Below are positions 1-64,000 of a stretch of 64,000 nt of DNA, one piece after another. Under the pieces are notes generated by a model that was not told where the DNA came from, did no database searches, and saw only the letters and a program-made list of their open reading frames with translations. Position 1 is the first letter of the stretch. Every line of letters starts with the position of its first letter. The position numbers and the translations under genes were made by a program. The DNA is from Albidovulum marisflavi (GTDB lineage Bacteria > Pseudomonadota > Alphaproteobacteria > Rhodobacterales > Rhodobacteraceae), in NCBI RefSeq assembly GCF_025751435.1, contig NZ_JAOWKY010000003.1, positions 124,001 to 188,000 of the forward strand, read 5' to 3'.

Positions 1-590
1 GCCACATCGTCGACGGCGACGTCGAGCGGCTGATGGCGGCGCTGACCAAGCCGCTGAACTTCGAGATGGCCGCCACCGCCGAGATGCAGACAATCGCCTT
101 GCGCCACAAGCCGCACGCCGTGTGCATCGTCCCGGAAAAGCGCGAGGAGCGCACGACGGAGGGCGGGCTGGACGTTGCCGCGGACATCGCGCGGCTGACC
201 GACTACATCGCGCCCCTCAGCGAGGCGGGAAGCAGGGTGTCCATGTTCATCGGACACGACCCGCGCCAGATCGAGGCCTGTGCCAGGATCGGCGCGGCGG
301 TGGTGGAACTGCACACGGGGCACTATTGCGACCTGCACCACGAAGGCCGATTCGACGAGCGCGACGCAGAGCTTGCCGCCCTGACCGAAGGCGCCCGGCT
401 GGCGCATTCGCTTGGGCTCGAGGTTCACGCGGGCCATGGCCTGACCTACGATACCGTGGCGCCGATCGCGGCCCTGCCGGAGGTTCGGGAACTTAACATC
501 GGACACTTCCTGATCGCGGAAGCCATCTTCGCGGGGTTGAAGCCCGCCATCGTCGAGATGCGCCGTCTCATGGATGCGGCCCGGGCATGA
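1..590 (+). CDS. pdxJ: Pyridoxine 5'-phosphate synthase, C-terminal part (5' end outside window)
   Basis: PdxJ condenses 1-deoxy-D-xylulose 5-phosphate with 3-amino-2-oxopropyl phosphate to make pyridoxine 5'-phosphate, the last step of the DXP-dependent vitamin B6 pathway, in the cytoplasm. The reading frame is open from the window edge (first full codon at position 3), so about 195 codons of a protein usually near 245-250 residues are present. Visible PdxJ signatures include the LNFEMAAT segment, the [13 protein letters not shown] loop that binds substrate phosphate, and the C-terminal [14 protein letters not shown] segment. The missing N-terminus would carry the first catalytic residues. 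The stop overlaps the acpS start by ATGA, so the two are translationally coupled. Confidence 0.95.
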
Positions 591-1012
591 TCCTGGGCAT
601 CGGGACCGACCTTGCGAACATCGAGCGGATCGCCGCGACGCTGGACCGCTTCGGCGACCGGTTCCGCAACCGCGTCTTCACCGAAGTCGAACAGCGCAAG
701 GCCGAGCGCAGGAAGGACCGCGCGGGCACCTATGCCAAGCGCTGGGCCGCGAAGGAGGCCTGTTCCAAGGCGCTTGGTACCGGGCTTCGCATGGGGATTT
801 CCTGGAAGGACATGGCGGTGGCGAACCTGCCCTCGGGCCAGCCTGTCATGCACCTCTCCGGCTGGGCCGCGGACCGGCTTGCCCGCATGACGCCGCCGGG
901 ACATGAAGCGATCGTTCACGTGACGCTGACCGACGATCACCCCTGGGCGCAGGCCTTCGTCGTGATCGAGGCCCGACCCGTCGCCGCGGTCATTCCAGCC
1001 AAGGAAACTTGA
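587..1012 (+). CDS. acpS: Holo-[acyl-carrier-protein] synthase
   Basis: AcpS transfers 4'-phosphopantetheine from CoA to the conserved serine of acyl carrier proteins, activating fatty acid synthesis. The 141-residue product has the N-terminal IGTD motif with the Mg-binding Asp8, and the [18 protein letters not shown] segment containing the second metal ligand Glu57. Length is slightly above the usual 120-135 residues because of a longer C-terminal strand region. The ATG at 587 overlaps the pdxJ stop. Besides the housekeeping carrier protein, this enzyme is a possible activator of the small carrier protein encoded at 62679-62915, although a dedicated Sfp-type enzyme elsewhere cannot be excluded. 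Confidence 0.95.
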
Positions 1013-1064
1013 CACTTACACCCTGCGGCCCCATGAAGCGGTCGCAAAGATGACAGGACAGGCC

Positions 1065-1847
1065 ATGTCGAGCAAAGCCAGCGACGGTATCGTCGAAACC
1101 TTCAAGACGATCGTGTACGCACTCTTGATCGCAGGGGTCTTCCGGACCCTTTTCTTCCAGCCTTTCTGGATCCCCTCGGGCTCGATGAAGGACACGCTGC
1201 TGATCGGCGACTTCCTGTTCGTCAACAAGATGGCCTACGGCTATTCGCGCTATTCCTGTCCCTTCGCGATCTGCCCGATCTCGGGCCGGATCCTGGGCTC
1301 CGAACCCGAACGCGGCGACGTGGTGGTGTTTCGCCACCCCGCGAACGGCAATGACTTCATCAAGCGCCTGATCGGAATGCCGGGTGACACCATCCAGGTC
1401 CTGGACGGCGTGCTTTACATCAATGGCGAAGCCGCGCCGCAGACGCCCGCGGGCACGTTCGAGGAAATCAAGCAGCCCCAGGGCTCTGAGGGTCTGGTGC
1501 CGCGCTGCGTCAACGATCCCGTTGGTCAGGGCGGCATCTGCGAGAAAGAGCGATTCACCGAAACGCTGCCCAATGGCGTCAGCCACGATATCCTGAACAT
1601 CACCGACAACTGGGGCGCCGACAACACGCCGATCTTCACGGTCCCGGCGGGCAACTACTTCTTCATGGGTGACAACCGCGACAACAGCCAGGACAGCCGC
1701 ATCGCGGTGCAGTCTGGCGGCGTGGGTCTTGTGCCGGCCGAATACCTGATCGGCCGGGCCGAGCGTGTCATGTTCTCGTCCGCGGGCCGGTCGCTGTTTG
1801 CCTTCTGGACCTGGCGCGGCGACCGCTTCTTCAAGGCGATCGAGTGA
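1065..1847 (+). CDS. lepB: Signal peptidase I
   Basis: LepB is the membrane-anchored serine protease that removes signal peptides from exported proteins at the periplasmic face of the inner membrane. With the start at 1065 (260 residues) there is one N-terminal membrane segment (about residues 14-31), then PSGSM with the catalytic Ser40, and [12 protein letters not shown] with the general-base Lys100. The [12 protein letters not shown] box follows in the C-terminal third. A start at 1050 (five codons upstream) is also possible; 1065 was chosen because AGGA lies at suitable spacing and the family normally begins close to this point. The stop overlaps the rnc start by GTGA. Confidence 0.95.
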
Positions 1848-2533
1848 AGCTGGGAACCGATCTTCAGGCCTTCGCGGCCAGGATCGGGCACGACTTCCGC
1901 CGTCCCGAACTGTTGCTGCGCGCGCTGACGCATGGATCGATCGCGACACTCACGCGGCCCGACAACCAGCGGCTTGAGTTCCTGGGCGACCGGGTGCTGG
2001 GCCTGGTCATGGCCGAGGCGCTTCTGGCCGCGGACAAGGGCGCAAGCGAGGGCCAGCTTGCGCCGCGCTACAATGCCCTTGTCCGCAAGGAAACCTGCGC
2101 CGCCGTCGCCGCGACCGTGGGTGTGGGCGAGGTGCTGAAACTTGGCCGGTCCGAAATGATGTCGGGCGGCCGCCGGAAAGAGGCGTTGCTGGGCGATGCG
2201 ATGGAGGCGGTGATCGCCGCCGTCTATCTGGACGCAGGTTTCGAGGCCGCCAAGGGCATGGTGCTGCGGCTTTGGGGCGACCGCATCGGGGCCGTCGCCG
2301 AAGACGCGCGCGATCCCAAGACGGCGTTGCAGGAATGGGTCCAGGCCCGCGCCATGCCGCCCCCGGCCTACACCGAGATATCTCGCGAAGGCCCGCCCCA
2401 CCAACCGGTGTTCACCGTCGAGGTCAGGATAGCCTCGGGTCAGGCGGCTCAGGCGAAGGCCGGCGCGAAACGGCTGGCCGAACAGGCGGCGGCGAAGGCG
2501 CTTCTTGCGCGAATGGAGGATGGCAATGGCTGA
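1844..2533 (+). CDS. rnc: Ribonuclease III
   Basis: RNase III cleaves double-stranded RNA, maturing rRNA precursors and controlling some mRNAs. The 229-residue protein has the endonuclease domain with the signature LEFLGD (Glu45, Asp49) and the second acidic pair at Asp118 and Glu121 ([16 protein letters not shown]), followed by a C-terminal dsRNA-binding domain (about 156-226) ending in the typical alanine-rich helix. Translation starts at GTG 1844, overlapping the lepB stop. The signature reads GDRVL where most homologues have GDAVL or GDSVL, a change next to but not of a catalytic residue. It belongs to the acpS-lepB-rnc-era transcription unit. Confidence 0.95.
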
Positions 2534-3437
2534 TACGCGCGCGGGCTTCGTTGCCCTGATCGGAGAGCCGAACGCGGGCAAGTCGACGCTGCTGAACCAG
2601 ATGGTCGGCGCCAAGGTGTCGATCGTCACCCACAAGGTGCAGACGACCCGCGCCCGCATCCGCGGGATTGCGATGGAAGGGTCTGCCCAGATCGTCTTTG
2701 TCGACACGCCCGGTCTTTTCCGCCCGCGCCGCCGCCTTGATCGGGCGATGGTCGCCGCCGCTTGGGGCGGCGCAGCGGATGCCGATGTCGTGGTGCTGCT
2801 GGTCGAGGCGCATCGCGGCCTGACCGAGGGCGTTCGCACGATCATCGAGGCGTTGAAGGACCGGCTGCCCGCCAGGACACGCGTGGCGCTGGCGATCAAC
2901 AAGATCGACAGGGTCAAGGCCGAAGAGCTTCTTGGCCTGTCGAAGACGATGAACGAGGCCTACGGCTTCGAAAAAACCTTCATGATCTCGGCCGAAAAGG
3001 GCTACGGCGTGAAGGATCTCAAGGAATGGCTTGCCGCCGAGCTGCCCGAGGGCCCCTGGTTCTACCCCGAGGACCAGATCGCCGACCTGCCCATGCGCAT
3101 GATCGCGGCCGAGGTGACGCGCGAGAAGCTGACGCTCAGGCTGCACGAGGAACTGCCCTACCAGCTGACCGTCGAGACCGAGCGGTGGGAAGAGCGCAAG
3201 GACGGATCGGCGCGGATCGACCAGATCGTCTATGTCGCTCGCGACGGCCACAAGGGCATCGTACTGGGCAACCGGGGCGAGACGATCAAGGCCGTGGGCA
3301 AGGCCGCGCGCGAGGAGCTGACAGAATTCCTGGGCCGTCCGGTCCATCTGTTCCTGACCGTGAAGGTGCGGCCGAACTGGCTTGAGGAAAGCGAACGCTA
3401 TTCCGAGATGGGGCTTGATTTCCGGGATGGCGACTGA
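2526..3437 (+). CDS. era: GTPase Era
   Basis: Era is the GTP-binding 30S ribosome assembly factor that binds the 3' end of 16S rRNA. The 303-residue protein has G1 GEPNAGKST (13-21), G3 DTPG (60-63) and G4 NKID (from residue 125), then a C-terminal KH domain recognisable by [15 protein letters not shown]. The start at ATG 2526 is chosen because GGAGG lies six bases upstream; a non-ATG start a few codons earlier would lack this site. The gene overlaps the end of rnc by 8 bases, which supports coupled translation of the two RNA-processing factors. Confidence 0.95.
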
Positions 3438-3768
3438 GCCGCGCCTGACCGCCGATTTCTGGATCCGTGCCTATCTTGCGCGGCTCCAGATGGCGGGCAT
3501 ACCCGCCTATGTCACCTTTCGCGGCGATCCGACGGCCGGGGCGATCCTGGTCAAGCTGGCCACTCTGGACGGCGCGGCGCGGCTTTACCAGCGTAGCTTC
3601 GACCTGATGACCGGCGCGCGCGCCTGGGTCACGCTGGCCGACGGGCCCGAGCCCGAGGTCGACGCCGCCGCCCGGCGTCAGCGCCAGATGGATCCCGACC
3701 TTTGGGTGATCGAGGTCGAAAGCCGCGAGGGGCGGACGCTGCTGGACGAAGAGGGGCTGGCGGACTGA
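3427..3768 (+). CDS. DUF1491 family protein
   Basis: A small cytoplasmic protein of 113 residues with no predicted membrane segment. It matches the DUF1491 pattern, an alphaproteobacterial family of unknown function commonly found directly after era: an N-terminal LTADFWIRAYLARL helix, a central GAILVKL strand and a WVIEVESREGRTLL C-terminus. The start at 3427 lies inside the last codons of era (11-base overlap). It is the last gene before a strong terminator. In many relatives recO follows next; here it does not. Confidence 0.8.
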   Translation: MATEPRLTADFWIRAYLARLQMAGIPAYVTFRGDPTAGAILVKLATLDGAARLYQRSFDLMTGARAWVTLADGPEPEVDAAARRQRQMDPDLWVIEVESREGRTLLDEEGLAD

Positions 3769-3816
3769 TCCGGGCGGGAGGCGGCTCCTGGCCAAGCTCC
3801 GCCGCGACGCAACAAA

Positions 3817-3842
3817 AAAGGCCCCGCCGCGGCGGGGCCTTT
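3817..3842. terminator. Bidirectional intrinsic terminator between convergent operons
   Basis: A perfect 26-base palindrome (13-bp arms, AAAGGCCCCGCCG and its complement) lies between the convergent DUF1491 gene and the BMP-protein gene. The stem is GC-rich with a T-run on each side when read in either direction, so it can terminate both the era operon and the long xdh/ABC operon. Confidence 0.85.
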
Positions 3843-3860
3843 CGTTTAGGGGCAGGCGGC

Positions 3861-4958
3861 TTACTGCGGAATGTCGCCGGTGATGCCCTCGATGTAGAAC
3901 CCCATGCCAAGCAGGTCGCCATCCGGAGCGGTTTCCCCCTCGGCAAGCCAGGGCGAGCCGTCCTGCTTGTTGATGGGGCCGGTGAAGGGGTGATAGGTGC
4001 CCGCGGCGATTGCGTCACGCATTGCTTCGGCCTCGGCCTTGACGTCGGCCGGCACGGCGTCGGTGATCTCTCCGATAAGGACCTCGCCTCCGGCGATGCC
4101 TTCCCAGGCGTCCACCTGTTCATAGGTTCCCTCAAGCAGGGCGCCCACACGCTTCACGTAATAAGGGCCCCAGTTGTCGATGATCGAGGTCACGCGCGGC
4201 GAGGGCTTGTATTCGGCCATGTCCGAGGCTTGCCCGAACCCGATCACGGCGCCGTTCGACTTGGCCGCTTCGGCCAGAGGCGCGGTCGAGTCGGTGTGCG
4301 AGGCGATCACGTCGACGCCCTGTTCGATCATCGCCTTGGCTGCGTCGGCCTCTTTCGCGGGGTCGAACCAGGTGTAGGCCCAGACGACCGTCAGCTCGAC
4401 ATCGGGGTTCACCTGACGCGCGTGATGGAAGTAGGAGTTGATGCCCATGACCACTTCCGGGATCGGGAAGGATCCGATGTAGCCGATCTTGTTGGACTTG
4501 GTCATGCGGCCGGCGATCAGGCCCTCAATCGCGCGACCTTCGTAGAAGCGGGCGTTGTAGGTGGAAACGTTGGCGCTGTCGCGCTTGAAGCCTGTCGCAT
4601 GTTCGAACATCACGTTCGGGAATTTCGCCGCGACGGCGTTCGTGGCATCCATGTAGCCGAACGAGGTCGTGAAGATGATGTTGCAGCCGCCCAGAGCCAT
4701 CTGGGTCAGCACGCGCTCGGCGTCGGCGCCCTCGGGCACGCTTTCCTGCCACTGGATCTCGACCTTGTCGCCAAAGGCCTCCTTGACGTCCAGCGCGCCC
4801 TGATGGTGCTGGTAGGTCCAGCCGCCGTCGCCGATCGGGCCGACGTAGACGAAACACGCCTTGACGTTGTCCATCGGTCCGGCGGCCATCGCGCCGCCGC
4901 CCAGCGAAAGGGCGATGCCCGCCGCGGCGGCCGTGGTCATGAGGGTTCTTCTGAGCAT
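3861..4958 (-). CDS. BMP family ABC transporter substrate-binding protein (purine/nucleoside type)
   Basis: Periplasmic solute-binding protein of an ABC importer, 365 residues. The family (BMP/PnrA-like) binds nucleosides or related purines. The N-terminus is a typical export signal (MLRRTL, hydrophobic stretch, AMA-AG cleavage near residue 27). The body shows the family pattern VYVGPIGDGGW near the start and a central AHS/TDS-type ligand region (ASHTDSTAPLAEAAK). The start at 4958 is preceded by AGGAG at six bases; an upstream ATG at 4982 would spoil the signal peptide. It is the last gene of the leftward operon, 69 bases after the second permease gene and after a hairpin, which may set a separate expression level. 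Confidence 0.88.
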   Translation of the reverse strand: MLRRTLMTTAAAAGIALSLGGGAMAAGPMDNVKACFVYVGPIGDGGWTYQHHQGALDVKEAFGDKVEIQWQESVPEGADAERVLTQMALGGCNIIFTTSFGYMDATNAVAAKFPNVMFEHATGFKRDSANVSTYNARFYEGRAIEGLIAGRMTKSNKIGYIGSFPIPEVVMGINSYFHHARQVNPDVELTVVWAYTWFDPAKEADAAKAMIEQGVDVIASHTDSTAPLAEAAKSNGAVIGFGQASDMAEYKPSPRVTSIIDNWGPYYVKRVGALLEGTYEQVDAWEGIAGGEVLIGEITDAVPADVKAEAEAMRDAIAAGTYHPFTGPINKQDGSPWLAEGETAPDGDLLGMGFYIEGITGDIPQ

Positions 4959-5020
4959 TCCGATCTCCTGTTGGTAGGGCAAATGCCCTGTTGATTTGCC
5001 CGTTGTGGGCTTTGGGTTAA

Positions 5021-5040
5021 CGCCGCCCTATCGGGCGGCG
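5021..5040 (-). other. Intercistronic hairpin between permease and BMP-protein genes
   Basis: An inverted repeat with 8-bp perfect arms (CGCCGCCC and GGGCGGCG) and a 4-base loop sits exactly over the stop codon of the second permease gene. No T-run follows in the direction of transcription, so it looks more like an mRNA-processing or stabilising stem than a full terminator. Confidence 0.5.
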
Positions 5041-5960
5041 TGGAAATTCTGGCCAAGCGATGCGGGTGCGTTCAGGCTTGACCGGCCGCGGCCGGACGAC
5101 ATGATCACCAGCACGACGATGGTTACCAGATACGGCGACATCGACAAGTATTCTACGGGGATACCGGAACCCGCGGCCTGAAGGTTCAGCTGCAGGACGG
5201 TGATGCCGCCGAACAGATAGGCGCCGATCAGCACGCGCCAGGGACGCCAGCTGGCGAAGACGACGATGGCCAGCGCGATCCACCCGGCGCCCGCGGTTAT
5301 TCCATCCACCCACTGCGGAACACGCACGAGGCTGACATAGGCGCCGCCAAGCCCGGCCATGGCACCCCCGAAGGCGATGCAGCCCAGGCGGATGCGGTTC
5401 ACCTTGTAGCCAAGCGCATGGGCCGCCTCATGGCTTTCGCCCACGGCGCGGACGATCAGCCCAAGCCGGGTCGAGCGCAGCACCCACCAGACCAGCGCCA
5501 CCAGCGCGATCGAGGCATAGACCATCCAGTCGTGGCCGAAGATGATAGGGCCAAGGATCGGGATGTCGGTGAGCGGGCCGAAGGGCACCTTGGCGGTCAC
5601 CGGGGGCTTGATGCCGTTGTAGCCCTGGCCCATGAGCGATGACAGGCCAAGCCCGAACAGCGTCAGCGCCAGGCCGGTCGCCACCTGGTTGGCCAGCAGC
5701 ACCTGGGTCACGAATGCGAAGACGAGGCTGAGTGTCGCGCCCCCCAAAGCGCCGGCAAGGAAGCCCACGACAGGGCTGCCCGAGGCGACGGCCGCGATGA
5801 AACCGCAGATCGCGCCCACGATCATCATCCCCTCGACGCCCAGGTTCAGCACGCCGGACTTTTCCACCACCAGCTCACCCAGGGCGGCCAGCATGATCGG
5901 CACCGCCGCCACCATCAACGAGGCGACAAGGATGACTGGATTGATACCGCCGATGTCCAT
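5028..5960 (-). CDS. ABC transporter permease (BMP-associated, second subunit)
   Basis: Integral inner-membrane subunit of the purine/nucleoside importer, 310 residues, with about eight to ten hydrophobic segments. The signature GVLNLGVEGMMIVGA near the N-terminus and the conserved RAVGESHEAAHALGYKVNRIR cytoplasmic loop (the contact for the ATPase) are typical of the YufQ/NupC-like permease in BMP systems. The start at 5960 shares one base with the stop of the first permease gene (TGATG), so the two permeases are made in a coupled, probably equimolar way. Confidence 0.9.
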   Translation of the reverse strand: MDIGGINPVILVASLMVAAVPIMLAALGELVVEKSGVLNLGVEGMMIVGAICGFIAAVASGSPVVGFLAGALGGATLSLVFAFVTQVLLANQVATGLALTLFGLGLSSLMGQGYNGIKPPVTAKVPFGPLTDIPILGPIIFGHDWMVYASIALVALVWWVLRSTRLGLIVRAVGESHEAAHALGYKVNRIRLGCIAFGGAMAGLGGAYVSLVRVPQWVDGITAGAGWIALAIVVFASWRPWRVLIGAYLFGGITVLQLNLQAAGSGIPVEYLSMSPYLVTIVVLVIMSSGRGRSSLNAPASLGQNFHAAR

Positions 5961-7048
5961 CAGCTGACCCCCGGAATTGCGGCGCGGATGCGGAAGTTCG
6001 TCAGAACGTCGACACCGAGCAGGAAGAAAAGAAGCATGCCCTGGAACACCTGGATCGCGGCCGAGGGCAGGCCAAGGTTCGTTGCCGCCATCTCGCCGCC
6101 GACATAGGTCAGCGCCATGATGAAGCCCGCGAGCACGATGCCCAGCGGATTGAGCCGGCCAAGGAAGGCCACGATGATCGCGGTAAAGCCGTAGCCCACG
6201 TTGAAGTCGATCGAGATCTTGCCGGCGGGGCCGGTGACCTCGAACATTCCCGCAAGGCCAGCCAGCGCGCCCGAAAGGCCCATGCACAGCAGGATCAGCC
6301 GCTCGGGCTTGACGCCGTGGAAGCGGGCGGCGCGCGGTGCCTGTCCGGCAAGCTTGATCTGGAAGCCCAGGATGTGGCGTTGCAGCAGGATATAGGCCGC
6401 CACCCCCATCGCCAGCGCGAACACGCCGCCCCAGTGCAGCCCGGTTCCCGCGATCAGTTCGGGGTTGGAGGCCGCCGGGAAGGACGACACGGAAAAGCTG
6501 CGGCTACCGGGAAAGCCCGCGCCCTCCGGGTTCCGGAGGAAGCCGGTCGATGCCTTGGCAAGGATGGTGTCGGCCACATAGACCAGCATCAGCGAGACAA
6601 GGATTTCGTTGGTGTTGAAGCGCGTCTTGAGGATAGCCGGGATCATCGCCCAGGCGCAGCCGCCAAGCGCACCCGCAAGGATCATGGCGGGGAAGATGAG
6701 GCGGCTTTCCGTCGGGTAGAAGGCAAGGCCCACCCCGGCGCCGCAGATCGCGCCCATGATGTACTGGCCCTCGGCGCCGATGTTCCAGATCCCGGCGCGG
6801 AAGCCCAGCGACAGGCCGATCGCAATCAGGATCAGCGGGCCCGCCTTCACCAGAAGCTGGCCGCGAAGATAGAACGCGAACTCGCCGAAAAGCGGGTCCC
6901 AGAAGATCGTCTTGATCACCGCGATCGGGTTCTTGCCCAGCATGGCGAACAGCAGCCCGCCTGCGACCATCGTCAGGAACACGGCCAGGATCGGCGTCGC
7001 GTAAAGCCAAAAGCGCGAGGGGTTGGGACGTTTCTCAAGCCTCAGCAT
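5960..7048 (-). CDS. ABC transporter permease (BMP-associated, first subunit)
   Basis: Integral inner-membrane subunit partnering the product of 5028-5960; 362 residues, N-terminal cytoplasmic tail, then many hydrophobic helices. Family landmarks are the FRAGIWNIGAEGQYIMGA segment, GFQIKLAGQAPRAARFHGV (ATPase contact loop) and GYGFTAIIVAFLGRLNPLG. The start ATG at 7048 lies inside the end of the ATPase gene (14-base overlap). An upstream ATG at 7075 is possible but adds nine residues without a family counterpart. Confidence 0.9.
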   Translation of the reverse strand: MLRLEKRPNPSRFWLYATPILAVFLTMVAGGLLFAMLGKNPIAVIKTIFWDPLFGEFAFYLRGQLLVKAGPLILIAIGLSLGFRAGIWNIGAEGQYIMGAICGAGVGLAFYPTESRLIFPAMILAGALGGCAWAMIPAILKTRFNTNEILVSLMLVYVADTILAKASTGFLRNPEGAGFPGSRSFSVSSFPAASNPELIAGTGLHWGGVFALAMGVAAYILLQRHILGFQIKLAGQAPRAARFHGVKPERLILLCMGLSGALAGLAGMFEVTGPAGKISIDFNVGYGFTAIIVAFLGRLNPLGIVLAGFIMALTYVGGEMAATNLGLPSAAIQVFQGMLLFFLLGVDVLTNFRIRAAIPGVS

Positions 7049-8564
7049 GATGCGCCACCTCCATTCCGTGGGCACCGCCCATCATCAGTCCGATTTCGTC
7101 GATGGTCAGGCCTTCGACGGGTCTTGGCCGGGTCAGCCGCCCTTCGTTCAGCACCGCGAACATGTCCGCGATTTCCAGAAGCTCATCCAGGTCCTGGCTG
7201 ATCACCACGACACCCGCGCCCTCGGCCGCGCGGTTCAGGATCGCTTGCCTGATCGCCGCCGCCGCCGCCGCATCCACGCCCCATGTGGGCTGGTTGATCA
7301 CGATGACCTGTGGGCTTTGGTCCAACTCGCGCCCGATCAGGAATTTCTGCAGGTTGCCGCCCGACAGGGCGCGGGCGGCCACGTGATTGCCGGGCGTCCG
7401 CACGTCATAGGTCTGGATCACCTCGTCCGCGAAGCCGCGCGTGGCGGCCCAGTCGATGAAGCCCTTGTGCGTCAGGTTGCGTCGGATCGCACCGGTCAGA
7501 AGCGCGTTTTCCACAAGCGACATGTCGGGCGCCGCCGCATGGCCGTAGCGGTCCTCGGGTGCTGCGACCAGGCCCGCCCGGCGACGGTCGCTCGGCCCCT
7601 GGTCGCCGGCGGCATGACCGCAGACGCGGATCTTGTCCGGGGCGACCCGCAGTTCGCCCGACAACGCCAGAAGCAGTTCGTCCTGCCCGTTGCCCGCGAC
7701 GCCCGCGATGCCCAGAACCTCGCCCCGCGCGACGGTGAACGACACGTTCTTGAGGGTCGTTCCGAACGGAATGGGCGAGGCGACCGAAAGATCGGTCACG
7801 CCCAGCACGACCTCTCCCTTGCTGCCGGCGCGCCGTTCGGGCGGGGTCAGCGTGGCGCCGACCATGAGTTCGGCCATTTCGCGCGCGGTGGTTTCGCGCG
7901 GCACGCAGGTGCCGACAACCTTGCCGCGTCTGAGGATCGTGGCCCCGTCGCACAGCGCCCGTATCTCTTCAAGCTTGTGCGAGATGTAGAGGATCGCGGT
8001 GCCCTCGGCGGAAAGCTGGCGCAGGGTCTTGAAAAGGATCTCGACTTCCTGCGGGGTCAGCACGCTGGTCGGTTCATCCATGATCAGAAGCTTCGGATCC
8101 TGCAGCAGGCAGCGGATGATCTCGACCCGCTGGCGTTCGCCGGCCGAGAGGTCCCCCACCATGCGGGAAGGATCCAGCGGCAGGCCGTATTCCTCGGACA
8201 CGGCGCGGATGCGTGCGGCCAGTTCCCGCATCGTGGGCGGGTTCTCCATGCCCAGAGCCACATTTTCCGCGACGTTCAGCGCCTCGAAGAGCGAGAAGTG
8301 CTGAAAGACCATGGCGACGCCCGACGCCCGCGCTTCGGACGGCTCTGAGGGGGAGAAGGGTCTGCCGCGGAAGGTCATCGTGCCCTCGTCCGGCTTGACC
8401 AGCCCGTAGATCATCTTGACCAGCGTGGATTTGCCCGCGCCGTTTTCGCCCAGCAGCGCGTGCACCTCGCCCACGCCGATATCGAACGACACGTCCTCGT
8501 TTGCCTTAACGCCGGGATAGGACTTGCTTATCCCCTTGATACTCAGAAGCGTTTCCCTCGTCAT
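7035..8564 (-). CDS. ABC transporter ATP-binding protein (two-domain, purine/nucleoside uptake)
   Basis: Cytoplasmic ATPase of the BMP-type importer, 509 residues with two nucleotide-binding domains like RbsA. The first has Walker A GENGAGKST (39-47), a LSAGERQRVEI signature and Walker B LLIMDEPTSVL. The second has a degenerate P-loop (GVAGNGQDELL, no GK[ST]) but an intact LSGGNLQKFLIGREL signature; this asymmetry is usual for the family. The start at 8564 overlaps the xdhC stop by ATGA, directly linking transport to xanthine dehydrogenase maturation. A long open extension upstream lies inside xdhC and is not used. Confidence 0.92.
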   Translation of the reverse strand: MTRETLLSIKGISKSYPGVKANEDVSFDIGVGEVHALLGENGAGKSTLVKMIYGLVKPDEGTMTFRGRPFSPSEPSEARASGVAMVFQHFSLFEALNVAENVALGMENPPTMRELAARIRAVSEEYGLPLDPSRMVGDLSAGERQRVEIIRCLLQDPKLLIMDEPTSVLTPQEVEILFKTLRQLSAEGTAILYISHKLEEIRALCDGATILRRGKVVGTCVPRETTAREMAELMVGATLTPPERRAGSKGEVVLGVTDLSVASPIPFGTTLKNVSFTVARGEVLGIAGVAGNGQDELLLALSGELRVAPDKIRVCGHAAGDQGPSDRRRAGLVAAPEDRYGHAAAPDMSLVENALLTGAIRRNLTHKGFIDWAATRGFADEVIQTYDVRTPGNHVAARALSGGNLQKFLIGRELDQSPQVIVINQPTWGVDAAAAAAIRQAILNRAAEGAGVVVISQDLDELLEIADMFAVLNEGRLTRPRPVEGLTIDEIGLMMGGAHGMEVAHHAEA

Positions 8565-9514
8565 CCCGCACATTCCTTCTTGGTTCGGGCCTTGGCGGTT
8601 TTCATCATGATCAGTTCGGCCGCCACCCCGACGGCGATGGCTTGCGGATGCTTGCCGAGGTCGGGGTTTCCGATGGGGCAGCGGATGTCCGCGATTCGTT
8701 CGGGCGCATGGCCGAGTGCCGCCAGCCGCGATCGGAAACGCGCCCATTTGGTGTCCGATCCGATAAGGCCAAGGCTTTGGAACCCGTGCGCCAGCAGACG
8801 GTGACAAAGATCAAGGTCCAGTGTGTGCGAGAACGTCAGCACCAGGTGATCCGCGTCCTGCGGCGCCTCGATCACAAGGTCGGCCGGATTGGACGCGATC
8901 TTCTGGACGACACCTTCGGGGACCGCCGGAAACCGGGAGGCGTCGGTGTCGATCCAGGTAAGCCGGAAGCCGGGCAGGGGGCGCATGACCTCGATGATGG
9001 CGCGGCCGACGTGACCCGCACCCCAGATCCAGAGCTCACGCAAGGGGCGGGTCAGCGGTTCCACGAACCAGCCCTGGACGATGCGCGGCGCGGGCATGAA
9101 ACCTTCGCCGCGGGCGCGCTTCAGGATGCGCGCGACCGCCATCGGCATCGGGCCTTGCGTGCCCGGCACCGGCCTCGCGACGACCGTTTCGCCCGCGACA
9201 TCGGCCAGCAGGCCTTGGTCCCAATGTTCCGAAAGAAGCGTGACCGCCCCGCCGCAGCACTGGTTCAGCGCGGGCCCCAAGGGCATCCGGTCCAGCGCCG
9301 CCGATCTGTCCTCGGCCAGCATCGCGCGGGCCTTGGCGGCAGCCTCGTACTCCAGTGTGCCGCCACCGATCGTGCCTTCCTGCCCACAAGCCCAGACCAG
9401 CATCGCGGCCCCCGCTTCGCGCGGGGCCGATCCTGCCACGTCCGCGACGACGACGCGGATCACGGCGCCATGGGCCGCGACGGCGCGGGCGAGTTCTGCG
9501 TGATCGAAGCTCAT
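8561..9514 (-). CDS. xdhC: Xanthine dehydrogenase accessory protein XdhC
   Basis: XdhC binds molybdenum cofactor, promotes its sulfuration and inserts it in the XdhB subunit; it is not part of the final enzyme. The 317-residue product has the N-terminal XdhC/CoxI domain (GSAPREAGAAMLV; GTIGGGTLEYEA), the NQCCGG motif with a Cys pair at 86-87, and a C-terminal Rossmann-type domain with WIWGAGHVGRA (165-170). The gene overlaps both xdhB and the ABC ATPase gene by ATGA, a strong sign of one polycistronic mRNA. Confidence 0.93.
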   Translation of the reverse strand: MSFDHAELARAVAAHGAVIRVVVADVAGSAPREAGAAMLVWACGQEGTIGGGTLEYEAAAKARAMLAEDRSAALDRMPLGPALNQCCGGAVTLLSEHWDQGLLADVAGETVVARPVPGTQGPMPMAVARILKRARGEGFMPAPRIVQGWFVEPLTRPLRELWIWGAGHVGRAIIEVMRPLPGFRLTWIDTDASRFPAVPEGVVQKIASNPADLVIEAPQDADHLVLTFSHTLDLDLCHRLLAHGFQSLGLIGSDTKWARFRSRLAALGHAPERIADIRCPIGNPDLGKHPQAIAVGVAAELIMMKTAKARTKKECAG

Positions 9515-11916
9515 GCCTGCCCCCGCGCCCGCTTCACCGCCGCCAGCACCGCCTCGGCGGTCGCGGGGGCCTGCAGGTCGGGATAGTTCGGCCCGCAGGC
9601 CGCGCAGGCCTGCGACAGCGCCATGAAGGCCGATATGCCGTGCATGAAGGGCGGCTCACCCACGGCCTTCGAGCGATAGATCGTCTCTTCCCGGTTCGCG
9701 CCATCCCAAAGGGCTACGTTGAACATCCGCGGCCGGTCCGAACATGCCGGGATCTTGTAGGTCGAGGGCGCATGGGTGCGAAGCCGCCCCTTGTCGTCCC
9801 ACACAAGCTCCTCGGTCGTGAGCCAGCCCGCGCCCTGAACATAGGCGCCCTCGACCTGCCCGATGTCCAGCGCAGGGTTCAGGCTTGCGCCCGCGTCATG
9901 CAGGATATCGGTCCGCAGGATCCGGTTTTCGCCGGTCAGGGTGTCGATCACGACCTCGGTCACCGAGGCGCCGTAGGCGAAGTAGAAGAAGGGGCGGCCG
10001 CGGCCGGCCTTGCGGTCCCAGGTGATCTTGGGCGTGGCATAGAACCCGGTCTGCGACAGGCTCACGCGGCCCATGTAGCAGCGCCCGGCCGCCTCGGCAA
10101 AGCTCATCTCGTCGCCGCCGACCAGGACCTTGCCATTTTCGAAACGCACCTTCGCCGCGTCGGTCTGGTGTTGCTGCGCCAGGTACTCGGCCATGCGGTC
10201 GCGTATCCGGTCACAGGCGTCCTTGACGGCCATCCCGTTCAGATCCGACCCGGACGACGCGGCGGTGGCCGAGGTGTTGGGCACCTTGCCCGTATCGGTC
10301 GCCGTGATCATCACCGCGCCCACGTCCACCCCGAACGATGCCGCCGCGACCTGGCTGACCTTGCGGAACAGGCCCTGTCCCATCTCGGTTCCGCCGTGGT
10401 TCAGGTGGATCGAACCGTCCTGGTAGACGTGAACCAGGGCGCCCGCCTGGTTCAGGTGGGTCAGCGTGAACGAGATGCCGAACTTCACCGGCGTCAATGC
10501 GATTCCGCGCTTCAGGATCGGGTTGCGCCTGTTCCATGCGTCGATCTGCGCGCGGCGCTCTGCCAGCCCCGCATCGGCCTCAAGCCGCGCGACAAGCCCG
10601 TTCAGGATGAAGTCCTCGACCGGCATGTGATAGGGCGTGGTCTGGAACCCGTTCGCCTTCGGCATCGCGGCGTCCGAACGGATCATCGTCTCGGACCCGC
10701 GCGACCCCAGATCCACAAGCGGATCCTTGGGAAAACTCTCGTGCCCCGGTGCCGGCACCGGCGCGGCGCGATCCGTCGCTTCGGCGTAGAAGTTCCGCTT
10801 GCGGACCGCGGTCGGATCCAGCCCGAGATCATGGGCGATGTGGTCCATCACCCGCTCGATCCCCAGCATTCCCTGCGGGCCGCCGAAGCCGCGATAGGCG
10901 GTCGCGGATTGGGTGTTGGTCTTCAGCCGGTGGCTTTCGATGCGGACATGGTCGAGGTTGTAGGCGTTGTCGGCATGCAGCATCGCCCGGTCCGCGACCG
11001 GCAGGCTCAGGTCCATCGACCAGCCGCAGCGGGCAAGCTGAAGGAACTCGATCCCCTTGATATGCCCCTCGGCATCGACGCCCACGCGGTACTCGATCCG
11101 GAAATCGTGGCGCTTGCCGGTGATGGTCATGTCGTCGTCGCGGTCGTAGCGCATCTTGGCGGGGCGTCCCAGAAGCCGCGCGACCAGCGCGCAGGACACC
11201 GCCAGCGCATTGCCCTGGCTTTCCTTGCCGCCAAACCCGCCCCCCATGCGGCGGCTTTCGACACGGACCGCGTGCATGGGCAGGCCGATCGCCTCGGCGA
11301 CCTTGTGCTGGATCTCTGTCGGGTGCTGGGTCGAGGACTGGACGACCACGCCGCCCTCTGCCGGCATCGCCAGCGCCGCCTGGCCTTCCAGGTAGAAATG
11401 TTCCTGTCCGCCCATCAGGAAGCGGCCCGCGATCACCTTGGGCGCGCCGTCGATTGCCGCGGCCGCATCGCCCTTGGACCAGACGACCGGACCGCCTTCG
11501 AACCGGCTGTCGGCGGCCAGCGCCTGATCGACCGTAAGGATCGCCGGTTTTTCGCGGTAAACGACCTTCCCCTTGCGCGCGGCCTTGCGCGCCTGAAGAT
11601 GACTCTGCGCGATGACGAGAAAGATCGGCTGGCCGACATAGTGAACCGTTCCGGTCGCCAGCAGCGGTTCGTCATGCGCGGACGGGGACACGTCGTTGGT
11701 GAAGGGCAGGTCGTCCGCCGTCCACACGGCGATGACGCCCGGCGCGGCCCTGACCGCCGACAGGTCGATCGACACGATGTCCGCATGGGCCACGGTCGAA
11801 AGGCCGAAGGCCAGGTGCGCGGTGTTGGCCGGAAGCGGCACATCGTCGATATAGCGTGCGGCGCCGGTGACATGCAGTTCCGCGCTGTCATGGGGGATGG
11901 GTTTCGCGACGCTCAT
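9511..11916 (-). CDS. xdhB: Xanthine dehydrogenase, molybdenum-binding subunit
   Basis: Large catalytic subunit that oxidises hypoxanthine to xanthine and xanthine to urate at a Mo-pterin centre; 801 residues, the usual size for bacterial XdhB. Landmarks are the GGGFGG cofactor loop (225-230), the [10 protein letters not shown] region, [10 protein letters not shown] and the C-terminal [11 protein letters not shown] with the catalytic glutamate (Glu754). The gene overlaps xdhA upstream and xdhC downstream by ATGA. It acts as a heterotetramer with XdhA, in the cytoplasm. Substrate choice (hypoxanthine/xanthine) is inferred from the family. Confidence 0.95.
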
Positions 11917-13277
11917 GCCTGCACCTCCAGGACATCGGCTTGTGCGCCCGTGCTTTCATGGAAGTAGCGGACAAGCATGTTCTGCGCTGATTCCAGCCGG
12001 TACGCGGCCGAAGCCCGCATGTCGGTCATGGGCGTGAAGTCCCGCGCGAAGGCGGGTAGTGCCGCCTCGACCGTGGCCAGTGTCCAGTCGCGGCCGACCA
12101 GCGCCGCCTCGACTGCCGCCGCGCGCTTGGGGATGCCGGCCATCCCGCCGAAGGCGATGCGGGCGGCGACCACCTTGCCACCCTCACGCGTCACGTTGAA
12201 ACAGCCGCAAACGGCCGAGATGTCCTGGTCGAACCGTTTGGACAGCTTGTAGCAGGCAAGGTCGGGGGCGTTACCGGGTATGGTGATCCCTTCGACGAAC
12301 TCGCCCTTCTCGCGGTCCTGCTTGCGATAGTCCAAGAAGAAGGCCTCCAGCGGCAGAGTGCGCCGGGCACCGCCGCGGCGCAGATGCAGCGTGGCGCCCA
12401 TCGCGATCAGTGCGGGCGGCGTGTCGCCGATGGGCGATCCGTTCGCGATGTTGCCGCCGATGGTCGCCGCGCTGCGGATCTGCTCGGAGGCGAAACGGCG
12501 CAGAAGTTCGGCGAACTCCGGATGGGCCGAGGAGACGGCCGACCGCAACGCCGCGATCGAAACGCCGGCGCCGACGCGCCAGCCGCCATCCACCTTCTCG
12601 ATCTTCTGAAGGTCCCTGCAGGCGTGAAGGAATGCGACCTCGGGCAGATCGCGCAGCTCTTTCGTGACCCAAAGGCCGACGTCCGTGGCGCCGGCGATCA
12701 GCGTGGCGTCCGGGTGCGCTTCGTACCAGTCGGCCAGCGCATCCGAGGTTTCGGGCGCGAAGGGGGCAGGGCCGTCGGCGGGGGCGGGCCTGTCCTTGAC
12801 CCAGGTCGGAACCGGCTGTCCCGCCACCGCTTCGGCCGCGCGGATGATCGGCGCGTAGCCCGTGCAGCGGCACAGGTTTCCGGCAAGGTAATCGTCGTGA
12901 TCGGTCGCGCCGTTCCTGTGCGCCGTGGCCATCGACATGACGAAACCGGGCGTGCAGAAGCCGCACTGGCTGCCGTGCCTGTCGATCATTTCCCTTTGCA
13001 CCGGATGCAGTTCGCCCTTCGGACCTGTCAGCCCCTCGACCGTGCGCACCGCCTTGCCGTGCAGTTGGGGCAGGAACAGGATGCAGGCGTTCAGCGCGCG
13101 CGAACCCGTGTCGTCTGTCACCATGACGGTGCAGGCGCCGCAGTCGCCTTCGTTGCATCCTTCCTTTGTTCCCTTGAGCCCGCGGTCTTCGCGCAGCCAG
13201 TCCAACAGAGTCCGCGTCGGATTCGCTTCCGACACGCGGACAGGCGTTCCATTCAACAGAAACGCGATGTCATTCAT
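11913..13277 (-). CDS. xdhA: Xanthine dehydrogenase, FeS/FAD small subunit
   Basis: Electron-transfer subunit carrying two [2Fe-2S] clusters and FAD, passing electrons from the Mo site to NAD+. The 454-residue protein shows the plant-type ferredoxin cysteines 41, 46, 49 and 65, the second cluster CGFC (105, 108) and CRC (136, 138), then an FAD-binding domain (about 170-340, with [14 protein letters not shown]) and a CO-dehydrogenase flavoprotein C-terminal domain. It is the first gene of the leftward seven-gene operon; its promoter should lie in 13278-13543, but no convincing -35/-10 pair was seen there. Confidence 0.95.
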
Positions 13278-13543
13278 CCTGTGGTCCCGCCGCCTTCTCT
13301 TCGACCGAGTTTTCGCGTGTCCGCCCGATGCGGCGTAAAGCGGTACACGCCCCGTCTCCCTTCGACAATGAAGCCTTCTTGCACGTCACATGGCAAGACT
13401 AATGTTTCATCTGAACCCGAATAGAGTTTCAGGAAATTATGTAAAATGGGGGAATCGATCTGCGTTCTTGCGGGAATGTCGCGCTTTTACGGGCGGACAT
13501 GTTAAAGCCAAGCTGCAACATAAAGCTTGTCGGAGCGGCGTCA

Positions 13544-14356
13544 ATGAACACGTTTCTTCTGTCTGCCGTGCTGGTTCTGGCGGGGCTTCTCGCTGTGCAT
13601 CTCTTTTTGGTGTCGCGGTTTTCGCGCAGGATCGCCACCCGCGTCGCACAACTGCGCCAGGCAAGACCCGCCCTTGTTCGCGCGGATCTTCCCGAACCGG
13701 TCCGCGCCTTCGCCCTGCGGTGCGGGGCCGGGCCAGGCGTCCGCACCGCACGCTTCCGCCAGGTGGCCGAGATGCGACTGAAACGGGGCGCCCCTTTTCA
13801 GGAGATCCGCGCGACCCAGCACATCGCGCTTGGAGAGCCGGGATTTGCCTGGGATGCCGCGCGGTTCATCGGGCCCGTGACGATGTTTCGCGTGATCGAC
13901 GCCTACGACCCAGGCGGCGGCCTGCTGGAGGCGCGGCTTCTGGGGTCGGTGCCTCTGGCCGCGAAGTCCGGCACCGAGATCGCACTGGGCGAGGCGCTGC
14001 GCTATCTGGCCGAGCTGCCCTGGGCGCCCGACGCGATCCTTGGCGACCCGGCGATCGGCTGGCGGATGACCGATGAAGGACGGGCCGAGGCCACGCTTGC
14101 GGTGGCGGACCAACTGGCGCGCGTTACCTTCAGTTTCGGCGCCGATGGCGACATCGAGACGGTCGAGGCCAAGAACCGCCCCGCCTTCGATGCCGAGGGG
14201 CGCGCCGCAACCTATGACTGGCGTGGCCGCTTCTGGGGATATCGCCAGTTCGGCGACCGGCGCGTCCCGGAATGGGGCGAGGTCGGCTACGTCTACCCGG
14301 AAGGTTTCGAGGTCTACTTTCGCGGCCGGATCCTGGAATACGAAATCCTGGGGTGA
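13544..14356 (+). CDS. DUF6544/DUF6920-like membrane-anchored protein
   Basis: A 270-residue protein of unknown function. It starts with a hydrophobic segment (about residues 4-24) followed by an RRIATR basic stretch, so it is probably anchored in the inner membrane with the bulk as one soluble domain. The pattern (LPEPVRAFALRCGAG near residue 50, a central FAWDAARFIGPVTMFRVIDAY segment, a WRGRFWGYRQFGDRRVPEWGEV segment near the C-terminus) fits the DUF6544 family, recently renamed DUF6920. The ATG at 13544 has GGAG about nine bases upstream; an in-frame ATG at 13499 lacks such a site. It is divergent from xdhA and ends 46 bases before dnaE. Confidence 0.65.
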   Translation: MNTFLLSAVLVLAGLLAVHLFLVSRFSRRIATRVAQLRQARPALVRADLPEPVRAFALRCGAGPGVRTARFRQVAEMRLKRGAPFQEIRATQHIALGEPGFAWDAARFIGPVTMFRVIDAYDPGGGLLEARLLGSVPLAAKSGTEIALGEALRYLAELPWAPDAILGDPAIGWRMTDEGRAEATLAVADQLARVTFSFGADGDIETVEAKNRPAFDAEGRAATYDWRGRFWGYRQFGDRRVPEWGEVGYVYPEGFEVYFRGRILEYEILG

Positions 14357-14402
14357 CCTCGGACTGCTTCCGCTTGGCCCGCCGCTCGGCTAGTGTCGCT
14401 CC

Positions 14403-17400
14403 ATGACCCGTGACCCTCGATTCATCCATCTTCGCGTCCACACCGAGTATTCGCTGCTCGAGGGCGCTGTTCCGGTCAAGAAGCTTCCCGGTCTGGCCGA
14501 AAAGATGGGCATGCCCGCCGTTGCCGTGACCGACACGAACAACATGTTCGCGGCGCTTGAGTTTTCCGTCACCGCCTCTGGCGCGGGCATCCAGCCGATC
14601 GTCGGATGCCAGCTTTCGCTGGATCACGACCCGGTCCAGCCTGGCGAACGCGCCAGGCCACCCGCGCCGATCGTCCTGCTCGCACAGTCCGAGGCGGGCT
14701 ACATGAACCTGATGAAACTGAACTCCTGCCTGTACCTGCGCGGCGACGGATCGCTGCCGCACGTCACGGTGGACGAGGTCGAGGCGCATTCAGACGGGCT
14801 GATCTGCCTGTCAGGCGGGCCGGACGGTCCGATGGGCCGGCTTTTGCAGGCCGGGCAGCGGGGCAAGGCAGAGGCGCTTCTGCGCCGTCTCGCGGTGGCA
14901 TTTCCCACGCGGCTTTATGTCGAGCTTCAGCGTCACCCCGGCGAGGGCGGGAGGCTGCCCGAGGCCGAACGCCTGACCGAACGCGGCCATGTCGAGATGG
15001 CATATGACCTCGGCCTTCCGCTGGTCGCCACGAACGATGTCTACTTCCCGAAAACCGGGATGTACGAAGCGCACGACGCGATGATCTGCATCGCGGAGGG
15101 CGCCTATGTCGATCAGCAGGAACCGCGCCGCCGCCTGACGCCGCAGCACTACCTGAAGACGCCCGAGGAGATGTCGGCACTGTTTGCCGACCTGCCCGAG
15201 GCGCTGGAGAATACCGTCGAGATCGCGCGCCGTTGCGCCTTCAAGGCGTCGAAGCGCAAGCCGATCCTGCCGCGCTTCGCCGATGACGAGGTCGAGGAAC
15301 TGCGCCGTCAGGCGTGGGAGGGGCTGCGCGCCCGGCTTGCGGTCATTCCGCATTCCGCCCCGGTCGAGGAATACGAGGCGCGGCTGAAGTTCGAGCTGGA
15401 CATCATCGAACAGATGGGCTTCCCCGGCTACTTCCTGATCGTCGCCGACTTCATCAAGTGGGCCAAGGATCACGACATCCCGGTAGGGCCGGGGCGCGGC
15501 TCGGGCGCGGGCTCTCTGGTGGCTTACGCGCTGACGATCACCGACCTTGATCCCTTGCGCTATTCGCTTCTGTTCGAACGCTTCCTGAACCCGGAACGGG
15601 TTTCGATGCCGGACTTCGACATCGACTTCTGCATGGACCGGCGCGAAGAGGTCATCGAATACGTCCAGCATCGCTACGGGCGGGAAAAGGTCGCGCAGAT
15701 CATCACCTTCGGCGCGCTTCTCTCAAAGGCGGCTGTACGCGACGTGGGCCGCGTGCTGCAGATGCCCTATGGCCAGGTCGACAAGCTGTCCAAGCTGATC
15801 CCGGTCGAGGGCGTCAAGCCGGTCTCGATCGAAAAGGCGCTGGCCGACGAGCCCCGCCTGCGTGAGGCCGCGCGGGCGGAGGAGGTGGTCAAGCGCCTTC
15901 TGGACTACGGCCAGCAGATCGAGGGGCTGCTGCGCAACGCATCGACACACGCGGCGGGCGTGGTGATCGGCGACCGGCCGCTGGACGAACTGGTGCCGCT
16001 TTACCAGGACCCGCGCTCGACCATGCCCGCGACCCAGTTCAACATGAAATGGGTGGAACAGGCCGGGCTGGTGAAGTTCGACTTCCTCGGGCTCAAGACG
16101 CTGACCGTGATCCAGAACGCCGTCGACCTGATCCGCGACGGCGGCCGGCATCTGCACATCGCCGCCGACGGGCGGGAACTTTACGCCCCGCCGGAGGGGG
16201 CGGTCGATCAGATCAACGCCATCCCGCTGGAGGACGCGCCCACCTACGAACTTTATGCCCGCGCCCAGACCGTCGCGGTGTTCCAGGTGGAAAGCACGGG
16301 CATGATGGATGCGCTCCGCCGCATGAAGCCCACCTGCATCGAGGATATCGTGGCCCTCGTGGCGCTTTACCGTCCCGGCCCGATGGAGAACATCCCGGTC
16401 TATTGCGAGGTCAAGAACGGCCTGCGCGAGATCGAATCCATCCATCCGACCATCGACCACATCCTGGCCGAAACCCAGGGCATCATCGTCTACCAAGAGC
16501 AGGTGATGGAGATCGCCAAGGTCATGGCGGGCTATTCGCTTGGCGGCGCCGACCTTCTGCGCCGCGCCATGGGCAAGAAGATCAAGGAGGAGATGGACAA
16601 GGAACGCCCGAAGTTCATCGAGGGCGCCAAGAAGACTCACAACGTCGATGCAAAGAAGGCGGGCGAGGTCTTCGACCTTCTGGAGAAATTCGCAAACTAC
16701 GGCTTCAACAAGTCGCACGCTGCAGCCTATGCCGTCGTCAGCTACCAGACCGCCTGGCTGAAGGCCAACCACCCGGTCGAGTTCATGGCGGCGGTGATGA
16801 ACTGCGATATCCATCTGACCGACAAGCTTGCCATCTACAAGCGAGAGGTGGACCGCATGGGCATCGCGACGGTCTCCCCTTGCGTCAACCGCTCCTTCGC
16901 GACCTTCACGGTGAAGGACGGCAAGGTTGTCTATGCCCTTGGCGCACTCAAGAACGTGGGCGTCGAGGCGATGAAGATGATCGTCGCGGCGCGGGGCCAG
17001 AAGGCATTCGTCTCGCTCTTCGATTTCGCGCGCCGGGTGGATCTGAAACGGCTGGGCAAGCGCCCGCTGGAAATGCTGGTCCGCGCCGGGGCGTTCGACG
17101 TGCTTGATGCCAACCGCCGCCGGGTTTTCGACAGCCTTGACGCTTTGTCTGCGTGGTCGGCGGCGGTGCATGAAGCTTCTTCGTCCTCGCAGGTGTCCCT
17201 GTTCGGCGATGCGGGGGACGATCTGCCCGAACCGCGCCTGGCGCCCGTTGACGACTGGTTGCCCGTCGAACGACTTGCGGAAGAGCACAAGGCCGTAGGC
17301 TTCTACCTGTCGGGCCATCCGCTGGACGATTACATGCCCGCGCTCAGGCGCAAGAAGGTCATGACGCTGACCGAGGTCACCGCCGCGGCCGAGCGCGGTC

Positions 17401-17906
17401 CGCTGGTCGCCAAGATGGCCGGCACCGTGTCGAACCGGCAGGAACGCAAGTCCGCGCGCGGCAACCGGTTTGCCTTTGTCGGCCTGTCCGATCCGACCGG
17501 CCTTTACGAGGTCACGGTGTTTTCCGACACGCTTGAGACCGCGCGACAGCATCTTGAGCCCGGCAGCGCGGTTGTCCTGACGGTCGAGGCGAACCTTGAG
17601 GGCGAGACCCTGAAGTTGCTCGCGCGCGGTGCCCAACCCATAGACAGCGTCGCCGCCGACGCCGGCGCGGCCGGGCTTCGTATCCACGTCGAAACCGAGG
17701 CCGCCGTCACCTCGGTCGCCAATCTGCTTGCGCGGATGCAGGAAGAGGCCAGGGTCCGGTCACGCGGCCCGGTCAGCTTCCTTGTCGCGGACCGCGCGAC
17801 GGGCACCGAGGTCGAGGTCGAGACAGGCCGCGATTTCCCGGTCAATCCCCAGATCAAGGGCGCCATCAAGTCGATGTCCGGCGTGGTGCTGGTGGAGGAG
17901 ATATGA
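14403..17906 (+). CDS. dnaE: DNA polymerase III alpha subunit
   Basis: Catalytic subunit of the replicative DNA polymerase holoenzyme, 1167 residues, close to the E. coli length. It starts with a PHP domain (FIHLRVHTEYSLLEGA). The polymerase active site is in PDFDIDFCMDRREE with Asp404 and Asp406. The palm glycine loop GPGRGSGAGSLVAYAL precedes it. The thumb and fingers follow, then an OB-fold (about residues 990-1075) and a C-terminal tau-binding region. The gene starts at ATG 14403 and its stop overlaps the start of the next gene by ATGA. No sign of damage was seen. Confidence 0.97.
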   Translation: MTRDPRFIHLRVHTEYSLLEGAVPVKKLPGLAEKMGMPAVAVTDTNNMFAALEFSVTASGAGIQPIVGCQLSLDHDPVQPGERARPPAPIVLLAQSEAGYMNLMKLNSCLYLRGDGSLPHVTVDEVEAHSDGLICLSGGPDGPMGRLLQAGQRGKAEALLRRLAVAFPTRLYVELQRHPGEGGRLPEAERLTERGHVEMAYDLGLPLVATNDVYFPKTGMYEAHDAMICIAEGAYVDQQEPRRRLTPQHYLKTPEEMSALFADLPEALENTVEIARRCAFKASKRKPILPRFADDEVEELRRQAWEGLRARLAVIPHSAPVEEYEARLKFELDIIEQMGFPGYFLIVADFIKWAKDHDIPVGPGRGSGAGSLVAYALTITDLDPLRYSLLFERFLNPERVSMPDFDIDFCMDRREEVIEYVQHRYGREKVAQIITFGALLSKAAVRDVGRVLQMPYGQVDKLSKLIPVEGVKPVSIEKALADEPRLREAARAEEVVKRLLDYGQQIEGLLRNASTHAAGVVIGDRPLDELVPLYQDPRSTMPATQFNMKWVEQAGLVKFDFLGLKTLTVIQNAVDLIRDGGRHLHIAADGRELYAPPEGAVDQINAIPLEDAPTYELYARAQTVAVFQVESTGMMDALRRMKPTCIEDIVALVALYRPGPMENIPVYCEVKNGLREIESIHPTIDHILAETQGIIVYQEQVMEIAKVMAGYSLGGADLLRRAMGKKIKEEMDKERPKFIEGAKKTHNVDAKKAGEVFDLLEKFANYGFNKSHAAAYAVVSYQTAWLKANHPVEFMAAVMNCDIHLTDKLAIYKREVDRMGIATVSPCVNRSFATFTVKDGKVVYALGALKNVGVEAMKMIVAARGQKAFVSLFDFARRVDLKRLGKRPLEMLVRAGAFDVLDANRRRVFDSLDALSAWSAAVHEASSSSQVSLFGDAGDDLPEPRLAPVDDWLPVERLAEEHKAVGFYLSGHPLDDYMPALRRKKVMTLTEVTAAAERGPLVAKMAGTVSNRQERKSARGNRFAFVGLSDPTGLYEVTVFSDTLETARQHLEPGSAVVLTVEANLEGETLKLLARGAQPIDSVAADAGAAGLRIHVETEAAVTSVANLLARMQEEARVRSRGPVSFLVADRATGTEVEVETGRDFPVNPQIKGAIKSMSGVVLVEEI

Positions 17907-19480
17907 ACGGCTGGCCGCGCAGGCTGGTCCGCGCGGTCTGGCACTTCTTGACGGTTGCCGCGACCTGCGCGTTGGCCGTTGTGCGGGCGCGCTCGCCCTA
18001 TCCGCTGCCGTCGCTGGACGGCCGCACCGAAAGCCAAGCCATTCCCGCTTCGTCCGACACGGCCCTGGGCGCGGCCATCCTGCCGGAAGCGGCGCGGCAT
18101 CCAGGCTGCTCGGGCATCCTTGCGCTGGAGAACGGGATCGACGCCTTTGCCGCGCGGATGGCGCTTGCCCACGCCGCGCAACGGTCGATCGACGCGCAGT
18201 ATTACATATGGGAAGACGACCTGACCGGCATCAGGCTGCTTTCGGAACTGGCCGCCGCCGCCGAACGCGGGGTGCGTGTGCGCATCCTGGTAGATGACAT
18301 CGGCACCAGCGCGCTGGATCAGGAGCTTCTGTCGCTTGCCAAACTGCCGATGGCAGAGGTCCGCATCTTCAACCCCTTCGTCCTGCGCTTCCCTCGCAAC
18401 CTGAGCTACCTGTTCGATTTCCCGCGCCTGAACCGGCGGATGCACAACAAGTCCTTCACCGTCGATGGCGTCGCGACGATCATCGGTGGCCGCAACATCG
18501 GCAATCTTTATTTCGAGACGGGCAGCGGCAATCTGTATTCGGACCTGGATGTTCTGGCCGTAGGGCCCGCCGCAGCCGATGTCGCGACCGACTTTGACCG
18601 GTACTGGAACAGTCTGTCGGCCTATCCGGTCGAACGGCTGGTCAAGCCAGAGCCCGACGGCGCGACCAGGCTTGCGCGGCGCGACGCCGCCAATCAGCAA
18701 ACCGCCCAGGCCGAGGCCTATGGCAAGGCTGTCGGATCGTCCCAGCTTTACGCCCGGATCATGGAGCACCGCCTGCCGCTCGACTGGGCCAAGACCCGGC
18801 TTTTCAGCGACGATCCCGCCAAGGCTCTTGGTGCGGTCGAACATGACGGGGTGATGATACGGGCGCTTCTGGACGAACTTGGACAGCCCGCGGCGGCATT
18901 CGATATCATTTCTGCCTACCTTGTGCCGGGAAAGCGGGTCATCTCCGATCTGAACGAAATGGCGCGTTCGGGGGTGCACCTTCGCACACTGACCAACGCC
19001 CTTGAGTCGACCGATGCGACGCCAGTGCATTCGGGCTACATGCGCTATCGCGATGCGCTATTGGACATGGGCGCCGAGGTCTGGGAACTGAAGAACGAGG
19101 ACGGAGAGCGCAAGTCGGTCAACGACCTTGGGATCGTCGCCGTTTCCCGCACTGCGCTTCACGCCAAGACCTTCCAGATCGACCGGCGGCGCGCCTTCGT
19201 GGGGTCGCTGAATTTCGACCCGCGGTCAAAGCGGCTGAACTGCGAAATGGGACTTGTGATCGACAGCCCCGCGCTTGCCGGCCTGGTCGCGGACTGGCTG
19301 GACGAAAACCTGCCGAAGCTTGCCTACCGCGTCCGTCGCTCGCCCACGGGCACGCTGGTCTGGATCGAACGGCCGGGACATCCGAACGAGGTCCTCTGGA
19401 CGGCCGAGCCGAACACGACCTTGCCCCTGCGCGCAATGGTCCGGCTTGTCAGCCTGCTGCCTGTCGAAGGTCTGCTGTGA
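17903..19480 (+). CDS. Phospholipase D family protein, ClsC/YmdC-like cardiolipin synthase
   Basis: A 525-residue protein with two HKD phosphodiesterase motifs, around His181 (HNKSFTVDGVATIIGGRN) and His420 (HAKTFQIDRRRAFVGSLNF). The order of segments (AQYYIWEDDLTGI, RILVDDIGTSALD, RIFNPF, YLFDFPRLNRRMHNK) closely follows E. coli ClsC/YmdC, which makes cardiolipin from phosphatidylglycerol and phosphatidylethanolamine. A weak hydrophobic stretch near the N-terminus may tether it to the membrane. The enzymatic role is inferred from family resemblance. Its start overlaps the dnaE stop by ATGA, so it is translated from the same message. Confidence 0.8.
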   Translation: MNGWPRRLVRAVWHFLTVAATCALAVVRARSPYPLPSLDGRTESQAIPASSDTALGAAILPEAARHPGCSGILALENGIDAFAARMALAHAAQRSIDAQYYIWEDDLTGIRLLSELAAAAERGVRVRILVDDIGTSALDQELLSLAKLPMAEVRIFNPFVLRFPRNLSYLFDFPRLNRRMHNKSFTVDGVATIIGGRNIGNLYFETGSGNLYSDLDVLAVGPAAADVATDFDRYWNSLSAYPVERLVKPEPDGATRLARRDAANQQTAQAEAYGKAVGSSQLYARIMEHRLPLDWAKTRLFSDDPAKALGAVEHDGVMIRALLDELGQPAAAFDIISAYLVPGKRVISDLNEMARSGVHLRTLTNALESTDATPVHSGYMRYRDALLDMGAEVWELKNEDGERKSVNDLGIVAVSRTALHAKTFQIDRRRAFVGSLNFDPRSKRLNCEMGLVIDSPALAGLVADWLDENLPKLAYRVRRSPTGTLVWIERPGHPNEVLWTAEPNTTLPLRAMVRLVSLLPVEGLL

Positions 19481-19495
19481 CGCGGCGGGGTCCCG

Positions 19496-20572
19496 CTAGC
19501 GCGCCAGTCGCCGCGCGAAGATCCGCACCACACTTACCGCAAGGATGATGCGCAGAAGATGATGCGCGGTCACGTAAAGGATCGACAGCTTCAGGCTGAG
19601 CGCGATCAGGCCCATCTCGACCAGGCCGCCGGGGGCGAAGGCCAGAAACACGGCGGGCACGCTTTCATCCACGACATCGGCAAGCCCCCAGGCGATCAGG
19701 CCCGCGCCGCCCATCATGATCGTCACGCTGATCAGCGACAGCCGCAGCGCCTCGAGGATCCGCCGCTTGGGCATTCCGCCGAAGCGCACGCCAAGCGAAG
19801 TGCCGATCACCACCTGCGTCGCCCAGACCAGTATCTGAGGGGGAACGGCCGAAGTGAGCCCCGCGATGTGGAATGCGCCCGACAGGACGATCGGGCCAAG
19901 GATGTGGCCCGCGGGCAGTCGCAGCTTCAGTCCGATGATCGCGCCCGCGACCCCCGCGAAGATCAGGATCGCCAGGTCGCCGGGGCCCATGTCGGAGCCC
20001 TGGACCGACGCGCCGCCGGCCGAACCCACGGCATGGCCGACCATCCAGGTAAAGAATAGCGGAATGAAGACGATCGTCAGGATCAGGCGCAGGAACTGCA
20101 GCATGATCAGCATCTGCATGTCCGCCCCCGCCTCTTCGCCCATCTGGACGGTTTCGACCAATCCGCCGGGCGCCGTCGCGAAAAGCGCCGTCACACGGTC
20201 AACCCTCCCTGTCGCGACCAGGACCCGGAAACCCGCGTAGTGGACCGCCGGGATGAACAGCGCGAGGATGGCGAGAGAGGGCAACCAGGCCGCGGCTTCC
20301 TGCATAAGCTCGGGACGTGCGGCCCCGCCGATCGCCACGCCGATGACGGGGATGAACAGCATGCGAAGTTGCTGGGGCGACTGCGGAAGCCGACCGAGGG
20401 GACGAAAACCGATGATCGACGCCGCGCCCACACCAAGCAGCGAGCCCAGAAGCATCGGAAGCGGCAGATGCGCGACCATCGCCAATATCCCGCCAGCCGC
20501 GCCGATGGCATAGGTCACAAGAACGGTCGGCCAGTGCGGCGCACCAAAGTAGGCGGAAAGGCGGGGCGTCAT
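19496..20572 (-). CDS. AbrB family membrane protein (putative transporter)
   Basis: A polytopic inner-membrane protein of 358 residues made of two repeated halves, each with a GGLVE motif (APGGLVETVQMGEE in the first, APGGLVEMGLIALSL in the second). This is the AbrB/AitA family, often mislabelled as a transcriptional regulator or ammonia monooxygenase; a member has been linked to transport but the substrate is not known. The ATG at 20572 is preferred over an in-frame TTG at 20656, since family members start near this point. It is the last gene of the nrdJ-slyX-abrB leftward set, separated from slyX by 88 bases that hold two short hairpins (about 20599-20617 and 20619-20636). Confidence 0.8.
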   Translation of the reverse strand: MTPRLSAYFGAPHWPTVLVTYAIGAAGGILAMVAHLPLPMLLGSLLGVGAASIIGFRPLGRLPQSPQQLRMLFIPVIGVAIGGAARPELMQEAAAWLPSLAILALFIPAVHYAGFRVLVATGRVDRVTALFATAPGGLVETVQMGEEAGADMQMLIMLQFLRLILTIVFIPLFFTWMVGHAVGSAGGASVQGSDMGPGDLAILIFAGVAGAIIGLKLRLPAGHILGPIVLSGAFHIAGLTSAVPPQILVWATQVVIGTSLGVRFGGMPKRRILEALRLSLISVTIMMGGAGLIAWGLADVVDESVPAVFLAFAPGGLVEMGLIALSLKLSILYVTAHHLLRIILAVSVVRIFARRLAR

Positions 20573-20660
20573 GCGGGGATCGGTCTGAGGCGGTTCTGAC
20601 GCAGGTCTTGCCTGCGTTTCTGACACCAACCTGTCAGCCCCCGACCTGGGGCGCAAGCAT

Positions 20661-20867
20661 CTACCAGTGGGGCGGCTTCTGATCGGGCAGGGGAATGGTG
20701 CCCGTCCGCTCGGCCTCCGCCTCGGCCGCGCGCTCCATCAGCATGAGCACGCGCCGATTCAACACGTCGAGCTCGCGCGACTGCCGCGCAACCACCTCGG
20801 ACAGGTCATCGACCGTGCGCCGAAGATGCGCCAGCTCTTCCTCTGCCCTGTCCAGCCTGTCTGTCAT
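20661..20867 (-). CDS. slyX: SlyX family protein
   Basis: A 68-residue cytoplasmic protein, almost entirely predicted coiled coil (residues 1-50, heptads with LDRAEEELAHLRRTVDDL), ending in the typical proline-rich PPHW tail of SlyX. The molecular function of SlyX is not established. It starts 28 bases after the ribonucleotide reductase gene with AGGAG upstream of the ATG at 20867, so the two are probably co-transcribed. Confidence 0.85.
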   Translation of the reverse strand: MTDRLDRAEEELAHLRRTVDDLSEVVARQSRELDVLNRRVLMLMERAAEAEAERTGTIPLPDQKPPHW

Positions 20868-20895
20868 ATGGGTGTGCTCCTGGCTCCTCGGCCGC

Positions 20896-23160
20896 CTAGC
20901 CGCACTTGGAATGGCCGCAGCTCGGGCAGGTCAGGCAGCCCTCGCGTTTTTGCATGCCGAACTGGCCGCAGGCGGGGCAGGCGGGGCCACGCGGGGTCTC
21001 GCCCACTGCCATGACCTGCGCCGTGGGGTCCGACTTCAGCCCCAGCCCCTCGCCCTGCAGGAAGCCGATGGCCACCATGTGCCGCTCGATGACCCCACCG
21101 ATCGCCGCAAGGATCGAGGGGATGTAACGCCCCTGCATCCAGGCCCCGCCGCGCGGGTCGAACACGGCCTTCAGCTCTTCGACCACGAAGGACACGTCGC
21201 CTCCGCGCCGGAACACGGCAGAGATCATCCGCGTCAGCGCCACGGTCCAGGCGTAGTGCTCCATGTTCTTCGAATTGATGAAGACCTCGAAAGGACGGCG
21301 ATGGCCACCATGCACGATGTCGTTGATGGTGATGTAGATCGCATGTTCGCTGTCGGGCCACTTGAGCTTGTAGGTCGCGCCCTCCAGCGCCTGCGGACGG
21401 TCCAGCGGCTCGGACAGATAGACGACCTCGGCCCCGCTATCCGCTTCCGGCGCCTTTTCGGATGCTTCGGAAACCGACAACACGCTGCCCGTCACCGCAT
21501 TCGGGCGGTAGGTGGTGCAGCCCTTGCAGCCCTGGTCCCAGGCGGCCATGTAGACGTCCTTGAAGGCGTCAAAGCTGATTTCCTCGGGGCAGTTGATCGT
21601 CTTGGAGATCGAGGAATCGATCCACTTCTGCGCTGCCGCCTGCATGCGGACATGGTCAAGCGGCGGCAGCGTCTGTGCGTTGACGAAGTGATCCGGCAGC
21701 GGCTTGTCGCCAAACCGTTCGCGCCAGAGCTGGACGGCGTAGTCCACGACCTCTTCCTCGGTGCGGCTGCCGTCCTTCTGCAGGACCTTGCGCTTGTAGG
21801 CATAGGCGAACACCGGCTCGATCCCCGACGACACGTTGCCCGCATAAAGGCTGATCGTGCCGGTCGGCGCGATCGAGGTCAGAAGAGCGTTGCGGATGCC
21901 GTGTCTGGCGATCGCGGCGCGCACGTCGGCGTCCATCTGCGTCATGTTGCCCGTGGCCAGGTACTTGTCCGCGTCGAAAAGCGGGAAGGCGCCCTTTTCC
22001 TTCGCCAGTTCGACCGAGGCCAGATAGGCCGCCCGCGCGATGCGGTGCATCCAGGCCTCGGTCTGCTGCGCGGCCTTTTCCGACCCGTAGCGCAGACCGA
22101 CCATCAGAAGCGCGTCGGCCAGGCCCGTGACGCCCAGGCCGATGCGGCGCTTGGCCTCGGCCTCGGCCTTCTGCTGGGGCAGCGGGAAACGGGAGGCATC
22201 GACGGTGTTGTCCATCATCCGGACCGCCATGCGCACCAGGTCGTCAAGCGCCTCTTCCTCTATCCGCGCGCCGGCGCCGAACGGGTCCGTCACGAGCCTG
22301 GCCATGTTGATCGAGCCCAGAAGGCAGGCGCCATAGGGCGGCAGGGGCTGTTCGCCGCAGGGGTTTGTCGCCGCGATCGTCTCGACATAGGACAGGTTGT
22401 TCATCTGGTTGATGCGGTCGATGAAGATCACGCCCGGTTCGGCGTAGTCATAGGTCGCGCGCATGATCTTGTTCCACAGATCGCGCGCCCTGAGCGTGTG
22501 ATAGACCTTGCCCTCGAAGCTCAGGTCCCAGGGGCCGTCGGCCTTGACCGCCTCCATGAAGGGGTCTGTCACCAGGACGGACAGGTTGAACATCCTCAGC
22601 CGCGCCGAATCCTGCTTGGCGTCGATGAAGGCCTCGATGTCGGGGTGATCGCAGCGCATCGTCGCCATCATCGCGCCGCGGCGCGAACCCGCCGACATGA
22701 TCGTGCGGCACATCGCATCCCAGACGTCCATGAAGCTGAGCGGGCCGGAAGCGTCCGCCGCGACCCCGTGCACGGCCGCGCCGCGCGGCCGGATGGTGGA
22801 AAAGTCATAGCCGATGCCGCCGCCCTGCTGCATCGTCAGCGCCGCTTCCTTCAGCGCGTCGAAGATGCCCGCCATGCTGTCGGGGATCGTGCCCATGACG
22901 AAGCAGTTGAACAGCGTCACCGCGCGGCCGGTGCCCGCGCCCGCGGTGATGCGGCCCGCCGGAAGGTACTTGAAATCGGCCAGGGCGGCATAGAACTTGT
23001 CTTCCCACTTCGCGGGATCCTTTTCCACCGCCGCAAGCGCACGCGCGATCCGGCGCCAGGTGTCTTCGACCGTGGCGTCGACAGGGGTGCCGTCCGCCTG
23101 TTTCAGCCGGTATTTCATGTCCCAGATCTGCTCGGCGATAGGGGCGGCGAAAGCGGTCAT
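20896..23160 (-). CDS. nrdJ: Adenosylcobalamin-dependent (class II) ribonucleotide reductase
   Basis: Reduces ribonucleotides to deoxyribonucleotides with a radical generated from coenzyme B12, so it needs no oxygen or second subunit. The 754-residue protein begins directly with a short N-terminal region and shows the class II landmarks: NPCGEQPLPPYGACLLGSIN (catalytic Cys268 and Glu270), PTGTISLYAGN and SSGIEPVFAYAYKRKV. The C-terminus has a Cys-rich zinc-ribbon-like tail (CPACG...CPSCGHSKCG) that holds the redox cysteines. The ATG at 23160 has GAGG six bases upstream; open sequence further upstream covers the promoter. It is shorter than the roughly 1200-residue NrdJ found in many alphaproteobacteria. 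Confidence 0.92.
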   Translation of the reverse strand: MTAFAAPIAEQIWDMKYRLKQADGTPVDATVEDTWRRIARALAAVEKDPAKWEDKFYAALADFKYLPAGRITAGAGTGRAVTLFNCFVMGTIPDSMAGIFDALKEAALTMQQGGGIGYDFSTIRPRGAAVHGVAADASGPLSFMDVWDAMCRTIMSAGSRRGAMMATMRCDHPDIEAFIDAKQDSARLRMFNLSVLVTDPFMEAVKADGPWDLSFEGKVYHTLRARDLWNKIMRATYDYAEPGVIFIDRINQMNNLSYVETIAATNPCGEQPLPPYGACLLGSINMARLVTDPFGAGARIEEEALDDLVRMAVRMMDNTVDASRFPLPQQKAEAEAKRRIGLGVTGLADALLMVGLRYGSEKAAQQTEAWMHRIARAAYLASVELAKEKGAFPLFDADKYLATGNMTQMDADVRAAIARHGIRNALLTSIAPTGTISLYAGNVSSGIEPVFAYAYKRKVLQKDGSRTEEEVVDYAVQLWRERFGDKPLPDHFVNAQTLPPLDHVRMQAAAQKWIDSSISKTINCPEEISFDAFKDVYMAAWDQGCKGCTTYRPNAVTGSVLSVSEASEKAPEADSGAEVVYLSEPLDRPQALEGATYKLKWPDSEHAIYITINDIVHGGHRRPFEVFINSKNMEHYAWTVALTRMISAVFRRGGDVSFVVEELKAVFDPRGGAWMQGRYIPSILAAIGGVIERHMVAIGFLQGEGLGLKSDPTAQVMAVGETPRGPACPACGQFGMQKREGCLTCPSCGHSKCG

Positions 23161-23190
23161 CGGCATCCTCGGGGATCGTGGGGAAAGGGC

Positions 23191-23252
23191 GATCAAGTTA
23201 CGCCCGCAGCGTCGCGCGGTCAACTTGATCTCGGGGTCGGGTGGAATAAAAT
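23191..23252. promoter_or_regulatory. Divergent promoters with a 9-bp inverted repeat (nrdJ / DUF1489 gene)
   Basis: GATCAAGTT (23191-23199) and its exact complement AACTTGATC (23222-23230) flank a 22-base spacer. On the minus strand TTGACC (23223-23218) and TAACTT (23200-23195) are 17 bases apart, a good sigma-70-like promoter for nrdJ lying within the repeat. On the plus strand TTGATC (23225-23230) and TAAAAT (23247-23252) are 16 bases apart and would serve the DUF1489 gene. A protein bound to the repeat would cover parts of both promoters. The match to a known operator was not established; it does not resemble the usual NrdR box. Confidence 0.55.
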
Positions 23253-23272
23253 AGCAATCTGTTGGGGGTGAG

Positions 23273-23704
23273 ATGACCGGATTCGTCCACATTCTGAAAT
23301 TGTGCGTCGGCGCGGAAAGCGTCGAGGATCTGGTGGATTGGTATCGGGTCAATCCCGCGCCCTATCCCGGCGGCGAACGCCGCCATGTCACCCGCATGTG
23401 GCCCAAGCGCGAGGCCGAGATCCTTGCCGGCGGGTCGCTCTATTGGGTCATCAAGGGGGTGATCCTTGCCCGCCAGCGCATTGTCCGGCTTGAGGAGATC
23501 GACCGAGGCGACGGGATTGCCCGCTGCGGCATCGTCCTTGATCCCGAGGTGGTGCGGACCGAGGCCGCGCCCCGCCGGCCATTTCAGGGCTGGCGCTACC
23601 TGGACGCCAAGGACGCGCCGCGCGATCTGCCCAAGGGCCGGGAAGGCGATAGCGCCCTGCCAGAGGAACTGGCGCTGGCGCTTTCCGAAATCGGCCTCAG
23701 GTAG
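23273..23704 (+). CDS. DUF1489 family protein
   Basis: A 143-residue cytoplasmic protein of unknown function. It fits DUF1489, an alphaproteobacterial family, with the N-terminal [15 protein letters not shown], the HVTRMWPKR segment, [13 protein letters not shown] and [16 protein letters not shown]. It starts at ATG 23273 with GGGGTGAG just upstream, is divergent from nrdJ, and ends about 100 bases before hisS. Confidence 0.82.
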
Positions 23705-23811
23705 GACCGGTCTGTTCCGGGCCGCTTGTCCCGACCCGCCCCATCCGCTACACCCGCGCGCGAATGCAGGCGAAGGCCGCCTTCGGGCGGGTGCAAGCGA
23801 AAGACCGGATG

Positions 23812-25323
23812 ATGGCCAAGGACAAGGGACCGAGACGACCGCGCGCCGAGACCCCCAAGGGGTTCCGCGACTATTTCGGCGCCGAGGTGAGCGAGCGAAA
23901 GGCGATGCTCGACACGATCGCCGAGGTCTATCACCGCTACGGTTTCGACCCGCTCGAAACCTCGGCCGTAGAGACGGTCGAGGCCCTGGGCAAGTTCCTG
24001 CCCGACGTCGACCGCCCGAACGAGGGCGTATTCGCCTGGCAGGACGAGGACCAGGACTGGCTGGCGCTGCGCTACGACCTGACCGCGCCGCTGGCCCGCG
24101 TCGCCGCGCAGTACCGCAATGACCTGCCCACACCCTATCGCCGCTACGCGATGGGCCCGGTCTGGCGCAACGAAAAGCCGGGGCCGGGCCGGTTCCGGCA
24201 GTTCTACCAGTGCGATGCGGACACCGTGGGCTCGGGTTCGGTCGCGGCGGATGCCGAGATCTGCGCGATGCTTGCCGATGCGCTGGAAGAAGTCGGCATC
24301 CCTCGCGGCGACTACGTGGTGCGGGTGAACAACAGGAAAGTGCTGAACGGGGTTCTTCAAGCCATCTTCGGATATCTTGAGGGCAACGAGGATGCGCAAC
24401 TCGGCGCGGCACATGACACTGCGACAAAACGTGATGCAGTCCTGAGAACGATAGACAAGTTTGACAAGGTGGGTGAAAGCGGCGTCCGCGAGCTTCTTGG
24501 CAAAGGACGCCTCGATGCCTCTGGCGCCTATATCGACGGAGTTGGCCTGGACGAGGGTCAGACGGATCGCGTCATCGCATTCCTGACGTCGAGAGGAGCT
24601 ACGACTTTTGACACCTTGGCAAACCTTCGAGGTGCCGTAGGCGACAGCCACATCGGTGCCGAAGGCGTATCCGAACTCGAACAAATCGCAGCTCTCCTCG
24701 ACGCCCAGGGCTACGGACCCGACCGTATCGTCATCGACCCTTCGGTCGTTCGCGGGCTCGGCTACTACACCGGCCCCGTTTACGAGGCCGAGCTGACCTT
24801 CGAGATCCTGGACGAAAAGGGCCGCAAGCGGCAGTTCGGATCCGTCGCGGGTGGCGGGCGTTACGATGACCTCGTGAAGCGATTCACCGGGCAGTCGGTG
24901 CCGGCGACGGGCGTGTCGATCGGGGTGGACCGGCTTCTGGCCGCCCTTCGCGCCAAGGGCCGGGTGCAGGGCGACGGGCGCGGGCCGGTCGTGGTGACCG
25001 TGATGGACCGCGACCGCATGGCCGACTACCAGGCGATGGCGACCGATCTGCGCCGCGCGGGCATCCGCGCCGAGGTCTACCTGGGCAATCCCAAGAACTT
25101 CGGCAACCAGCTGAAATACGCCGACAAGCGCAACTCTCCGGTCGCCATCATTCAAGGCGGGGACGAGGCGGCGCGCGGCGTCGTGCAGGTCAAGGACCTG
25201 TACCTGGGCGCGAAGATCGCGGCGGAAGCCAGCCACGAAGAGTGGAGGGCCCAGCCCGCCCAGACCGAGGTCGCGCGCGCGGACCTGGTGGCCGAGGTGC
25301 GCCGCATCCTGGGGCAGGGCTGA
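23812..25323 (+). CDS. hisS: Histidyl-tRNA synthetase
   Basis: Class II synthetase that charges tRNA-His, 503 residues. Visible are motif 2 ([21 protein letters not shown]), the histidine-specific [14 protein letters not shown] segment and motif 3 ([13 protein letters not shown]), then an anticodon-binding C-terminal domain. The start is [23 protein letters not shown] at 23812 (23809 also possible). Roughly 24330-24745 differs in base and codon use from the rest: 24421-24480 is 29/60 GC, with AGA, ATA, GGA, AAA and GTA codons that are rare in the neighbouring genes. The frame is kept, so this looks like a recombined internal block rather than damage. The stop overlaps hisZ (TGATG). Confidence 0.95.
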
Positions 25324-26411
25324 TGGCGGAAAAGGCAGCGGCACGGGCCGAGGCGGCACGCCTTGTGGCCGCCTTCCGCGCAGCGGGCGCGGTCGAGGTC
25401 GAGGCCGACATCCTGCAGCCGGCGGAAGTTCTGCTGGACCTGTACGGAGAGGACATCCGCGCGCGCGCCTACGTGACCGCCGACCCCGTGCGGGGCGAGA
25501 TGATGCTGCGCCCCGACTTCACCGTCCCCGTGGTGCAAATGCACATGGCCGAGGGCGCCGAGCCCGCGCGCTACTGCTACGCGGGTGAGGTGTTCCGCAA
25601 GCAGGAGCGCCCAAGCGCGCGGCGCACGGAATACATGCAGGTGGGCTTCGAGGTCTTCGACCGCGAAAATCCCGTGGCCGCCGATGCCGAGGTCTTTGCC
25701 CTTTTTGCCCGGCTCCTGGCGCCGCTGGGGCTGCGCGCGGCGACCGGTGACATCGCGATCCTGACGGCCGCGGTGCGCGGCCTGAAGACGCTGGAAAGCC
25801 GCAAGGCGGCCCTGTTGCGCCACATCTGGAGGCCGCGCCGGTTCACCGAACTTCTGGATCGGTTCGGAGGCCGTGCCCCGGTCTCGCCCAGCCGCGCGGC
25901 GTTGCTCAGGGTGCTTGCCACCGGCGAACGTCCTGCCGCGGCTCCACATCTCGGGCTGCGCTCGGAGGCCGAGATTGCCACGCGTCTGGCGGCGCTGGTC
26001 GATGACGCCGAGGCCCCACCGATTTCGACCGAGGAGGTCGCCCGCCTCGAAGACCTCTTGAACCTCGAGGCGCCAAGCCCGGACGCGCTGTCGCACTTGC
26101 GGGACCTGGCCGATGACATGCCCGCCATCGTGCCTGCCGTCGACCGGATGGAGGCGCGGCTTGACGCGCTTTCCCGCGCCGGGATCGACGTCGGCGCGCT
26201 TGCGTTTGAAGCCAGCCATGGGCGCACCACGCTGGAATATTACGACGGGTTCGTGTTTTCCTTTCACGCCGCCGACCTGGAGCTGCCGCCAGTGGCATCT
26301 GGCGGTCGCTACGACGCGCTGACCGAGGTGCTGGGCCAGGGCCGGTCGATCCCCGCCGTGGGCGGCATCGTCCGGCCAGGCCTTGTCGCCGACCTGGGAG
26401 GACTGGGCTGA
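25323..26411 (+). CDS. hisZ: ATP phosphoribosyltransferase regulatory subunit
   Basis: HisZ is a catalytically inactive histidyl-tRNA-synthetase-like protein that combines with short-form HisG to give active, histidine-regulated ATP phosphoribosyltransferase. The 362-residue product keeps the class II core (MLRPDFTVPVVQMHM; YAGEVFRKQERPSARRTEYMQVGFE) and a C-terminal ASGGRYDALTEVLG segment but lacks an anticodon domain. The ATG at 25323 shares a base with the hisS stop, and the gene's stop shares a base with the hisG start, so the three genes are translated together. Confidence 0.93.
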   Translation: MAEKAAARAEAARLVAAFRAAGAVEVEADILQPAEVLLDLYGEDIRARAYVTADPVRGEMMLRPDFTVPVVQMHMAEGAEPARYCYAGEVFRKQERPSARRTEYMQVGFEVFDRENPVAADAEVFALFARLLAPLGLRAATGDIAILTAAVRGLKTLESRKAALLRHIWRPRRFTELLDRFGGRAPVSPSRAALLRVLATGERPAAAPHLGLRSEAEIATRLAALVDDAEAPPISTEEVARLEDLLNLEAPSPDALSHLRDLADDMPAIVPAVDRMEARLDALSRAGIDVGALAFEASHGRTTLEYYDGFVFSFHAADLELPPVASGGRYDALTEVLGQGRSIPAVGGIVRPGLVADLGGLG

Positions 26412-27118
26412 TGCTGAAGCTTGGTGTGCCCTCGAAGGGCCGGCTGATGGAGCAGACCTTCGACTGGTTCGGCGACCGGGGCGTGAAGCTTAGCCGGACC
26501 GGCTCGGACCGCGAATATTCAGGCGCGGTCGAGGGCGTCGAGGGGCTGGAGCTTGTTCTTCTGTCTGCCGGTGAAATCCCGCGCGAACTGGCTGCGGGGC
26601 GCATTCATCTGGGTGTGACGGGATCTGATCTTGTTCGTGAAAAACTGGCCGACTGGCCCTCACAGGTGGCCGAACTTGCTCCGATGGGTTTCGGGCATGC
26701 GGACCTGATCATCGCCGTGCCCGCCTGCTGGCCCGACGTAGATACGCTTGACGACCTGGATGCGGCGGCGGCGGCGTTTCGCCGCGTCCACGGGTTCCGT
26801 CTGCGCATCGCGACGAAGTACCACCGGCTTGTCCGCGATTTCCTGACACAGCATGGTGTGGCCGACTACCAGCTTGTGGACAGTCAGGGCGCCACCGAAG
26901 GCACCGTCAAGAACCTGACCGCCGAGGCCGTTGCCGACATCACCTCGACAGGCGAGACGCTGCGCGCCAATCACCTCAAGATCCTTTGCGACGGGTTGGT
27001 GCATCAAAGCCAGGCGACGCTTTACGCGGCGCGGGGCGCGGATTGGCGGGGCGCCGCGCGCGACACCCTGTCCCGGCTCGTTTCGCGGCTGGGGCTGCCG
27101 GCTGTCGACATGGCCTGA
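26411..27118 (+). CDS. hisG: ATP phosphoribosyltransferase, short form
   Basis: First enzyme of histidine biosynthesis: joins ATP and PRPP to N1-(5-phosphoribosyl)-ATP. At 235 residues it is the short form that lacks the C-terminal regulatory domain and depends on HisZ, encoded immediately upstream. The PRPP-binding loop is visible as DSQGATEGTVKNLTAEAVAD, together with LGVPSKGRL at the N-terminus and the LGVTGSDLV strand. The start shares a base with the hisZ stop. About 130 bases without a recognisable feature separate it from the convergent regulator gene. Confidence 0.95.
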   Translation: MLKLGVPSKGRLMEQTFDWFGDRGVKLSRTGSDREYSGAVEGVEGLELVLLSAGEIPRELAAGRIHLGVTGSDLVREKLADWPSQVAELAPMGFGHADLIIAVPACWPDVDTLDDLDAAAAAFRRVHGFRLRIATKYHRLVRDFLTQHGVADYQLVDSQGATEGTVKNLTAEAVADITSTGETLRANHLKILCDGLVHQSQATLYAARGADWRGAARDTLSRLVSRLGLPAVDMA

Positions 27119-27250
27119 GCGGAGGCGCAAACACCCGCGTCGCGCCGAAGCCTGATGTGGCCAAGCTTGCGGGCCAGGGGCCGAACGTGGGCGATTGCCG
27201 GTGGCGATCGGAACCGGTCGACGCAAGCGGGCTCCGCGGCGCGGCCTTGC

Positions 27251-28339
27251 CTAGGTAGAGGCCGAGCCCGCTCTTGGCGCATCCGCGATCGCGGGCCGTG
27301 AGCCCCCCGTGGGCCCGGCGATCTGGGACAGCCGCTGGAACTTGCGGCGATAGGCCGCCGGGGTCAGCCCAACCCGTCTCTTGAAGATACGCCGGAACGA
27401 CGCGGCATCCTCGTAGCCCACGGCTACCGACACTTCCTCGATCGGAAGGCTGTCGGTTTCCAGCGCCTGCTTCGCTTCCTCGATGCGGAGCGCCTGAACA
27501 TAGTCGATCGGCGCGTAGCCGGTTGCGGCCCGGAACCTCCGGGAAAAGGTACGGGCATTGAGGCCAGATCGCGACACCATGGCTTCGACCGGGTTCGGCT
27601 GGTCATAACTGTTGGCGATCCATGCCTGGCAGTCGCTGATGGCGGCGTCCGTGGTGTCCATCGGCCTGGTCATGACCGCGTAGGGCGACTGCCCGTCGGA
27701 ATGGCCCGAGATCAGAAAGACCTTGGCCGTCTCGATCGCGTGGCGGTATCCGCAGAACCGCGCGATCAGATAGACCGCGAGATCGTGCCATGCGCTGACC
27801 CCGCCGGCAGTGACAAGCCTGTCGGCCTCTGTCGTCAGGCAAAGAACGGAGTCGCTTCGGAAGCGCACCTTTGGGTAATGCCGGCCGAACATGTCGCGAT
27901 AGGCCCAGTGCGCCGTCGCCTCGCGCCCGTCAAGCAGGCCCGCGTCGGCCAACAGAAGCGCGCCCGAACAGACCGAACAGACCAGCGCCCCGTTCGCGTG
28001 CGCCTGGCGCAGCCACGCTGTCGCGTGCGGGTAGCGGCCCGATGGAGTCGCGTGGATCGAGGTATACAGGTCGCAGACGATCACGGCGTCGGGCATCGCA
28101 TCGGGGCCTGACATCTCATCAATGGCTGCATGCGGTTCCACGGGCACATTTCCGAGGCAATGAAACCCATTCCCGTCTTCCGACACGATCCGCACATCCA
28201 GAAGCTCTTCCCCCGGTGTGCCGGCAACCATGTCGGGATAGACAGCTCCGACCGAGAACAGCACATCGTAGAGCCCGTAAAGCACCGAGGCCGAGGTTTC
28301 GGGCGCCGCGAGCAGCGCGATGACGGGGCGTTTCGACAT
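27251..28339 (-). CDS. GlxA family transcriptional regulator (DJ-1/PfpI plus AraC HTH)
   Basis: A 362-residue regulator. The N-terminal two thirds is a DJ-1/PfpI-like sensor domain ([21 protein letters not shown]; nucleophile-elbow-like [19 protein letters not shown]). The C-terminal third is an AraC-type double helix-turn-helix (about residues 255-345: [26 protein letters not shown] and [23 protein letters not shown]). The start at 28339 was chosen because the family begins at this point; an ATG 36 codons upstream adds low-complexity sequence. It is divergent from the flavin oxidoreductase at 28488 and separated by about 150 bases, suggesting that it controls that gene. The signal sensed is unknown. 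Confidence 0.88.
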
Positions 28340-28487
28340 CAGGGTCCCGGCTCCTGTCCGATCGGGCACGGTTCCGATCGGAGTGCCCTGCCCGAGTGAC
28401 CAATATGCCCTTTTTCTGGCGTGTCCGCCACTCTCGGGGCACGGCAAGCCTCTGGTATACTGGCCGGTGAATGGACAGGAGGTGGCG

Positions 28488-29909
28488 ATGGACGATCTTC
28501 ACAGAAGCTTGAATGACCTGTCAGGAGGGTTCGGCGGCGAGATTTTCCAAGGGGATGACCCGGGGTATGACACGGCGCGCGCGGTCTGGAACGCCATGAT
28601 CGACCGCCGCCCGGCGCTGATCGCCCGATGCCGGGGAACAGCGGACGTGATCGCCGCGGTGAACCATGCCCGCGACCACGGCCTTGCGGTTTCAATCCGT
28701 GGCGGCGGGCACAACGTGGCCGGACATGCAGTGGGCGAAGGCGCGCTGATGATCGACCTGTCGCAGATGCGTGCCGTTCATGTGGATCCGGCCGGCCGCG
28801 TCGCGGTGGTCGAGGGCGGTGCGACATGGGGGGATCTGGACCGCGAAGCACAGGCTTTCGGCCTTGCCACGCCGGGCGGGCTGATTTCGGATACCGGGGT
28901 CGCGGGGCTGACGCTGTCGGGCGGGGTCGGCTGGCTTCGGGCGCGGCATGGGCTGAGCATCGACAATCTGGTCGCCGCTGACGTGGTCACCGCGGACGGG
29001 CGGCTGGTTCGCGCAAGCGAAACGGAAAACCCGGACTTGCTGTGGGCGCTCAAGGGCGGCGGCGGCAATTTCGGCGTCGTTGTCCGGTTCGAATTCGCGC
29101 TTCACCCATTCGGGCCCGAAGTGATGTTCGCGGCCCCCATCCATGCGATTGAGGACGGCCCGGCGCCGATCCGGGCCTGGCGTGACTTCGTGGCGGAACA
29201 TTCCGACCAGGTAGGATCGCTCTGCGAATTCTCGACGGTGCCCGAAAGCGAGGATTTCGCGCCCGAACACTGGGGTAAACGCGTCTACACGCTGGCCTGC
29301 GTCTGGAACGGGGATCCGGAGGAGGGAGAAAGCGCGCTTGCGCCACTGCGCGACCTGGGTAACCCGATCGCGGATTTTTCGGGGCGAATGACCTACTGCG
29401 ACGTCCAGAAGCTGTTCGACACGCAAATTCCGTTCGGCGATTTCCGCTGCTACTGGAAGGCGCGATACCTGACCGCCCTGCCCGATGAGATGATCGAGCT
29501 TGCGATGCGGAACGCCGCCACGGCACCCTCCTCCAATTCCATTTCGTCGCTGTGGAACTTCGGCGGCGCGACGGCGCGGGTGGCCGCTGACGCGACCGCG
29601 TTTGGTGATCGCTCGATGGGCTGGATGTATTCCCTGGACAGCATCTGGGACGACCCGGCCGATGATCGTGCCAATATCGATTGGTCACGCGAAGGTTGGG
29701 ATGCTTCTGCGCGCTTCGGTCTTGCGGGCCGCATCTACCTGAACTTCCCCGGTCATGGCGAGGACAACGCCGCCTTGACCGAAACCGCCTTCGGCGCGAA
29801 CTACGCGAAGCTGGTTGCGATCAAGACGAAATACGACCCCACCAACATGTTCCGCTTCAACCAGAACATCGCGCCCAAGGACCGGGAAGAGCGGTCTGGC
29901 GCCGGCTGA
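28488..29909 (+). CDS. FAD-binding oxidoreductase (berberine bridge enzyme-like)
   Basis: A 473-residue flavoenzyme of the PCMH/BBE family. An FAD-binding domain comes first, with the RGGGHN motif in which His75 is the expected covalent FAD ligand, [17 protein letters not shown] and a [10 protein letters not shown] loop. A substrate domain and the C-terminal BBE segment ([13 protein letters not shown]) follow. The second flavin-linking Cys of bicovalent members is not visible, so attachment is probably single. No signal peptide was seen. The start at 28488 has a perfect AGGAGG five bases upstream, and TATACT at 28456-28461 is a possible -10 element. The substrate is unknown; many relatives oxidise sugars or alcohols. 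Confidence 0.85.
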
Positions 29910-29927
29910 CGCAAGCGCCCGCTGCGG

Positions 29928-30011
29928 CTTCCGTCCGGGGCCGGGATCTTCCGAAGGGACGGAAGGCGCCATTCTCCTCACGGGCGTGCCGGAAAGTGAC
30001 AGTCCGGCACG
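29928..30011. repeat. Two successive 9-bp inverted repeats after the oxidoreductase gene
   Basis: CTTCCGTCC (29928-29936) pairs exactly with GGACGGAAG (29957-29965), and CGTGCCGGA (29985-29993) pairs exactly with TCCGGCACG (30003-30011, 9-base loop). Neither is followed by a T-run. They could end the oxidoreductase transcript weakly, protect its 3' end, or be operator sites for the next gene. Confidence 0.45.
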
Positions 30012-30078
30012 GTTCGAGTAGAATGGCATCCGTGCATGCCGACGATACGATAGAGGTCCCGATCCGCTGGGGGCGCTG

Positions 30079-30846
30079 GTGTTGGCCATCGAGTCGAAAA
30101 GTCGCGTCTCCAGGGCACGGGTCCCTGGGCGCAAAACCGCATATGACCGGGAGACGTGCGAAGATGCAGTGCCAGAGGCCCGGCGCAAATCCGTTGTGCG
30201 CCCGTTTCTGATCCGCCTTTGGGCGGTCAGGCGGGCTGTCCTGTTCTACGCGCTTCTTCTTGCCGTTGGCTGGGTTTTTGGAGAGAAATTCCTTGGCATA
30301 GCCATTCCCGATTTGCGCCCCATGAACGAGACCTTGATGCATCGCCTGGTGATGGGCGCGCTGGTGGTCTATGTGGTGGCCGCCGCCATACCTTTCGTGC
30401 CTGGAGCCGAGATCGGCCTTGCGCTGCTGCTGGTCTTCGGCGCTCAGGCATCCCCGGTCGTGTATGCCGGCATGGTCGGCGCGCTTCTGCTTTCGTTCGG
30501 TGTCGCCAGTTTCGTTCCGCTTCCCATGCTTGCCTGGCTTGCGGACAGGCTGCTGCTCAAGAGGGTCGCCCGCTTCTTGGCCGAGTTGGCAGACACGCCC
30601 AAGCCTGATCGCGCCAGGCTGGTTTCCAGCAAGCTTGATGGTCGGCTCGGCACGGCAATGTTGCGCAATCGCTACGTTGTGCTCGCAATACTGCTGAATC
30701 TGCCCGGAAACTCGGTTCTGGGCGGTGGCGGTGGATTGGCGTTTCTGGCGGGTATATCCGGTCTATACAGCCCTTGGTGGTATCTGCTCACCGTTACAAT
30801 CGCGGTTGCGCCCATTCCACTGGCGTTCCTGCTGATCGGGAGCTGA
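30079..30846 (+). CDS. Unrecognised polytopic membrane protein
   Basis: About 255 residues if translation begins at GTG 30079; GTG at 30169 or 30196 would give a shorter protein and no ATG occurs before the first membrane segment, so the start is uncertain. At least five hydrophobic segments are visible between residue 45 and the C-terminus, including two glycine/proline-rich stretches (FVPGAEIGLALLLVFGAQ and NLPGNSVLGGGGGLAFLAG) that look like re-entrant loops. A short basic/acidic loop (LADTPKPDRARLVSSKLDG) separates the two halves. The pattern loosely resembles VTT/DedA-type transport proteins, but this is not secure. It reads towards the tRNA-Cys gene on the other strand. Confidence 0.6.
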   Translation: MLAIESKSRVSRARVPGRKTAYDRETCEDAVPEARRKSVVRPFLIRLWAVRRAVLFYALLLAVGWVFGEKFLGIAIPDLRPMNETLMHRLVMGALVVYVVAAAIPFVPGAEIGLALLLVFGAQASPVVYAGMVGALLLSFGVASFVPLPMLAWLADRLLLKRVARFLAELADTPKPDRARLVSSKLDGRLGTAMLRNRYVVLAILLNLPGNSVLGGGGGLAFLAGISGLYSPWWYLLTVTIAVAPIPLAFLLIGS

Positions 30847-30885
30847 CCTGCCACCCTGACGACTGAATGCCGTGCCGATGGAGTT

Positions 30886-30959
30886 TGGAGGCGGGTACCG
30901 GAATCGAACCGGTCTTCACGGATTTGCAATCCGCTGCGTAACCTCTCCGCCAACCCGCC
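30886..30959 (-). tRNA. tRNA-Cys (GCA)
   Basis: A 74-base tRNA with the 3' CCA encoded. The acceptor stem is GGCGGGT/ACCCGCC, the anticodon loop reads GATTGCAAATC with anticodon GCA, the T arm is CCGGTTCGATTCCGG, and the discriminator base is U73, the identity element for cysteine. All stems pair. The layout aligns with E. coli tRNA-Cys base for base in length. It lies alone between two plus-strand genes. Confidence 0.97.
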
Positions 30960-30973
30960 GGAGGTGAAGGGGA

Positions 30974-31000
30974 GATATACTATGGCAAAACGCCGCGCAA
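30974..31000 (-). promoter_or_regulatory. Candidate promoter of tRNA-Cys
   Basis: Read on the minus strand, TTGCGC (31000-30995) and TATATC (30979-30974) are 15 bases apart and would start RNA a few bases before the tRNA at 30959. The spacing is short of the optimum, so this is tentative. Confidence 0.4.
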
Positions 31001-31100
31001 CCCATTCGCGGATGCATTCCGCAGTCTGCACCCGTTGCCGAGCGTTTCGTTCTGTGGCAAGACGACTTTCGACCGGAAACCAGACCGAAGAGTTCAGTCG

Positions 31101-31754
31101 ATGACCGATTTCGCCGCCCGCCGGACCATGATGGTGGATAACCAGGTTCGCCCCAACGATGTGACGAAGTTTCCGATCATCGAGGCAATGCTTGCAATTC
31201 CGCGTGAAGCCTTCGTGCCCGGCGCCAAGCGCGAGGCCGCCTATGTCGGCGAAAACCTTGATCTCGGCGCGGGGCGGGTGATGCTTGAGGCCAGAACCCT
31301 GGCCAAGATGCTGGACGCGCTCGACATCGGGCCGTCGGACCTGGTTCTGGATATCGGCTGCGGGCTTGGCTACTCGACCGCGGTGATCGCGCGGATGGCC
31401 GAAGCAGTCGTCGCGGTCGAAGAGGATCCGGCGCTGGCCGAACAGGCGCAGGCGCGACTTTCGTCCGAGGGTTGCGACAACGCGGCCTTGATCGAGGGGC
31501 CGCTTGCTGCCGGATCGGCCAAGCACGGCCCCTACGACGCCATCACTATCCAGGGGGCCGCCGAAGCGGTTCCTCAGGCAATCATCGACCAGTTGAAAGA
31601 CGGCGGCCGGATCGGCTGCCTGTTCATGGAAGGCACGCTTGGCCTGTGCCGGATCGGCCACAAGGCCGACGGGCGCGTCAGCTGGCGCTTTGCCTTCAAT
31701 GCTTCGGCGCCTATTCTGCCGGGGTTCGAGGCGGCGCGCGGTTTTACCCTGTAA
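31101..31754 (+). CDS. Protein-L-isoaspartate O-methyltransferase family protein
   Basis: A 217-residue SAM-dependent methyltransferase. The SAM-binding motif [19 protein letters not shown] (around residues 82-100) and an acidic [10 protein letters not shown] strand end are clear, and the N-terminus ([25 protein letters not shown]) matches the alphaproteobacterial Pcm-like group. Pcm repairs isoaspartyl residues in aged proteins, but this short group lacks the well-defined substrate loop of classical Pcm, so true repair activity is uncertain. It is located directly before tolC, a linkage common in Rhodobacterales and other alphaproteobacteria. The ATG at 31101 was chosen; upstream open sequence is not family-like. 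Confidence 0.82.
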
Positions 31755-31798
31755 GCGGGCCGCACGGGCGGCACGAGGGGCGAGTTGGGAGTTGGGCG

Positions 31799-33154
31799 AT
31801 GAAGGCAGGTTTGCGCGGCGGACTTCTGGCGTCTGCGATGGCGGTCTTGTCATTCTTGCCGGCTCATGCCGAAACGCTGGCTGACGCTCTGGCGTCGGCG
31901 TACCGGAACTCGAACCTGCTGGAACAGAACCGCGCCGTGCTGCGGGCTGCCGACGAAGATGTCGCAGCCGCCGTTGCGGCATTGCGGCCGGTCGTTTCCT
32001 GGGTCGCGGCGCTGGACTACACCGACAGCCCGTCCGGCGACAGTCTGGATGCGACGCTTTCCCTGGCTGCCGGCTGGACGGTCTATGACTTCGGGCGCAA
32101 CCGACTGCAGATCGAGGCGACCAAACAGGTCGTGCTGGCAACGCGCGACGCGCTTGTTCAGGTCGAACAGCAGGTGTTGCTGGCCGCAGTGGCGGCCTAC
32201 ATGGATGTCCGCAACGCGGTTGAAAACCTCGCCATCACGCAAAATTCGGTCAAGGTGATCGGCGAGGAATTGAAAGCCGCGCAGGACCGTTTCTCGGTCG
32301 GTGAGGTAACGCGCACCGATGTGGCGCTGGCAGAGGCGCGTCTGGCCTCGGCGCGCGCCTCGCTGGCTGCGGCCCAAGGTTCGTTGGCCTCGGCACGCGA
32401 GGCTTATCGCGCGGCGACGGGCGCTTATCCGGGGTCGCTTGCGGTGCCGCCGCGCGCGCCGGACCTTCCGGCGAGCGTGGATGAAGCACAGGCGATCGCG
32501 CAGCGCATCCACCCCTCGATCCGCCGGGCTCAGGAAGCGGCCAAGGCAGCCGACATCGGGGTCGAGATCGCCGCTGCCGAACGCCGTCCGTCGCTGGACA
32601 TGACCGCATCGGTTTCGCGTCTCGAGGGCGGAGAAAACAGCGCGCGGATCGGCCTGGAAATGTCCCAGGTGATTTACTCGGGCGGCGCGCTTCCGTCGCT
32701 TCATCGTCGGGCGATCGCCACCCGCGATGCGGCGCGTTCCGAGCTTTTGCAGACCGGCGTTCTTGTCGCCCAGAACGTGGGTAACAGCTGGGCCCAGATC
32801 GATGTCGCGCGCGCCCAGATCACGGCGACGCAACTGCAGGTCGAGGCGGCGACCATCGCCTACGAAGGCGTCCGGGAAGAGGCGAAGCTGGGCGCACGCA
32901 CCACATTGGACGTGCTGGATACCGAGCAGGATCTGCTGGACGCCAAGGCGGCCCGAATCAACGCGCAGACACAGTTGCAGGTCGCGACCTATTCGTTGCT
33001 TGCCTCGATGGGGTTGCTGACGGCGGAACATCTGAAGCTTGGCGTGCCAGCCTACGATCCCGAAGCCTACTACAATGCCGTCAAGGCCGCGCCGCACACG
33101 TCGGTTCAGGGCAAGAGCCTTGATCGCGTCTTGCAGGCAATCGGAAAGAAGTAA
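31799..33154 (+). CDS. tolC: TolC family outer membrane efflux/secretion channel
   Basis: Outer-membrane channel that joins inner-membrane exporters (type I secretion or RND pumps) to the exterior. The 451-residue precursor begins with a clear signal peptide (MKAGLRGGLLASAMAV... cleaved at AHA-ET, near residue 24), followed by two repeats of long alpha-helical hairpins rich in Ala, Gln and Leu, each with a short beta segment (WTVYDFGRNR in the first, SQVIYSGGALPS in the second). The second half has the typical VREEAKLGARTTLDVLDTEQDLLDA helix. It starts 44 bases after the methyltransferase gene. Confidence 0.92.
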   Translation: MKAGLRGGLLASAMAVLSFLPAHAETLADALASAYRNSNLLEQNRAVLRAADEDVAAAVAALRPVVSWVAALDYTDSPSGDSLDATLSLAAGWTVYDFGRNRLQIEATKQVVLATRDALVQVEQQVLLAAVAAYMDVRNAVENLAITQNSVKVIGEELKAAQDRFSVGEVTRTDVALAEARLASARASLAAAQGSLASAREAYRAATGAYPGSLAVPPRAPDLPASVDEAQAIAQRIHPSIRRAQEAAKAADIGVEIAAAERRPSLDMTASVSRLEGGENSARIGLEMSQVIYSGGALPSLHRRAIATRDAARSELLQTGVLVAQNVGNSWAQIDVARAQITATQLQVEAATIAYEGVREEAKLGARTTLDVLDTEQDLLDAKAARINAQTQLQVATYSLLASMGLLTAEHLKLGVPAYDPEAYYNAVKAAPHTSVQGKSLDRVLQAIGKK

Positions 33155-33224
33155 GATTTTGCAGCCCGTTGTCGGGGGCATGTTGGCGGTCTAAACTCTA
33201 CCTGCATTCAGCAACGGAGCCGTC

Positions 33225-34214
33225 ATGTCTGATCACCGGACCAACCTGGACGTCGAAGACGTTCTTTCGTCCATACGCCGTCTGGTGTCTCAGGATACGC
33301 GTGCGGCGGCTTCGCCCTCGGCGTCCGCCGGGATGGACAAGCTGGTGCTTACGCCCGCGCTTCGTGTGAACGATGCCGGTCAGATCGGACCAGGCGCTGA
33401 CGCCCTGGATGCGGCCGACGAGGCGGATCGGGTTCAGGACACCGCCACTTTGGAAAAGACGATCGTCGAACTGGAAGCCGCCGTCGCCAAGGTGGAGGCC
33501 GAGTTCGAAGCTGATCGCGGCGAATCCGGCGCCGAGGAAAACGCCCCGGCAGAGTTCGAGCAGTCCTTTGAGCTGGAGGCATCCTCGGACGATGGCGACG
33601 AGGGTCCCTTGCAAGACGCGGAAGCTTCCGAATTGGCCGGGTCGGAAGAAACCGATGCCGTATCAATGCACGCAGCCGAACCCGGGCAGGACGACGACGC
33701 GGAAGCCTTGGCAGATGAAGCGAAGGCCGCGGCGGTGGATATCGAGGACGCCATTCTGATCGATGATGCCGAGGCCGGGGATGAAGCCGCCGTTGCGCAA
33801 GAAGAGGGCGCGGCAGGCGACGCCGCCGCAAACGCCGGGCCTGTCGAGGCTGCTGCCGAAGATGCGGTGCAGGTTGCCGACGATGAAGAAGCCCGGGGGA
33901 CGTCCGCAGATCACGATGATCGCTGGGAAGAGTCCGGCTCGACGACTGTCGGATTGGATGGCGGTGAGGGCATCGACGACGGGGTCGAGGCCGAGCCGGT
34001 AGAAGATGAAGCGGCGCGATTCCAGCCAGGCTTCGCGCAAAACATGTCGGTCATGGAGCCCGGAGAGATCGACGATGACCTCTTGCGCACGATGGTGGCT
34101 GCGCTTGTTCGCGAAGAACTTCAGGGCGCTCTTGGCGAACGCCTGACGGATCGTCTGCGCAAGCTTGTGCGGCGCGAGGTTCAATTGGCTCTGGGTCGGC
34201 GCGACCGGGACTGA
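33225..34214 (+). CDS. PopZ-like (DUF2497) polar organising protein with long acidic linker
   Basis: A 329-residue protein. The N-terminus (LDVEDVLSSIRRLVS, residues 8-22) matches the short helix that opens PopZ/DUF2497 proteins. The last 55 residues (LRTMVAALVREELQ...LTDRLRKLVRREVQLAL) match the C-terminal oligomerisation helices. Between them are about 230 residues strongly enriched in Asp, Glu and Ala, presumably disordered. PopZ forms a cell-pole condensate anchoring chromosome centromeres and signalling proteins in Caulobacter. The tolC-popZ-like order is common in alphaproteobacteria and usually continues with valS; here a terminator and efp follow instead. Function is inferred from the ends only. 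Confidence 0.7.
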   Translation: MSDHRTNLDVEDVLSSIRRLVSQDTRAAASPSASAGMDKLVLTPALRVNDAGQIGPGADALDAADEADRVQDTATLEKTIVELEAAVAKVEAEFEADRGESGAEENAPAEFEQSFELEASSDDGDEGPLQDAEASELAGSEETDAVSMHAAEPGQDDDAEALADEAKAAAVDIEDAILIDDAEAGDEAAVAQEEGAAGDAAANAGPVEAAAEDAVQVADDEEARGTSADHDDRWEESGSTTVGLDGGEGIDDGVEAEPVEDEAARFQPGFAQNMSVMEPGEIDDDLLRTMVAALVREELQGALGERLTDRLRKLVRREVQLALGRRDRD

Positions 34215-34231
34215 TCCCGGACGGAGGAATC

Positions 34232-34261
34232 AAAAGCGCGCCCGCATCGGGGCGCGCTTTT
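34232..34261. terminator. Intrinsic terminator, probably bidirectional
   Basis: A 12-bp perfect stem (AAAAGCGCGCCC and GGGCGCGCTTTT) with a 6-base loop stands between the convergent PopZ-like gene and the small gene at 34284. A T-run ends the hairpin in both directions. Confidence 0.85.
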
Positions 34262-34283
34262 GCGATCCAGGATCGATATTTCG

Positions 34284-34604
34284 TCAGGCCGCTTCAGCCT
34301 CATCCGCGGCTGCGCGGCGTTCGCTTTCCTCGCGCGAAAGCGCGACCGAGGTGCGTACACCCTTGGAGACGAACTCCATCAGGCCCTTAACCACACGCTC
34401 GTTCGGGTCGATCCCGGCGCAGGACAGAACCTCACGTCCGTCGCGCGAACGTGCCCAACGGGCAATCTGTTCAGGCCCGTTGCCATATTTCTTGTCATCG
34501 GCGATCGCATCATCCAGCGCAGCCAGCACTACCGCGGCAAACAGCTTGCGCGACCTTTGGCCCTGCTCATAGTTGAATGCGGTGCCATCCACGAAATCCC
34601 GCAT
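34284..34604 (-). CDS. Small conserved Rhodobacterales protein (DUF6280-like)
   Basis: A 106-residue soluble protein with no membrane segment. It has an N-terminal MRDFVDGTAFNYEQGQRSRKL segment, a helical AAVVLAALDDAIADDKKYG, a WARSRDGREVLSCAGI core with one Cys, and a charged tail with SREESERRAAADEAEAA. The pattern is one I associate with a conserved small family of this order (DUF6280), but the family number is from memory. The ATG at 34604 has AAGGAAA upstream. It is divergent from efp across a 214-base AT-richer stretch. Function unknown. Confidence 0.68.
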   Translation of the reverse strand: MRDFVDGTAFNYEQGQRSRKLFAAVVLAALDDAIADDKKYGNGPEQIARWARSRDGREVLSCAGIDPNERVVKGLMEFVSKGVRTSVALSREESERRAAADEAEAA

Positions 34605-34748
34605 CTGATTTCCTTTTTTATTGCTCTTGCGTTTCCCGGCGTAGGGCTGAATAGTCTTAAACGGCCCTGATTCGATATTTCCGGTTTGATATGGCAGCTA
34701 TGCATTTCTTGCATGGCTCGGGTCGCCCCACCCTGTGATCATGTCGGC

Positions 34749-34777
34749 TTGTCAGGCAGAGGCCCGGCATATATAGG
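34749..34777 (+). promoter_or_regulatory. Candidate promoter of efp
   Basis: TTGTCA (34749-34754) is followed after 15-17 bases by TATATA/TATAGG (34770-34777). RNA would start near 34784, giving a leader of about 35 bases before the efp ATG. Confidence 0.5.
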
Positions 34778-34818
34778 AGCCGGCGATCCCCTTTCAACCT
34801 TCTGTCAAGGTTCATCCG

Positions 34819-35382
34819 ATGCCCAAGATCAACGGCAATGAAATCCGCCCCGGCAACGTGCTGGAGCATGAAGGCGGCCTTTGGGCTGCCGTGAAAGTCA
34901 ACCACGTCAAGCCCGGCAAGGGCGGCGCCTTTGCCCAGGTTGAACTGAAAAACCTGCGCGACGGCCGCAAGCTGAACGAGCGTTTCCGCTCGGAAGACAA
35001 GGTCGAACAGGTCCGTCTAGAGCAGAAGGACCAGCAGTTCCTCTACGAGAACGACGGCATGCTCGTGTTCATGGACAACGAGACGTTCGAGCAGATCGAA
35101 CTGCCCGCCGATCTTCTGGGTGATCGCCGCCCGTTCCTGCAGGACGGCATGGTCGCAACGATCGAATACTACGGTGACGAGGCGCTGTCGGTTCAGATCC
35201 CGCAGAAAGTTACCTGCAAGGTTGTCGAGACCGAGCCGGTCGTGAAGGGCCAGACGGCTGCCAACAGCTACAAGCCCGCGATCCTCGACAATGGCGTCCG
35301 CATCATGGTCCCGCCCTTCATTGCACAGGACGAGGACATCATCGTTCACACCGAGACGATGGAGTATTCCGAACGCGCCTGA
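34819..35382 (+). CDS. efp: Elongation factor P
   Basis: EF-P binds the ribosome between the P and E sites and relieves stalling at consecutive prolines. The 187-residue protein has the KOW-like N-terminal domain with the tip loop VKPGKGGAF, where Lys34 is the residue that is beta-lysylated in E. coli, and two OB domains ending in the family signature (a [18 protein letters not shown] segment). No epmA or epmB gene is present in the window, so the modification state cannot be told. A terminator follows directly. Confidence 0.95.
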
Positions 35383-35404
35383 GGCCGGCGGAAGTCAGAA
35401 ATAG

Positions 35405-35434
35405 GGCCGTCCCCGCGGGACGGCCTTTCGTTTT
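35405..35434 (+). terminator. Intrinsic terminator of efp
   Basis: A 9-bp stem (GGCCGTCCC/GGGACGGCC) with a 3-base loop is followed by TTTCGTTTT, between efp and the convergent ygfZ gene. Confidence 0.85.
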
Positions 35435-35439
35435 CCGGA

Positions 35440-36192
35440 TCAGTCCGCCATCACGGTCGCGGCGCCCGCCTGCATCGGACCTTCCGCGCGGTCGAAGCGC
35501 AGATATGCGATGGCGCGATCGCCGGACCTGGTGCAAAGGCGCCCCGCCGGCTTGCCGTCCGACAGGATCTCGGTCCCCGGCGCAGCTTCGCCTTGCACCG
35601 TCACCGTGGCCAGCCCCTTGCGCAGGTCCGTCTTGTGCTTCATGCGCGCAGTCACTTCCTGACCGACATAGCATCCCTTGCGGAAATCGACGCCATGCAG
35701 GCGTTCGAACCCGCATTCGAGGATGTAACTTTCATCGGGCACGAGCTCGATCCCGGCTTGGGGCACGCAATGTTCAACCCTGATCGCGTCCCAGTCGATC
35801 CGGGGGGCGCTGCCGGGTTCCGTTCCATAGCGACGCCATCCAAGGTCCGGGTGGCGCGGATCGTCGAACGCCCCTTCCGGCCGCGGGCCGAGCCCGCGCG
35901 AAACCTTGGTGTCCGTCGCCGCGATCTGCGCATCGGCGCGCAGGCGGTACATCATCAACCGCCGCTCCAGCCCCGGCGCAACGTCGGCCGCGACGTCCAG
36001 CAGGATCGCGTCCTCTGCCGGAACAAGGAAGAAGTCGGCCAGGTATTTACCCTGCGGCGTCAGAAGTGCGGCATAGACCAGCCCGTGCGAGAGCCCCCGC
36101 AAGTCGTTTGTCACCAAGTTCTGAAGAAACGCTTCGCGGTCCTTCCCGGTGATCTTCAGGACCGTGCGGTCGTCGATGCGTTCCCCGATCAT
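35440..36192 (-). CDS. ygfZ: Folate-binding YgfZ-like iron-sulfur cluster assembly/repair protein
   Basis: A 250-residue aminomethyltransferase-fold protein. The diagnostic YgfZ motif KGCYVGQEVTAR (Cys174) is present near the start of the C-terminal domain, and the N-terminal part has LKITGKDREAFLQNLVTNDL and LTPQGKYLADFF. YgfZ uses tetrahydrofolate to help maintain certain [4Fe-4S] enzymes such as MiaB. The start at 36192 overlaps the stop of the ABC exporter gene by ATGA; an ATG 13 codons upstream lies inside that gene and is unlikely. Confidence 0.9.
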   Translation of the reverse strand: MIGERIDDRTVLKITGKDREAFLQNLVTNDLRGLSHGLVYAALLTPQGKYLADFFLVPAEDAILLDVAADVAPGLERRLMMYRLRADAQIAATDTKVSRGLGPRPEGAFDDPRHPDLGWRRYGTEPGSAPRIDWDAIRVEHCVPQAGIELVPDESYILECGFERLHGVDFRKGCYVGQEVTARMKHKTDLRKGLATVTVQGEAAPGTEILSDGKPAGRLCTRSGDRAIAYLRFDRAEGPMQAGAATVMAD

Positions 36193-37982
36193 GCCTGCCT
36201 CCGCGGCTCGTCCGAAAACTGCAAGCGGCACAGGCTGGCGTAAAGCCCGTCCCTTGCCAGAAGGGTGTCGTGCGTGCCGACTTCGACGACAGCGCCGTCT
36301 TCCAGGACGACGATCTTGTCGGCGTTGCGCACGGTCGCCAGCCTGTGCGCGATGACAAGGGTCGTGCGCCCGGCGCTTAGACGGTCGAGCGCATCCTGGA
36401 CCAGCCTTTCGCTTGTCGCATCCAGCGCCGAGGTTGCTTCGTCAAGAAGCAGGATCGGCGCGTCGCGCAGCACCGCGCGGGCGATCGCCACGCGCTGACG
36501 TTGCCCGCCCGACAGGCTTGATCCGCGCGGACCCGCCGGCGTGTCCAGCCCCAGCGGCAGGGCCTGAGCGAATTCGGCCACATGCGCTGCCTCAAGCGCG
36601 CGGGACAGCGCGGCGTCATCGATTCCGGTGTGTCCCAGCAGAATGTTTTCCCGGATCGACTCGTCGAAAAGCGAAGAGTCTTGCGACACGACAGAGAACT
36701 GATCGCGCAGACGGTCCAGGTCGAAGTGCTGGATGTCGGTTCCGCCCAGTTCGATCGTTCCGGACTGCGGGTCGACCAGCCGGGTAAGAAGGTTGAAGAT
36801 CGTCGACTTGCCCGCGCCCGAAGGGCCGACAAGCGCGGTCGTCTTGCCGGCCTCGGCCGTGAAGGTGACGCCGCGCAGGACCTCGTGGTCGCCGTAGCTA
36901 AGGCGGACGTCCGTCAGGCGCAGCCCGGTGTCCGCCGGTTCGGGAAGGGATGCCGCGCCACGGGACCTGACCGCGGGAACGCGGTCGAAAAGACCGTAGA
37001 TGCGGCGCAGGCTGACCAAGGCGATCTGCCATTGGCCCGCCATGTCGCCAAGCCGCCGCATTGGCTGAAAGGCCAACGACATGGCACTGAAGAAGGCCAT
37101 GAAGTCCCCCACCGTGCGCTCGCCCGAGGCGATCTCGGCCCCGCCGAACATGATCACGGCAAAGAACCCGATCCCGGTGACCACGTCGATCAGCGCCGGG
37201 ATCGCGGCACGGCTCGCGGCTGATTTCGTTTCTGCGCTGACGATCGAGGAAATGATCTGCGTGAAGCGGTCAAGCTGGTAGCCTTCGATCCGGTTCAGCT
37301 TGATCGCCGTGATGCCGTGGAAGATTTCGTCCAGGCGGGTCGCGCGGCGCTCGGACTGGTGGCGCAGGTGCTGGACCTTGCGGCGGATGTAGCGCTGTGC
37401 GGCCACGGCCGGAAGGATCAAGAGCGGCGTGCCGACGACCGCCACCAATGCCCAGACCGGATCGACCATGATCGCGACGATGGCGAGCGCGACAAGCGCC
37501 ACCGCGTCGCGGCCGAAGCCCGTGATCAGCAGGGTCCAAACGCCTTGGACGGCGGCGGTGTCACCCTGGACCCGCTCGATCAGCTGGCCGGGTGAGTTCG
37601 TCTGGAAGAAGCCGCCCTCAAGCGTGAGGATGTGCCGCAGAAGGTCGACCTGAAGCGCCGCGGCGGTGCGCTGCGCGACCGAGGTCAGCAAAGCGCGGCT
37701 TGCCACTGATGTCGCCGCGCGGATCAGGAACAGCGACAGGATGAAGCTTCCGATGATCCAGATCGCGCCGATCTCGCCTCCGACGAAGACGCGGTCGAAA
37801 AGCGGCTTCAGCGCGTAGGACAGAAAGGCAAGCGTCGATCCTTCTATGATCATCAACAGCACGGCAAGCGCCATCGATCCGCGGTGCGGGCGCAGATACG
37901 CACGCCAGAGCCTGTTAAACAGGCGGCGCGAGGTATAGTCGGATGTCGCGTTCGGCGCGGCTTCCAAGACAGGCACCAGCAT
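36189..37982 (-). CDS. ABC transporter, fused permease and ATPase (MsbA-like exporter)
   Basis: A 597-residue half-transporter that would work as a homodimer exporting lipid-linked or hydrophobic molecules across the inner membrane. Six membrane helices occupy about residues 35-330. The ATPase follows with Walker A GPSGAGKST (386-394), a LSGGQRQRVAIARA signature, Walker B ILLLDEATSAL and an H-loop IAHRLATV. The organisation resembles MsbA (lipid A flippase), but similar exporters serve other substrates and no lipid A gene is adjacent, so the cargo is open. Its gene overlaps ygfZ. Confidence 0.88.
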   Translation of the reverse strand: MLVPVLEAAPNATSDYTSRRLFNRLWRAYLRPHRGSMALAVLLMIIEGSTLAFLSYALKPLFDRVFVGGEIGAIWIIGSFILSLFLIRAATSVASRALLTSVAQRTAAALQVDLLRHILTLEGGFFQTNSPGQLIERVQGDTAAVQGVWTLLITGFGRDAVALVALAIVAIMVDPVWALVAVVGTPLLILPAVAAQRYIRRKVQHLRHQSERRATRLDEIFHGITAIKLNRIEGYQLDRFTQIISSIVSAETKSAASRAAIPALIDVVTGIGFFAVIMFGGAEIASGERTVGDFMAFFSAMSLAFQPMRRLGDMAGQWQIALVSLRRIYGLFDRVPAVRSRGAASLPEPADTGLRLTDVRLSYGDHEVLRGVTFTAEAGKTTALVGPSGAGKSTIFNLLTRLVDPQSGTIELGGTDIQHFDLDRLRDQFSVVSQDSSLFDESIRENILLGHTGIDDAALSRALEAAHVAEFAQALPLGLDTPAGPRGSSLSGGQRQRVAIARAVLRDAPILLLDEATSALDATSERLVQDALDRLSAGRTTLVIAHRLATVRNADKIVVLEDGAVVEVGTHDTLLARDGLYASLCRLQFSDEPRRQA

Positions 37983-38082
37983 TGCGTCGGTTCGAGGGCT
38001 GATCTAGCCCGAACCCGGTGGCAGAGGCAAGTCGACCAAGGCGGGCGCCCGGCGCTTGCGGCCCTTGGGTCAACAGGCCGGA

Positions 38083-38111
38083 TTGACCTTGCTCGGGCGC
38101 GCGCCTAGGCA
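38083..38111 (+). promoter_or_regulatory. Candidate promoter of the aminotransferase gene
   Basis: TTGACC (38083-38088) and TAGGCA (38106-38111) are 17 bases apart. A transcript would begin near 38118 with a short leader that contains GGAG before the ATG at 38135. Confidence 0.5.
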
Positions 38112-38134
38112 TTTGCGAAAGCCGGAGAACCTTG

Positions 38135-39319
38135 ATGAATCTTGCCATGGGGCGCCCCTACCTGGCCATTCCTGGCCCCTCTGTCATGCCCGACCGCGTG
38201 CTGAACGCCATGCATCGCGCAGCGCCCGACATCTACGCTGGCGCGCTGCACGACATGACGGCCTCGCTTTACCCCGACCTGCGTGCGGTGGCGCGGACGG
38301 ACCATCACGTCGCAATCTACATCGGAAACGGGCACGCCGCCTGGGAAGCAGCGAACTGCAACCTCTTTTCACGGGGCGAGCGTGCGCTGGCGCTGACGAC
38401 CGGGGCGTTCGGCACCAGCTGGGCCAACTCGGTCGAGCGTCTGGGGGTGCGGGTCGACCGCATCGATTTCGGCAGGTGTGACGCCGCCGACCCCGCGCGC
38501 GTGGCCGAGGCGCTGGCGGCCGACCCGGGCCATCAGATCAAGGTTGTCCTGCTGACCCATGTCGACACCGCCAGCACGGTCAGGAACGACGTGGCCGCGG
38601 TCCGTGCCGCGATGGACAGCGCTGGACACCCCGCCTTGCTGGCAGTGGATTGCATCGCATCGCTTGCATGCGATCCGTTCCTGATGGACGAATGGGGCGT
38701 CGACGTGATGGTCGGCGCATCGCAAAAGGGTTTGATGACGCCGCCGGGGCTTGGCCTCGTCTGGTTCAGCGACAGGGCGCTTGAGTGTTGCAGCGGGTCG
38801 GACCTTCGCACGCCCTACTGGGACTGGACCCCGCGCGCCTTCGCGCAGGAATACTGGCAGCGGTTCTGCGGCACAGCCCCCACGCACCACCTATTCGGCC
38901 TGCGCGAGGCGCTGACCATGCTGGTCCACGAAGAGGGGCTGGAGGCGGCATGGGCTCGTCACCGGACGCTGGCGCGCGCCGTCTGGGCGGCGGTGGATGT
39001 CTGGGGGCAGGGGGGCGACATCGCGCTGAACATTGCCGATCCCGCGGCGCGCGGTCACTCCGTGACGTCGGTCAGGGTCGGTGGCGCGGCCACGCGGCTT
39101 CGGCGCTGGTGTGCGGAACAGGCGGGGGTGACGCTTGGCGTCGGGCTGGGCATGGAGGATGCCGAGGACGACTGGCTTCGCATCGCGCACATGGGACATG
39201 TCAATGCCCACATGACGCTGGGGGCCTTGTCCGTGATCGAAAGTGGCTTGTGCGCGCTTGATATTCCGCACGGGAAGGGCGCGCTAGAGGCTGCCGCGTC
39301 GGTGATCGCGTCGGCCTGA
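38135..39319 (+). CDS. Class V aminotransferase, alanine/serine-glyoxylate type
   Basis: A 394-residue PLP enzyme of fold type I. Landmarks are the N-terminal IPGPSVMPDRVLNAMHR, the VDCIASLACDPFLMDEWGVDV segment with the PLP-binding Asp, and the Schiff-base lysine Lys198 in GASQKGLMTPPGLG. This pattern fits the alanine-glyoxylate / serine-glyoxylate aminotransferase group, which moves an amino group to glyoxylate in photorespiratory-type or one-carbon metabolism. The exact amino donor cannot be told. The ATG at 38135 is chosen over the TTG one codon earlier. It stands divergent from the ABC exporter gene. Confidence 0.85.
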   Translation: MNLAMGRPYLAIPGPSVMPDRVLNAMHRAAPDIYAGALHDMTASLYPDLRAVARTDHHVAIYIGNGHAAWEAANCNLFSRGERALALTTGAFGTSWANSVERLGVRVDRIDFGRCDAADPARVAEALAADPGHQIKVVLLTHVDTASTVRNDVAAVRAAMDSAGHPALLAVDCIASLACDPFLMDEWGVDVMVGASQKGLMTPPGLGLVWFSDRALECCSGSDLRTPYWDWTPRAFAQEYWQRFCGTAPTHHLFGLREALTMLVHEEGLEAAWARHRTLARAVWAAVDVWGQGGDIALNIADPAARGHSVTSVRVGGAATRLRRWCAEQAGVTLGVGLGMEDAEDDWLRIAHMGHVNAHMTLGALSVIESGLCALDIPHGKGALEAAASVIASA

Positions 39320-39326
39320 GGCCGCG

Positions 39327-39692
39327 TCAAGCCCAATCCTGGAACAGGAACCAGGCGCCTGCCGCGATCAGGGTGAACCCCACCCCGTGCTGCCAGGTGA
39401 TCCGCTCACCGAGGTAGGCCCAGGAAAAGATCACGAATACGGAAAGCGAGATCACTTCCTGGATCGTCTTCAGCTGGGCCGCCGAAAAGGTGCCGTGGCC
39501 CCAGCGATTGGCGGGCACTTGCAACATGTATTCGAACAGCGCGATTCCCCAGCTTGCCAGGATCACGACCAGGATGGGAGCGGTCTTGAACTTCAGGTGG
39601 CCATACCAGGCGAAGGTCATGAAGACATTGGACGCGACAAGAAGGCCGATCGTCGTGATGGGCACGGGTGGCAATCCGGCAGGACTTTGCAT
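39327..39692 (-). CDS. DMT family protein (DUF486)
   Basis: A 121-residue inner-membrane protein with four predicted helices, matching DUF486 in the drug/metabolite transporter group. The family landmarks are a FMTFAWYGHLKFK segment near residue 25, the central FEYMLQVPANRWGHGTFSAAQLKTIQEV loop and a C-terminal YLGERITWQHGVGFTLI. Transport activity has not been shown for this family. Its stop is 8 bases from the stop of the convergent aminotransferase gene. It is divergent from pccB, the position where many relatives carry the ScfR/PccR regulator gene instead. Confidence 0.82.
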   Translation of the reverse strand: MQSPAGLPPVPITTIGLLVASNVFMTFAWYGHLKFKTAPILVVILASWGIALFEYMLQVPANRWGHGTFSAAQLKTIQEVISLSVFVIFSWAYLGERITWQHGVGFTLIAAGAWFLFQDWA

Positions 39693-39778
39693 GGTGACTC
39701 GCGCGCAGAGGATGCGACAGCGCTAGCGCGCCGAACGCCGCGCGGCAAGCTGGTTCGCGGAGTGAAGATCAGCGCGAC

Positions 39779-39871
39779 ATTCGCAATAATGCAATTTGCA
39801 TCTTTTCCTCTGCCAATAGTTTGCAAATTTTCCGAATTCCGCTTTGTTAGCTTGCGCGCCGCGACTATGGT
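39779..39871 (+). promoter_or_regulatory. pccB promoter region with TTTGCAA-type palindromes
   Basis: Two perfect palindromes stand in an AT-rich stretch upstream of pccB: ATGCAATTTGCAT (39789-39801) and TTTGCAAA (39820-39827). Degenerate copies lie beside each (TTCGCAAT at 39780, CTGCCAA at 39810). TTGTTA (39844-39849) and TATGGT (39866-39871) are 16 bases apart and form a possible promoter just downstream, so a bound protein would sit at or above the -35 element. TTTGCAA-type repeats are known targets of the short-chain fatty acyl-CoA regulator PccR/ScfR in Rhodobacter; the link here is inference. Confidence 0.55.
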
Positions 39872-39900
39872 GCGCCAAACCGCGAGACCGGGGGGACACC

Positions 39901-41433
39901 ATGAAGGACATTCTGACGGAACTGGAAGCGCGCCGCGCCACGGCCCGGCTTGGCGGCGGCCAGCGCCGGATCGACGCCCAGCACGCACGCGGCAAGCTGA
40001 CCGCGCGCGAACGGATCGAGCTTCTGCTTGATGAGGGTTCCTTCGAAGAATTCGACATGTTCGTCGCCCATCGCTGTATCGATTTCGGGATGCAGGCCGA
40101 CCGTCCCTCGGGTGACGGCGTGGTCACCGGCTGGGGCACGATCAACGGTCGCATGGTCTACGTCTTTTCGCAGGATTTCACCGTCTTTGGCGGGTCGCTC
40201 TCGGAAACCCACGCGCAGAAGATCTGCAAGATCATGGACATGGCGATGCAGAACGGCGCCCCCGTGATCGGCCTCAACGATTCCGGCGGTGCCCGGATCC
40301 AGGAGGGGGTCGCCAGCCTTGCGGGCTATGCCGAGGTGTTCCAGCGCAACATCATGGCTTCGGGCGTGGTGCCGCAGATCTCGGTGATCATGGGGCCCTG
40401 CGCGGGCGGTGCCGTATATTCGCCCGCGATGACGGACTTCATCTTCATGGTCAAGGACACCTCGTACATGTTCGTGACGGGTCCCGACGTGGTGAAGACC
40501 GTGACGAACGAGATCGTGACGGCCGAGGAACTGGGCGGCGCGTCGACGCATACCAGGAAATCGTCGGTGGCCGATGGCGCGTTCGAAAACGACGTGGAGG
40601 CGCTGATCGAAGTGCGCCGGCTTGTTGACTTCCTGCCGCTCAACAACCGCGACAAGGCGCCGACGCGACCGTTCTTTGACGATCCGGCGCGGATCGAGAT
40701 GAGCCTGGACACGCTCATCCCCGACAACCCCAACCAGCCCTACGACATGAAAGAGCTGATCCAGAAAGTCGCGGACGAGGGCGATTTCTACGAGATCCAG
40801 AAGGATTTCGCGGCCAACATCATCACTGGCTTCGTCCGGCTCGAAGGGCAGACGGTGGGCGTGGTGGCGAACCAGCCGATGGTGCTTGCCGGATGCCTGG
40901 ACATCGACAGCTCGCGCAAGGCGGCGCGGTTCGTGCGTTTCTGCGACGCCTTCGAGATTCCGATCCTGACACTGGTCGACGTGCCCGGTTTCTTGCCCGG
41001 CACCGGGCAGGAATACGGCGGCGTCATCAAGCACGGCGCGAAGCTTCTGTTCGCCTATGGCGAGGCGACGGTGCCGAAGGTCACGGTCATCACCCGCAAG
41101 GCCTATGGCGGAGCCTATGACGTCATGGCGTCGAAACACCTGCGCGGCGATTTCAACTACGCCTGGCCGACCGCCGAGATCGCCGTGATGGGCGCCAAGG
41201 GCGCGGTCGAGATCCTTTACCGCTCTGAGCTGGCCGAAAAGGACAAGATCGCCGAGCGGACGAAGAACTACGAGGACCGCTTTGCCAATCCCTTCGTCGC
41301 GGCGGAAAAGGGCTTCATCGATGAGGTGATCATGCCGCATTCCACGCGCAAGCGCGTGGCGCGGGCCTTCGCGTCGCTCAGAACCAAGAAACTTTCGAAT
41401 CCCTGGAAGAAGCACGACAACATTCCGCTGTGA
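39901..41433 (+). CDS. pccB: Propionyl-CoA carboxylase beta subunit (carboxyltransferase)
   Basis: Transfers the carboxyl group from biotin to propionyl-CoA, giving (S)-methylmalonyl-CoA. The 510-residue protein has two crotonase-like carboxyltransferase domains, with the acyl-CoA and biotin oxyanion sites recognisable as [16 protein letters not shown] in the N domain and [23 protein letters not shown] and [14 protein letters not shown] in the C domain. It works as an alpha6-beta6 complex with PccA encoded at 43339. In most relatives pccB and pccA lie in one unit with small genes between, as here. The ATG at 39901 follows a GGGGGA site. Confidence 0.94.
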
Positions 41434-41449
41434 TCCGTGGAGAGGCAGG

Positions 41450-41890
41450 ATGGCGCATGGGCGGTGTGACCGCGATCGACGATCGGTGGCGCGCAAGGTG
41501 ACGGTTCTGGCAATGTCGACAACCTTTTTGGCATCCTGGGCGGCAGCCGTGCCGGCGGAAGAGGCAATCACCCTGCCCTCGGGCATGGTCGTGACCTACC
41601 TCGACACCGTTCACACCGCGCCTGGCCCCGAGGGGTTGACGGTCAGGTTCCGGTTCACGTCCCCGGACCTGTCCACGCGCCCGGCAGACGATGGCACGCT
41701 GGAGGACATGACTTGGCTTTGCGAAACCTACGCCCTGCCACGTATCGCGGTCACCGGCCCCGAGCCTCAGCAAGTGATCATCACCCTGGCGGACCGGCCC
41801 GTTGCCTTCGGGGCTGCCGATCCGGAGGCCACTCAGTACTTCGAGGCGTTTCGCCCCGAGGGTCAGACCTGCATATGGGAGGCATTCTGA
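41450..41890 (+). CDS. DUF6497-like secreted protein
   Basis: A small protein of unknown function, 146 residues from ATG 41450 (GGAGAGG upstream). The true start may instead be GTG 41486 or ATG 41513, since a hydrophobic stretch (VTVLAMSTTFLASWAAAVPAEEA) looks like a signal peptide cleaved before ITLPSG. The mature part has LTVRFRF, EDMTWLCETYALPRI, VIITLADRPVAFGAADPE and the final CIWEAF, a pattern that fits the Rhodobacterales family DUF6497. Two cysteines could form a disulfide in the periplasm. It lies 16 bases after pccB and is probably co-transcribed. Confidence 0.7.
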   Translation: MAHGRCDRDRRSVARKVTVLAMSTTFLASWAAAVPAEEAITLPSGMVVTYLDTVHTAPGPEGLTVRFRFTSPDLSTRPADDGTLEDMTWLCETYALPRIAVTGPEPQQVIITLADRPVAFGAADPEATQYFEAFRPEGQTCIWEAF

Positions 41891-42092
41891 TGATCCGGCG
41901 GGCCAAGCGGAATATCGCCTTCGCTTGTGATGCAACGGCACCACAATCCTGCATCTTGCACGCAGGGGAATGTGCAGTACTGCCGCTTTCAGCTAGGGTG
42001 GTCGCGGATCGCGGTAACGTGATCCCAGAAACAGAAGCAGATAAGGACGCGGTGAACGGTTCAGATGTCACCGCCGAGAGCAGGAGTATAAA

Positions 42093-42221
42093 ATGTCGAA
42101 GAACGCCCTTCTCCTCGTGGCTTTCGTCGCCTTCGTGGCGGCCTGCGCGGCCAAGGAAGAAGTCATCATGGTCGAAGACCCGGTCACCAGCGAACCGACC
42201 TTCACCGGTAAGTACAACTAA
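42093..42221 (+). CDS. Small lipoprotein, 42 residues
   Basis: A very short gene with a clear lipoprotein signal: MSKNALLLVAFVAFVAAC, where VAAC is a lipobox with the lipidated cysteine at residue 18. The 25-residue mature part is acidic and ends in EPTFTGKYN. An AGGAG site stands six bases before the ATG. The gene has no recognisable domain; it is probably one of the tiny envelope lipoproteins common in Rhodobacterales. A strong stem-loop follows immediately. Confidence 0.7.
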   Translation: MSKNALLLVAFVAFVAACAAKEEVIMVEDPVTSEPTFTGKYN

Positions 42222-42227
42222 GACGGC

Positions 42228-42263
42228 CGGCTGGGCCGGATCTGCAAGCATCCGGCCCGGCCG
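42228..42263 (+). terminator. Strong hairpin after the 42-residue lipoprotein gene
   Basis: A 14-bp stem (42228-42241 with 42250-42263, one G-T pair) with an 8-base loop starts seven bases after the stop codon. There is no T-run, so it may protect the 3' end of a short mRNA or act as a weak terminator. Confidence 0.5.
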
Positions 42264-42329
42264 CCTCGCCTCGCGGCAGCGCGGCGCGAATGAACCGACT
42301 GGCATCGCCCAGGCAAATGGGGGCGTGCC

Positions 42330-42683
42330 ATGCTGAAGCATCGCGGCTTTCCGGGGCGGCTTCCCGGAACAGATTTCCAATTCGTAATCCGTCGCGGCAA
42401 TCCCAAGGGAGTGACGAAGCTCGTCGTCCGAGAGCGGTTCCGGGATCGCAGTCCCGCCGACCGCCGGGCGGATGTAGCGTTCATGGCCGCGCTTTGGGAC
42501 CATTTCGGCGCCGAACCCTTCGAGCGTGGCAATCTTGACGCCGGACGCCTGTCCTGGCTTTTCGGGCGCGAAGTCGTTCCGGTCGAGCCCGATTTCGATC
42601 CAGAGAGCTACGAGGCGCTGCTGCGAATTGACGAGGATCGCGCCCGTGCGTCCTTCCCCGAAGTGTTCGAGGGAGGGGAATAA
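42330..42683 (+). CDS. Hypothetical protein, 117 residues
   Basis: An unrecognised soluble protein. The N-terminal half is basic (GNPKGVTKLVVRERFRDRSPADRRADV) and the C-terminal half acidic (PVEPDFDPESYEALLRIDEDRARASFPEVFEGGE), with two Trp residues in the middle (ALWDHFG; RLSWLFGREV). No signal peptide or membrane segment is present. The start has a GGGGG stretch nearby upstream. It lies in the set of small genes between pccB and pccA. Codon use is like the neighbours, which supports a real gene. Confidence 0.55.
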   Translation: MLKHRGFPGRLPGTDFQFVIRRGNPKGVTKLVVRERFRDRSPADRRADVAFMAALWDHFGAEPFERGNLDAGRLSWLFGREVVPVEPDFDPESYEALLRIDEDRARASFPEVFEGGE

Positions 42684-43008
42684 GCGTGTTCCCGCTGACC
42701 TATCGCACGCAACGGCGGCAGCCTGCCGATTGTTTCCAGTGGGGAAACTTCTTGTTTACGTATGCGAGCGATTGCTGGCAGACTGTTACAGGGGCGCCCC
42801 CCTCCAAAGCATCACGCGCCTCCGTTTGCAACAACCCTTCCCCTTATCTGAGACCTGGCCCCGTGGGGGTCAGGTCATTTTTCCGCTTCGCGCGCACTCG
42901 GCGCGAAGTTGCCGGGCCATTCGCGCGGCCTGCGAATTCCAGATGCCAGGTGCAAAGCGTTCGGATAAGCTCCGCGCCCATAACAAACTCTTCCGGAGGC
43001 GGAGCAAC
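42684..43008. other. Gene-free stretch of 325 bases with two hairpins
   Basis: No convincing coding sequence on either strand. It holds an imperfect GTTTCC/GGAAAC pair near 42733-42749, a terminator-like hairpin at 42852-42882, and a perfect 8-bp hairpin (CTTCGCGC/GCGCGAAG) at 42886-42908. The last bases contain the ribosome-binding site of the 43009 gene. A small RNA ending at the terminator is possible but unproven. Confidence 0.45.
42852..42882 (+). terminator. Candidate intrinsic terminator
   Basis: A stem of about 10 bp (outer arms GACCTG and CAGGTC, GC-rich interior) with a 5-base loop is followed by ATTTTT. It would end transcripts coming from the 42330 gene side. Confidence 0.6.
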
Positions 43009-43209
43009 ATGCGATTCACGAAGATCTTCCTTGGCCTGGCCCTTGTGTCGGGCCTTGCGGGATGCCTGGAAAACGACAGCGAGCGCGCACTTGCGGGTGC
43101 GGCCGCCGGTGCGGTCGTGGCCGACGCGCTTGACACCAACGTCGTGGCCGGTGCCGCGCTTGGCGGTCTTGCCGGCGCGACCTGCGACGATATGGGCATC
43201 TGTTACTGA
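43009..43209 (+). CDS. Small glycine-zipper lipoprotein, 66 residues
   Basis: The precursor starts with MRFTKIFLGLALVSGLAGC, a lipoprotein signal with lipobox LAGC (Cys19). The mature part contains an Ala/Gly-rich zipper (ALAGAAAGAVVADAL, VVAGAALGGLAGA) like small outer-membrane stress lipoproteins such as OsmB-type or YMGG-type proteins, and ends with a Cys pair separated by six residues. GGAGGCGGAG lies just before the ATG. It stands between two terminators and is likely a single-gene unit. Confidence 0.72.
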   Translation: MRFTKIFLGLALVSGLAGCLENDSERALAGAAAGAVVADALDTNVVAGAALGGLAGATCDDMGICY

Positions 43210-43253
43210 CAGCCTTTACCGCGCCGCCCGGCGGCGCGCATCAGCATCCAACC

Positions 43254-43293
43254 GGACCGCTGCGGCCCCGCGCCGCGGCGGTCCTTTTGTTTT
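43254..43293 (+). terminator. Intrinsic terminator before pccA
   Basis: A 12-bp stem with one G-T pair (43254-43265 with 43273-43284) is followed by TTTTGTTTT. It would end the lipoprotein transcript, so pccA probably has its own promoter or receives read-through only. Confidence 0.85.
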
Positions 43294-43338
43294 CGAACCC
43301 GGGCAAAGCTCCGGGCGGCACGAGGGAAAGGGACAGCC

Positions 43339-45335
<1,997 letters not shown>

Positions 45336-45339
<4 letters not shown>

Positions 45340-46868
45340 TGAAGACGCCCGCCACCAGGCTGCCCGCGATATGCGCGCTGTCTGCAGCGGGCGGCTTCCT
45401 GCTGCTGCAGGTGCTTTCCTACCTGAGGGCGGGCGTCTTCGAGTATCCGCTGGACGACGTCTACATCCATCTGGCGATGGCCAAGGGGATCATGGGCGGC
45501 ACCTACGGGATCAATCCCGGCGAACCCGCTTCGGCTGCCTCCTCGGTGCTTTATCCGCTGCTGCTGCTGCCCTTTCCAGGAACCGGGTTTCAGCGGATGC
45601 TGCCACTGGCCTGGAACTTCGTCGGGCTCATGGCCTTGGCCTGGCTCTTTGGCGCGCACATCGCGCGCAGCGGTGTTTCGCGCGGCGTGGCGCTGTTTCT
45701 GGCGCTGATCGCGCCCTTTGCGCTGAACATGCCGGGCGTCGCCGCACTGGGCATGGAACACACGCTGCATGCGCTGATGGTCATGGTCCTGCTGACCGGC
45801 TTCTGGCGCTTCCTCAGGACCGGGGAAATGGGCGCGGCGCTTGTCGCGGGCGCGGTGCTTTCGCCCCTGTTCCGGTTCGAAGGGCTGGCGCTGTCGCTTG
45901 CGGTGGCGGGCGTCCTTGTGCTGAAGGGCCGCATGCGCGCCGGTATCGGCCTGGGAATGGCCGTGATCCTTCCCGTGGCGCTGTTCGCGCTGTTCCTGGT
46001 TTCGCAGGGGCTGGAGCCACTGCCCAGTTCCGTCCTGGCAAAGATCGGGGGCCGGTATGGCGGGTTCGATCCGTTCTTTCGGCTTGCCGCGAATGTCCTG
46101 GGATACGGAGGCGCCGCCGCGCTCGCGGCCTACGTTCTTGTGACGATCGCGCTGTTGCATCCGGCGACCCGCTCCGACGAGCGGATCAGCATGTTCGTGC
46201 TGCCGGTCTGGGCCGCCGCGACTGCCCATATGCTGATCGGCCAGGTTGGGTGGTCGGCGCGCTACGAACACTACTACCTGGTGATGATCGGCGCGGCGCT
46301 GGTGCTTGCGCTGCCGCCGCTTGGCACGCTTCTTCGCGGTGCCGTTCTGTGCGCCGCGCTTGCGGCTGCGGGCTACTACACATTCGTGAACGTGACCGTC
46401 TACAACTGGACCGCCCGAGCCATCCACCTTCAGCAGCGCCAGATGGCGCGTCTTGCGGAGCTATTGCCGGGCGTGCCAGTTGCCGTGAACGATATCGGCT
46501 GGATGTCGTGGGACCGCAGGGGGCACATCCTTGATCTCTGGGGGCTTGCTTCGTCCGAGGCACGCCAGGCGCGCACGGCGGGCGCCGGCGGGCGCCCGGA
46601 GCCTGAATGGGCAGCTAGGCTGGTTGAAAATGCCAGTGCGCGCTACGCCATGATCTATGACGGATGGATCGAGGAGGGGATCGGGGCGCAATGGCGTCTG
46701 GTCGCCACCCTGGGCATGCACAACCCCCGGGGCAGTCTGACTGCCTACGGCGTCTCGATCTATGCCACCGACCCTGACTTTGAGCCGGAACTGAGGGAAG
46801 CGGTCCGCAAGCTGGCGAGGGATCTTCCGAAGGATGCCGAGCTGACAGAGGTCAGCGCGAACGAATAG
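45336..46868 (+). CDS. Polytopic membrane protein, GT-C glycosyltransferase-like
   Basis: A 510-residue inner-membrane protein with about ten to twelve hydrophobic helices, then a soluble C-terminal part of about 140 residues. Directly after the first helix comes EYPLDDVYIH (Asp40, Asp41), the position and form of the catalytic acidic motif in the first external loop of GT-C lipid-phosphosugar-dependent glycosyltransferases. The C-terminal part has VAVNDIGWMSWDRRGHILDLWGL, also seen in GT-C-like hypothetical proteins. The sugar donor and acceptor are unknown. The start overlaps the pccA stop by ATGA, so it is coupled to propionate genes with no obvious metabolic connection. Confidence 0.7.
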
Positions 46869-46940
46869 CTGCCGCTCCGATCGGGGCGGAACGCAGGACG
46901 CGGCCATTCGGGCCGCCGCAGGATGGGAAAGGTGAAGTTG

Positions 46941-49070
46941 ATGACGGAACGCATGCAGGACTGGCGCGCGCTGGTGGGCAAGGAGCTGAAGGGCCGCACG
47001 CCTGAGGACCTGACCTGGAACACGCTCGAAGGGATCGACGTCAAGCCGCTTTACACCGAAGCGGACACCGCAGGGCTGTCCCACATGGGATCGCTTCCGG
47101 GGCTGGCGCCATTCACCCGCGGCCCGCGCGCGTCGATGTATGCGGGCCGCCCCTGGACGATCCGCCAGTATGCGGGTTTCTCGACGGCCGAGGAATCCAA
47201 CGCCTTCTACCGCAAGAACCTGGCGGCCGGTCAGCAGGGCGTGTCCGTCGCCTTCGACCTGGCGACCCACCGGGGCTATGACAGCGACCACCCCCGTGTC
47301 GAGGGCGACGTCGGCAAGGCGGGTGTCGCCATCGACAGCGTCGAGGACATGAAGATCCTGTTCGACGGCATCCCGCTTGAAAGAGTCTCGGTCTCGATGA
47401 CCATGAATGGTGCCGTCATCCCGGTTCTGGCCAACTTCATCGTCGCGGGGGAAGAACAGGGCGTGGACCGTTCGCTTTTGTCCGGAACGATCCAGAACGA
47501 CATTCTGAAGGAATTCATGGTGCGGAACACCTACGTCTATCCGCCCGAGCCTTCGATGCGGATCGTCGCGGACATCATCGAATACACATCAAGGGAAATG
47601 CCCAGGTTCAACTCGATCTCGATCTCGGGCTATCACATGCAGGAGGCCGGGGCGAACCTGGTGCAGGAACTCGCCTACACCCTGGCAGACGGGCGCGAAT
47701 ACGTCCGCGCGGCGATCGCGCGAGGCATGAATGTCGACGACTTCGCGGGCCGCCTGTCGTTCTTCTTCGCCATCGGCATGAACTTCTTCATGGAGGCGGC
47801 GAAGCTGCGCGCCGCACGTCTGCTGTGGCACCGCATCATGTCCGAGTTCGAGCCGAAGAAGGACTCGTCTCTGATGCTGCGCACCCACTGCCAGACCTCG
47901 GGCGTGAGCCTGCAAGAGCAAGACCCCTACAACAACGTCATCCGTACGGCGTACGAGGCGCTGGCGGCGGTTCTGGGGGGCACGCAGTCGCTCCACACCA
48001 ACGCGCTGGACGAGGCGATGGCGCTGCCGACGGAGTTTTCAGCCCGTATCGCACGCAACACCCAGCTGATCCTTCAGGAGGAAACCGGCATCACCAAGGT
48101 CGTCGATCCGCTGGCCGGGTCCTACTACGTCGAAACCCTGACGGCTGAACTGGCCGAAAAGGCATGGGCACTGATCGAGGAGGTCGAGGCGATGGGCGGC
48201 ATGACCAAGGCTGTCGCCTCGGGCATGCCGAAGCTTCGGATCGAGGAATCCGCCGCGCGGCGCCAGGCCATGATCGACCGCGGCGATGAGGTCGTCGTGG
48301 GCGTGAACAAGTATCGCCCTACGAAGGCGGACCCGATCGAGATCCTTGACGTCGACAACATGAAGGTGCGCGAGGCACAGGTCGCGCGGCTTGATAGGAT
48401 CCGGAGCACACGGGACGCGGCAGCCTGCGAAGCCGCGCTTGCGGAACTGGAGCGCCGCGCACGCGAGGGCGGAAATCTTCTGGAAGCGGCGGTCGAAGCG
48501 GCCCGCGCGCGGGCATCGGTAGGAGAGATCAGCATGGCGATGGAAAAGGTCTTTGGCCGTCACCGGGCCGAGGTGAAGACGCTTGCCGGGGTCTATGGCT
48601 CCGCCTACGAAGGCGACGAGGGCTTCGCCCGTATCCAGAAGGACGTGGAGGCTTTCGCCGAGGAAGAGGGCCGCCGCCCGCGGATGCTGGTGGTCAAGAT
48701 GGGTCAGGACGGCCACGACCGGGGCGCGAAGGTCATCGCCACGGCCTTCGCCGATATCGGCTTCGACGTCGACGTCGGCCCGCTTTTCCAGACGCCGGAC
48801 GAAGCCGCGCAGGACGCGGTCGACAATGACGTGCACGTCGTGGGCATCTCGAGCCAAGCGGCGGGCCACAAGACGCTGGCACCGCAGCTAGTGCAGGCGC
48901 TGAAGGACAAGGGCGCCGAAGACATCATCGTCATCTGCGGCGGCGTCATTCCGCAGCAGGACTACGACTTCCTGAAATCGGCCGGGGTCAAGGCGATCTT
49001 CGGGCCGGGAACCAACATCCCGGCAGCGGCCAAGGATATCCTTGACCTGATCCGCGCCAGCAGAACCTAA
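46941..49070 (+). CDS. mcm: Methylmalonyl-CoA mutase
   Basis: Adenosylcobalamin enzyme that rearranges (R)-methylmalonyl-CoA to succinyl-CoA, the last step of propionyl-CoA entry to the TCA cycle. The 709-residue protein is a one-chain homodimeric type (ScpA-like): a TIM barrel substrate domain ([34 protein letters not shown]) and a C-terminal B12 domain with DGHDRG, where His592 replaces the cobalt lower ligand, plus a GGVIPQQDY segment. The start at 46941 fits the family ([11 protein letters not shown]); ATG 46923 is an alternative. The epimerase and the MeaB chaperone are not in the window. Confidence 0.94.
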
Positions 49071-49289
49071 TCGGACAAATCCTGCGGCAAGCCCGGGGTT
49101 GGCCTGTATCAAGGTCATGCCCCGGTGCCTTCCGGGACGGGTCGCGGTCGCTGCGGTTGTTGCTATGAGGTTGCGACGCGGGCAAGCGCCCGGGTTGGCC
49201 CTGGGGCTCTCCGTCGGCGCGGTTGCGTCCAATCGTTTGGCGCATCCTTTCCTGGAGGCAACGATCGGCGACGGTAGACGTGATGCGGG

Positions 49290-49997
49290 TCAGTTCGGCT
49301 CTGCCGAATATCCGAACAGTTCGAAATCGCGCGCGTAAAGCCTGCGTATCAGTCCGACCGCCTGATCCGAGAGTTGTTCGCGCAGATTGGAGCGTTCAGC
49401 GCGCTCGGTCTTCCGGCGATGCTCAAGCGGTGCGACTGGAACCTTGAGTTCGCGGCACAACCTTTCGAAATCGGAAGTGAGCGTTTCGAACTTCATCACG
49501 CGGTCTACTATCACCTTTCCTTTGCCGTCGACGACGAATGCAGCCTGATCGGGCAAGTGAACGAAGCGCCCTGTTTGCAGGGTGCGGTCCCAGGGTCTGG
49601 CTGCCATCCGCCAGCGCAGATATTCTTCGATCGACATGCTCGCGACACGGCGGGCAACGCGCTCATAACGATATAATTTCAAGTACTCGTAGTGCGACAG
49701 CGCATGATCGAACGGGTTGCGCACGAACGCAAAACTCGTGAACTGGGCGTAGGCCTCGCTTCCCATCTTGCGTCTGATTTGCGCTGCGGTGGAATGCATG
49801 GGCATCACCACCCTGTCTGGCGCAACTGGGAAGGGATTGAGCTTGGCAAGCAAGTGCCGGCCGCGTGTCGCCCTGGGCAGGCTATGGTCCCTCAGCGCAA
49901 GGTCGATCGAAGTACCCGCAGTTTTCGGAATATGCACGAATATGAAATGGTGTGAGGTTGAAACGAGCATGGTTTTCGGGCCGGCGGTCTGATTCAC
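49290..49997 (-). CDS. Sulfotransferase family protein
   Basis: A 235-residue soluble protein. FVHIPKTAGTS (20-30) is the 5'-phosphosulfate loop of PAPS-dependent sulfotransferases and FAFVRNPFDHALSHY (around residue 90) carries the 3'-phosphate-binding Arg and Ser. This is the sulfotransferase family 2 type, whose members sulfate carbohydrate or lipid-linked groups. The proposed start is GTG 49997 with GAGGG upstream; ATG 49970 is an alternative that begins directly before the PAPS loop region. It lies alone, on the opposite strand to its neighbours. The acceptor is unknown. Confidence 0.82.
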   Translation of the reverse strand: MNQTAGPKTMLVSTSHHFIFVHIPKTAGTSIDLALRDHSLPRATRGRHLLAKLNPFPVAPDRVVMPMHSTAAQIRRKMGSEAYAQFTSFAFVRNPFDHALSHYEYLKLYRYERVARRVASMSIEEYLRWRMAARPWDRTLQTGRFVHLPDQAAFVVDGKGKVIVDRVMKFETLTSDFERLCRELKVPVAPLEHRRKTERAERSNLREQLSDQAVGLIRRLYARDFELFGYSAEPN

Positions 49998-50158
49998 CAG
50001 AGCCCTCTACTGGACGCAGGGCTTCAATGCGACGGGATTCTGCGAAAGCTGGGGCGACCGATGCCTCGCACAGGCTTATGCCGCGACGTTGACGCTGACC
50101 GGGGCTTGCGGGCGCGGCGGTTCCCGTGGATGCTCTGCCGCGACGGGCAGGGGGCGAA

Positions 50159-50767
50159 GTGCTGTATCTGGATCATATCGCAATCGCGGGCTCCACGCTT
50201 GAGGATGCGGTGGACCATGTGGAAATGGCGCTGGGCTGCGCGCTGGGGCCAATCGGCAAACACGCCCACATGGGCACGCAAAACCGGCTTCTCGGGCTTG
50301 GCCCCGACGTCTATCTTGAGGCGATTGCGATCGACCCGGTGGCTCCCGCCCCTTCTTTTCCGCGCTGGTTCCGCCTGGATGAGTTTTCGGGCCCGCCGCG
50401 CCTGACGAACTGGATCCTGCGGACCGACGATTTGGACGCAGCCCTTGCCGCGGCCCCGGCCGGGGCCGGTGTGGCGACACGCTTGGCGCGCGGAGAATTC
50501 CACTGGCGCATGGGCATTCCGGCCGATGGGCGGCTTCCTTACGACGACGCCTTTCCCGCGCTGATCGAATGGAAGGGCGGGCTGAAACCGCAAGACCGCC
50601 TGCCCGATGCCGGCTTCCGCCTGACCCGGCTGGAGGTCGCGCATCCTGAGGCCCGGGCGCTTTGCGAGGCATTGCCGCTCCGGGATCCGCGCGTCGTCAT
50701 CCTGCCGGGCTCCCGGGCGATCCGGGCCACATTTTCCACGCCGCATGGCGAAAGGAGCCTTGAATGA
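50159..50767 (+). CDS. VOC/glyoxalase-like domain protein
   Basis: A 202-residue soluble protein with the vicinal-oxygen-chelate fold pattern of the glyoxalase-3-like group: YLDHIAIAGSTLEDAVDHVEMALGC at the N-terminus, LLGLGPDVYLEAIAIDP and a second half with RTDDLDAALAAAP. The His in LDHIAI and the Glu in YLEAIAI are the expected metal ligands. The substrate is not predictable. No ATG is suitably placed; GTG 50159 follows a GGGGGCGA site, and GTG 50126 is another option. The stop overlaps the following acetyltransferase gene by ATGA. Confidence 0.75.
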   Translation: MLYLDHIAIAGSTLEDAVDHVEMALGCALGPIGKHAHMGTQNRLLGLGPDVYLEAIAIDPVAPAPSFPRWFRLDEFSGPPRLTNWILRTDDLDAALAAAPAGAGVATRLARGEFHWRMGIPADGRLPYDDAFPALIEWKGGLKPQDRLPDAGFRLTRLEVAHPEARALCEALPLRDPRVVILPGSRAIRATFSTPHGERSLE

Positions 50768-51252
50768 CGATCCGCCCGGCGGACCCCATGGATTACCCCG
50801 CGATCCTGGACCTTTGGAACCGCTTCATTCGCGATACCACCGTCACCTTCACCAGCGAGCAGAAGACAGAAACCGGACTGGCCGAGATGATCGCGACGCG
50901 CCGCGCCGCGGGCAAGGAATTCCTGGTCGCGGAGCTTGGCGGTGTCTTTGCGGGCTTTGCCACCTATGCACAGTTTCGCGGCGGCAACGGTTATGCCCAT
51001 GCGATGGAACATTCGATCATGCTTGAGCCCGCGACAACGGGGCAGGGGATAGGACGTCGGCTGATGCGGGCAATCGAGGATCACGCCCGCGCAAGCGGCG
51101 CCCACACCCTTTTTGCCGGGGTCTCCGGCGAAAACCCGGCGGGAGAGGCATTTCACGCGAGCCAAGGCTTCCGCGTCGTCGCCCGCATTCCCGAGGTCGG
51201 GCGCAAGTTTGATCGCTGGCTCGACCTTGTCCTGATGATGAAACACCTTTGA
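50764..51252 (+). CDS. GNAT N-acetyltransferase, phosphinothricin-acetyltransferase-like
   Basis: A 162-residue GNAT-fold enzyme that would transfer an acetyl group from acetyl-CoA to an amine. The acetyl-CoA loop is visible as GQGIGRRLMRAIEDHA, with a preceding SIMLEP strand. The N-terminal IRPADPMDYPAILDLWNRFIRDTTVTF matches the PAT/MnaT group (amino-acid-like herbicide or methionine sulfoximine acetylation). The real substrate is unknown. The gene is translationally coupled to the VOC gene. Confidence 0.82.
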   Translation: MTIRPADPMDYPAILDLWNRFIRDTTVTFTSEQKTETGLAEMIATRRAAGKEFLVAELGGVFAGFATYAQFRGGNGYAHAMEHSIMLEPATTGQGIGRRLMRAIEDHARASGAHTLFAGVSGENPAGEAFHASQGFRVVARIPEVGRKFDRWLDLVLMMKHL

Positions 51253-51291
51253 CGCACTGACAACGCGCTGCGGCGCGGCTAGAATGGTCAC

Positions 51292-51975
51292 ATGTCGATC
51301 TGGACCCGCATCGCCGACGCACTTGCCGCCCTTGCCAAGGGCGAGGGGCTGGCGGCCGTCTTCGAGACGCTGAAGGCACCACCCGAACGTTCGGTGGCCT
51401 TCACCATCGCCGTCATCGCGCTTGGCGCCAAGATGGCCAAGGCCGATGGGCAGGTGACCCGCGATGAGGTGGCCGCCTTCCGCGAGGTGTTCACGATCGC
51501 CCCCGCGGATGAGGCGGATGCCGCAAGGGTATTCAACCTCGCGCGCAAGGATGTCGCAGGGTTCGAGCTTTATGCAGCCAAGATCGCGGCCATGTTCGGC
51601 CCCGGCGACGAAGTGCTGGTGGACCTGATGGAAGGGCTTTTCCACATCGCCGTCGCAGACGGGGAATACCATCCGCACGAGGATGCCTTCCTGCGAGAGG
51701 TGGCGCGCATCTTCGGTGTCGGTGACCGCTGCTTCCGGTCCCTCGTGGGGCGCTTCGTTCCTGACGCGCCGGCCGATCCTTATGACGTTCTCGGTGTGGC
51801 GCACGACACGCCATTGGAGGACGTGCGTGCCGCCTGGCGGCGCGCGGTGCGCGAAAACCATCCCGACAGGCTGCTCGCCCGCGGCCTGCCCGAGGAAGCG
51901 GTCCGCCTGGCCGAAGCGCGGCTGGTCGCGATCAATCGCGCCTGGGAGGAAATCAGCCGCAAGCAGGCGGCCTGA
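51292..51975 (+). CDS. TerB-like / J-domain protein (DjlA-related)
   Basis: A 227-residue soluble protein that joins an N-terminal TerB-type helical domain (about 30-150, with acidic metal-binding-like motifs AKADGQVTRDEVAAF and VADGEYHPHEDAFL) to a C-terminal J domain (about 160-225), with the diagnostic HPD tripeptide in RENHPDRLLA. The order matches DjlA, but no N-terminal membrane segment is present, so it is a cytoplasmic version. It probably stimulates DnaK on specific clients. It is followed after three bases by the EEP hydrolase gene. Confidence 0.85.
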   Translation: MSIWTRIADALAALAKGEGLAAVFETLKAPPERSVAFTIAVIALGAKMAKADGQVTRDEVAAFREVFTIAPADEADAARVFNLARKDVAGFELYAAKIAAMFGPGDEVLVDLMEGLFHIAVADGEYHPHEDAFLREVARIFGVGDRCFRSLVGRFVPDAPADPYDVLGVAHDTPLEDVRAAWRRAVRENHPDRLLARGLPEEAVRLAEARLVAINRAWEEISRKQAA

Positions 51976-51978
51976 GCC

Positions 51979-53010
51979 ATGCGCATCGCCACCTACAACA
52001 TCGAATGGTTCACGAACCTTTTCGACAAGCACGGGGCGATGCTTGAGGATGGCGAATGGTCGGCACGCTACAACGTGACGCGGGCCGACCAGCTTGGCTC
52101 GCTCGGGATCGTCTTCACCGCGATGGATGCCGACGCCGTCATGATCATCGAGGCGCCGAACAACAACCGCCGTCGCAAGACGGTGGAAATGCTGGAAGCC
52201 TTTGCCGCGCGTTTCGAACTTCGAACTCGAAAGGCGCTTCTGGGATATGAAAACGAAACCCAGCAGGAAATCGCGCTTCTCTACGATCCCGAGAAGCTGA
52301 CGGTCGAGCACGACCCGATCGGCCTGCCGGACCAGCCGATCGACAACAGGGCCAGCCCGCGCTTTGACACCAGCTACAAGATCGACCTGGACATCGACGC
52401 GACGCTGGATGTGGTCCGCTTCTCGAAACCGCCGCTAGAGGTCGCGGCGCGCAGTGCGGCGGGCAAGGCGTTCCGCATGATCGGTGTCCACTTCAAGTCC
52501 AAGGCGCCGCATGGCGCATCGACCGAGGCGCAGTTGCATCGGCTAGCGATCGAGAACCGGCGCAAACATCTGGCGCAATGCATCTGGCTGCGCGAACGGG
52601 TGCTGGAGCATCTGAAATCGGGCGAAAGCCTGATCGTTCTGGGCGATTTCAACGATGGTCCTGGTCTGGACGAATACGAAAAGCTGTTCGGCCGCTCGGG
52701 CGTGGAAATCGTGCTCGGCTGGGACGAGCCGAGGGAGCTCAGGCTTTTCGACCCGAACGCCCGGGTCGCCTTCGGCAAGAAACTGGCCGCCATGCCGTCG
52801 ACCGCGCGCTTCTATCTGGACGACAAGGGGGCGTATTTCTCGGCGCTTCTGGACTACGTCATGGTTTCGCCGGATCTGCGCGCGCTTTCGCCCAAGTGGC
52901 GGATCTGGCATCCGTTCGACGACCCCGGATGCTACAGGGTGCCCGAACTCAAGGAGGCGCTTCTGGCGGCCTCCGATCATTTTCCGGTCACCGTCGATCT
53001 GCCGATCTGA
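51979..53010 (+). CDS. Endonuclease/exonuclease/phosphatase family protein
   Basis: A 343-residue protein with all EEP landmarks in order: ATYNIEWF at the N-terminus, MIIEAPNN (metal-binding Glu), VHFKSKAP, VLGDFNDGPG, LDYVMVSP and the terminal catalytic ASDHFPVTV. No signal peptide was seen, so it is probably cytoplasmic. The family hydrolyses phosphodiester bonds in nucleic acids, inositol phosphates or lipids; the substrate cannot be assigned. It follows the J-domain gene by three bases. Confidence 0.82.
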   Translation: MRIATYNIEWFTNLFDKHGAMLEDGEWSARYNVTRADQLGSLGIVFTAMDADAVMIIEAPNNNRRRKTVEMLEAFAARFELRTRKALLGYENETQQEIALLYDPEKLTVEHDPIGLPDQPIDNRASPRFDTSYKIDLDIDATLDVVRFSKPPLEVAARSAAGKAFRMIGVHFKSKAPHGASTEAQLHRLAIENRRKHLAQCIWLRERVLEHLKSGESLIVLGDFNDGPGLDEYEKLFGRSGVEIVLGWDEPRELRLFDPNARVAFGKKLAAMPSTARFYLDDKGAYFSALLDYVMVSPDLRALSPKWRIWHPFDDPGCYRVPELKEALLAASDHFPVTVDLPI

Positions 53011-53056
53011 TCGCCGTCCCCTGTAAATCCCGCCCTGTCCGCGTTATATTGGGCGC

Positions 53057-53401
53057 ATGAAAGTCTTGGCCGCCGCATTCGTCGTTGTTCTGGCCTGCCC
53101 CGCCTTCGCGGAGACGGGCGAAGAGGGCGTCGAGGAGGGCTTCAGCCTGCTTGAGGAAGGCGCACGCATCATCATGCGCTCGATGTTGGACAACATCGGT
53201 CCCAAGCTGGACGAGATGCAGGACGGTCTGGACGGCGCGATGCAAGAGATCGAGCCGCATCTGACCGAACTGATGGACATGATCGGGGATCTGCAGAATT
53301 ACCACGCGCCCGAACGGCTGCCGAACGGCGATATCATCCTGCGCCGCAAGGTGCCCGAAGAGGCCATTGAACTTGGCCCCAACGGAGAGATCGAGATTTG
53401 A
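53057..53401 (+). CDS. Small secreted protein, often mislabelled AAA+ family
   Basis: A 114-residue precursor with a signal peptide (MKVLAAAFVVVLACPAFA-ET). The mature part is acidic and helical (EEGFSLLEEGARIIMRSM; LDGAMQEIEPHLTELMDMIGD) and ends with the typical NYHAPERLPNGDIILRRK and a GPNGEIEI tail. Equivalent Rhodobacterales proteins are sometimes annotated as AAA+ ATPases, but no Walker motif is present. Its role is unknown; export to the periplasm is inferred from the signal. It reads towards ppx. Confidence 0.72.
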   Translation: MKVLAAAFVVVLACPAFAETGEEGVEEGFSLLEEGARIIMRSMLDNIGPKLDEMQDGLDGAMQEIEPHLTELMDMIGDLQNYHAPERLPNGDIILRRKVPEEAIELGPNGEIEI

Positions 53402-53435
53402 TTGACCCGTGACGCGGAATGAGCCGCGTGCAGGA

Positions 53436-55010
53436 TCAGCCCGCCGCCACCGAAACCTCTGCCTTGGCGCCAAGCGAATCAGCCAGCGACTTGAAGCGCG
53501 CTTGCACGACCTCGCCGAACAGCGCCTCGGCATCCGCGTTCAGGATCAGTTCCAGCACTTTCTTCCGTGGTCGCCAGAGCAGCGATCCGGCTTCGTCCGG
53601 CGAGCGGACCGCGAACATGGCGCCAAAGCGCATGGCCTTGCCCAGCACTTCGGCCTCCTTGATCTGACGTTCGGTCAGCAGACTGAACAGCGGCTCAAGC
53701 CGCGAACCCGCGCGCGAGTTCTTGTAGCGGTGCAAAAGCGCGAGCCCGAGGAACACGCGCTCCGCGTGGCTGAGCCCGCCAAGGTTCGCGCGCGTGGCGT
53801 TGTCGAAGCAGACCTCGGCCCGGTAATCAGGATGCGCCCGCCAGGTGGTGTCGTGCAGCAGGCAAGCAGCGCGCACCAGCCGCAACTTTTCGTAGGTCGC
53901 ATTCTGGTAGAGCGGCATCAGGAAGTTGAACAGCTTCTTGCCGAACCCCGGCATGCGGGCCGATGTACGTTCGGCGTGCCGGCAGGCTTCGATCAGGGGG
54001 TCGCGCATCCTAAGCCGCTCGGGCATCTGTTCGTACAGAAGCCCCTCGCGAATGCCGTAGGACGAAACGTCGATTTCCTTGGGATGGAAGGTCAGCACAA
54101 GCTTGCGCAGGACCTGGCTTGCCAGCGGCAGCAACTCCATCCGCGCCGCCGAGGTCCCGGTCTTGGCGCGCAGCGTGTCCAGGTTGTTGTCGGCGATCCA
54201 GTGTACGGTCTGAAGCACGGACTGCGGCCCCATGCGGTATTCGTGCAGCACCGTCATCGGGTACTTTCGCCGCTCCATGTCCAGCCGCGCGAAGGCACGC
54301 CAGGAGCCGCCAACAAGATAGATGCGGTCGTGCTGCGTGCCCATCGCGGCCGCAAGCTTTTCGACCTCGGCCCGGATGAAGTCGGCGACGCCCTTCTTGC
54401 CGCCCTTCACCTGCTGAAGCCGGAACGGACCAAGAGGAGAGGTGACGCGGCGTCCGACCTTGCCCTTCGAGACTTCCGCCAGTTCCATCGAGTTGCCGCC
54501 GATGTCGCAGACCAGCCCCTCGGCCTCGGGCCAGCCCAGAAGCACGCCCTGCGCTGAAAGCCGGGCCTCTTCCTGTCCGTCGATGACCCAAAGCTTCAGC
54601 CCGGTGGCGCGTTCGACTTCTGCACGGAATTCCGGGCCGTCCTCGGCCTCGCGCACCGCAGCGGTGGCGACGCAGGTCAAGGACGGAAGCCGCATCCCCT
54701 TGGCAAGAGCGGCGAAGCGTTTCAGGGCGGCCAGCGCGCGCGCGCGGCCCTCGGGATTCAACCGTCCGGTCCGTGCCAGCCCCTGGCCAAGGCCCGCCAG
54801 GACCTTTTCGTTGTAGAAGTATGCGGGGCTGCGCGCGGCCCCGTCGAAAACGACAAGGCGGACAGAGTTCGAGCCGACATCCACCACTCCGACACGTTCC
54901 AGCGCGCGAGCGGAGGGATCTTCGAACAGCGGGCGGCCGAACAGCGCGACATCGTCTTCGCCGATCGCGGACTTCCCGGACTTCCGCTTCGTTCCGTCGC
55001 TTTTTGGCAT
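53436..55010 (-). CDS. ppx: Exopolyphosphatase / guanosine pentaphosphatase
   Basis: Ppx removes terminal phosphates from polyphosphate and, in some species, converts pppGpp to ppGpp. The 524-residue protein has the ASKHA fold with phosphate loops VVDVGSNSVRLVV near the N-terminus and CDIGGNSMELAEV, plus TAAVREAEDG. A C-terminal HD-like region (RAACLLHDTTWRAHPDYR) follows, typical of alphaproteobacterial Ppx. Nine bases separate it from ppk, its synthesis partner. The N-terminal 30 residues are lysine-rich and not conserved. Confidence 0.92.
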   Translation of the reverse strand: MPKSDGTKRKSGKSAIGEDDVALFGRPLFEDPSARALERVGVVDVGSNSVRLVVFDGAARSPAYFYNEKVLAGLGQGLARTGRLNPEGRARALAALKRFAALAKGMRLPSLTCVATAAVREAEDGPEFRAEVERATGLKLWVIDGQEEARLSAQGVLLGWPEAEGLVCDIGGNSMELAEVSKGKVGRRVTSPLGPFRLQQVKGGKKGVADFIRAEVEKLAAAMGTQHDRIYLVGGSWRAFARLDMERRKYPMTVLHEYRMGPQSVLQTVHWIADNNLDTLRAKTGTSAARMELLPLASQVLRKLVLTFHPKEIDVSSYGIREGLLYEQMPERLRMRDPLIEACRHAERTSARMPGFGKKLFNFLMPLYQNATYEKLRLVRAACLLHDTTWRAHPDYRAEVCFDNATRANLGGLSHAERVFLGLALLHRYKNSRAGSRLEPLFSLLTERQIKEAEVLGKAMRFGAMFAVRSPDEAGSLLWRPRKKVLELILNADAEALFGEVVQARFKSLADSLGAKAEVSVAAG

Positions 55011-55019
55011 ACGGTTTCC

Positions 55020-57185
55020 TCAGTCCATCGAATGGGCGAGCTTCGGAACGTCCTTGGCACCTGCCGAGCCGCGGCCTGATAGGGAAGGATTTTCCATGAA
55101 GAAGCGGTGGCAGTTGAACAGGTCATCGCGACCTTCGGGCAGGTCGCGTTCGAACCGGCCATCGGGGCGCAGCACCCAGCTCTGCGCTTCGTCCGCAAGG
55201 TTCGCGGCCATGATCTGGCCCACGATCTGCGCCTTGACGGTGTCGTTCTTGATCTCGACCAGCGTTTCGACCCGGCGCGTCAGGTTGCGCCCCATCCAGT
55301 CGGCGGAAGAGATGAAGACCCTGGCCTTTTTCGAGGCCAGGCCGTGGCCATTGCCGAAGCAGACGATGCGGCTGTGTTCCAGGAACCGGCCGACGATCGA
55401 CTTGACGCGGATGTTCTCGCTCAGGCCCTGGATGCCGGGGCGCACGCCGCAGATGCCGCGCACGACCAGGTCGATCTTCACCCCGGCCTGGCTGGCCGCA
55501 TAAAGCGCGTCGATCACCACGGGTTCGATGAGCGAATTGAGCTTGACCCAGATCTGGGCGGGCCGCCCCGCGCGGGCGTGCTCTGCCTCGGCGGCGATCA
55601 GGTCCAGCAGTCGCGACTTCAGGCTGATCGGCGAAATGGCCAGGTTCTCAAGGCCCTCGGGCTGCACGTAGCCAGAGAGGTAGTTGAAGACCTTGGTCGC
55701 GTCGCGCCCCAGGGCCGGATCGCAGGTGAACAGGCTTAGGTCGGTATAGATGCGCGCGGTGATCGGGTGGTAATTGCCCGTGCCGTAATGCGTGTAGGTG
55801 ACAAGGTTGTCGCCTTCGCGCCGCACGACGGTCGAGATCTTGGCGTGCGTCTTGTAGTTCACGAAGCCGTAGACCACATGCGCGCCCGCGCGCTCCAGGC
55901 GGCGGGACTGGCGGATGTTCGCGGCCTCGTCGAAACGCGCTTTCAGTTCGACAAGCGCGGTCACGGACTTGCCCGCCTCTGCCGCCTCGCACAGCGCGGC
56001 CACGACGGGACTGTCGTGCGAGGTGCGGTAGAGCGTCTGCTTGATCGCAAGGACATTGGGATCCCGCGCCGCCTGTTCGATGAAGCGGATCACCATGTCG
56101 AAAGTTTCGTATGGGTGGTGCAGCAGCATGTCCTTCTGGCGGATCGCCGCGAACATGTCGCCTTCATGATCCTGCACGCGTTCGGGCACGCGCGGCGTGA
56201 ACGAGGGCCACTGAAGGTCGCGGCGGTTGTCCAGAACCAGTTCCTTCAGATCGGCCATCCCGATCATACCCCTGACCTCGACCACCTCGTCCGGCGCGAC
56301 GCCCAGATCGTGCATGATCAGCGCGCGCAGCGCCTCGGGCGCGCCCGAGGTGATCTTCAAGCGGATCACCTGGCCGCGGCGCCGACGCTTCAACGCGGTT
56401 TCGAATTCCCGCACCAGATCCTCGGCTTCGTCCTCGACCTCGAGATCGCTGTCGCGCAGCACGCGGAAGGTGCAGTGTCCCGTATCGCGATACCCGGGAA
56501 ACAGCGAGCCCAGATGCAGAAGCAGAAGCTCCTCCATCGGCAGGAAGCGCGTGCCGCCGGGCAGGGCGACAAAACGGGCGATCTGCTGCGGAATGGGCAG
56601 CAGCGCCTGCAGCGTCCGCTTGTCGGTGGCGCGTTCCAGCTGAAGCGCCAGGCAGAAGCCGGTGTTCGGGATGAACGGGAAGGGGTGCGCGGGGTCGATC
56701 GCCAGGGGCGACAGGACCGGAAAAACCCGATTGAGAAAGTACTCTTCAAGGAACTTCTCGTCCTTGCGGCCGAGCTTCGAGCGGGTCATCAACGAGATGC
56801 CTGCCGCCTCCATCTCACGCTTGAGTTTGTTCCAGACCGACTGCTGCGCGTTCATCAGCCGCCGCGCGTCCTCGTTGATCAGGACAAGCTGTTCACTTGG
56901 GGTCAGCCCGTCGGCGGCAGGGGTGGCGTTCCCCTCCCGGCGCAGCTCGCGCAGACCCGCGACGCGCACCGTGTAGAATTCGTCCAGGTTCGTGGCCGAG
57001 ATTGACAGGAAGCGCAGGCGCTCAAGCAGCGGAACGCGGGGGTTGCGGGCTTCATCCAGTACGCGCCAGTTGAAGGCGAGCCAGCTGAGTTCGCGATTGA
57101 AGAAGCGTCCGGGACCGGCGATCTCCGCCTCGGGCAGGGTGACGGGCTTCGGAGCGGAGGACTTGAGGAAATCGGCTTGCGTCAT
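55020..57185 (-). CDS. ppk1: Polyphosphate kinase 1
   Basis: Reversibly polymerises the gamma phosphate of ATP into polyphosphate. The 721-residue protein has all PPK1 domains: the N-terminal [20 protein letters not shown], a head domain, and two C-terminal PLD-like domains. The autophosphorylated histidine is His473 in [10 protein letters not shown], and a second motif has RNLTRRVE. Length is usual. It precedes ppx and follows hdaA, an arrangement known in Rhodobacterales. The gene ends directly before ppx, so polyphosphate synthesis and breakdown are expressed together. Confidence 0.95.
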
Positions 57186-57227
57186 GGCGGACTTATGCGC
57201 GGCCTCTGTAAAGGTTCTGTGACGCCA

Positions 57228-57923
57228 TCATTGACCGCGTGCGCCAAGCCTGTCCAGCACCTCGGCCGCGAGCTTTTGTCCCACGGGCCGTGACTGGGCA
57301 AGCGCGCGGGCGTCCAGTTCCGCCGCGATATCGCGGGCGGCGGCGAAGGATCGGTCCATCCGCGCCACGAGCCAGGGAATCAATGCCGCTGGAACGCGCA
57401 GCTGGCGGTCCGTGAAATGCTTGACAAGCACCGCCGCCAGAAGCGCGTCGTCCGGAGACTCAAGCGCGACGATCTGCGTGGCCTGCATCCGGCTGGCAAG
57501 ATCGGGCAAGGAAAACTTCCAGTGGGCGGGGGCGATGCGCGCTGTCAGCAGCAACGGACTGCCCTCGGCAAGGGCCAGGTTGTGCAGGTGAAACAGCGCA
57601 GTCTCCGAGGCCATGTCGCCTGCGATGCGATCGGCGTCCTCGACCACGACCGCGCCCGCCGATACCAGCTGCGCAATGTCGGTCCCGGTCAGGTGTTCCG
57701 ACTTGACGATGGCGGCACCACAGGCGGTGGCGAAAACCTGGCCAAGATGCGTCTTGCCCGCACCTTCGGGACCGATCAGCAGCACCTTTCCCTGCGGCCA
57801 TCCGCGCGGGTCGTCCAGCACCGACAGCGCCAGCGCGTTTGCGGGAGAGACGAAAAAATCCTCGCGTCCCAGTGCGGGGCGCACCGGCAGGTCAAAGGTC
57901 AACTGGCGCGACATGTCAGTCAT
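57228..57923 (-). CDS. hdaA: DnaA-like regulatory ATPase, HdaA
   Basis: A 231-residue AAA+ protein resembling the ATPase part of DnaA without its DNA-binding domain. Walker A GPEGAGKTHL (51-60), a Walker B-like VVVEDADRI, and a sensor region with DLASRMQA are visible. Hda/HdaA stimulates ATP hydrolysis by DnaA together with the sliding clamp, preventing re-initiation of replication. The N-terminal QLTFDLP is the expected clamp-binding motif. The start at 57923 overlaps the permease gene by 8 bases; ATG 57914 is also possible. Confidence 0.85.
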   Translation of the reverse strand: MTDMSRQLTFDLPVRPALGREDFFVSPANALALSVLDDPRGWPQGKVLLIGPEGAGKTHLGQVFATACGAAIVKSEHLTGTDIAQLVSAGAVVVEDADRIAGDMASETALFHLHNLALAEGSPLLLTARIAPAHWKFSLPDLASRMQATQIVALESPDDALLAAVLVKHFTDRQLRVPAALIPWLVARMDRSFAAARDIAAELDARALAQSRPVGQKLAAEVLDRLGARGQ

Positions 57924-58983
57924 CTTCCTGACCGCTGCGGCCCTGGTAAAGGCGGCTGCCCATGTAACGGGAAATGCCGAACCGCGTCAAAACCCCGATC
58001 GATGCCGCGACAGGCACCGCAACAAGCATGCCGACGAAGCCGAAAACGGTTCCGAAGGCAGAAAGCGCGAACAGAAGCCATACCGGATGAAGCCCGACGG
58101 ATCCCCCGACCAGGCGCGGGGTCAGGACATTGCCTTCAAGAAACTGGCCAGCGGCGAAGACCGCGGCAACGGCGCCGATATAGCCCCATTCGCCCCAGAA
58201 CTGAAAAAAGGCCAGCCCGATCGCCAAGGCTCCCCCGACCAGGGCGCCGACATAGGGGATGAACGTGATCAGTCCAGCGGTGGCGCCCACCACCAGGCCG
58301 AAGTCGAGCCCGACCATCATCAGTGCGACCGAGTAGAACGTGCCGAGCGCGAAGCAGACGGATACCTGGCCGCGAACGAAACCGGCAAGCACCCGGTCGA
58401 TGTCGCGGGCGATCGTGCGGACGTCCTCGGCATGGTCCCGCGGCAGCCAGGCGTCGACCTTGGCGACCATCTTGTCCCAGTCCAGCAGCAGGTAGAAGGC
58501 CACGACCGGCACGACTACGATGAACAGGACGGCATTGATCAGCGATAGCGCCGACGACAGCAGCCCGGAGGCCAGCTTGCCGCCTTGCGACTTGATGGCC
58601 TGGCCGATGGATTGAAGCGTTTCGTGTACGACGCTCTGGCTGTCCATCGCCTGGGGGAAGTTTTCGGCAAGGAATTGCTGGAGCTGTCCGAAGATCGTGG
58701 GCGCCGCGTTCACCAGTTGCACCAGCTGCCGCGCGATGGCGGGCAGGATAAGCAGGGACAGAAGGACAAAGATCAGCAGCGCCACGACCGAGATCGTTAC
58801 GGTCGCCGCGGTGCGGGAAAGCCCAAGCCGTTCAAGCCGGTCGGCGACCGGATCCAGGAAATAGGCGACCGCGCCCCCGACAAGGAAGGGCAGAATGACG
58901 TCGCCCAGAAACCAGAGCGCGGCAAAGAAGACCGCAAGCGCGATCCCCCAGTACTTCGCCTGTTGCCGGACGGGCAGGGCCAT
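57916..58983 (-). CDS. AI-2E family transporter (PerM-like)
   Basis: A 355-residue inner-membrane protein with about seven to eight helices. N-terminal (FLVGGAVAYFLDPVADRLERLG), central (LSALSLINAVLFIVVVPVVAFYLLLDWD) and C-terminal segments (VGATAGLITFIPYVGALVGG, EGNVLTPRLVGGSVGLHP) are typical of the AI-2E/PerM family. A periplasmic or cytoplasmic alpha-helical segment lies at about 70-140. The family exports autoinducer-2 in some bacteria and moves ions in others; the cargo here is unknown. It is the first gene of the leftward set with hdaA, ppk and ppx. Confidence 0.85.
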   Translation of the reverse strand: MALPVRQQAKYWGIALAVFFAALWFLGDVILPFLVGGAVAYFLDPVADRLERLGLSRTAATVTISVVALLIFVLLSLLILPAIARQLVQLVNAAPTIFGQLQQFLAENFPQAMDSQSVVHETLQSIGQAIKSQGGKLASGLLSSALSLINAVLFIVVVPVVAFYLLLDWDKMVAKVDAWLPRDHAEDVRTIARDIDRVLAGFVRGQVSVCFALGTFYSVALMMVGLDFGLVVGATAGLITFIPYVGALVGGALAIGLAFFQFWGEWGYIGAVAAVFAAGQFLEGNVLTPRLVGGSVGLHPVWLLFALSAFGTVFGFVGMLVAVPVAASIGVLTRFGISRYMGSRLYQGRSGQEDD

Positions 58984-59149
58984 GGGTCACTCCTTTCCCT
59001 TCTCATGGCTGAAGCTGGCGCGGGTCGCAAGTCGCAACTCTTAAATCACGTGGCTGCCGGCAATGGATCAGCCGATGATCCGGGCCGCCAATCCGCTTGC
59101 GAAGGGCGTATCGATACCGTGGGCCACCCCGGGTGATGCAGGGCGGCTA

Positions 59150-59929
59150 TCATTCCGTCTTGGCGTCACGGGACGTTGAATCAGGATAGGAAAAGCCCAC
59201 CTGCCGCTCCAGGTCGAGGTCAAGATTCTCGAGAATGAACGCGCGATCGGCGTCCGAGATCGTCTTCACCTTGCGTTCGGGCGTGTCGGCGAAACGGTTC
59301 CACGGCCATCCGAAGCGGCCCTTCGGCACCGTGACCTGCTCAGGCTCCGGCAGGCCGTGCAGGCGCGCGACATCCGTCACGACACCTCCCGGATCAGCGA
59401 CGATCCGGTCATGCGTCCAATGGACCACCTTGATCCCGCGCTCAGACAGGCCCTGAAGGGCCTGCATTTTCCATCGGCGCAGTTCGAGAAGGTTGATCGG
59501 CGGTTTTCCTGTAAGGGGGTGCCTGTCCTGCTGCAGGATTTGACAGTTGAGCGGATCGTCGGTCGCGAGCAGGAATTTCTTGTCGACGACGCTTCGCCAC
59601 TCGGCTCGGATGAAGTCCGAAAACGGCAGGTCGCAGAGATCAGGTTCGGCGTGCCAGGGCTTTTCGTACATGCTGAGCAACCAGCCAAAGACTTCGCGGT
59701 AGACTGCGACGAAGACGACGTCATCCGGCACCGCCAGGAAACTTGGGAACCCGTGCTTCCAACCGAACTCCCGACCATCCCGGACGGGAAGGTTCTGCAT
59801 GATCAGAGCCTCGGTGAAGTTCGTCCCCGAGCAGCGTTCGCCGATGACCTGCACCTTCGGCTTGCCGAGGCGCCGGAACTCTCCAAGCGTCTGGCGCACT
59901 CGAAGGTGGACGTAGGGGCTGAAGATCAT
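59150..59929 (-). CDS. Sulfotransferase-like protein (SGTN loop)
   Basis: A 259-residue soluble protein. The N-terminal VQVIGERCSGTNFTEALI (27-44) is a P-loop-like PAPS-binding motif of a subgroup of sulfotransferase-like proteins in which the usual K/R is replaced by SGTN. The remainder has the Trp-rich FVAVYREVFGWLLSMYEKPW region and a FGWPWNRFADTPERK C-terminus. It starts at ATG 59929 with GGAG upstream; a longer open frame upstream is not protein-like. The gene is divergent from the acetyltransferase/ligase set at 60505. Acceptor and activity are inferred from the loop only. Confidence 0.65.
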   Translation of the reverse strand: MIFSPYVHLRVRQTLGEFRRLGKPKVQVIGERCSGTNFTEALIMQNLPVRDGREFGWKHGFPSFLAVPDDVVFVAVYREVFGWLLSMYEKPWHAEPDLCDLPFSDFIRAEWRSVVDKKFLLATDDPLNCQILQQDRHPLTGKPPINLLELRRWKMQALQGLSERGIKVVHWTHDRIVADPGGVVTDVARLHGLPEPEQVTVPKGRFGWPWNRFADTPERKVKTISDADRAFILENLDLDLERQVGFSYPDSTSRDAKTE

Positions 59930-60504
59930 CTGGCAGTCTCCGAACGGGTCTCGGGCGGGGCGGCACCTGCCCCGAACAGGGACGGCGCCGCGGTGATTGC
60001 GGGGTGTCCGGCCATGATTGCCTGAGCCTTTCTGGAAGCACATGGGGTAGGGTCGTTTTCCGGTAATCCGCGAGCTTGGGCAAGCTGTTGCGGGGAATGC
60101 GGGAACTCCTCTGTGATTTTGTTTCCTTGGGCGCACAAGTCTGAGGCATGGCGCGCAATCGTTTAGTAGCGGTGTCAATGCGGCTGGGCGTGTCAGACAG
60201 GCGGCTTTTCAAGGCATTGCGCCTGAGCAAGCGCGCTGCGCGGAGTGACGCCGCAGAAGGATTCAGGCTGAATGCGGCCTATTTTATCCGCATTTCTGGT
60301 CCCTTATCCCCTAACGGCCCGATGTCCGACCGCTGCCGGGCAGTCAGCGCGCGTCCGGCGAAGGACTTGGCTCAGCGGGGCGCCTCCCTCTGCTGCCGTC
60401 GAACCGCGTTGACTCCAGAAAACATTAACCTGAAACATGAACCGTCACGATTGCGTGCCGCAGCCCTGCCGGGGGAGAGCGGGCATTTTGAGTGGAAGTT
60501 GCGG
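59930..60504. other. 575-base intergenic region of divergent tailoring genes
   Basis: Contains no secure gene. A 70-codon minus-strand frame (60138-59926) ends with ATGA overlap on the sulfotransferase start, but its composition is unlike a protein. TTGACT at 60409-60414 is a possible -35 element for the acetyltransferase gene, with no good -10 beside it. Base composition is lower in GC than the coding regions, as expected for a regulatory stretch. Confidence 0.4.
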
Positions 60505-61032
60505 ATGTTGAATACTCTTCGGGCGGACTATCGACGACACAAGGGGGAAGGTGCGGCTTTCGTCGCGTTGACAACCTATCGTTTCGGCCGCTGGGCATTG
60601 AACCTCCGCAATCCCGTCCTGCGATGGTTTCTTTTGAAGGTCTACGGGCTGACGAACATGTTCGTCGCCAATGTGACGAAGATCTGGCTGCCTCCGCAGA
60701 CCACCATCGGCAAGGATTTCCACATCATCCATGGGTCCGGTTTCCTAGCCGTGCATCCGGACGTCATCATCGGGGACCGCTGCGGCGTAATGCACAACGT
60801 CACCATCGGCATGAATATGACGGGCGGGGTTCCGCAGATTGGCGACGACGTGTTCATCGGTGTCAACGCCACGATCCTTGGACCAGTGAAGATCGGCGAT
60901 CGGACGAGGATCGGTGCGAACACGGTCGTCGTGACTGACGTGCCTGCGGACTCCGTGGTTCAGGCGCCAGCGCCACGCATCTTTCCCAGTCTTTCCATTC
61001 AGAGCCTGAAGGCTTCTCGCCCTTCGACCTGA
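60505..61032 (+). CDS. Hexapeptide-repeat acetyltransferase (serine acetyltransferase-like)
   Basis: A 175-residue left-handed beta-helix enzyme. After an N-terminal helical part (MLNTLRADYRRH; FGRWALNLRNPVLR) come hexapeptide turns with HIIHGSGFLAVHPDVIIGDRC, the active-site His-containing MHNVTIGMN, IGDDVFIGVNATILG and the terminal IGANTVVVTDVPADSVV. The layout is that of short CysE-like O-acetyltransferases used in polysaccharide and lipid tailoring rather than the full-length cysteine-pathway enzyme. ATG 60505 has GGAAG upstream. It is the first of four genes read to the right edge, 23 bases before the ligase gene. Confidence 0.8.
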   Translation: MLNTLRADYRRHKGEGAAFVALTTYRFGRWALNLRNPVLRWFLLKVYGLTNMFVANVTKIWLPPQTTIGKDFHIIHGSGFLAVHPDVIIGDRCGVMHNVTIGMNMTGGVPQIGDDVFIGVNATILGPVKIGDRTRIGANTVVVTDVPADSVVQAPAPRIFPSLSIQSLKASRPST

Positions 61033-61055
61033 ACCGGCTTGCCAGGAGGCACTTC

Positions 61056-62615
61056 GTGAACGCTCTGACAACGACATTCTACCAGTTGCTGTCCGACAAC
61101 ATCCCTGCTCGTCCGGGCAAGACGGCGCTGGTGGATCCGACCCGATCGATTGACTACGCTAGCCTCGGCGCTGAGGTCGACCGTGTCGCCAGCTATCTGA
61201 GCGAGCGGGGCATCGCGCGGGGCGACCGCGTCATCGTTCATCTGCGCAAGAGCATCGAGGAAGTCGTCGCCATGCTGGCCGTTGCCAAGGTGGGTGGTGT
61301 GGTCGTGAACGTGAATGCCCAGTGGACGCTTGAGCAGCTTGGTTATGTCGCGGACGACTGCGGCGCGGTCATGGTCCTGACGGACGGACGCACCGCCGCC
61401 GCGATGTCGAAGCAGGAGCTTCCGGGGAAGGTGCGCCGCATCCTCGCGCTAGACCTCAAGTCAGAGGCCGAAGGTTTCGACAGCTGGCGTCTTCTCCCCG
61501 AAGCGTCGACGCCCGAGGTGCCGGTTCTCGATACGGAACTGGCCATGATCATCTACACCTCCGGCTCCACGGGCCGTCCCAAGGGCGTGATGCTGAGCCA
61601 CCGCAACATCATCGCCGGTGCGCGCTCGGTGGCGCGATATCTTCGGCTCTCGGAAGACGACCGATTGATCAGCATTCTTGCCTACAACTTCGATGCGGGG
61701 CTCAATCAGCTGACGACCATGCTACTGCTCGGCGGGACGGTGGTGCACCAGCCGGTGATCATGCCGACGGAGATCGTGCGCGCCATGGTCAAGCACGACG
61801 TCACGGGTCTTGCTGGGGTGCCGCCGCTGATCAACCAGATCGTCCGGCTCTTGCGCGACAACCCCGTCGCATTGCCGTCTCTGCGGCGGGTCACGAACAC
61901 CGGCGGACGGATCCCGCCCGACATTCTGGATGTCATGCCGGATGTCTTTCCCGGTGCCGACATCTACCTGATGTATGGCCTGACCGAGTCCTTCCGCTCG
62001 ACCTTTCTTGCGCCCGAGCTGTTCCACGCCAAGAAAGGATCCATCGGCAAGGCGATCCCCGGCGCCGAGGTCTTTGTCATCAAGGAAGGTGTCGGCATCG
62101 CCGGACCCGGGGAGCAGGGGGAGCTGGTCCATCGCGGCCCTCTGGTCAGCATGGGCTATTGGGGCCGCCCGGACCTGACCAACGAAAAGATCCGGACCTG
62201 CCCGGAGCTGCGCCACCTGATCGGGGAGGAGAAGGTGGTCTACAGCGGTGACATCGTCAGGGTCGACGAAGACGGCGATCTCTGGTTCATCGGCCGCAAC
62301 GACGCGATGATCAAGACGAGCGGGGTTCGCACCAGCCCCGACGAGATCGAGGATCACATCTACAGCAGCGGCATCGTCGCCGATGCCGTGGCCTACGGTG
62401 TCGAAGACGATGACCTGGGACATGCCGTGCATGTCGCCGTCACGCCTCTGGAGGGGTTCGACAAGGATCGCCTGATCGCGCACTGCTTTCGGACGATGCC
62501 GAGCTATATGGTGCCCAAGGAGATCAGATTGTGGCGGGAGGCCATGCCGCGGACGTCCAGCGGAAAGCTCGCCCGCCCCGAAATCGTAAAGATCAGCCGA
62601 GGCCTGCAGGATTAG
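61056..62615 (+). CDS. AMP-forming acyl-/aminoacyl ligase, exosortase-A-system type
   Basis: A 519-residue ANL-superfamily enzyme. It has the P-loop-like A3 motif YTSGSTGRPKGV, A5 YGLTE, A7 YSGD and A10 PRTSSGKLARPE with the catalytic lysine. Such enzymes adenylate a carboxylic acid and pass it to CoA or to a carrier protein. The order with a carrier protein and a PLP decarboxylase downstream matches the ligase described for exosortase-A-associated loci. The substrate cannot be read from the sequence. The start is GTG 61056 with a perfect AGGAGG six bases upstream. Confidence 0.85.
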   Translation: MNALTTTFYQLLSDNIPARPGKTALVDPTRSIDYASLGAEVDRVASYLSERGIARGDRVIVHLRKSIEEVVAMLAVAKVGGVVVNVNAQWTLEQLGYVADDCGAVMVLTDGRTAAAMSKQELPGKVRRILALDLKSEAEGFDSWRLLPEASTPEVPVLDTELAMIIYTSGSTGRPKGVMLSHRNIIAGARSVARYLRLSEDDRLISILAYNFDAGLNQLTTMLLLGGTVVHQPVIMPTEIVRAMVKHDVTGLAGVPPLINQIVRLLRDNPVALPSLRRVTNTGGRIPPDILDVMPDVFPGADIYLMYGLTESFRSTFLAPELFHAKKGSIGKAIPGAEVFVIKEGVGIAGPGEQGELVHRGPLVSMGYWGRPDLTNEKIRTCPELRHLIGEEKVVYSGDIVRVDEDGDLWFIGRNDAMIKTSGVRTSPDEIEDHIYSSGIVADAVAYGVEDDDLGHAVHVAVTPLEGFDKDRLIAHCFRTMPSYMVPKEIRLWREAMPRTSSGKLARPEIVKISRGLQD

Positions 62616-62678
62616 ACCCTTTGACACCAGAATGAAAGGATAGGACGTGTGTGTGATTGATGCTTCGGGTGGTTCCAA

Positions 62679-62915
62679 ATGAGCATGAAGATGGACGAAC
62701 TCCTGGAATACCTGACCGGCGTGCTCGAACCCGATGAGCCGATCGAGCCGGAGACGGAACTGTTCTCCTCCGGATTGCTCGACTCTGTCTTGATGATCGG
62801 TCTGATCATGTTCATCGAACAGAAATGCGGCATTCAGGTGCGTGCCGAAGACGTAACGCTCGACAACTTCGACACGCCTGAGAGGATCAAGAATTTTGTC
62901 GAGAGCGCAAGCTAG
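62679..62915 (+). CDS. Acyl carrier protein
   Basis: A 78-residue acidic four-helix protein. The phosphopantetheine-binding serine is Ser36 in SSGLLDSVLMIGLIMFIE, with the DSV in place of the usual DSL. The rest (PETELF, CGIQVRAEDVTLDNFDTPERI) fits small discrete carrier proteins of secondary or polysaccharide pathways rather than the fatty acid AcpP. No strong ribosome-binding site precedes the ATG at 62679, which is 63 bases after the ligase stop. It likely carries the group activated by the ligase. Confidence 0.85.
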   Translation: MSMKMDELLEYLTGVLEPDEPIEPETELFSSGLLDSVLMIGLIMFIEQKCGIQVRAEDVTLDNFDTPERIKNFVESAS

Positions 62916-62930
62916 GTAGTGACTGGTAAC

Positions 62931-64000
62931 ATGTTGGAAGCGCACGAAGATGACGCCGCCCTGGCCCGAGTCGCATCCGATTTCGGGACGCCGGCCTATG
63001 TCTACTTCACGGACAAGATCGAGCAGCGGATCGCGGATCTGCGGGCCGCATTCGGGGGGCGCTTCGCGCTGAGCTACGCCGCCAAGAGCAACCCCAACCC
63101 CGAGCTTCTGCGCTGGCTTTCGAGCCGGATCGAGAACCTCGACATCTCCTCGATCGGCGAGATGCGGCTCGGTCTTCGGGCCGGCTGGGAGCCGGAGAGG
63201 ATGAGCTTCACGGGCCCCGGGAAGCGTGACGCCGAACTGGCCGAGGCCATCGGGAACGGCGTGGGCGAGCTGATCGTCGAATCCGTGGACGAGGCGATCC
63301 GCGCCGATCGCATCGCGGCCGAGGCCGGCAGTGTCCAACGCATCATGGTCCGCATCGCGCCCGACAGGGTTCCGAAAGGCTTCGGCGACCAGATGGCCGG
63401 CAGGCCAAGTGCATTCGGGGTCGACTATGAAGCGATCCACGAGGAGCTTCCGAAGATCCTCGCGCTCAGGAACCTTCGGCTGATCGGGCTTCACATCTAC
63501 GCGGGAACGCAGTGCCTGGTCCCGGAGGCGATCTGCGAGAATTACCGGATATTCATGAGCATCTTTTCCGATGTCTGCGAGCGGCATGATATCTGGCCGG
63601 AGAAGCTTGTCTTCGGATCGGGTCTGGGCGTTCCCTACTTCGAGAACGATGCGCCGATTGACCTGAAGGCCGCCGCGCTTGGCATCCGAAAAGAGATCGA
63701 CGCTTTCTGTGCGCTTCCCAGGTTCGCCAAGACCGATCTGGCGCTTGAACTGGGGCGCTACCTCGTCGGAGAGGCGGGATATTTCCTGACCGGCATCACC
63801 ACGATCAAGGAATCGCGCGGAACGCGTTTTGGCATCTGCGACGGCGGCATGAACAACCACCTGCCCGCCTCCGGCAACTTCGGCATGGTGATCCATCGCA
63901 ATTACCGAATGCATCGGGTCGGCGGGGGAGAGCCCGCGCGAAAGGTCAATCTTGTCGGCCCGCTTTGCACGCCGCTAGACCGGATCGGCGTTGGCGTACA
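62931..64000 (+). CDS. Pyridoxal-dependent decarboxylase, fold type III (truncated at window end)
   Basis: Reads from ATG 62931 off the right edge; 356 codons are present and no stop was met. The N-terminal TIM barrel has the Schiff-base lysine Lys52 in ALSYAAKSNPNPELL, the GLHIYAGTQ segment, the glycine-rich phosphate loop FGSGLGVPY and GPLCTPLDRIGVG with the cysteine that reaches the partner active site. This is the ornithine/diaminopimelate decarboxylase fold; the closest pattern is the exosortase-A-associated and BtrK-like group that acts on carrier-bound amino acids. It begins 15 bases after the carrier protein gene. Substrate unknown; the missing end contains only the last part of the beta domain. 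Confidence 0.85.
   Translation, partial: MLEAHEDDAALARVASDFGTPAYVYFTDKIEQRIADLRAAFGGRFALSYAAKSNPNPELLRWLSSRIENLDISSIGEMRLGLRAGWEPERMSFTGPGKRDAELAEAIGNGVGELIVESVDEAIRADRIAAEAGSVQRIMVRIAPDRVPKGFGDQMAGRPSAFGVDYEAIHEELPKILALRNLRLIGLHIYAGTQCLVPEAICENYRIFMSIFSDVCERHDIWPEKLVFGSGLGVPYFENDAPIDLKAAALGIRKEIDAFCALPRFAKTDLALELGRYLVGEAGYFLTGITTIKESRGTRFGICDGGMNNHLPASGNFGMVIHRNYRMHRVGGGEPARKVNLVGPLCTPLDRIGVGV

What the first reader, a model, noticed from the sequence alone, without database searches (positions are those of the whole stretch)
60505..64000. Self-contained ligase / carrier protein / PLP decarboxylase module beside acetyl- and sulfotransferases
Seen: an AMP-forming ligase, a discrete carrier protein with Ser36 and a fold-III PLP decarboxylase stand in order on one strand, with an acetyltransferase directly before and a sulfotransferase-like gene divergent. 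Established: similar ligase and decarboxylase families occur in exosortase-A/exopolysaccharide loci, and in butirosin biosynthesis BtrK decarboxylates a glutamyl group while it is bound to a carrier protein. Inference: this module may load an amino acid on the carrier, decarboxylate it there, and hand an amino-acyl group to a sugar or lipid that is also acetylated and sulfated. I see no exosortase gene within the window, so the module may work alone or be the edge of a larger locus.
Basis: partly seen in the sequence, partly recalled or inferred. Interest (0 to 1): 0.72.

Follow-up and report, generated by a model that had tools for sequence, protein, structure and literature searches.

The report
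Carrier-bound beta-alanine cassette with glycosyltransferase
A compact set of five neighbouring bacterial genes probably loads an aspartate onto a small carrier protein, trims it there to beta-alanine and attaches it to a surface sugar, which would bring a step known from antibiotic assembly lines into sugar-polymer biology.

Summary
In detail: an AMP-forming ligase, a 78-aa carrier (Ser36) and a fold-III PLP decarboxylase stand in order behind a hexapeptide acyltransferase. The window cuts the locus: next comes a family-61 glycosyltransferase (GT61), then housekeeping genes. No exosortase was found in this genome. Acyltransferase, ligase, carrier and decarboxylase keep this order in 41 of 41 distinct loci with a decarboxylase of at least 52% identity; GT61 is there in 39. 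In 292 sampled genomes of the order, close decarboxylase, acyltransferase and GT61 relatives occur in the same 9. The divergent "sulfotransferase" is shared only with the closest relative.

The decarboxylase resembles BtrK, not LysA. The ligase's pocket half best matches VinN, and VinN's aspartate-binding residues are kept in 41 of 41 cassette ligases and 16 of 16 exosortase-A-type ligases, but in none of 12 other AMP-binding proteins of this genome. Best reading: aspartate is loaded by its side-chain carboxyl, decarboxylated on the carrier to beta-alanyl-carrier, and passed to a glycan. Loading and decarboxylation are well supported by homology; exact substrate, transferase and acceptor are inferred. 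Related to, but distinct from, the TIGR03098/TIGR03099 exosortase-A set.

The parts
60505..61032 (+). AT: hexapeptide-repeat acyltransferase (175 aa), nearest to serine acetyltransferases, dedicated to the cassette
   Evidence: in the order found at E<=1e-20 in exactly the 9 cassette genomes of 292
61056..62615 (+). LIG: AMP-forming ligase, proposed L-aspartate(beta-carboxyl)--carrier ligase, VinN/BolO-like
61692..61694 (+). LIG Asp213 = VinN Asp230 (amino-group recognition)
   Evidence: role in VinN from PMC7756342 (passages)
61899..61901 (+). LIG Thr282 = VinN Ser299 (alpha-carboxylate recognition; Ser in 26 and Thr in 15 of 41 cassette ligases)
61995..61997 (+). LIG Arg314 = VinN Arg331 (alpha-carboxylate recognition)
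62679..62915 (+). ACP: 78-aa aminoacyl-type carrier protein, attachment Ser36 at 62784-62786
62919..64000 (+). DEC: fold-III PLP decarboxylase, BtrK-like; continues beyond the window to L003:6169 (window-equivalent 64169). The fifth cassette gene, GT61, lies wholly beyond the window edge on the same strand (L003:6225-7280, window-equivalent 64225-65280)
63084..63086 (+). DEC Lys56 of the YAAKSNPN stretch, aligned with the lysine stretch of BtrK and DapDC
   Evidence: PLP-binding role of the lysine recalled
63966..63968 (+). DEC Cys350 of CTPLD (BtrK CTPED; compared DapDC CETGD)

Best explanation
A five-gene cassette (acyltransferase, ligase, carrier protein, decarboxylase, GT61) that makes a carrier-bound omega-amino acid and puts it on a glycan. 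Steps: (1) LIG adenylates L-aspartate (or a beta-substituted aspartate) at its side-chain carboxyl and loads it on the phosphopantetheine of ACP Ser36. (2) DEC removes the alpha-carboxyl while the residue is on the carrier, giving beta-alanyl-ACP. (3) AT transfers the beta-alanyl group from the carrier to an amino or hydroxyl group of a sugar. (4) GT61 adds that sugar to, or builds, the surface polysaccharide that carries it. Steps 1-2 rest on residue-level homology to characterised or genetically tested systems; steps 3-4 rest on strict gene association, enzyme class and exopolysaccharide context in part of the relatives, and are inferred.
For: Conservation: AT+LIG+ACP+DEC, same strand and order, in 41 of 41 distinct loci; GT61 in 39 of 41 (34 upstream of AT, 5 downstream of DEC). 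In 292 sampled genomes of the order, AT at E<=1e-20 is in exactly the 9 genomes that hold a DEC of at least 52% identity, and GT61 at E<=1e-76 is in the same 9. DEC: best solved relatives by sequence are BtrK 7ru7/2j66 (225.7/225.5 bits) against 153.3 for the best diaminopimelate decarboxylase; it shares GPGK, HxYxGTQ, CTPxD and GAYGxxxSP with BtrK. LIG: residues 201-345 best match VinN (60 bits, next 31.5). VinN's recognition residues (PMC7756342, passages) are Asp, Ser or Thr, Arg in 41 of 41 cassette ligases, 16 of 16 exosortase-A-type ligases and 14 of 15 other ligases found in the same locus as a DEC relative, and in 0 of 12 other AMP-binding proteins of this genome with a full domain. 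VinN accepts 3-methylaspartate, not its decarboxylated form, and decarboxylation follows thioester formation (PMC11284099, passages). A sister-group locus has a methylaspartate (glutamate) mutase E gene between LIG and DEC. ACP matches mostly amino-acid carriers among solved structures. Rhizobiales and Sphingomonadales copies lie among export, chain-length and sugar-transferase genes.
Against: No biochemistry. Aspartate versus glutamate cannot be settled by sequence: BtrK itself acts on a glutamyl carrier. AT resembles serine O-acetyltransferases and could use acetyl-CoA instead of the carrier. In this genome no polysaccharide genes adjoin the cassette; its exopolysaccharide locus is elsewhere, and I annotated only a few neighbours in the other Rhodobacterales. 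In 13 of 41 loci (Rhizobium/Neorhizobium type) an NRPS-like gene lies a few kb away, which would suit a small-molecule product as well. In the closest relative (L036) GT61 is not beside the cassette (51% and 36% copies elsewhere). GT61 has paralogues in 4 of the 9 cassette genomes of the order, so it is less strictly tied than AT.
Confidence: 0.57

Rival explanations
1. Same load-then-decarboxylate chemistry, but with L-glutamate, giving a 4-aminobutyryl carrier as in butirosin (BtrI/J/K).
For: DEC's nearest solved relative by sequence is BtrK, which works on a glutamyl carrier.
Against: The ligase carries the VinN/BolO aspartate-recognition residues; butirosin uses an unrelated ATP-grasp ligase (recalled); a sister-group locus carries a mutase that makes methylaspartate.
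Confidence: 0.15
2. DEC decarboxylates a free amino acid (LysA- or ornithine-decarboxylase-like) and LIG then loads the product or another acid.
For: TIGR01048 (LysA) scores 241.4 bits against DEC; LIG also scores on acyl-CoA ligase models; 5 of 30 non-cassette loci with a DEC relative show no LIG match within the fetched stretch.
Against: DEC sits apart from the genome's own LysA and ODC-like proteins in the tree (the ODC row is a very long branch) and lacks the LysA-type CExGD motif. LIG keeps the Arg that in VinN recognises the alpha-carboxylate, which a decarboxylated product lacks. In bolagladin, free beta-alanine did not rescue loss of the BtrK-like enzyme (PMC7756342, passages).
Confidence: 0.1
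3. AT is an acetyl-CoA-dependent O- or N-acetyltransferase for the glycan (or for the amine of beta-alanyl-ACP), and the beta-alanyl group is delivered by another enzyme coded elsewhere.
For: Best solved matches of AT are serine acetyltransferases (74.8 bits); hexapeptide acetyltransferases are common in polysaccharide loci (general knowledge).
Against: In the printed alignment the SAT stretch DRHP is shortened and changed while the first histidine is kept (its serine-binding role is recalled). No second acyltransferase family was seen among the recurring neighbours that I annotated, though several recurring clusters had no family match and a CE2/GDSL esterase-like gene recurs in 6 loci.
Confidence: 0.3
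4. Small-molecule cassette (a beta-amino-acid-bearing glycoside, lipid or peptide), not a polysaccharide decoration.
For: Related DEC/LIG pairs sit in NRPS/PKS-like surroundings (L033), and in 13 of 41 cassette loci an NRPS-like gene and a PPTase lie a few kb away.
Against: The partner kept in 39 of 41 loci is a GT61; export, chain-length and sugar-transferase genes flank the cassette in Rhizobiales and Sphingomonadales; those 13 loci are one syntenic group of related strains. I did not annotate every neighbour.
Confidence: 0.18

Closest known systems
VinN/VinL/VinO (vicenistatin) and FlvN/FlvO (fluvirucin) beta-amino-acid starter-unit systems
   Same: Standalone adenylating ligase, standalone carrier, PLP decarboxylase acting on the loaded carrier (PMC11284099 and PMC10662134, passages); VinN's recognition residues kept
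   Different: Those feed polyketide synthases and add VinM/VinK steps; here a hexapeptide acyltransferase and GT61 are the constant partners; no PKS was seen among annotated neighbours. VinO and FlvO sequences were not compared
BolO/BolC/BolN (bolagladin, Burkholderia gladioli)
   Same: Proposed Asp-to-beta-alanyl carrier with a VinN-like ligase and a BtrK-like decarboxylase; bolN deletion not rescued by beta-alanine (PMC7756342, passages)
   Different: Feeds an NRPS; followed by an acyl-CoA-dehydrogenase-like desaturase. Sequences were not compared
BtrI/BtrJ/BtrK (butirosin)
   Same: BtrK is the closest solved relative of DEC by sequence
   Different: Glutamate substrate; ATP-grasp ligase and aminoglycoside acceptor (recalled)
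TIGR03098 ligase / TIGR03099 decarboxylase, exosortase A (XrtA) system
   Same: Paired ligase and decarboxylase, 37-42% and 34-41% identity to the window's at 17 loci over the TIGR03099 cut-off; same ligase residues; exopolysaccharide context
   Different: The window's proteins are below both curated cut-offs; separate clade; AT and GT61 instead of hydr1/hydr2; no exosortase found in the genome

Membership tests
Exosortase-A-associated set (TIGR03098/TIGR03099) | Ligase over TIGR03098 cut-off 592.35 bits | tested here: not met
   525.6 bits
Exosortase-A-associated set (TIGR03098/TIGR03099) | Decarboxylase over TIGR03099 cut-off 478.45 bits | tested here: not met
   372 bits full length; 29 of 398 sampled genomes of the phylum pass it, G000 does not
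Exosortase-A-associated set (TIGR03098/TIGR03099) | Exosortase gene in the genome | tested here: not met
   PF09721: none in G000, 99.99% complete. Over 41 cassette genomes none found in 25 (6 of 9, 19 of 32, the latter of unstated completeness). Within fetched loci: 0 of 43 cassette loci, but only 4 of 31 XrtA-type/below-cut-off loci ring, so the local test is weak
LysA / free diaminopimelate decarboxylase | Groups with LysA and has the CExGD motif | tested here: not met
BtrK/VinO-type carrier-bound decarboxylase | Sequence motifs and nearness to BtrK | tested here: met
   BtrK best in PDB by sequence; motifs shared; tree support for the wide group only 80
BtrK/VinO-type carrier-bound decarboxylase | Activity on aminoacyl carrier, not on free amino acid | not testable with these tools
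   Needs enzyme assay
VinN/BolO-type isoaspartyl-carrier ligase | Asp230/Ser299/Arg331 recognition residues | tested here: met
   Asp/Thr/Arg in the window ligase (Thr for Ser); Asp, Ser or Thr, Arg in 41 of 41 cassette ligases
VinN/BolO-type isoaspartyl-carrier ligase | Loads (methyl)aspartate through the beta-carboxyl | not testable with these tools
   Needs assay
Serine O-acetyltransferase (CysE/EpsC) | Over NCBIfam cut-off (TIGR01172 210.65; NF041874 150) | tested here: not met
   77.2 and 89.2 bits
Sulfotransferase (divergent neighbour) | Pfam sulfotransferase match | tested here: not met
   0 families at E 0.01; AlphaFold model too poor to use (mean pLDDT 38.8)

The most novel reading that the evidence does not exclude
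Carrier-bound aspartate-to-beta-alanine chemistry, known from antibiotic assembly lines, is a widespread glycan-decoration pathway of Gram-negative bacteria. The GT61/acyltransferase cassette is one branch; the ligase/decarboxylase pair of exosortase-A exopolysaccharide loci (its ligase named 'acyl-CoA ligase' in NCBIfam) is another, and both put an amine-bearing beta-alanyl group on surface polysaccharides.
Probability: 0.4. Interest if true: 0.78.

Novelty: new variant of a known kind. Interest (0 to 1): 0.66.

Why it matters
It would show a natural-product starter-unit mechanism working in cell-surface glycan biosynthesis, give a testable substrate (aspartate) and product (beta-alanyl carrier) for a conserved gene set for which I found no printed function in the held library, and suggest that the ligases named 'acyl-CoA ligase' in exosortase-A loci are aspartate-carrier ligases. 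A positively charged beta-alanyl group would change the charge of the polymer.

Tried and rejected
Exosortase edge: rejected after reading about 14 kb to the right of the window and searching the genome. LysA/ODC reading: rejected. Sulfotransferase as part of the module: rejected. Two-sequence AlphaFold model of the divergent gene (mean pLDDT 38.8) and 10-sequence model of AT (58.1) were too weak, so no fold search was run. A profile search of the ligase against the PDB listed only two-domain gramicidin synthase entries at the threshold set, so the pocket half alone was used. Against my reading: with the full-length ligase gramicidin synthase A (290.8 bits over two domains) and another peptide synthetase (201.6) rank above VinN (180.5). 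The genome's second GT61 (50% identity, C2:1430306) has lepA on one side and, three genes along on the other, a DMSP-lyase gene, and gave no clue to the acceptor.

Paper searches for a printed function of this set found none in the held library: exosortase + carrier protein + decarboxylase + polysaccharide + ligase (0 papers); PEP-CTERM + pyridoxal-dependent decarboxylase; TIGR03099 / TIGR03098 / 'exosortase A system-associated' / 'isoaspartyl thioester' (1 paper, bolagladin, by the last term). Listings only were seen for the looser searches, apart from the four papers opened: PMC11284099, PMC10662134 and PMC7756342 (passages) and PMC1569441 (a find for ligase, acyl-CoA, pyridoxal, carrier protein and hydrolase: 0 occurrences).

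Limits: the scan of named genomes was seeded with peptides of this DEC, so it finds close relatives only and is no census. In the tree I used 26 of the 41 cassette rows and the quick method. L030-L035 are distant relatives, told apart. The own-genome ligase control leaves out L139 (the ligase itself), L149 (same open frame as L148) and the weak or partial L150 and L151, which lack the residues too. The count of 42 includes L125; the 41 does not. L112, L118, L121, L127 and L130 gave no LIG match; for the other non-cassette loci the LIG row is the best match in the locus, not always next to DEC (L105 and L122, for instance). Gene calling was my own script; it misses some small carriers and miscalls some strands. 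The presence counts come from tblastn. Gene-cluster names come from one member each; the chain-length and kinase clusters were named from the L030 member, which is not a cassette locus.


Full report
WHAT IS THERE. The window is G000:C4:124001-188000 of a 3.8-Mb genome in 10 contigs; the nearest named relative by decarboxylase is Defluviimonas sp. WL0075 (84%). On the + strand stand a hexapeptide acyltransferase (AT, 60505-61032), an AMP-forming ligase (LIG, 61056-62615), a 78-aa carrier (ACP, 62679-62915) and a fold-III PLP decarboxylase (DEC, 62919-64169, cut by the window). Reading on, the next gene is a family-61 glycosyltransferase (GT61, PF04577), 55 bases after DEC, followed by proS, lolCE, lolD, a cytochrome c and rpsD. 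So the locus is a five-gene unit beside housekeeping genes, not the edge of a larger cluster.

IS IT A UNIT? Two are repeats, leaving 41. tblastn finds AT, LIG, ACP and DEC on one strand in that order in 41 of 41, and GT61 in 39 of 41: upstream of AT in 34, downstream of DEC in 5. The two exceptions are L036 (closest relative; GT61-like genes of 51% and 36% elsewhere in its genome) and L040 (contig begins 45 bases before the AT match). By record titles the hosts are mostly Rhodobacterales, Rhizobiales, Hyphomicrobium and Sphingomonadales, plus metagenome bins labelled Fimbriimonadaceae and Polyangiaceae. In a sample of 292 genomes of the order, DEC at E<=1e-60 is in 14: 9 cassette genomes and 5 with distant relatives. 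AT at E<=1e-20 is in exactly those 9. GT61 at E<=1e-76, paralogues included, is in the same 9; four other genomes have 29-32% matches. The two genomes of the window's own genus in the sample lack DEC, AT and GT61 at these thresholds, so the cassette is sporadic. The divergent 'sulfotransferase' is present in L003 and L036 only, 2 of 49 loci searched, while homologues occur in 31 of 196 genomes of the order; it is a neighbour, not a part.

THE DECARBOXYLASE. By sequence its best solved relatives are the two BtrK entries (225.7 and 225.5 bits); the best diaminopimelate decarboxylase has 153.3. It shares with BtrK the GPGK, HxYxGTQ, CTPxD and GAYGxxxSP stretches; the compared DapDC has GVGK, HCHIGSQ, CETGD and GAYGFAMSS. 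Most cassette members have CTSID instead of CTPLD. The genome's own LysA and ODC-like proteins are separate. In a quick maximum-likelihood tree of 66 rows (26 of the 41 cassette rows used) the cassette DECs are one clade (SH-aLRT 94), the 17 rows over the TIGR03099 cut-off another (100), and the two LysA-type rows lie outside; deeper branches are weak (80-81) and the ODC row is a very long branch. TIGR03099 scores 372 bits, below its 478.45 cut-off.

THE LIGASE. TIGR03098 scores 525.6 bits, below 592.35. Full length, peptide synthetases rank first in the PDB and VinN has 180.5 bits. For residues 201-345, which hold the main substrate-pocket positions (general knowledge of the fold), VinN (3wv4/3wvn) is clearly best, 60 against 31.5 bits for the next. 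[quoted passage not shown] With an offset of 16 between chain and published numbering, the ungapped alignment puts them on LIG Asp213, Thr282 and Arg314. Asp, Ser or Thr, and Arg occur in 41 of 41 cassette ligases, in 16 of 16 exosortase-A-type ligases (one of the 17 loci gave no LIG match) and in 14 of 15 other ligases found in a locus with a DEC relative. Of the genome's 12 other AMP-binding proteins with a full domain none has all three; one, NRPS-like, has the Asp alone. VinN recognises 3-methylaspartate but not the decarboxylated 3-aminoisobutyrate, and decarboxylation needs the thioester first (PMC11284099, passages). In the bolagladin pathway loss of the BtrK-like BolN was not rescued by free beta-alanine. 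In sister-group locus L119 a methylaspartate mutase E gene lies between LIG and DEC, as expected if this family handles aspartate-type substrates; no other of the 80 loci searched has one, hence plain aspartate is my first choice for the cassette.

CARRIER, ACYLTRANSFERASE, GT61. ACP has invariant Asp35-Ser36 (16 sequences), and its solved relatives are mostly amino-acid carriers: CcbZ, PigG, PltL, D-alanyl and aminoacyl carriers. AT is nearest to serine acetyltransferases (74.8 bits); the aligned histidine of the HAxG stretch is kept and the DRHP stretch is shortened and changed. Its tie to the cassette makes it the natural candidate for moving the acyl group; that hexapeptide acyltransferases such as LpxA and LpxD take acyl groups from carriers is recalled knowledge. 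GT61 supplies the glycan link. In Rhizobiales and Sphingomonadales loci recurring neighbours are homologues of polysaccharide export (PF02563 over cut-off in L043), sugar-transferase (PF02397 and TIGR03025 over cut-off in L043), chain-length and tyrosine-kinase proteins (TIGR03007, TIGR03018, below cut-off, named from L030). L025 has a DegT-type aminotransferase gene near its GT61. In 13 of 41 loci an NRPS-like gene and a PPTase lie a few kb off. This genome has an exopolysaccharide locus, but elsewhere (C2, about 305-313 kb).

EXOSORTASE. PF09721 is absent from G000 and present in both other sampled genomes of its genus, which lack the cassette. Over 41 cassette genomes it is found in 16 (3 of 9, 13 of 32). 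By tblastn no cassette locus has one (0 of 43), but only 4 of the 31 other loci do within the fetched stretch, so this local test is weak. The canonical locus L107 has ligase, decarboxylase, a divergent 83-aa ORF, hydr1, hydr2 and XrtA-type genes over their cut-offs. None of 30 non-cassette loci has GT61, and none has AT above 55 bits (one short match of 36.6). So cassette and exosortase-A set share the ligase/decarboxylase core and differ in partners.

MECHANISM. Shown by sequence: the gene unit, its conservation, the BtrK-type decarboxylase, the VinN-type recognition residues, an aminoacyl-type carrier. Inferred with good support: loading of a dicarboxylic amino acid by its side-chain carboxyl and decarboxylation on the carrier. 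Inferred with moderate support: aspartate to beta-alanyl. Inferred with weak support: AT as the transferase and a surface glycan as acceptor.

NOVELTY. The chemistry is known (vicenistatin, fluvirucin, butirosin, bolagladin). Its use in a compact cassette with GT61 and a dedicated acyltransferase, and the implication that the exosortase-A pair does the same, were not found in the held library (searches listed under Tried and rejected). I call it a new variant of a known kind.

Noticed in passing
L033:9105-11591 (similar long frames in L032, L035, L126): A DEC relative fused to acyl-CoA-dehydrogenase domains, with a KASIII-like gene, ligases, a carrier and a P450: looks like bolagladin-type (dehydro-beta-alanine) clusters in the window's own family (the fusion was checked by Pfam in L033 only).
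   Followed up: partly
L030:5902-10952 and L124:5827-10912: A sister arrangement carrier-DEC-Pfam sulfotransferase-ligase, followed by an acyl-CoA-dehydrogenase-like gene in L030 (the L124 counterpart has no Pfam match).
   Followed up: no
L119:9113-14493: Methylaspartate (glutamate) mutase E between ligase and decarboxylase, a carrier-like ORF nearby on the other strand: vicenistatin-like logic elsewhere in the phylum.
   Followed up: partly
L197 (G000:C2:296000-315999): Exopolysaccharide locus with XrtA-type ATPase (254 bits), PrsT-like, chain-length and export genes, below the XrtA cut-offs, in a genome without detectable exosortase.
   Followed up: no
L191:9247-10287 (G000:C2): Second GT61 of this genome (50% identity to the cassette's), next to lepA and a dehydrogenase gene and close to a DMSP lyase DddP gene.
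   Followed up: partly
L043:16911-21193: A PPTase and a 1209-aa NRPS-like protein with a MupA/Atu3671 luciferase-like domain near the cassette; the cluster recurs in 13 loci.
   Followed up: no
window 59150-60178 (-): Gene of a family spread in the order (31 of 196 genomes) with a P-loop-like GERCSGTNF stretch and no Pfam match; real start probably near 59929.
   Followed up: partly
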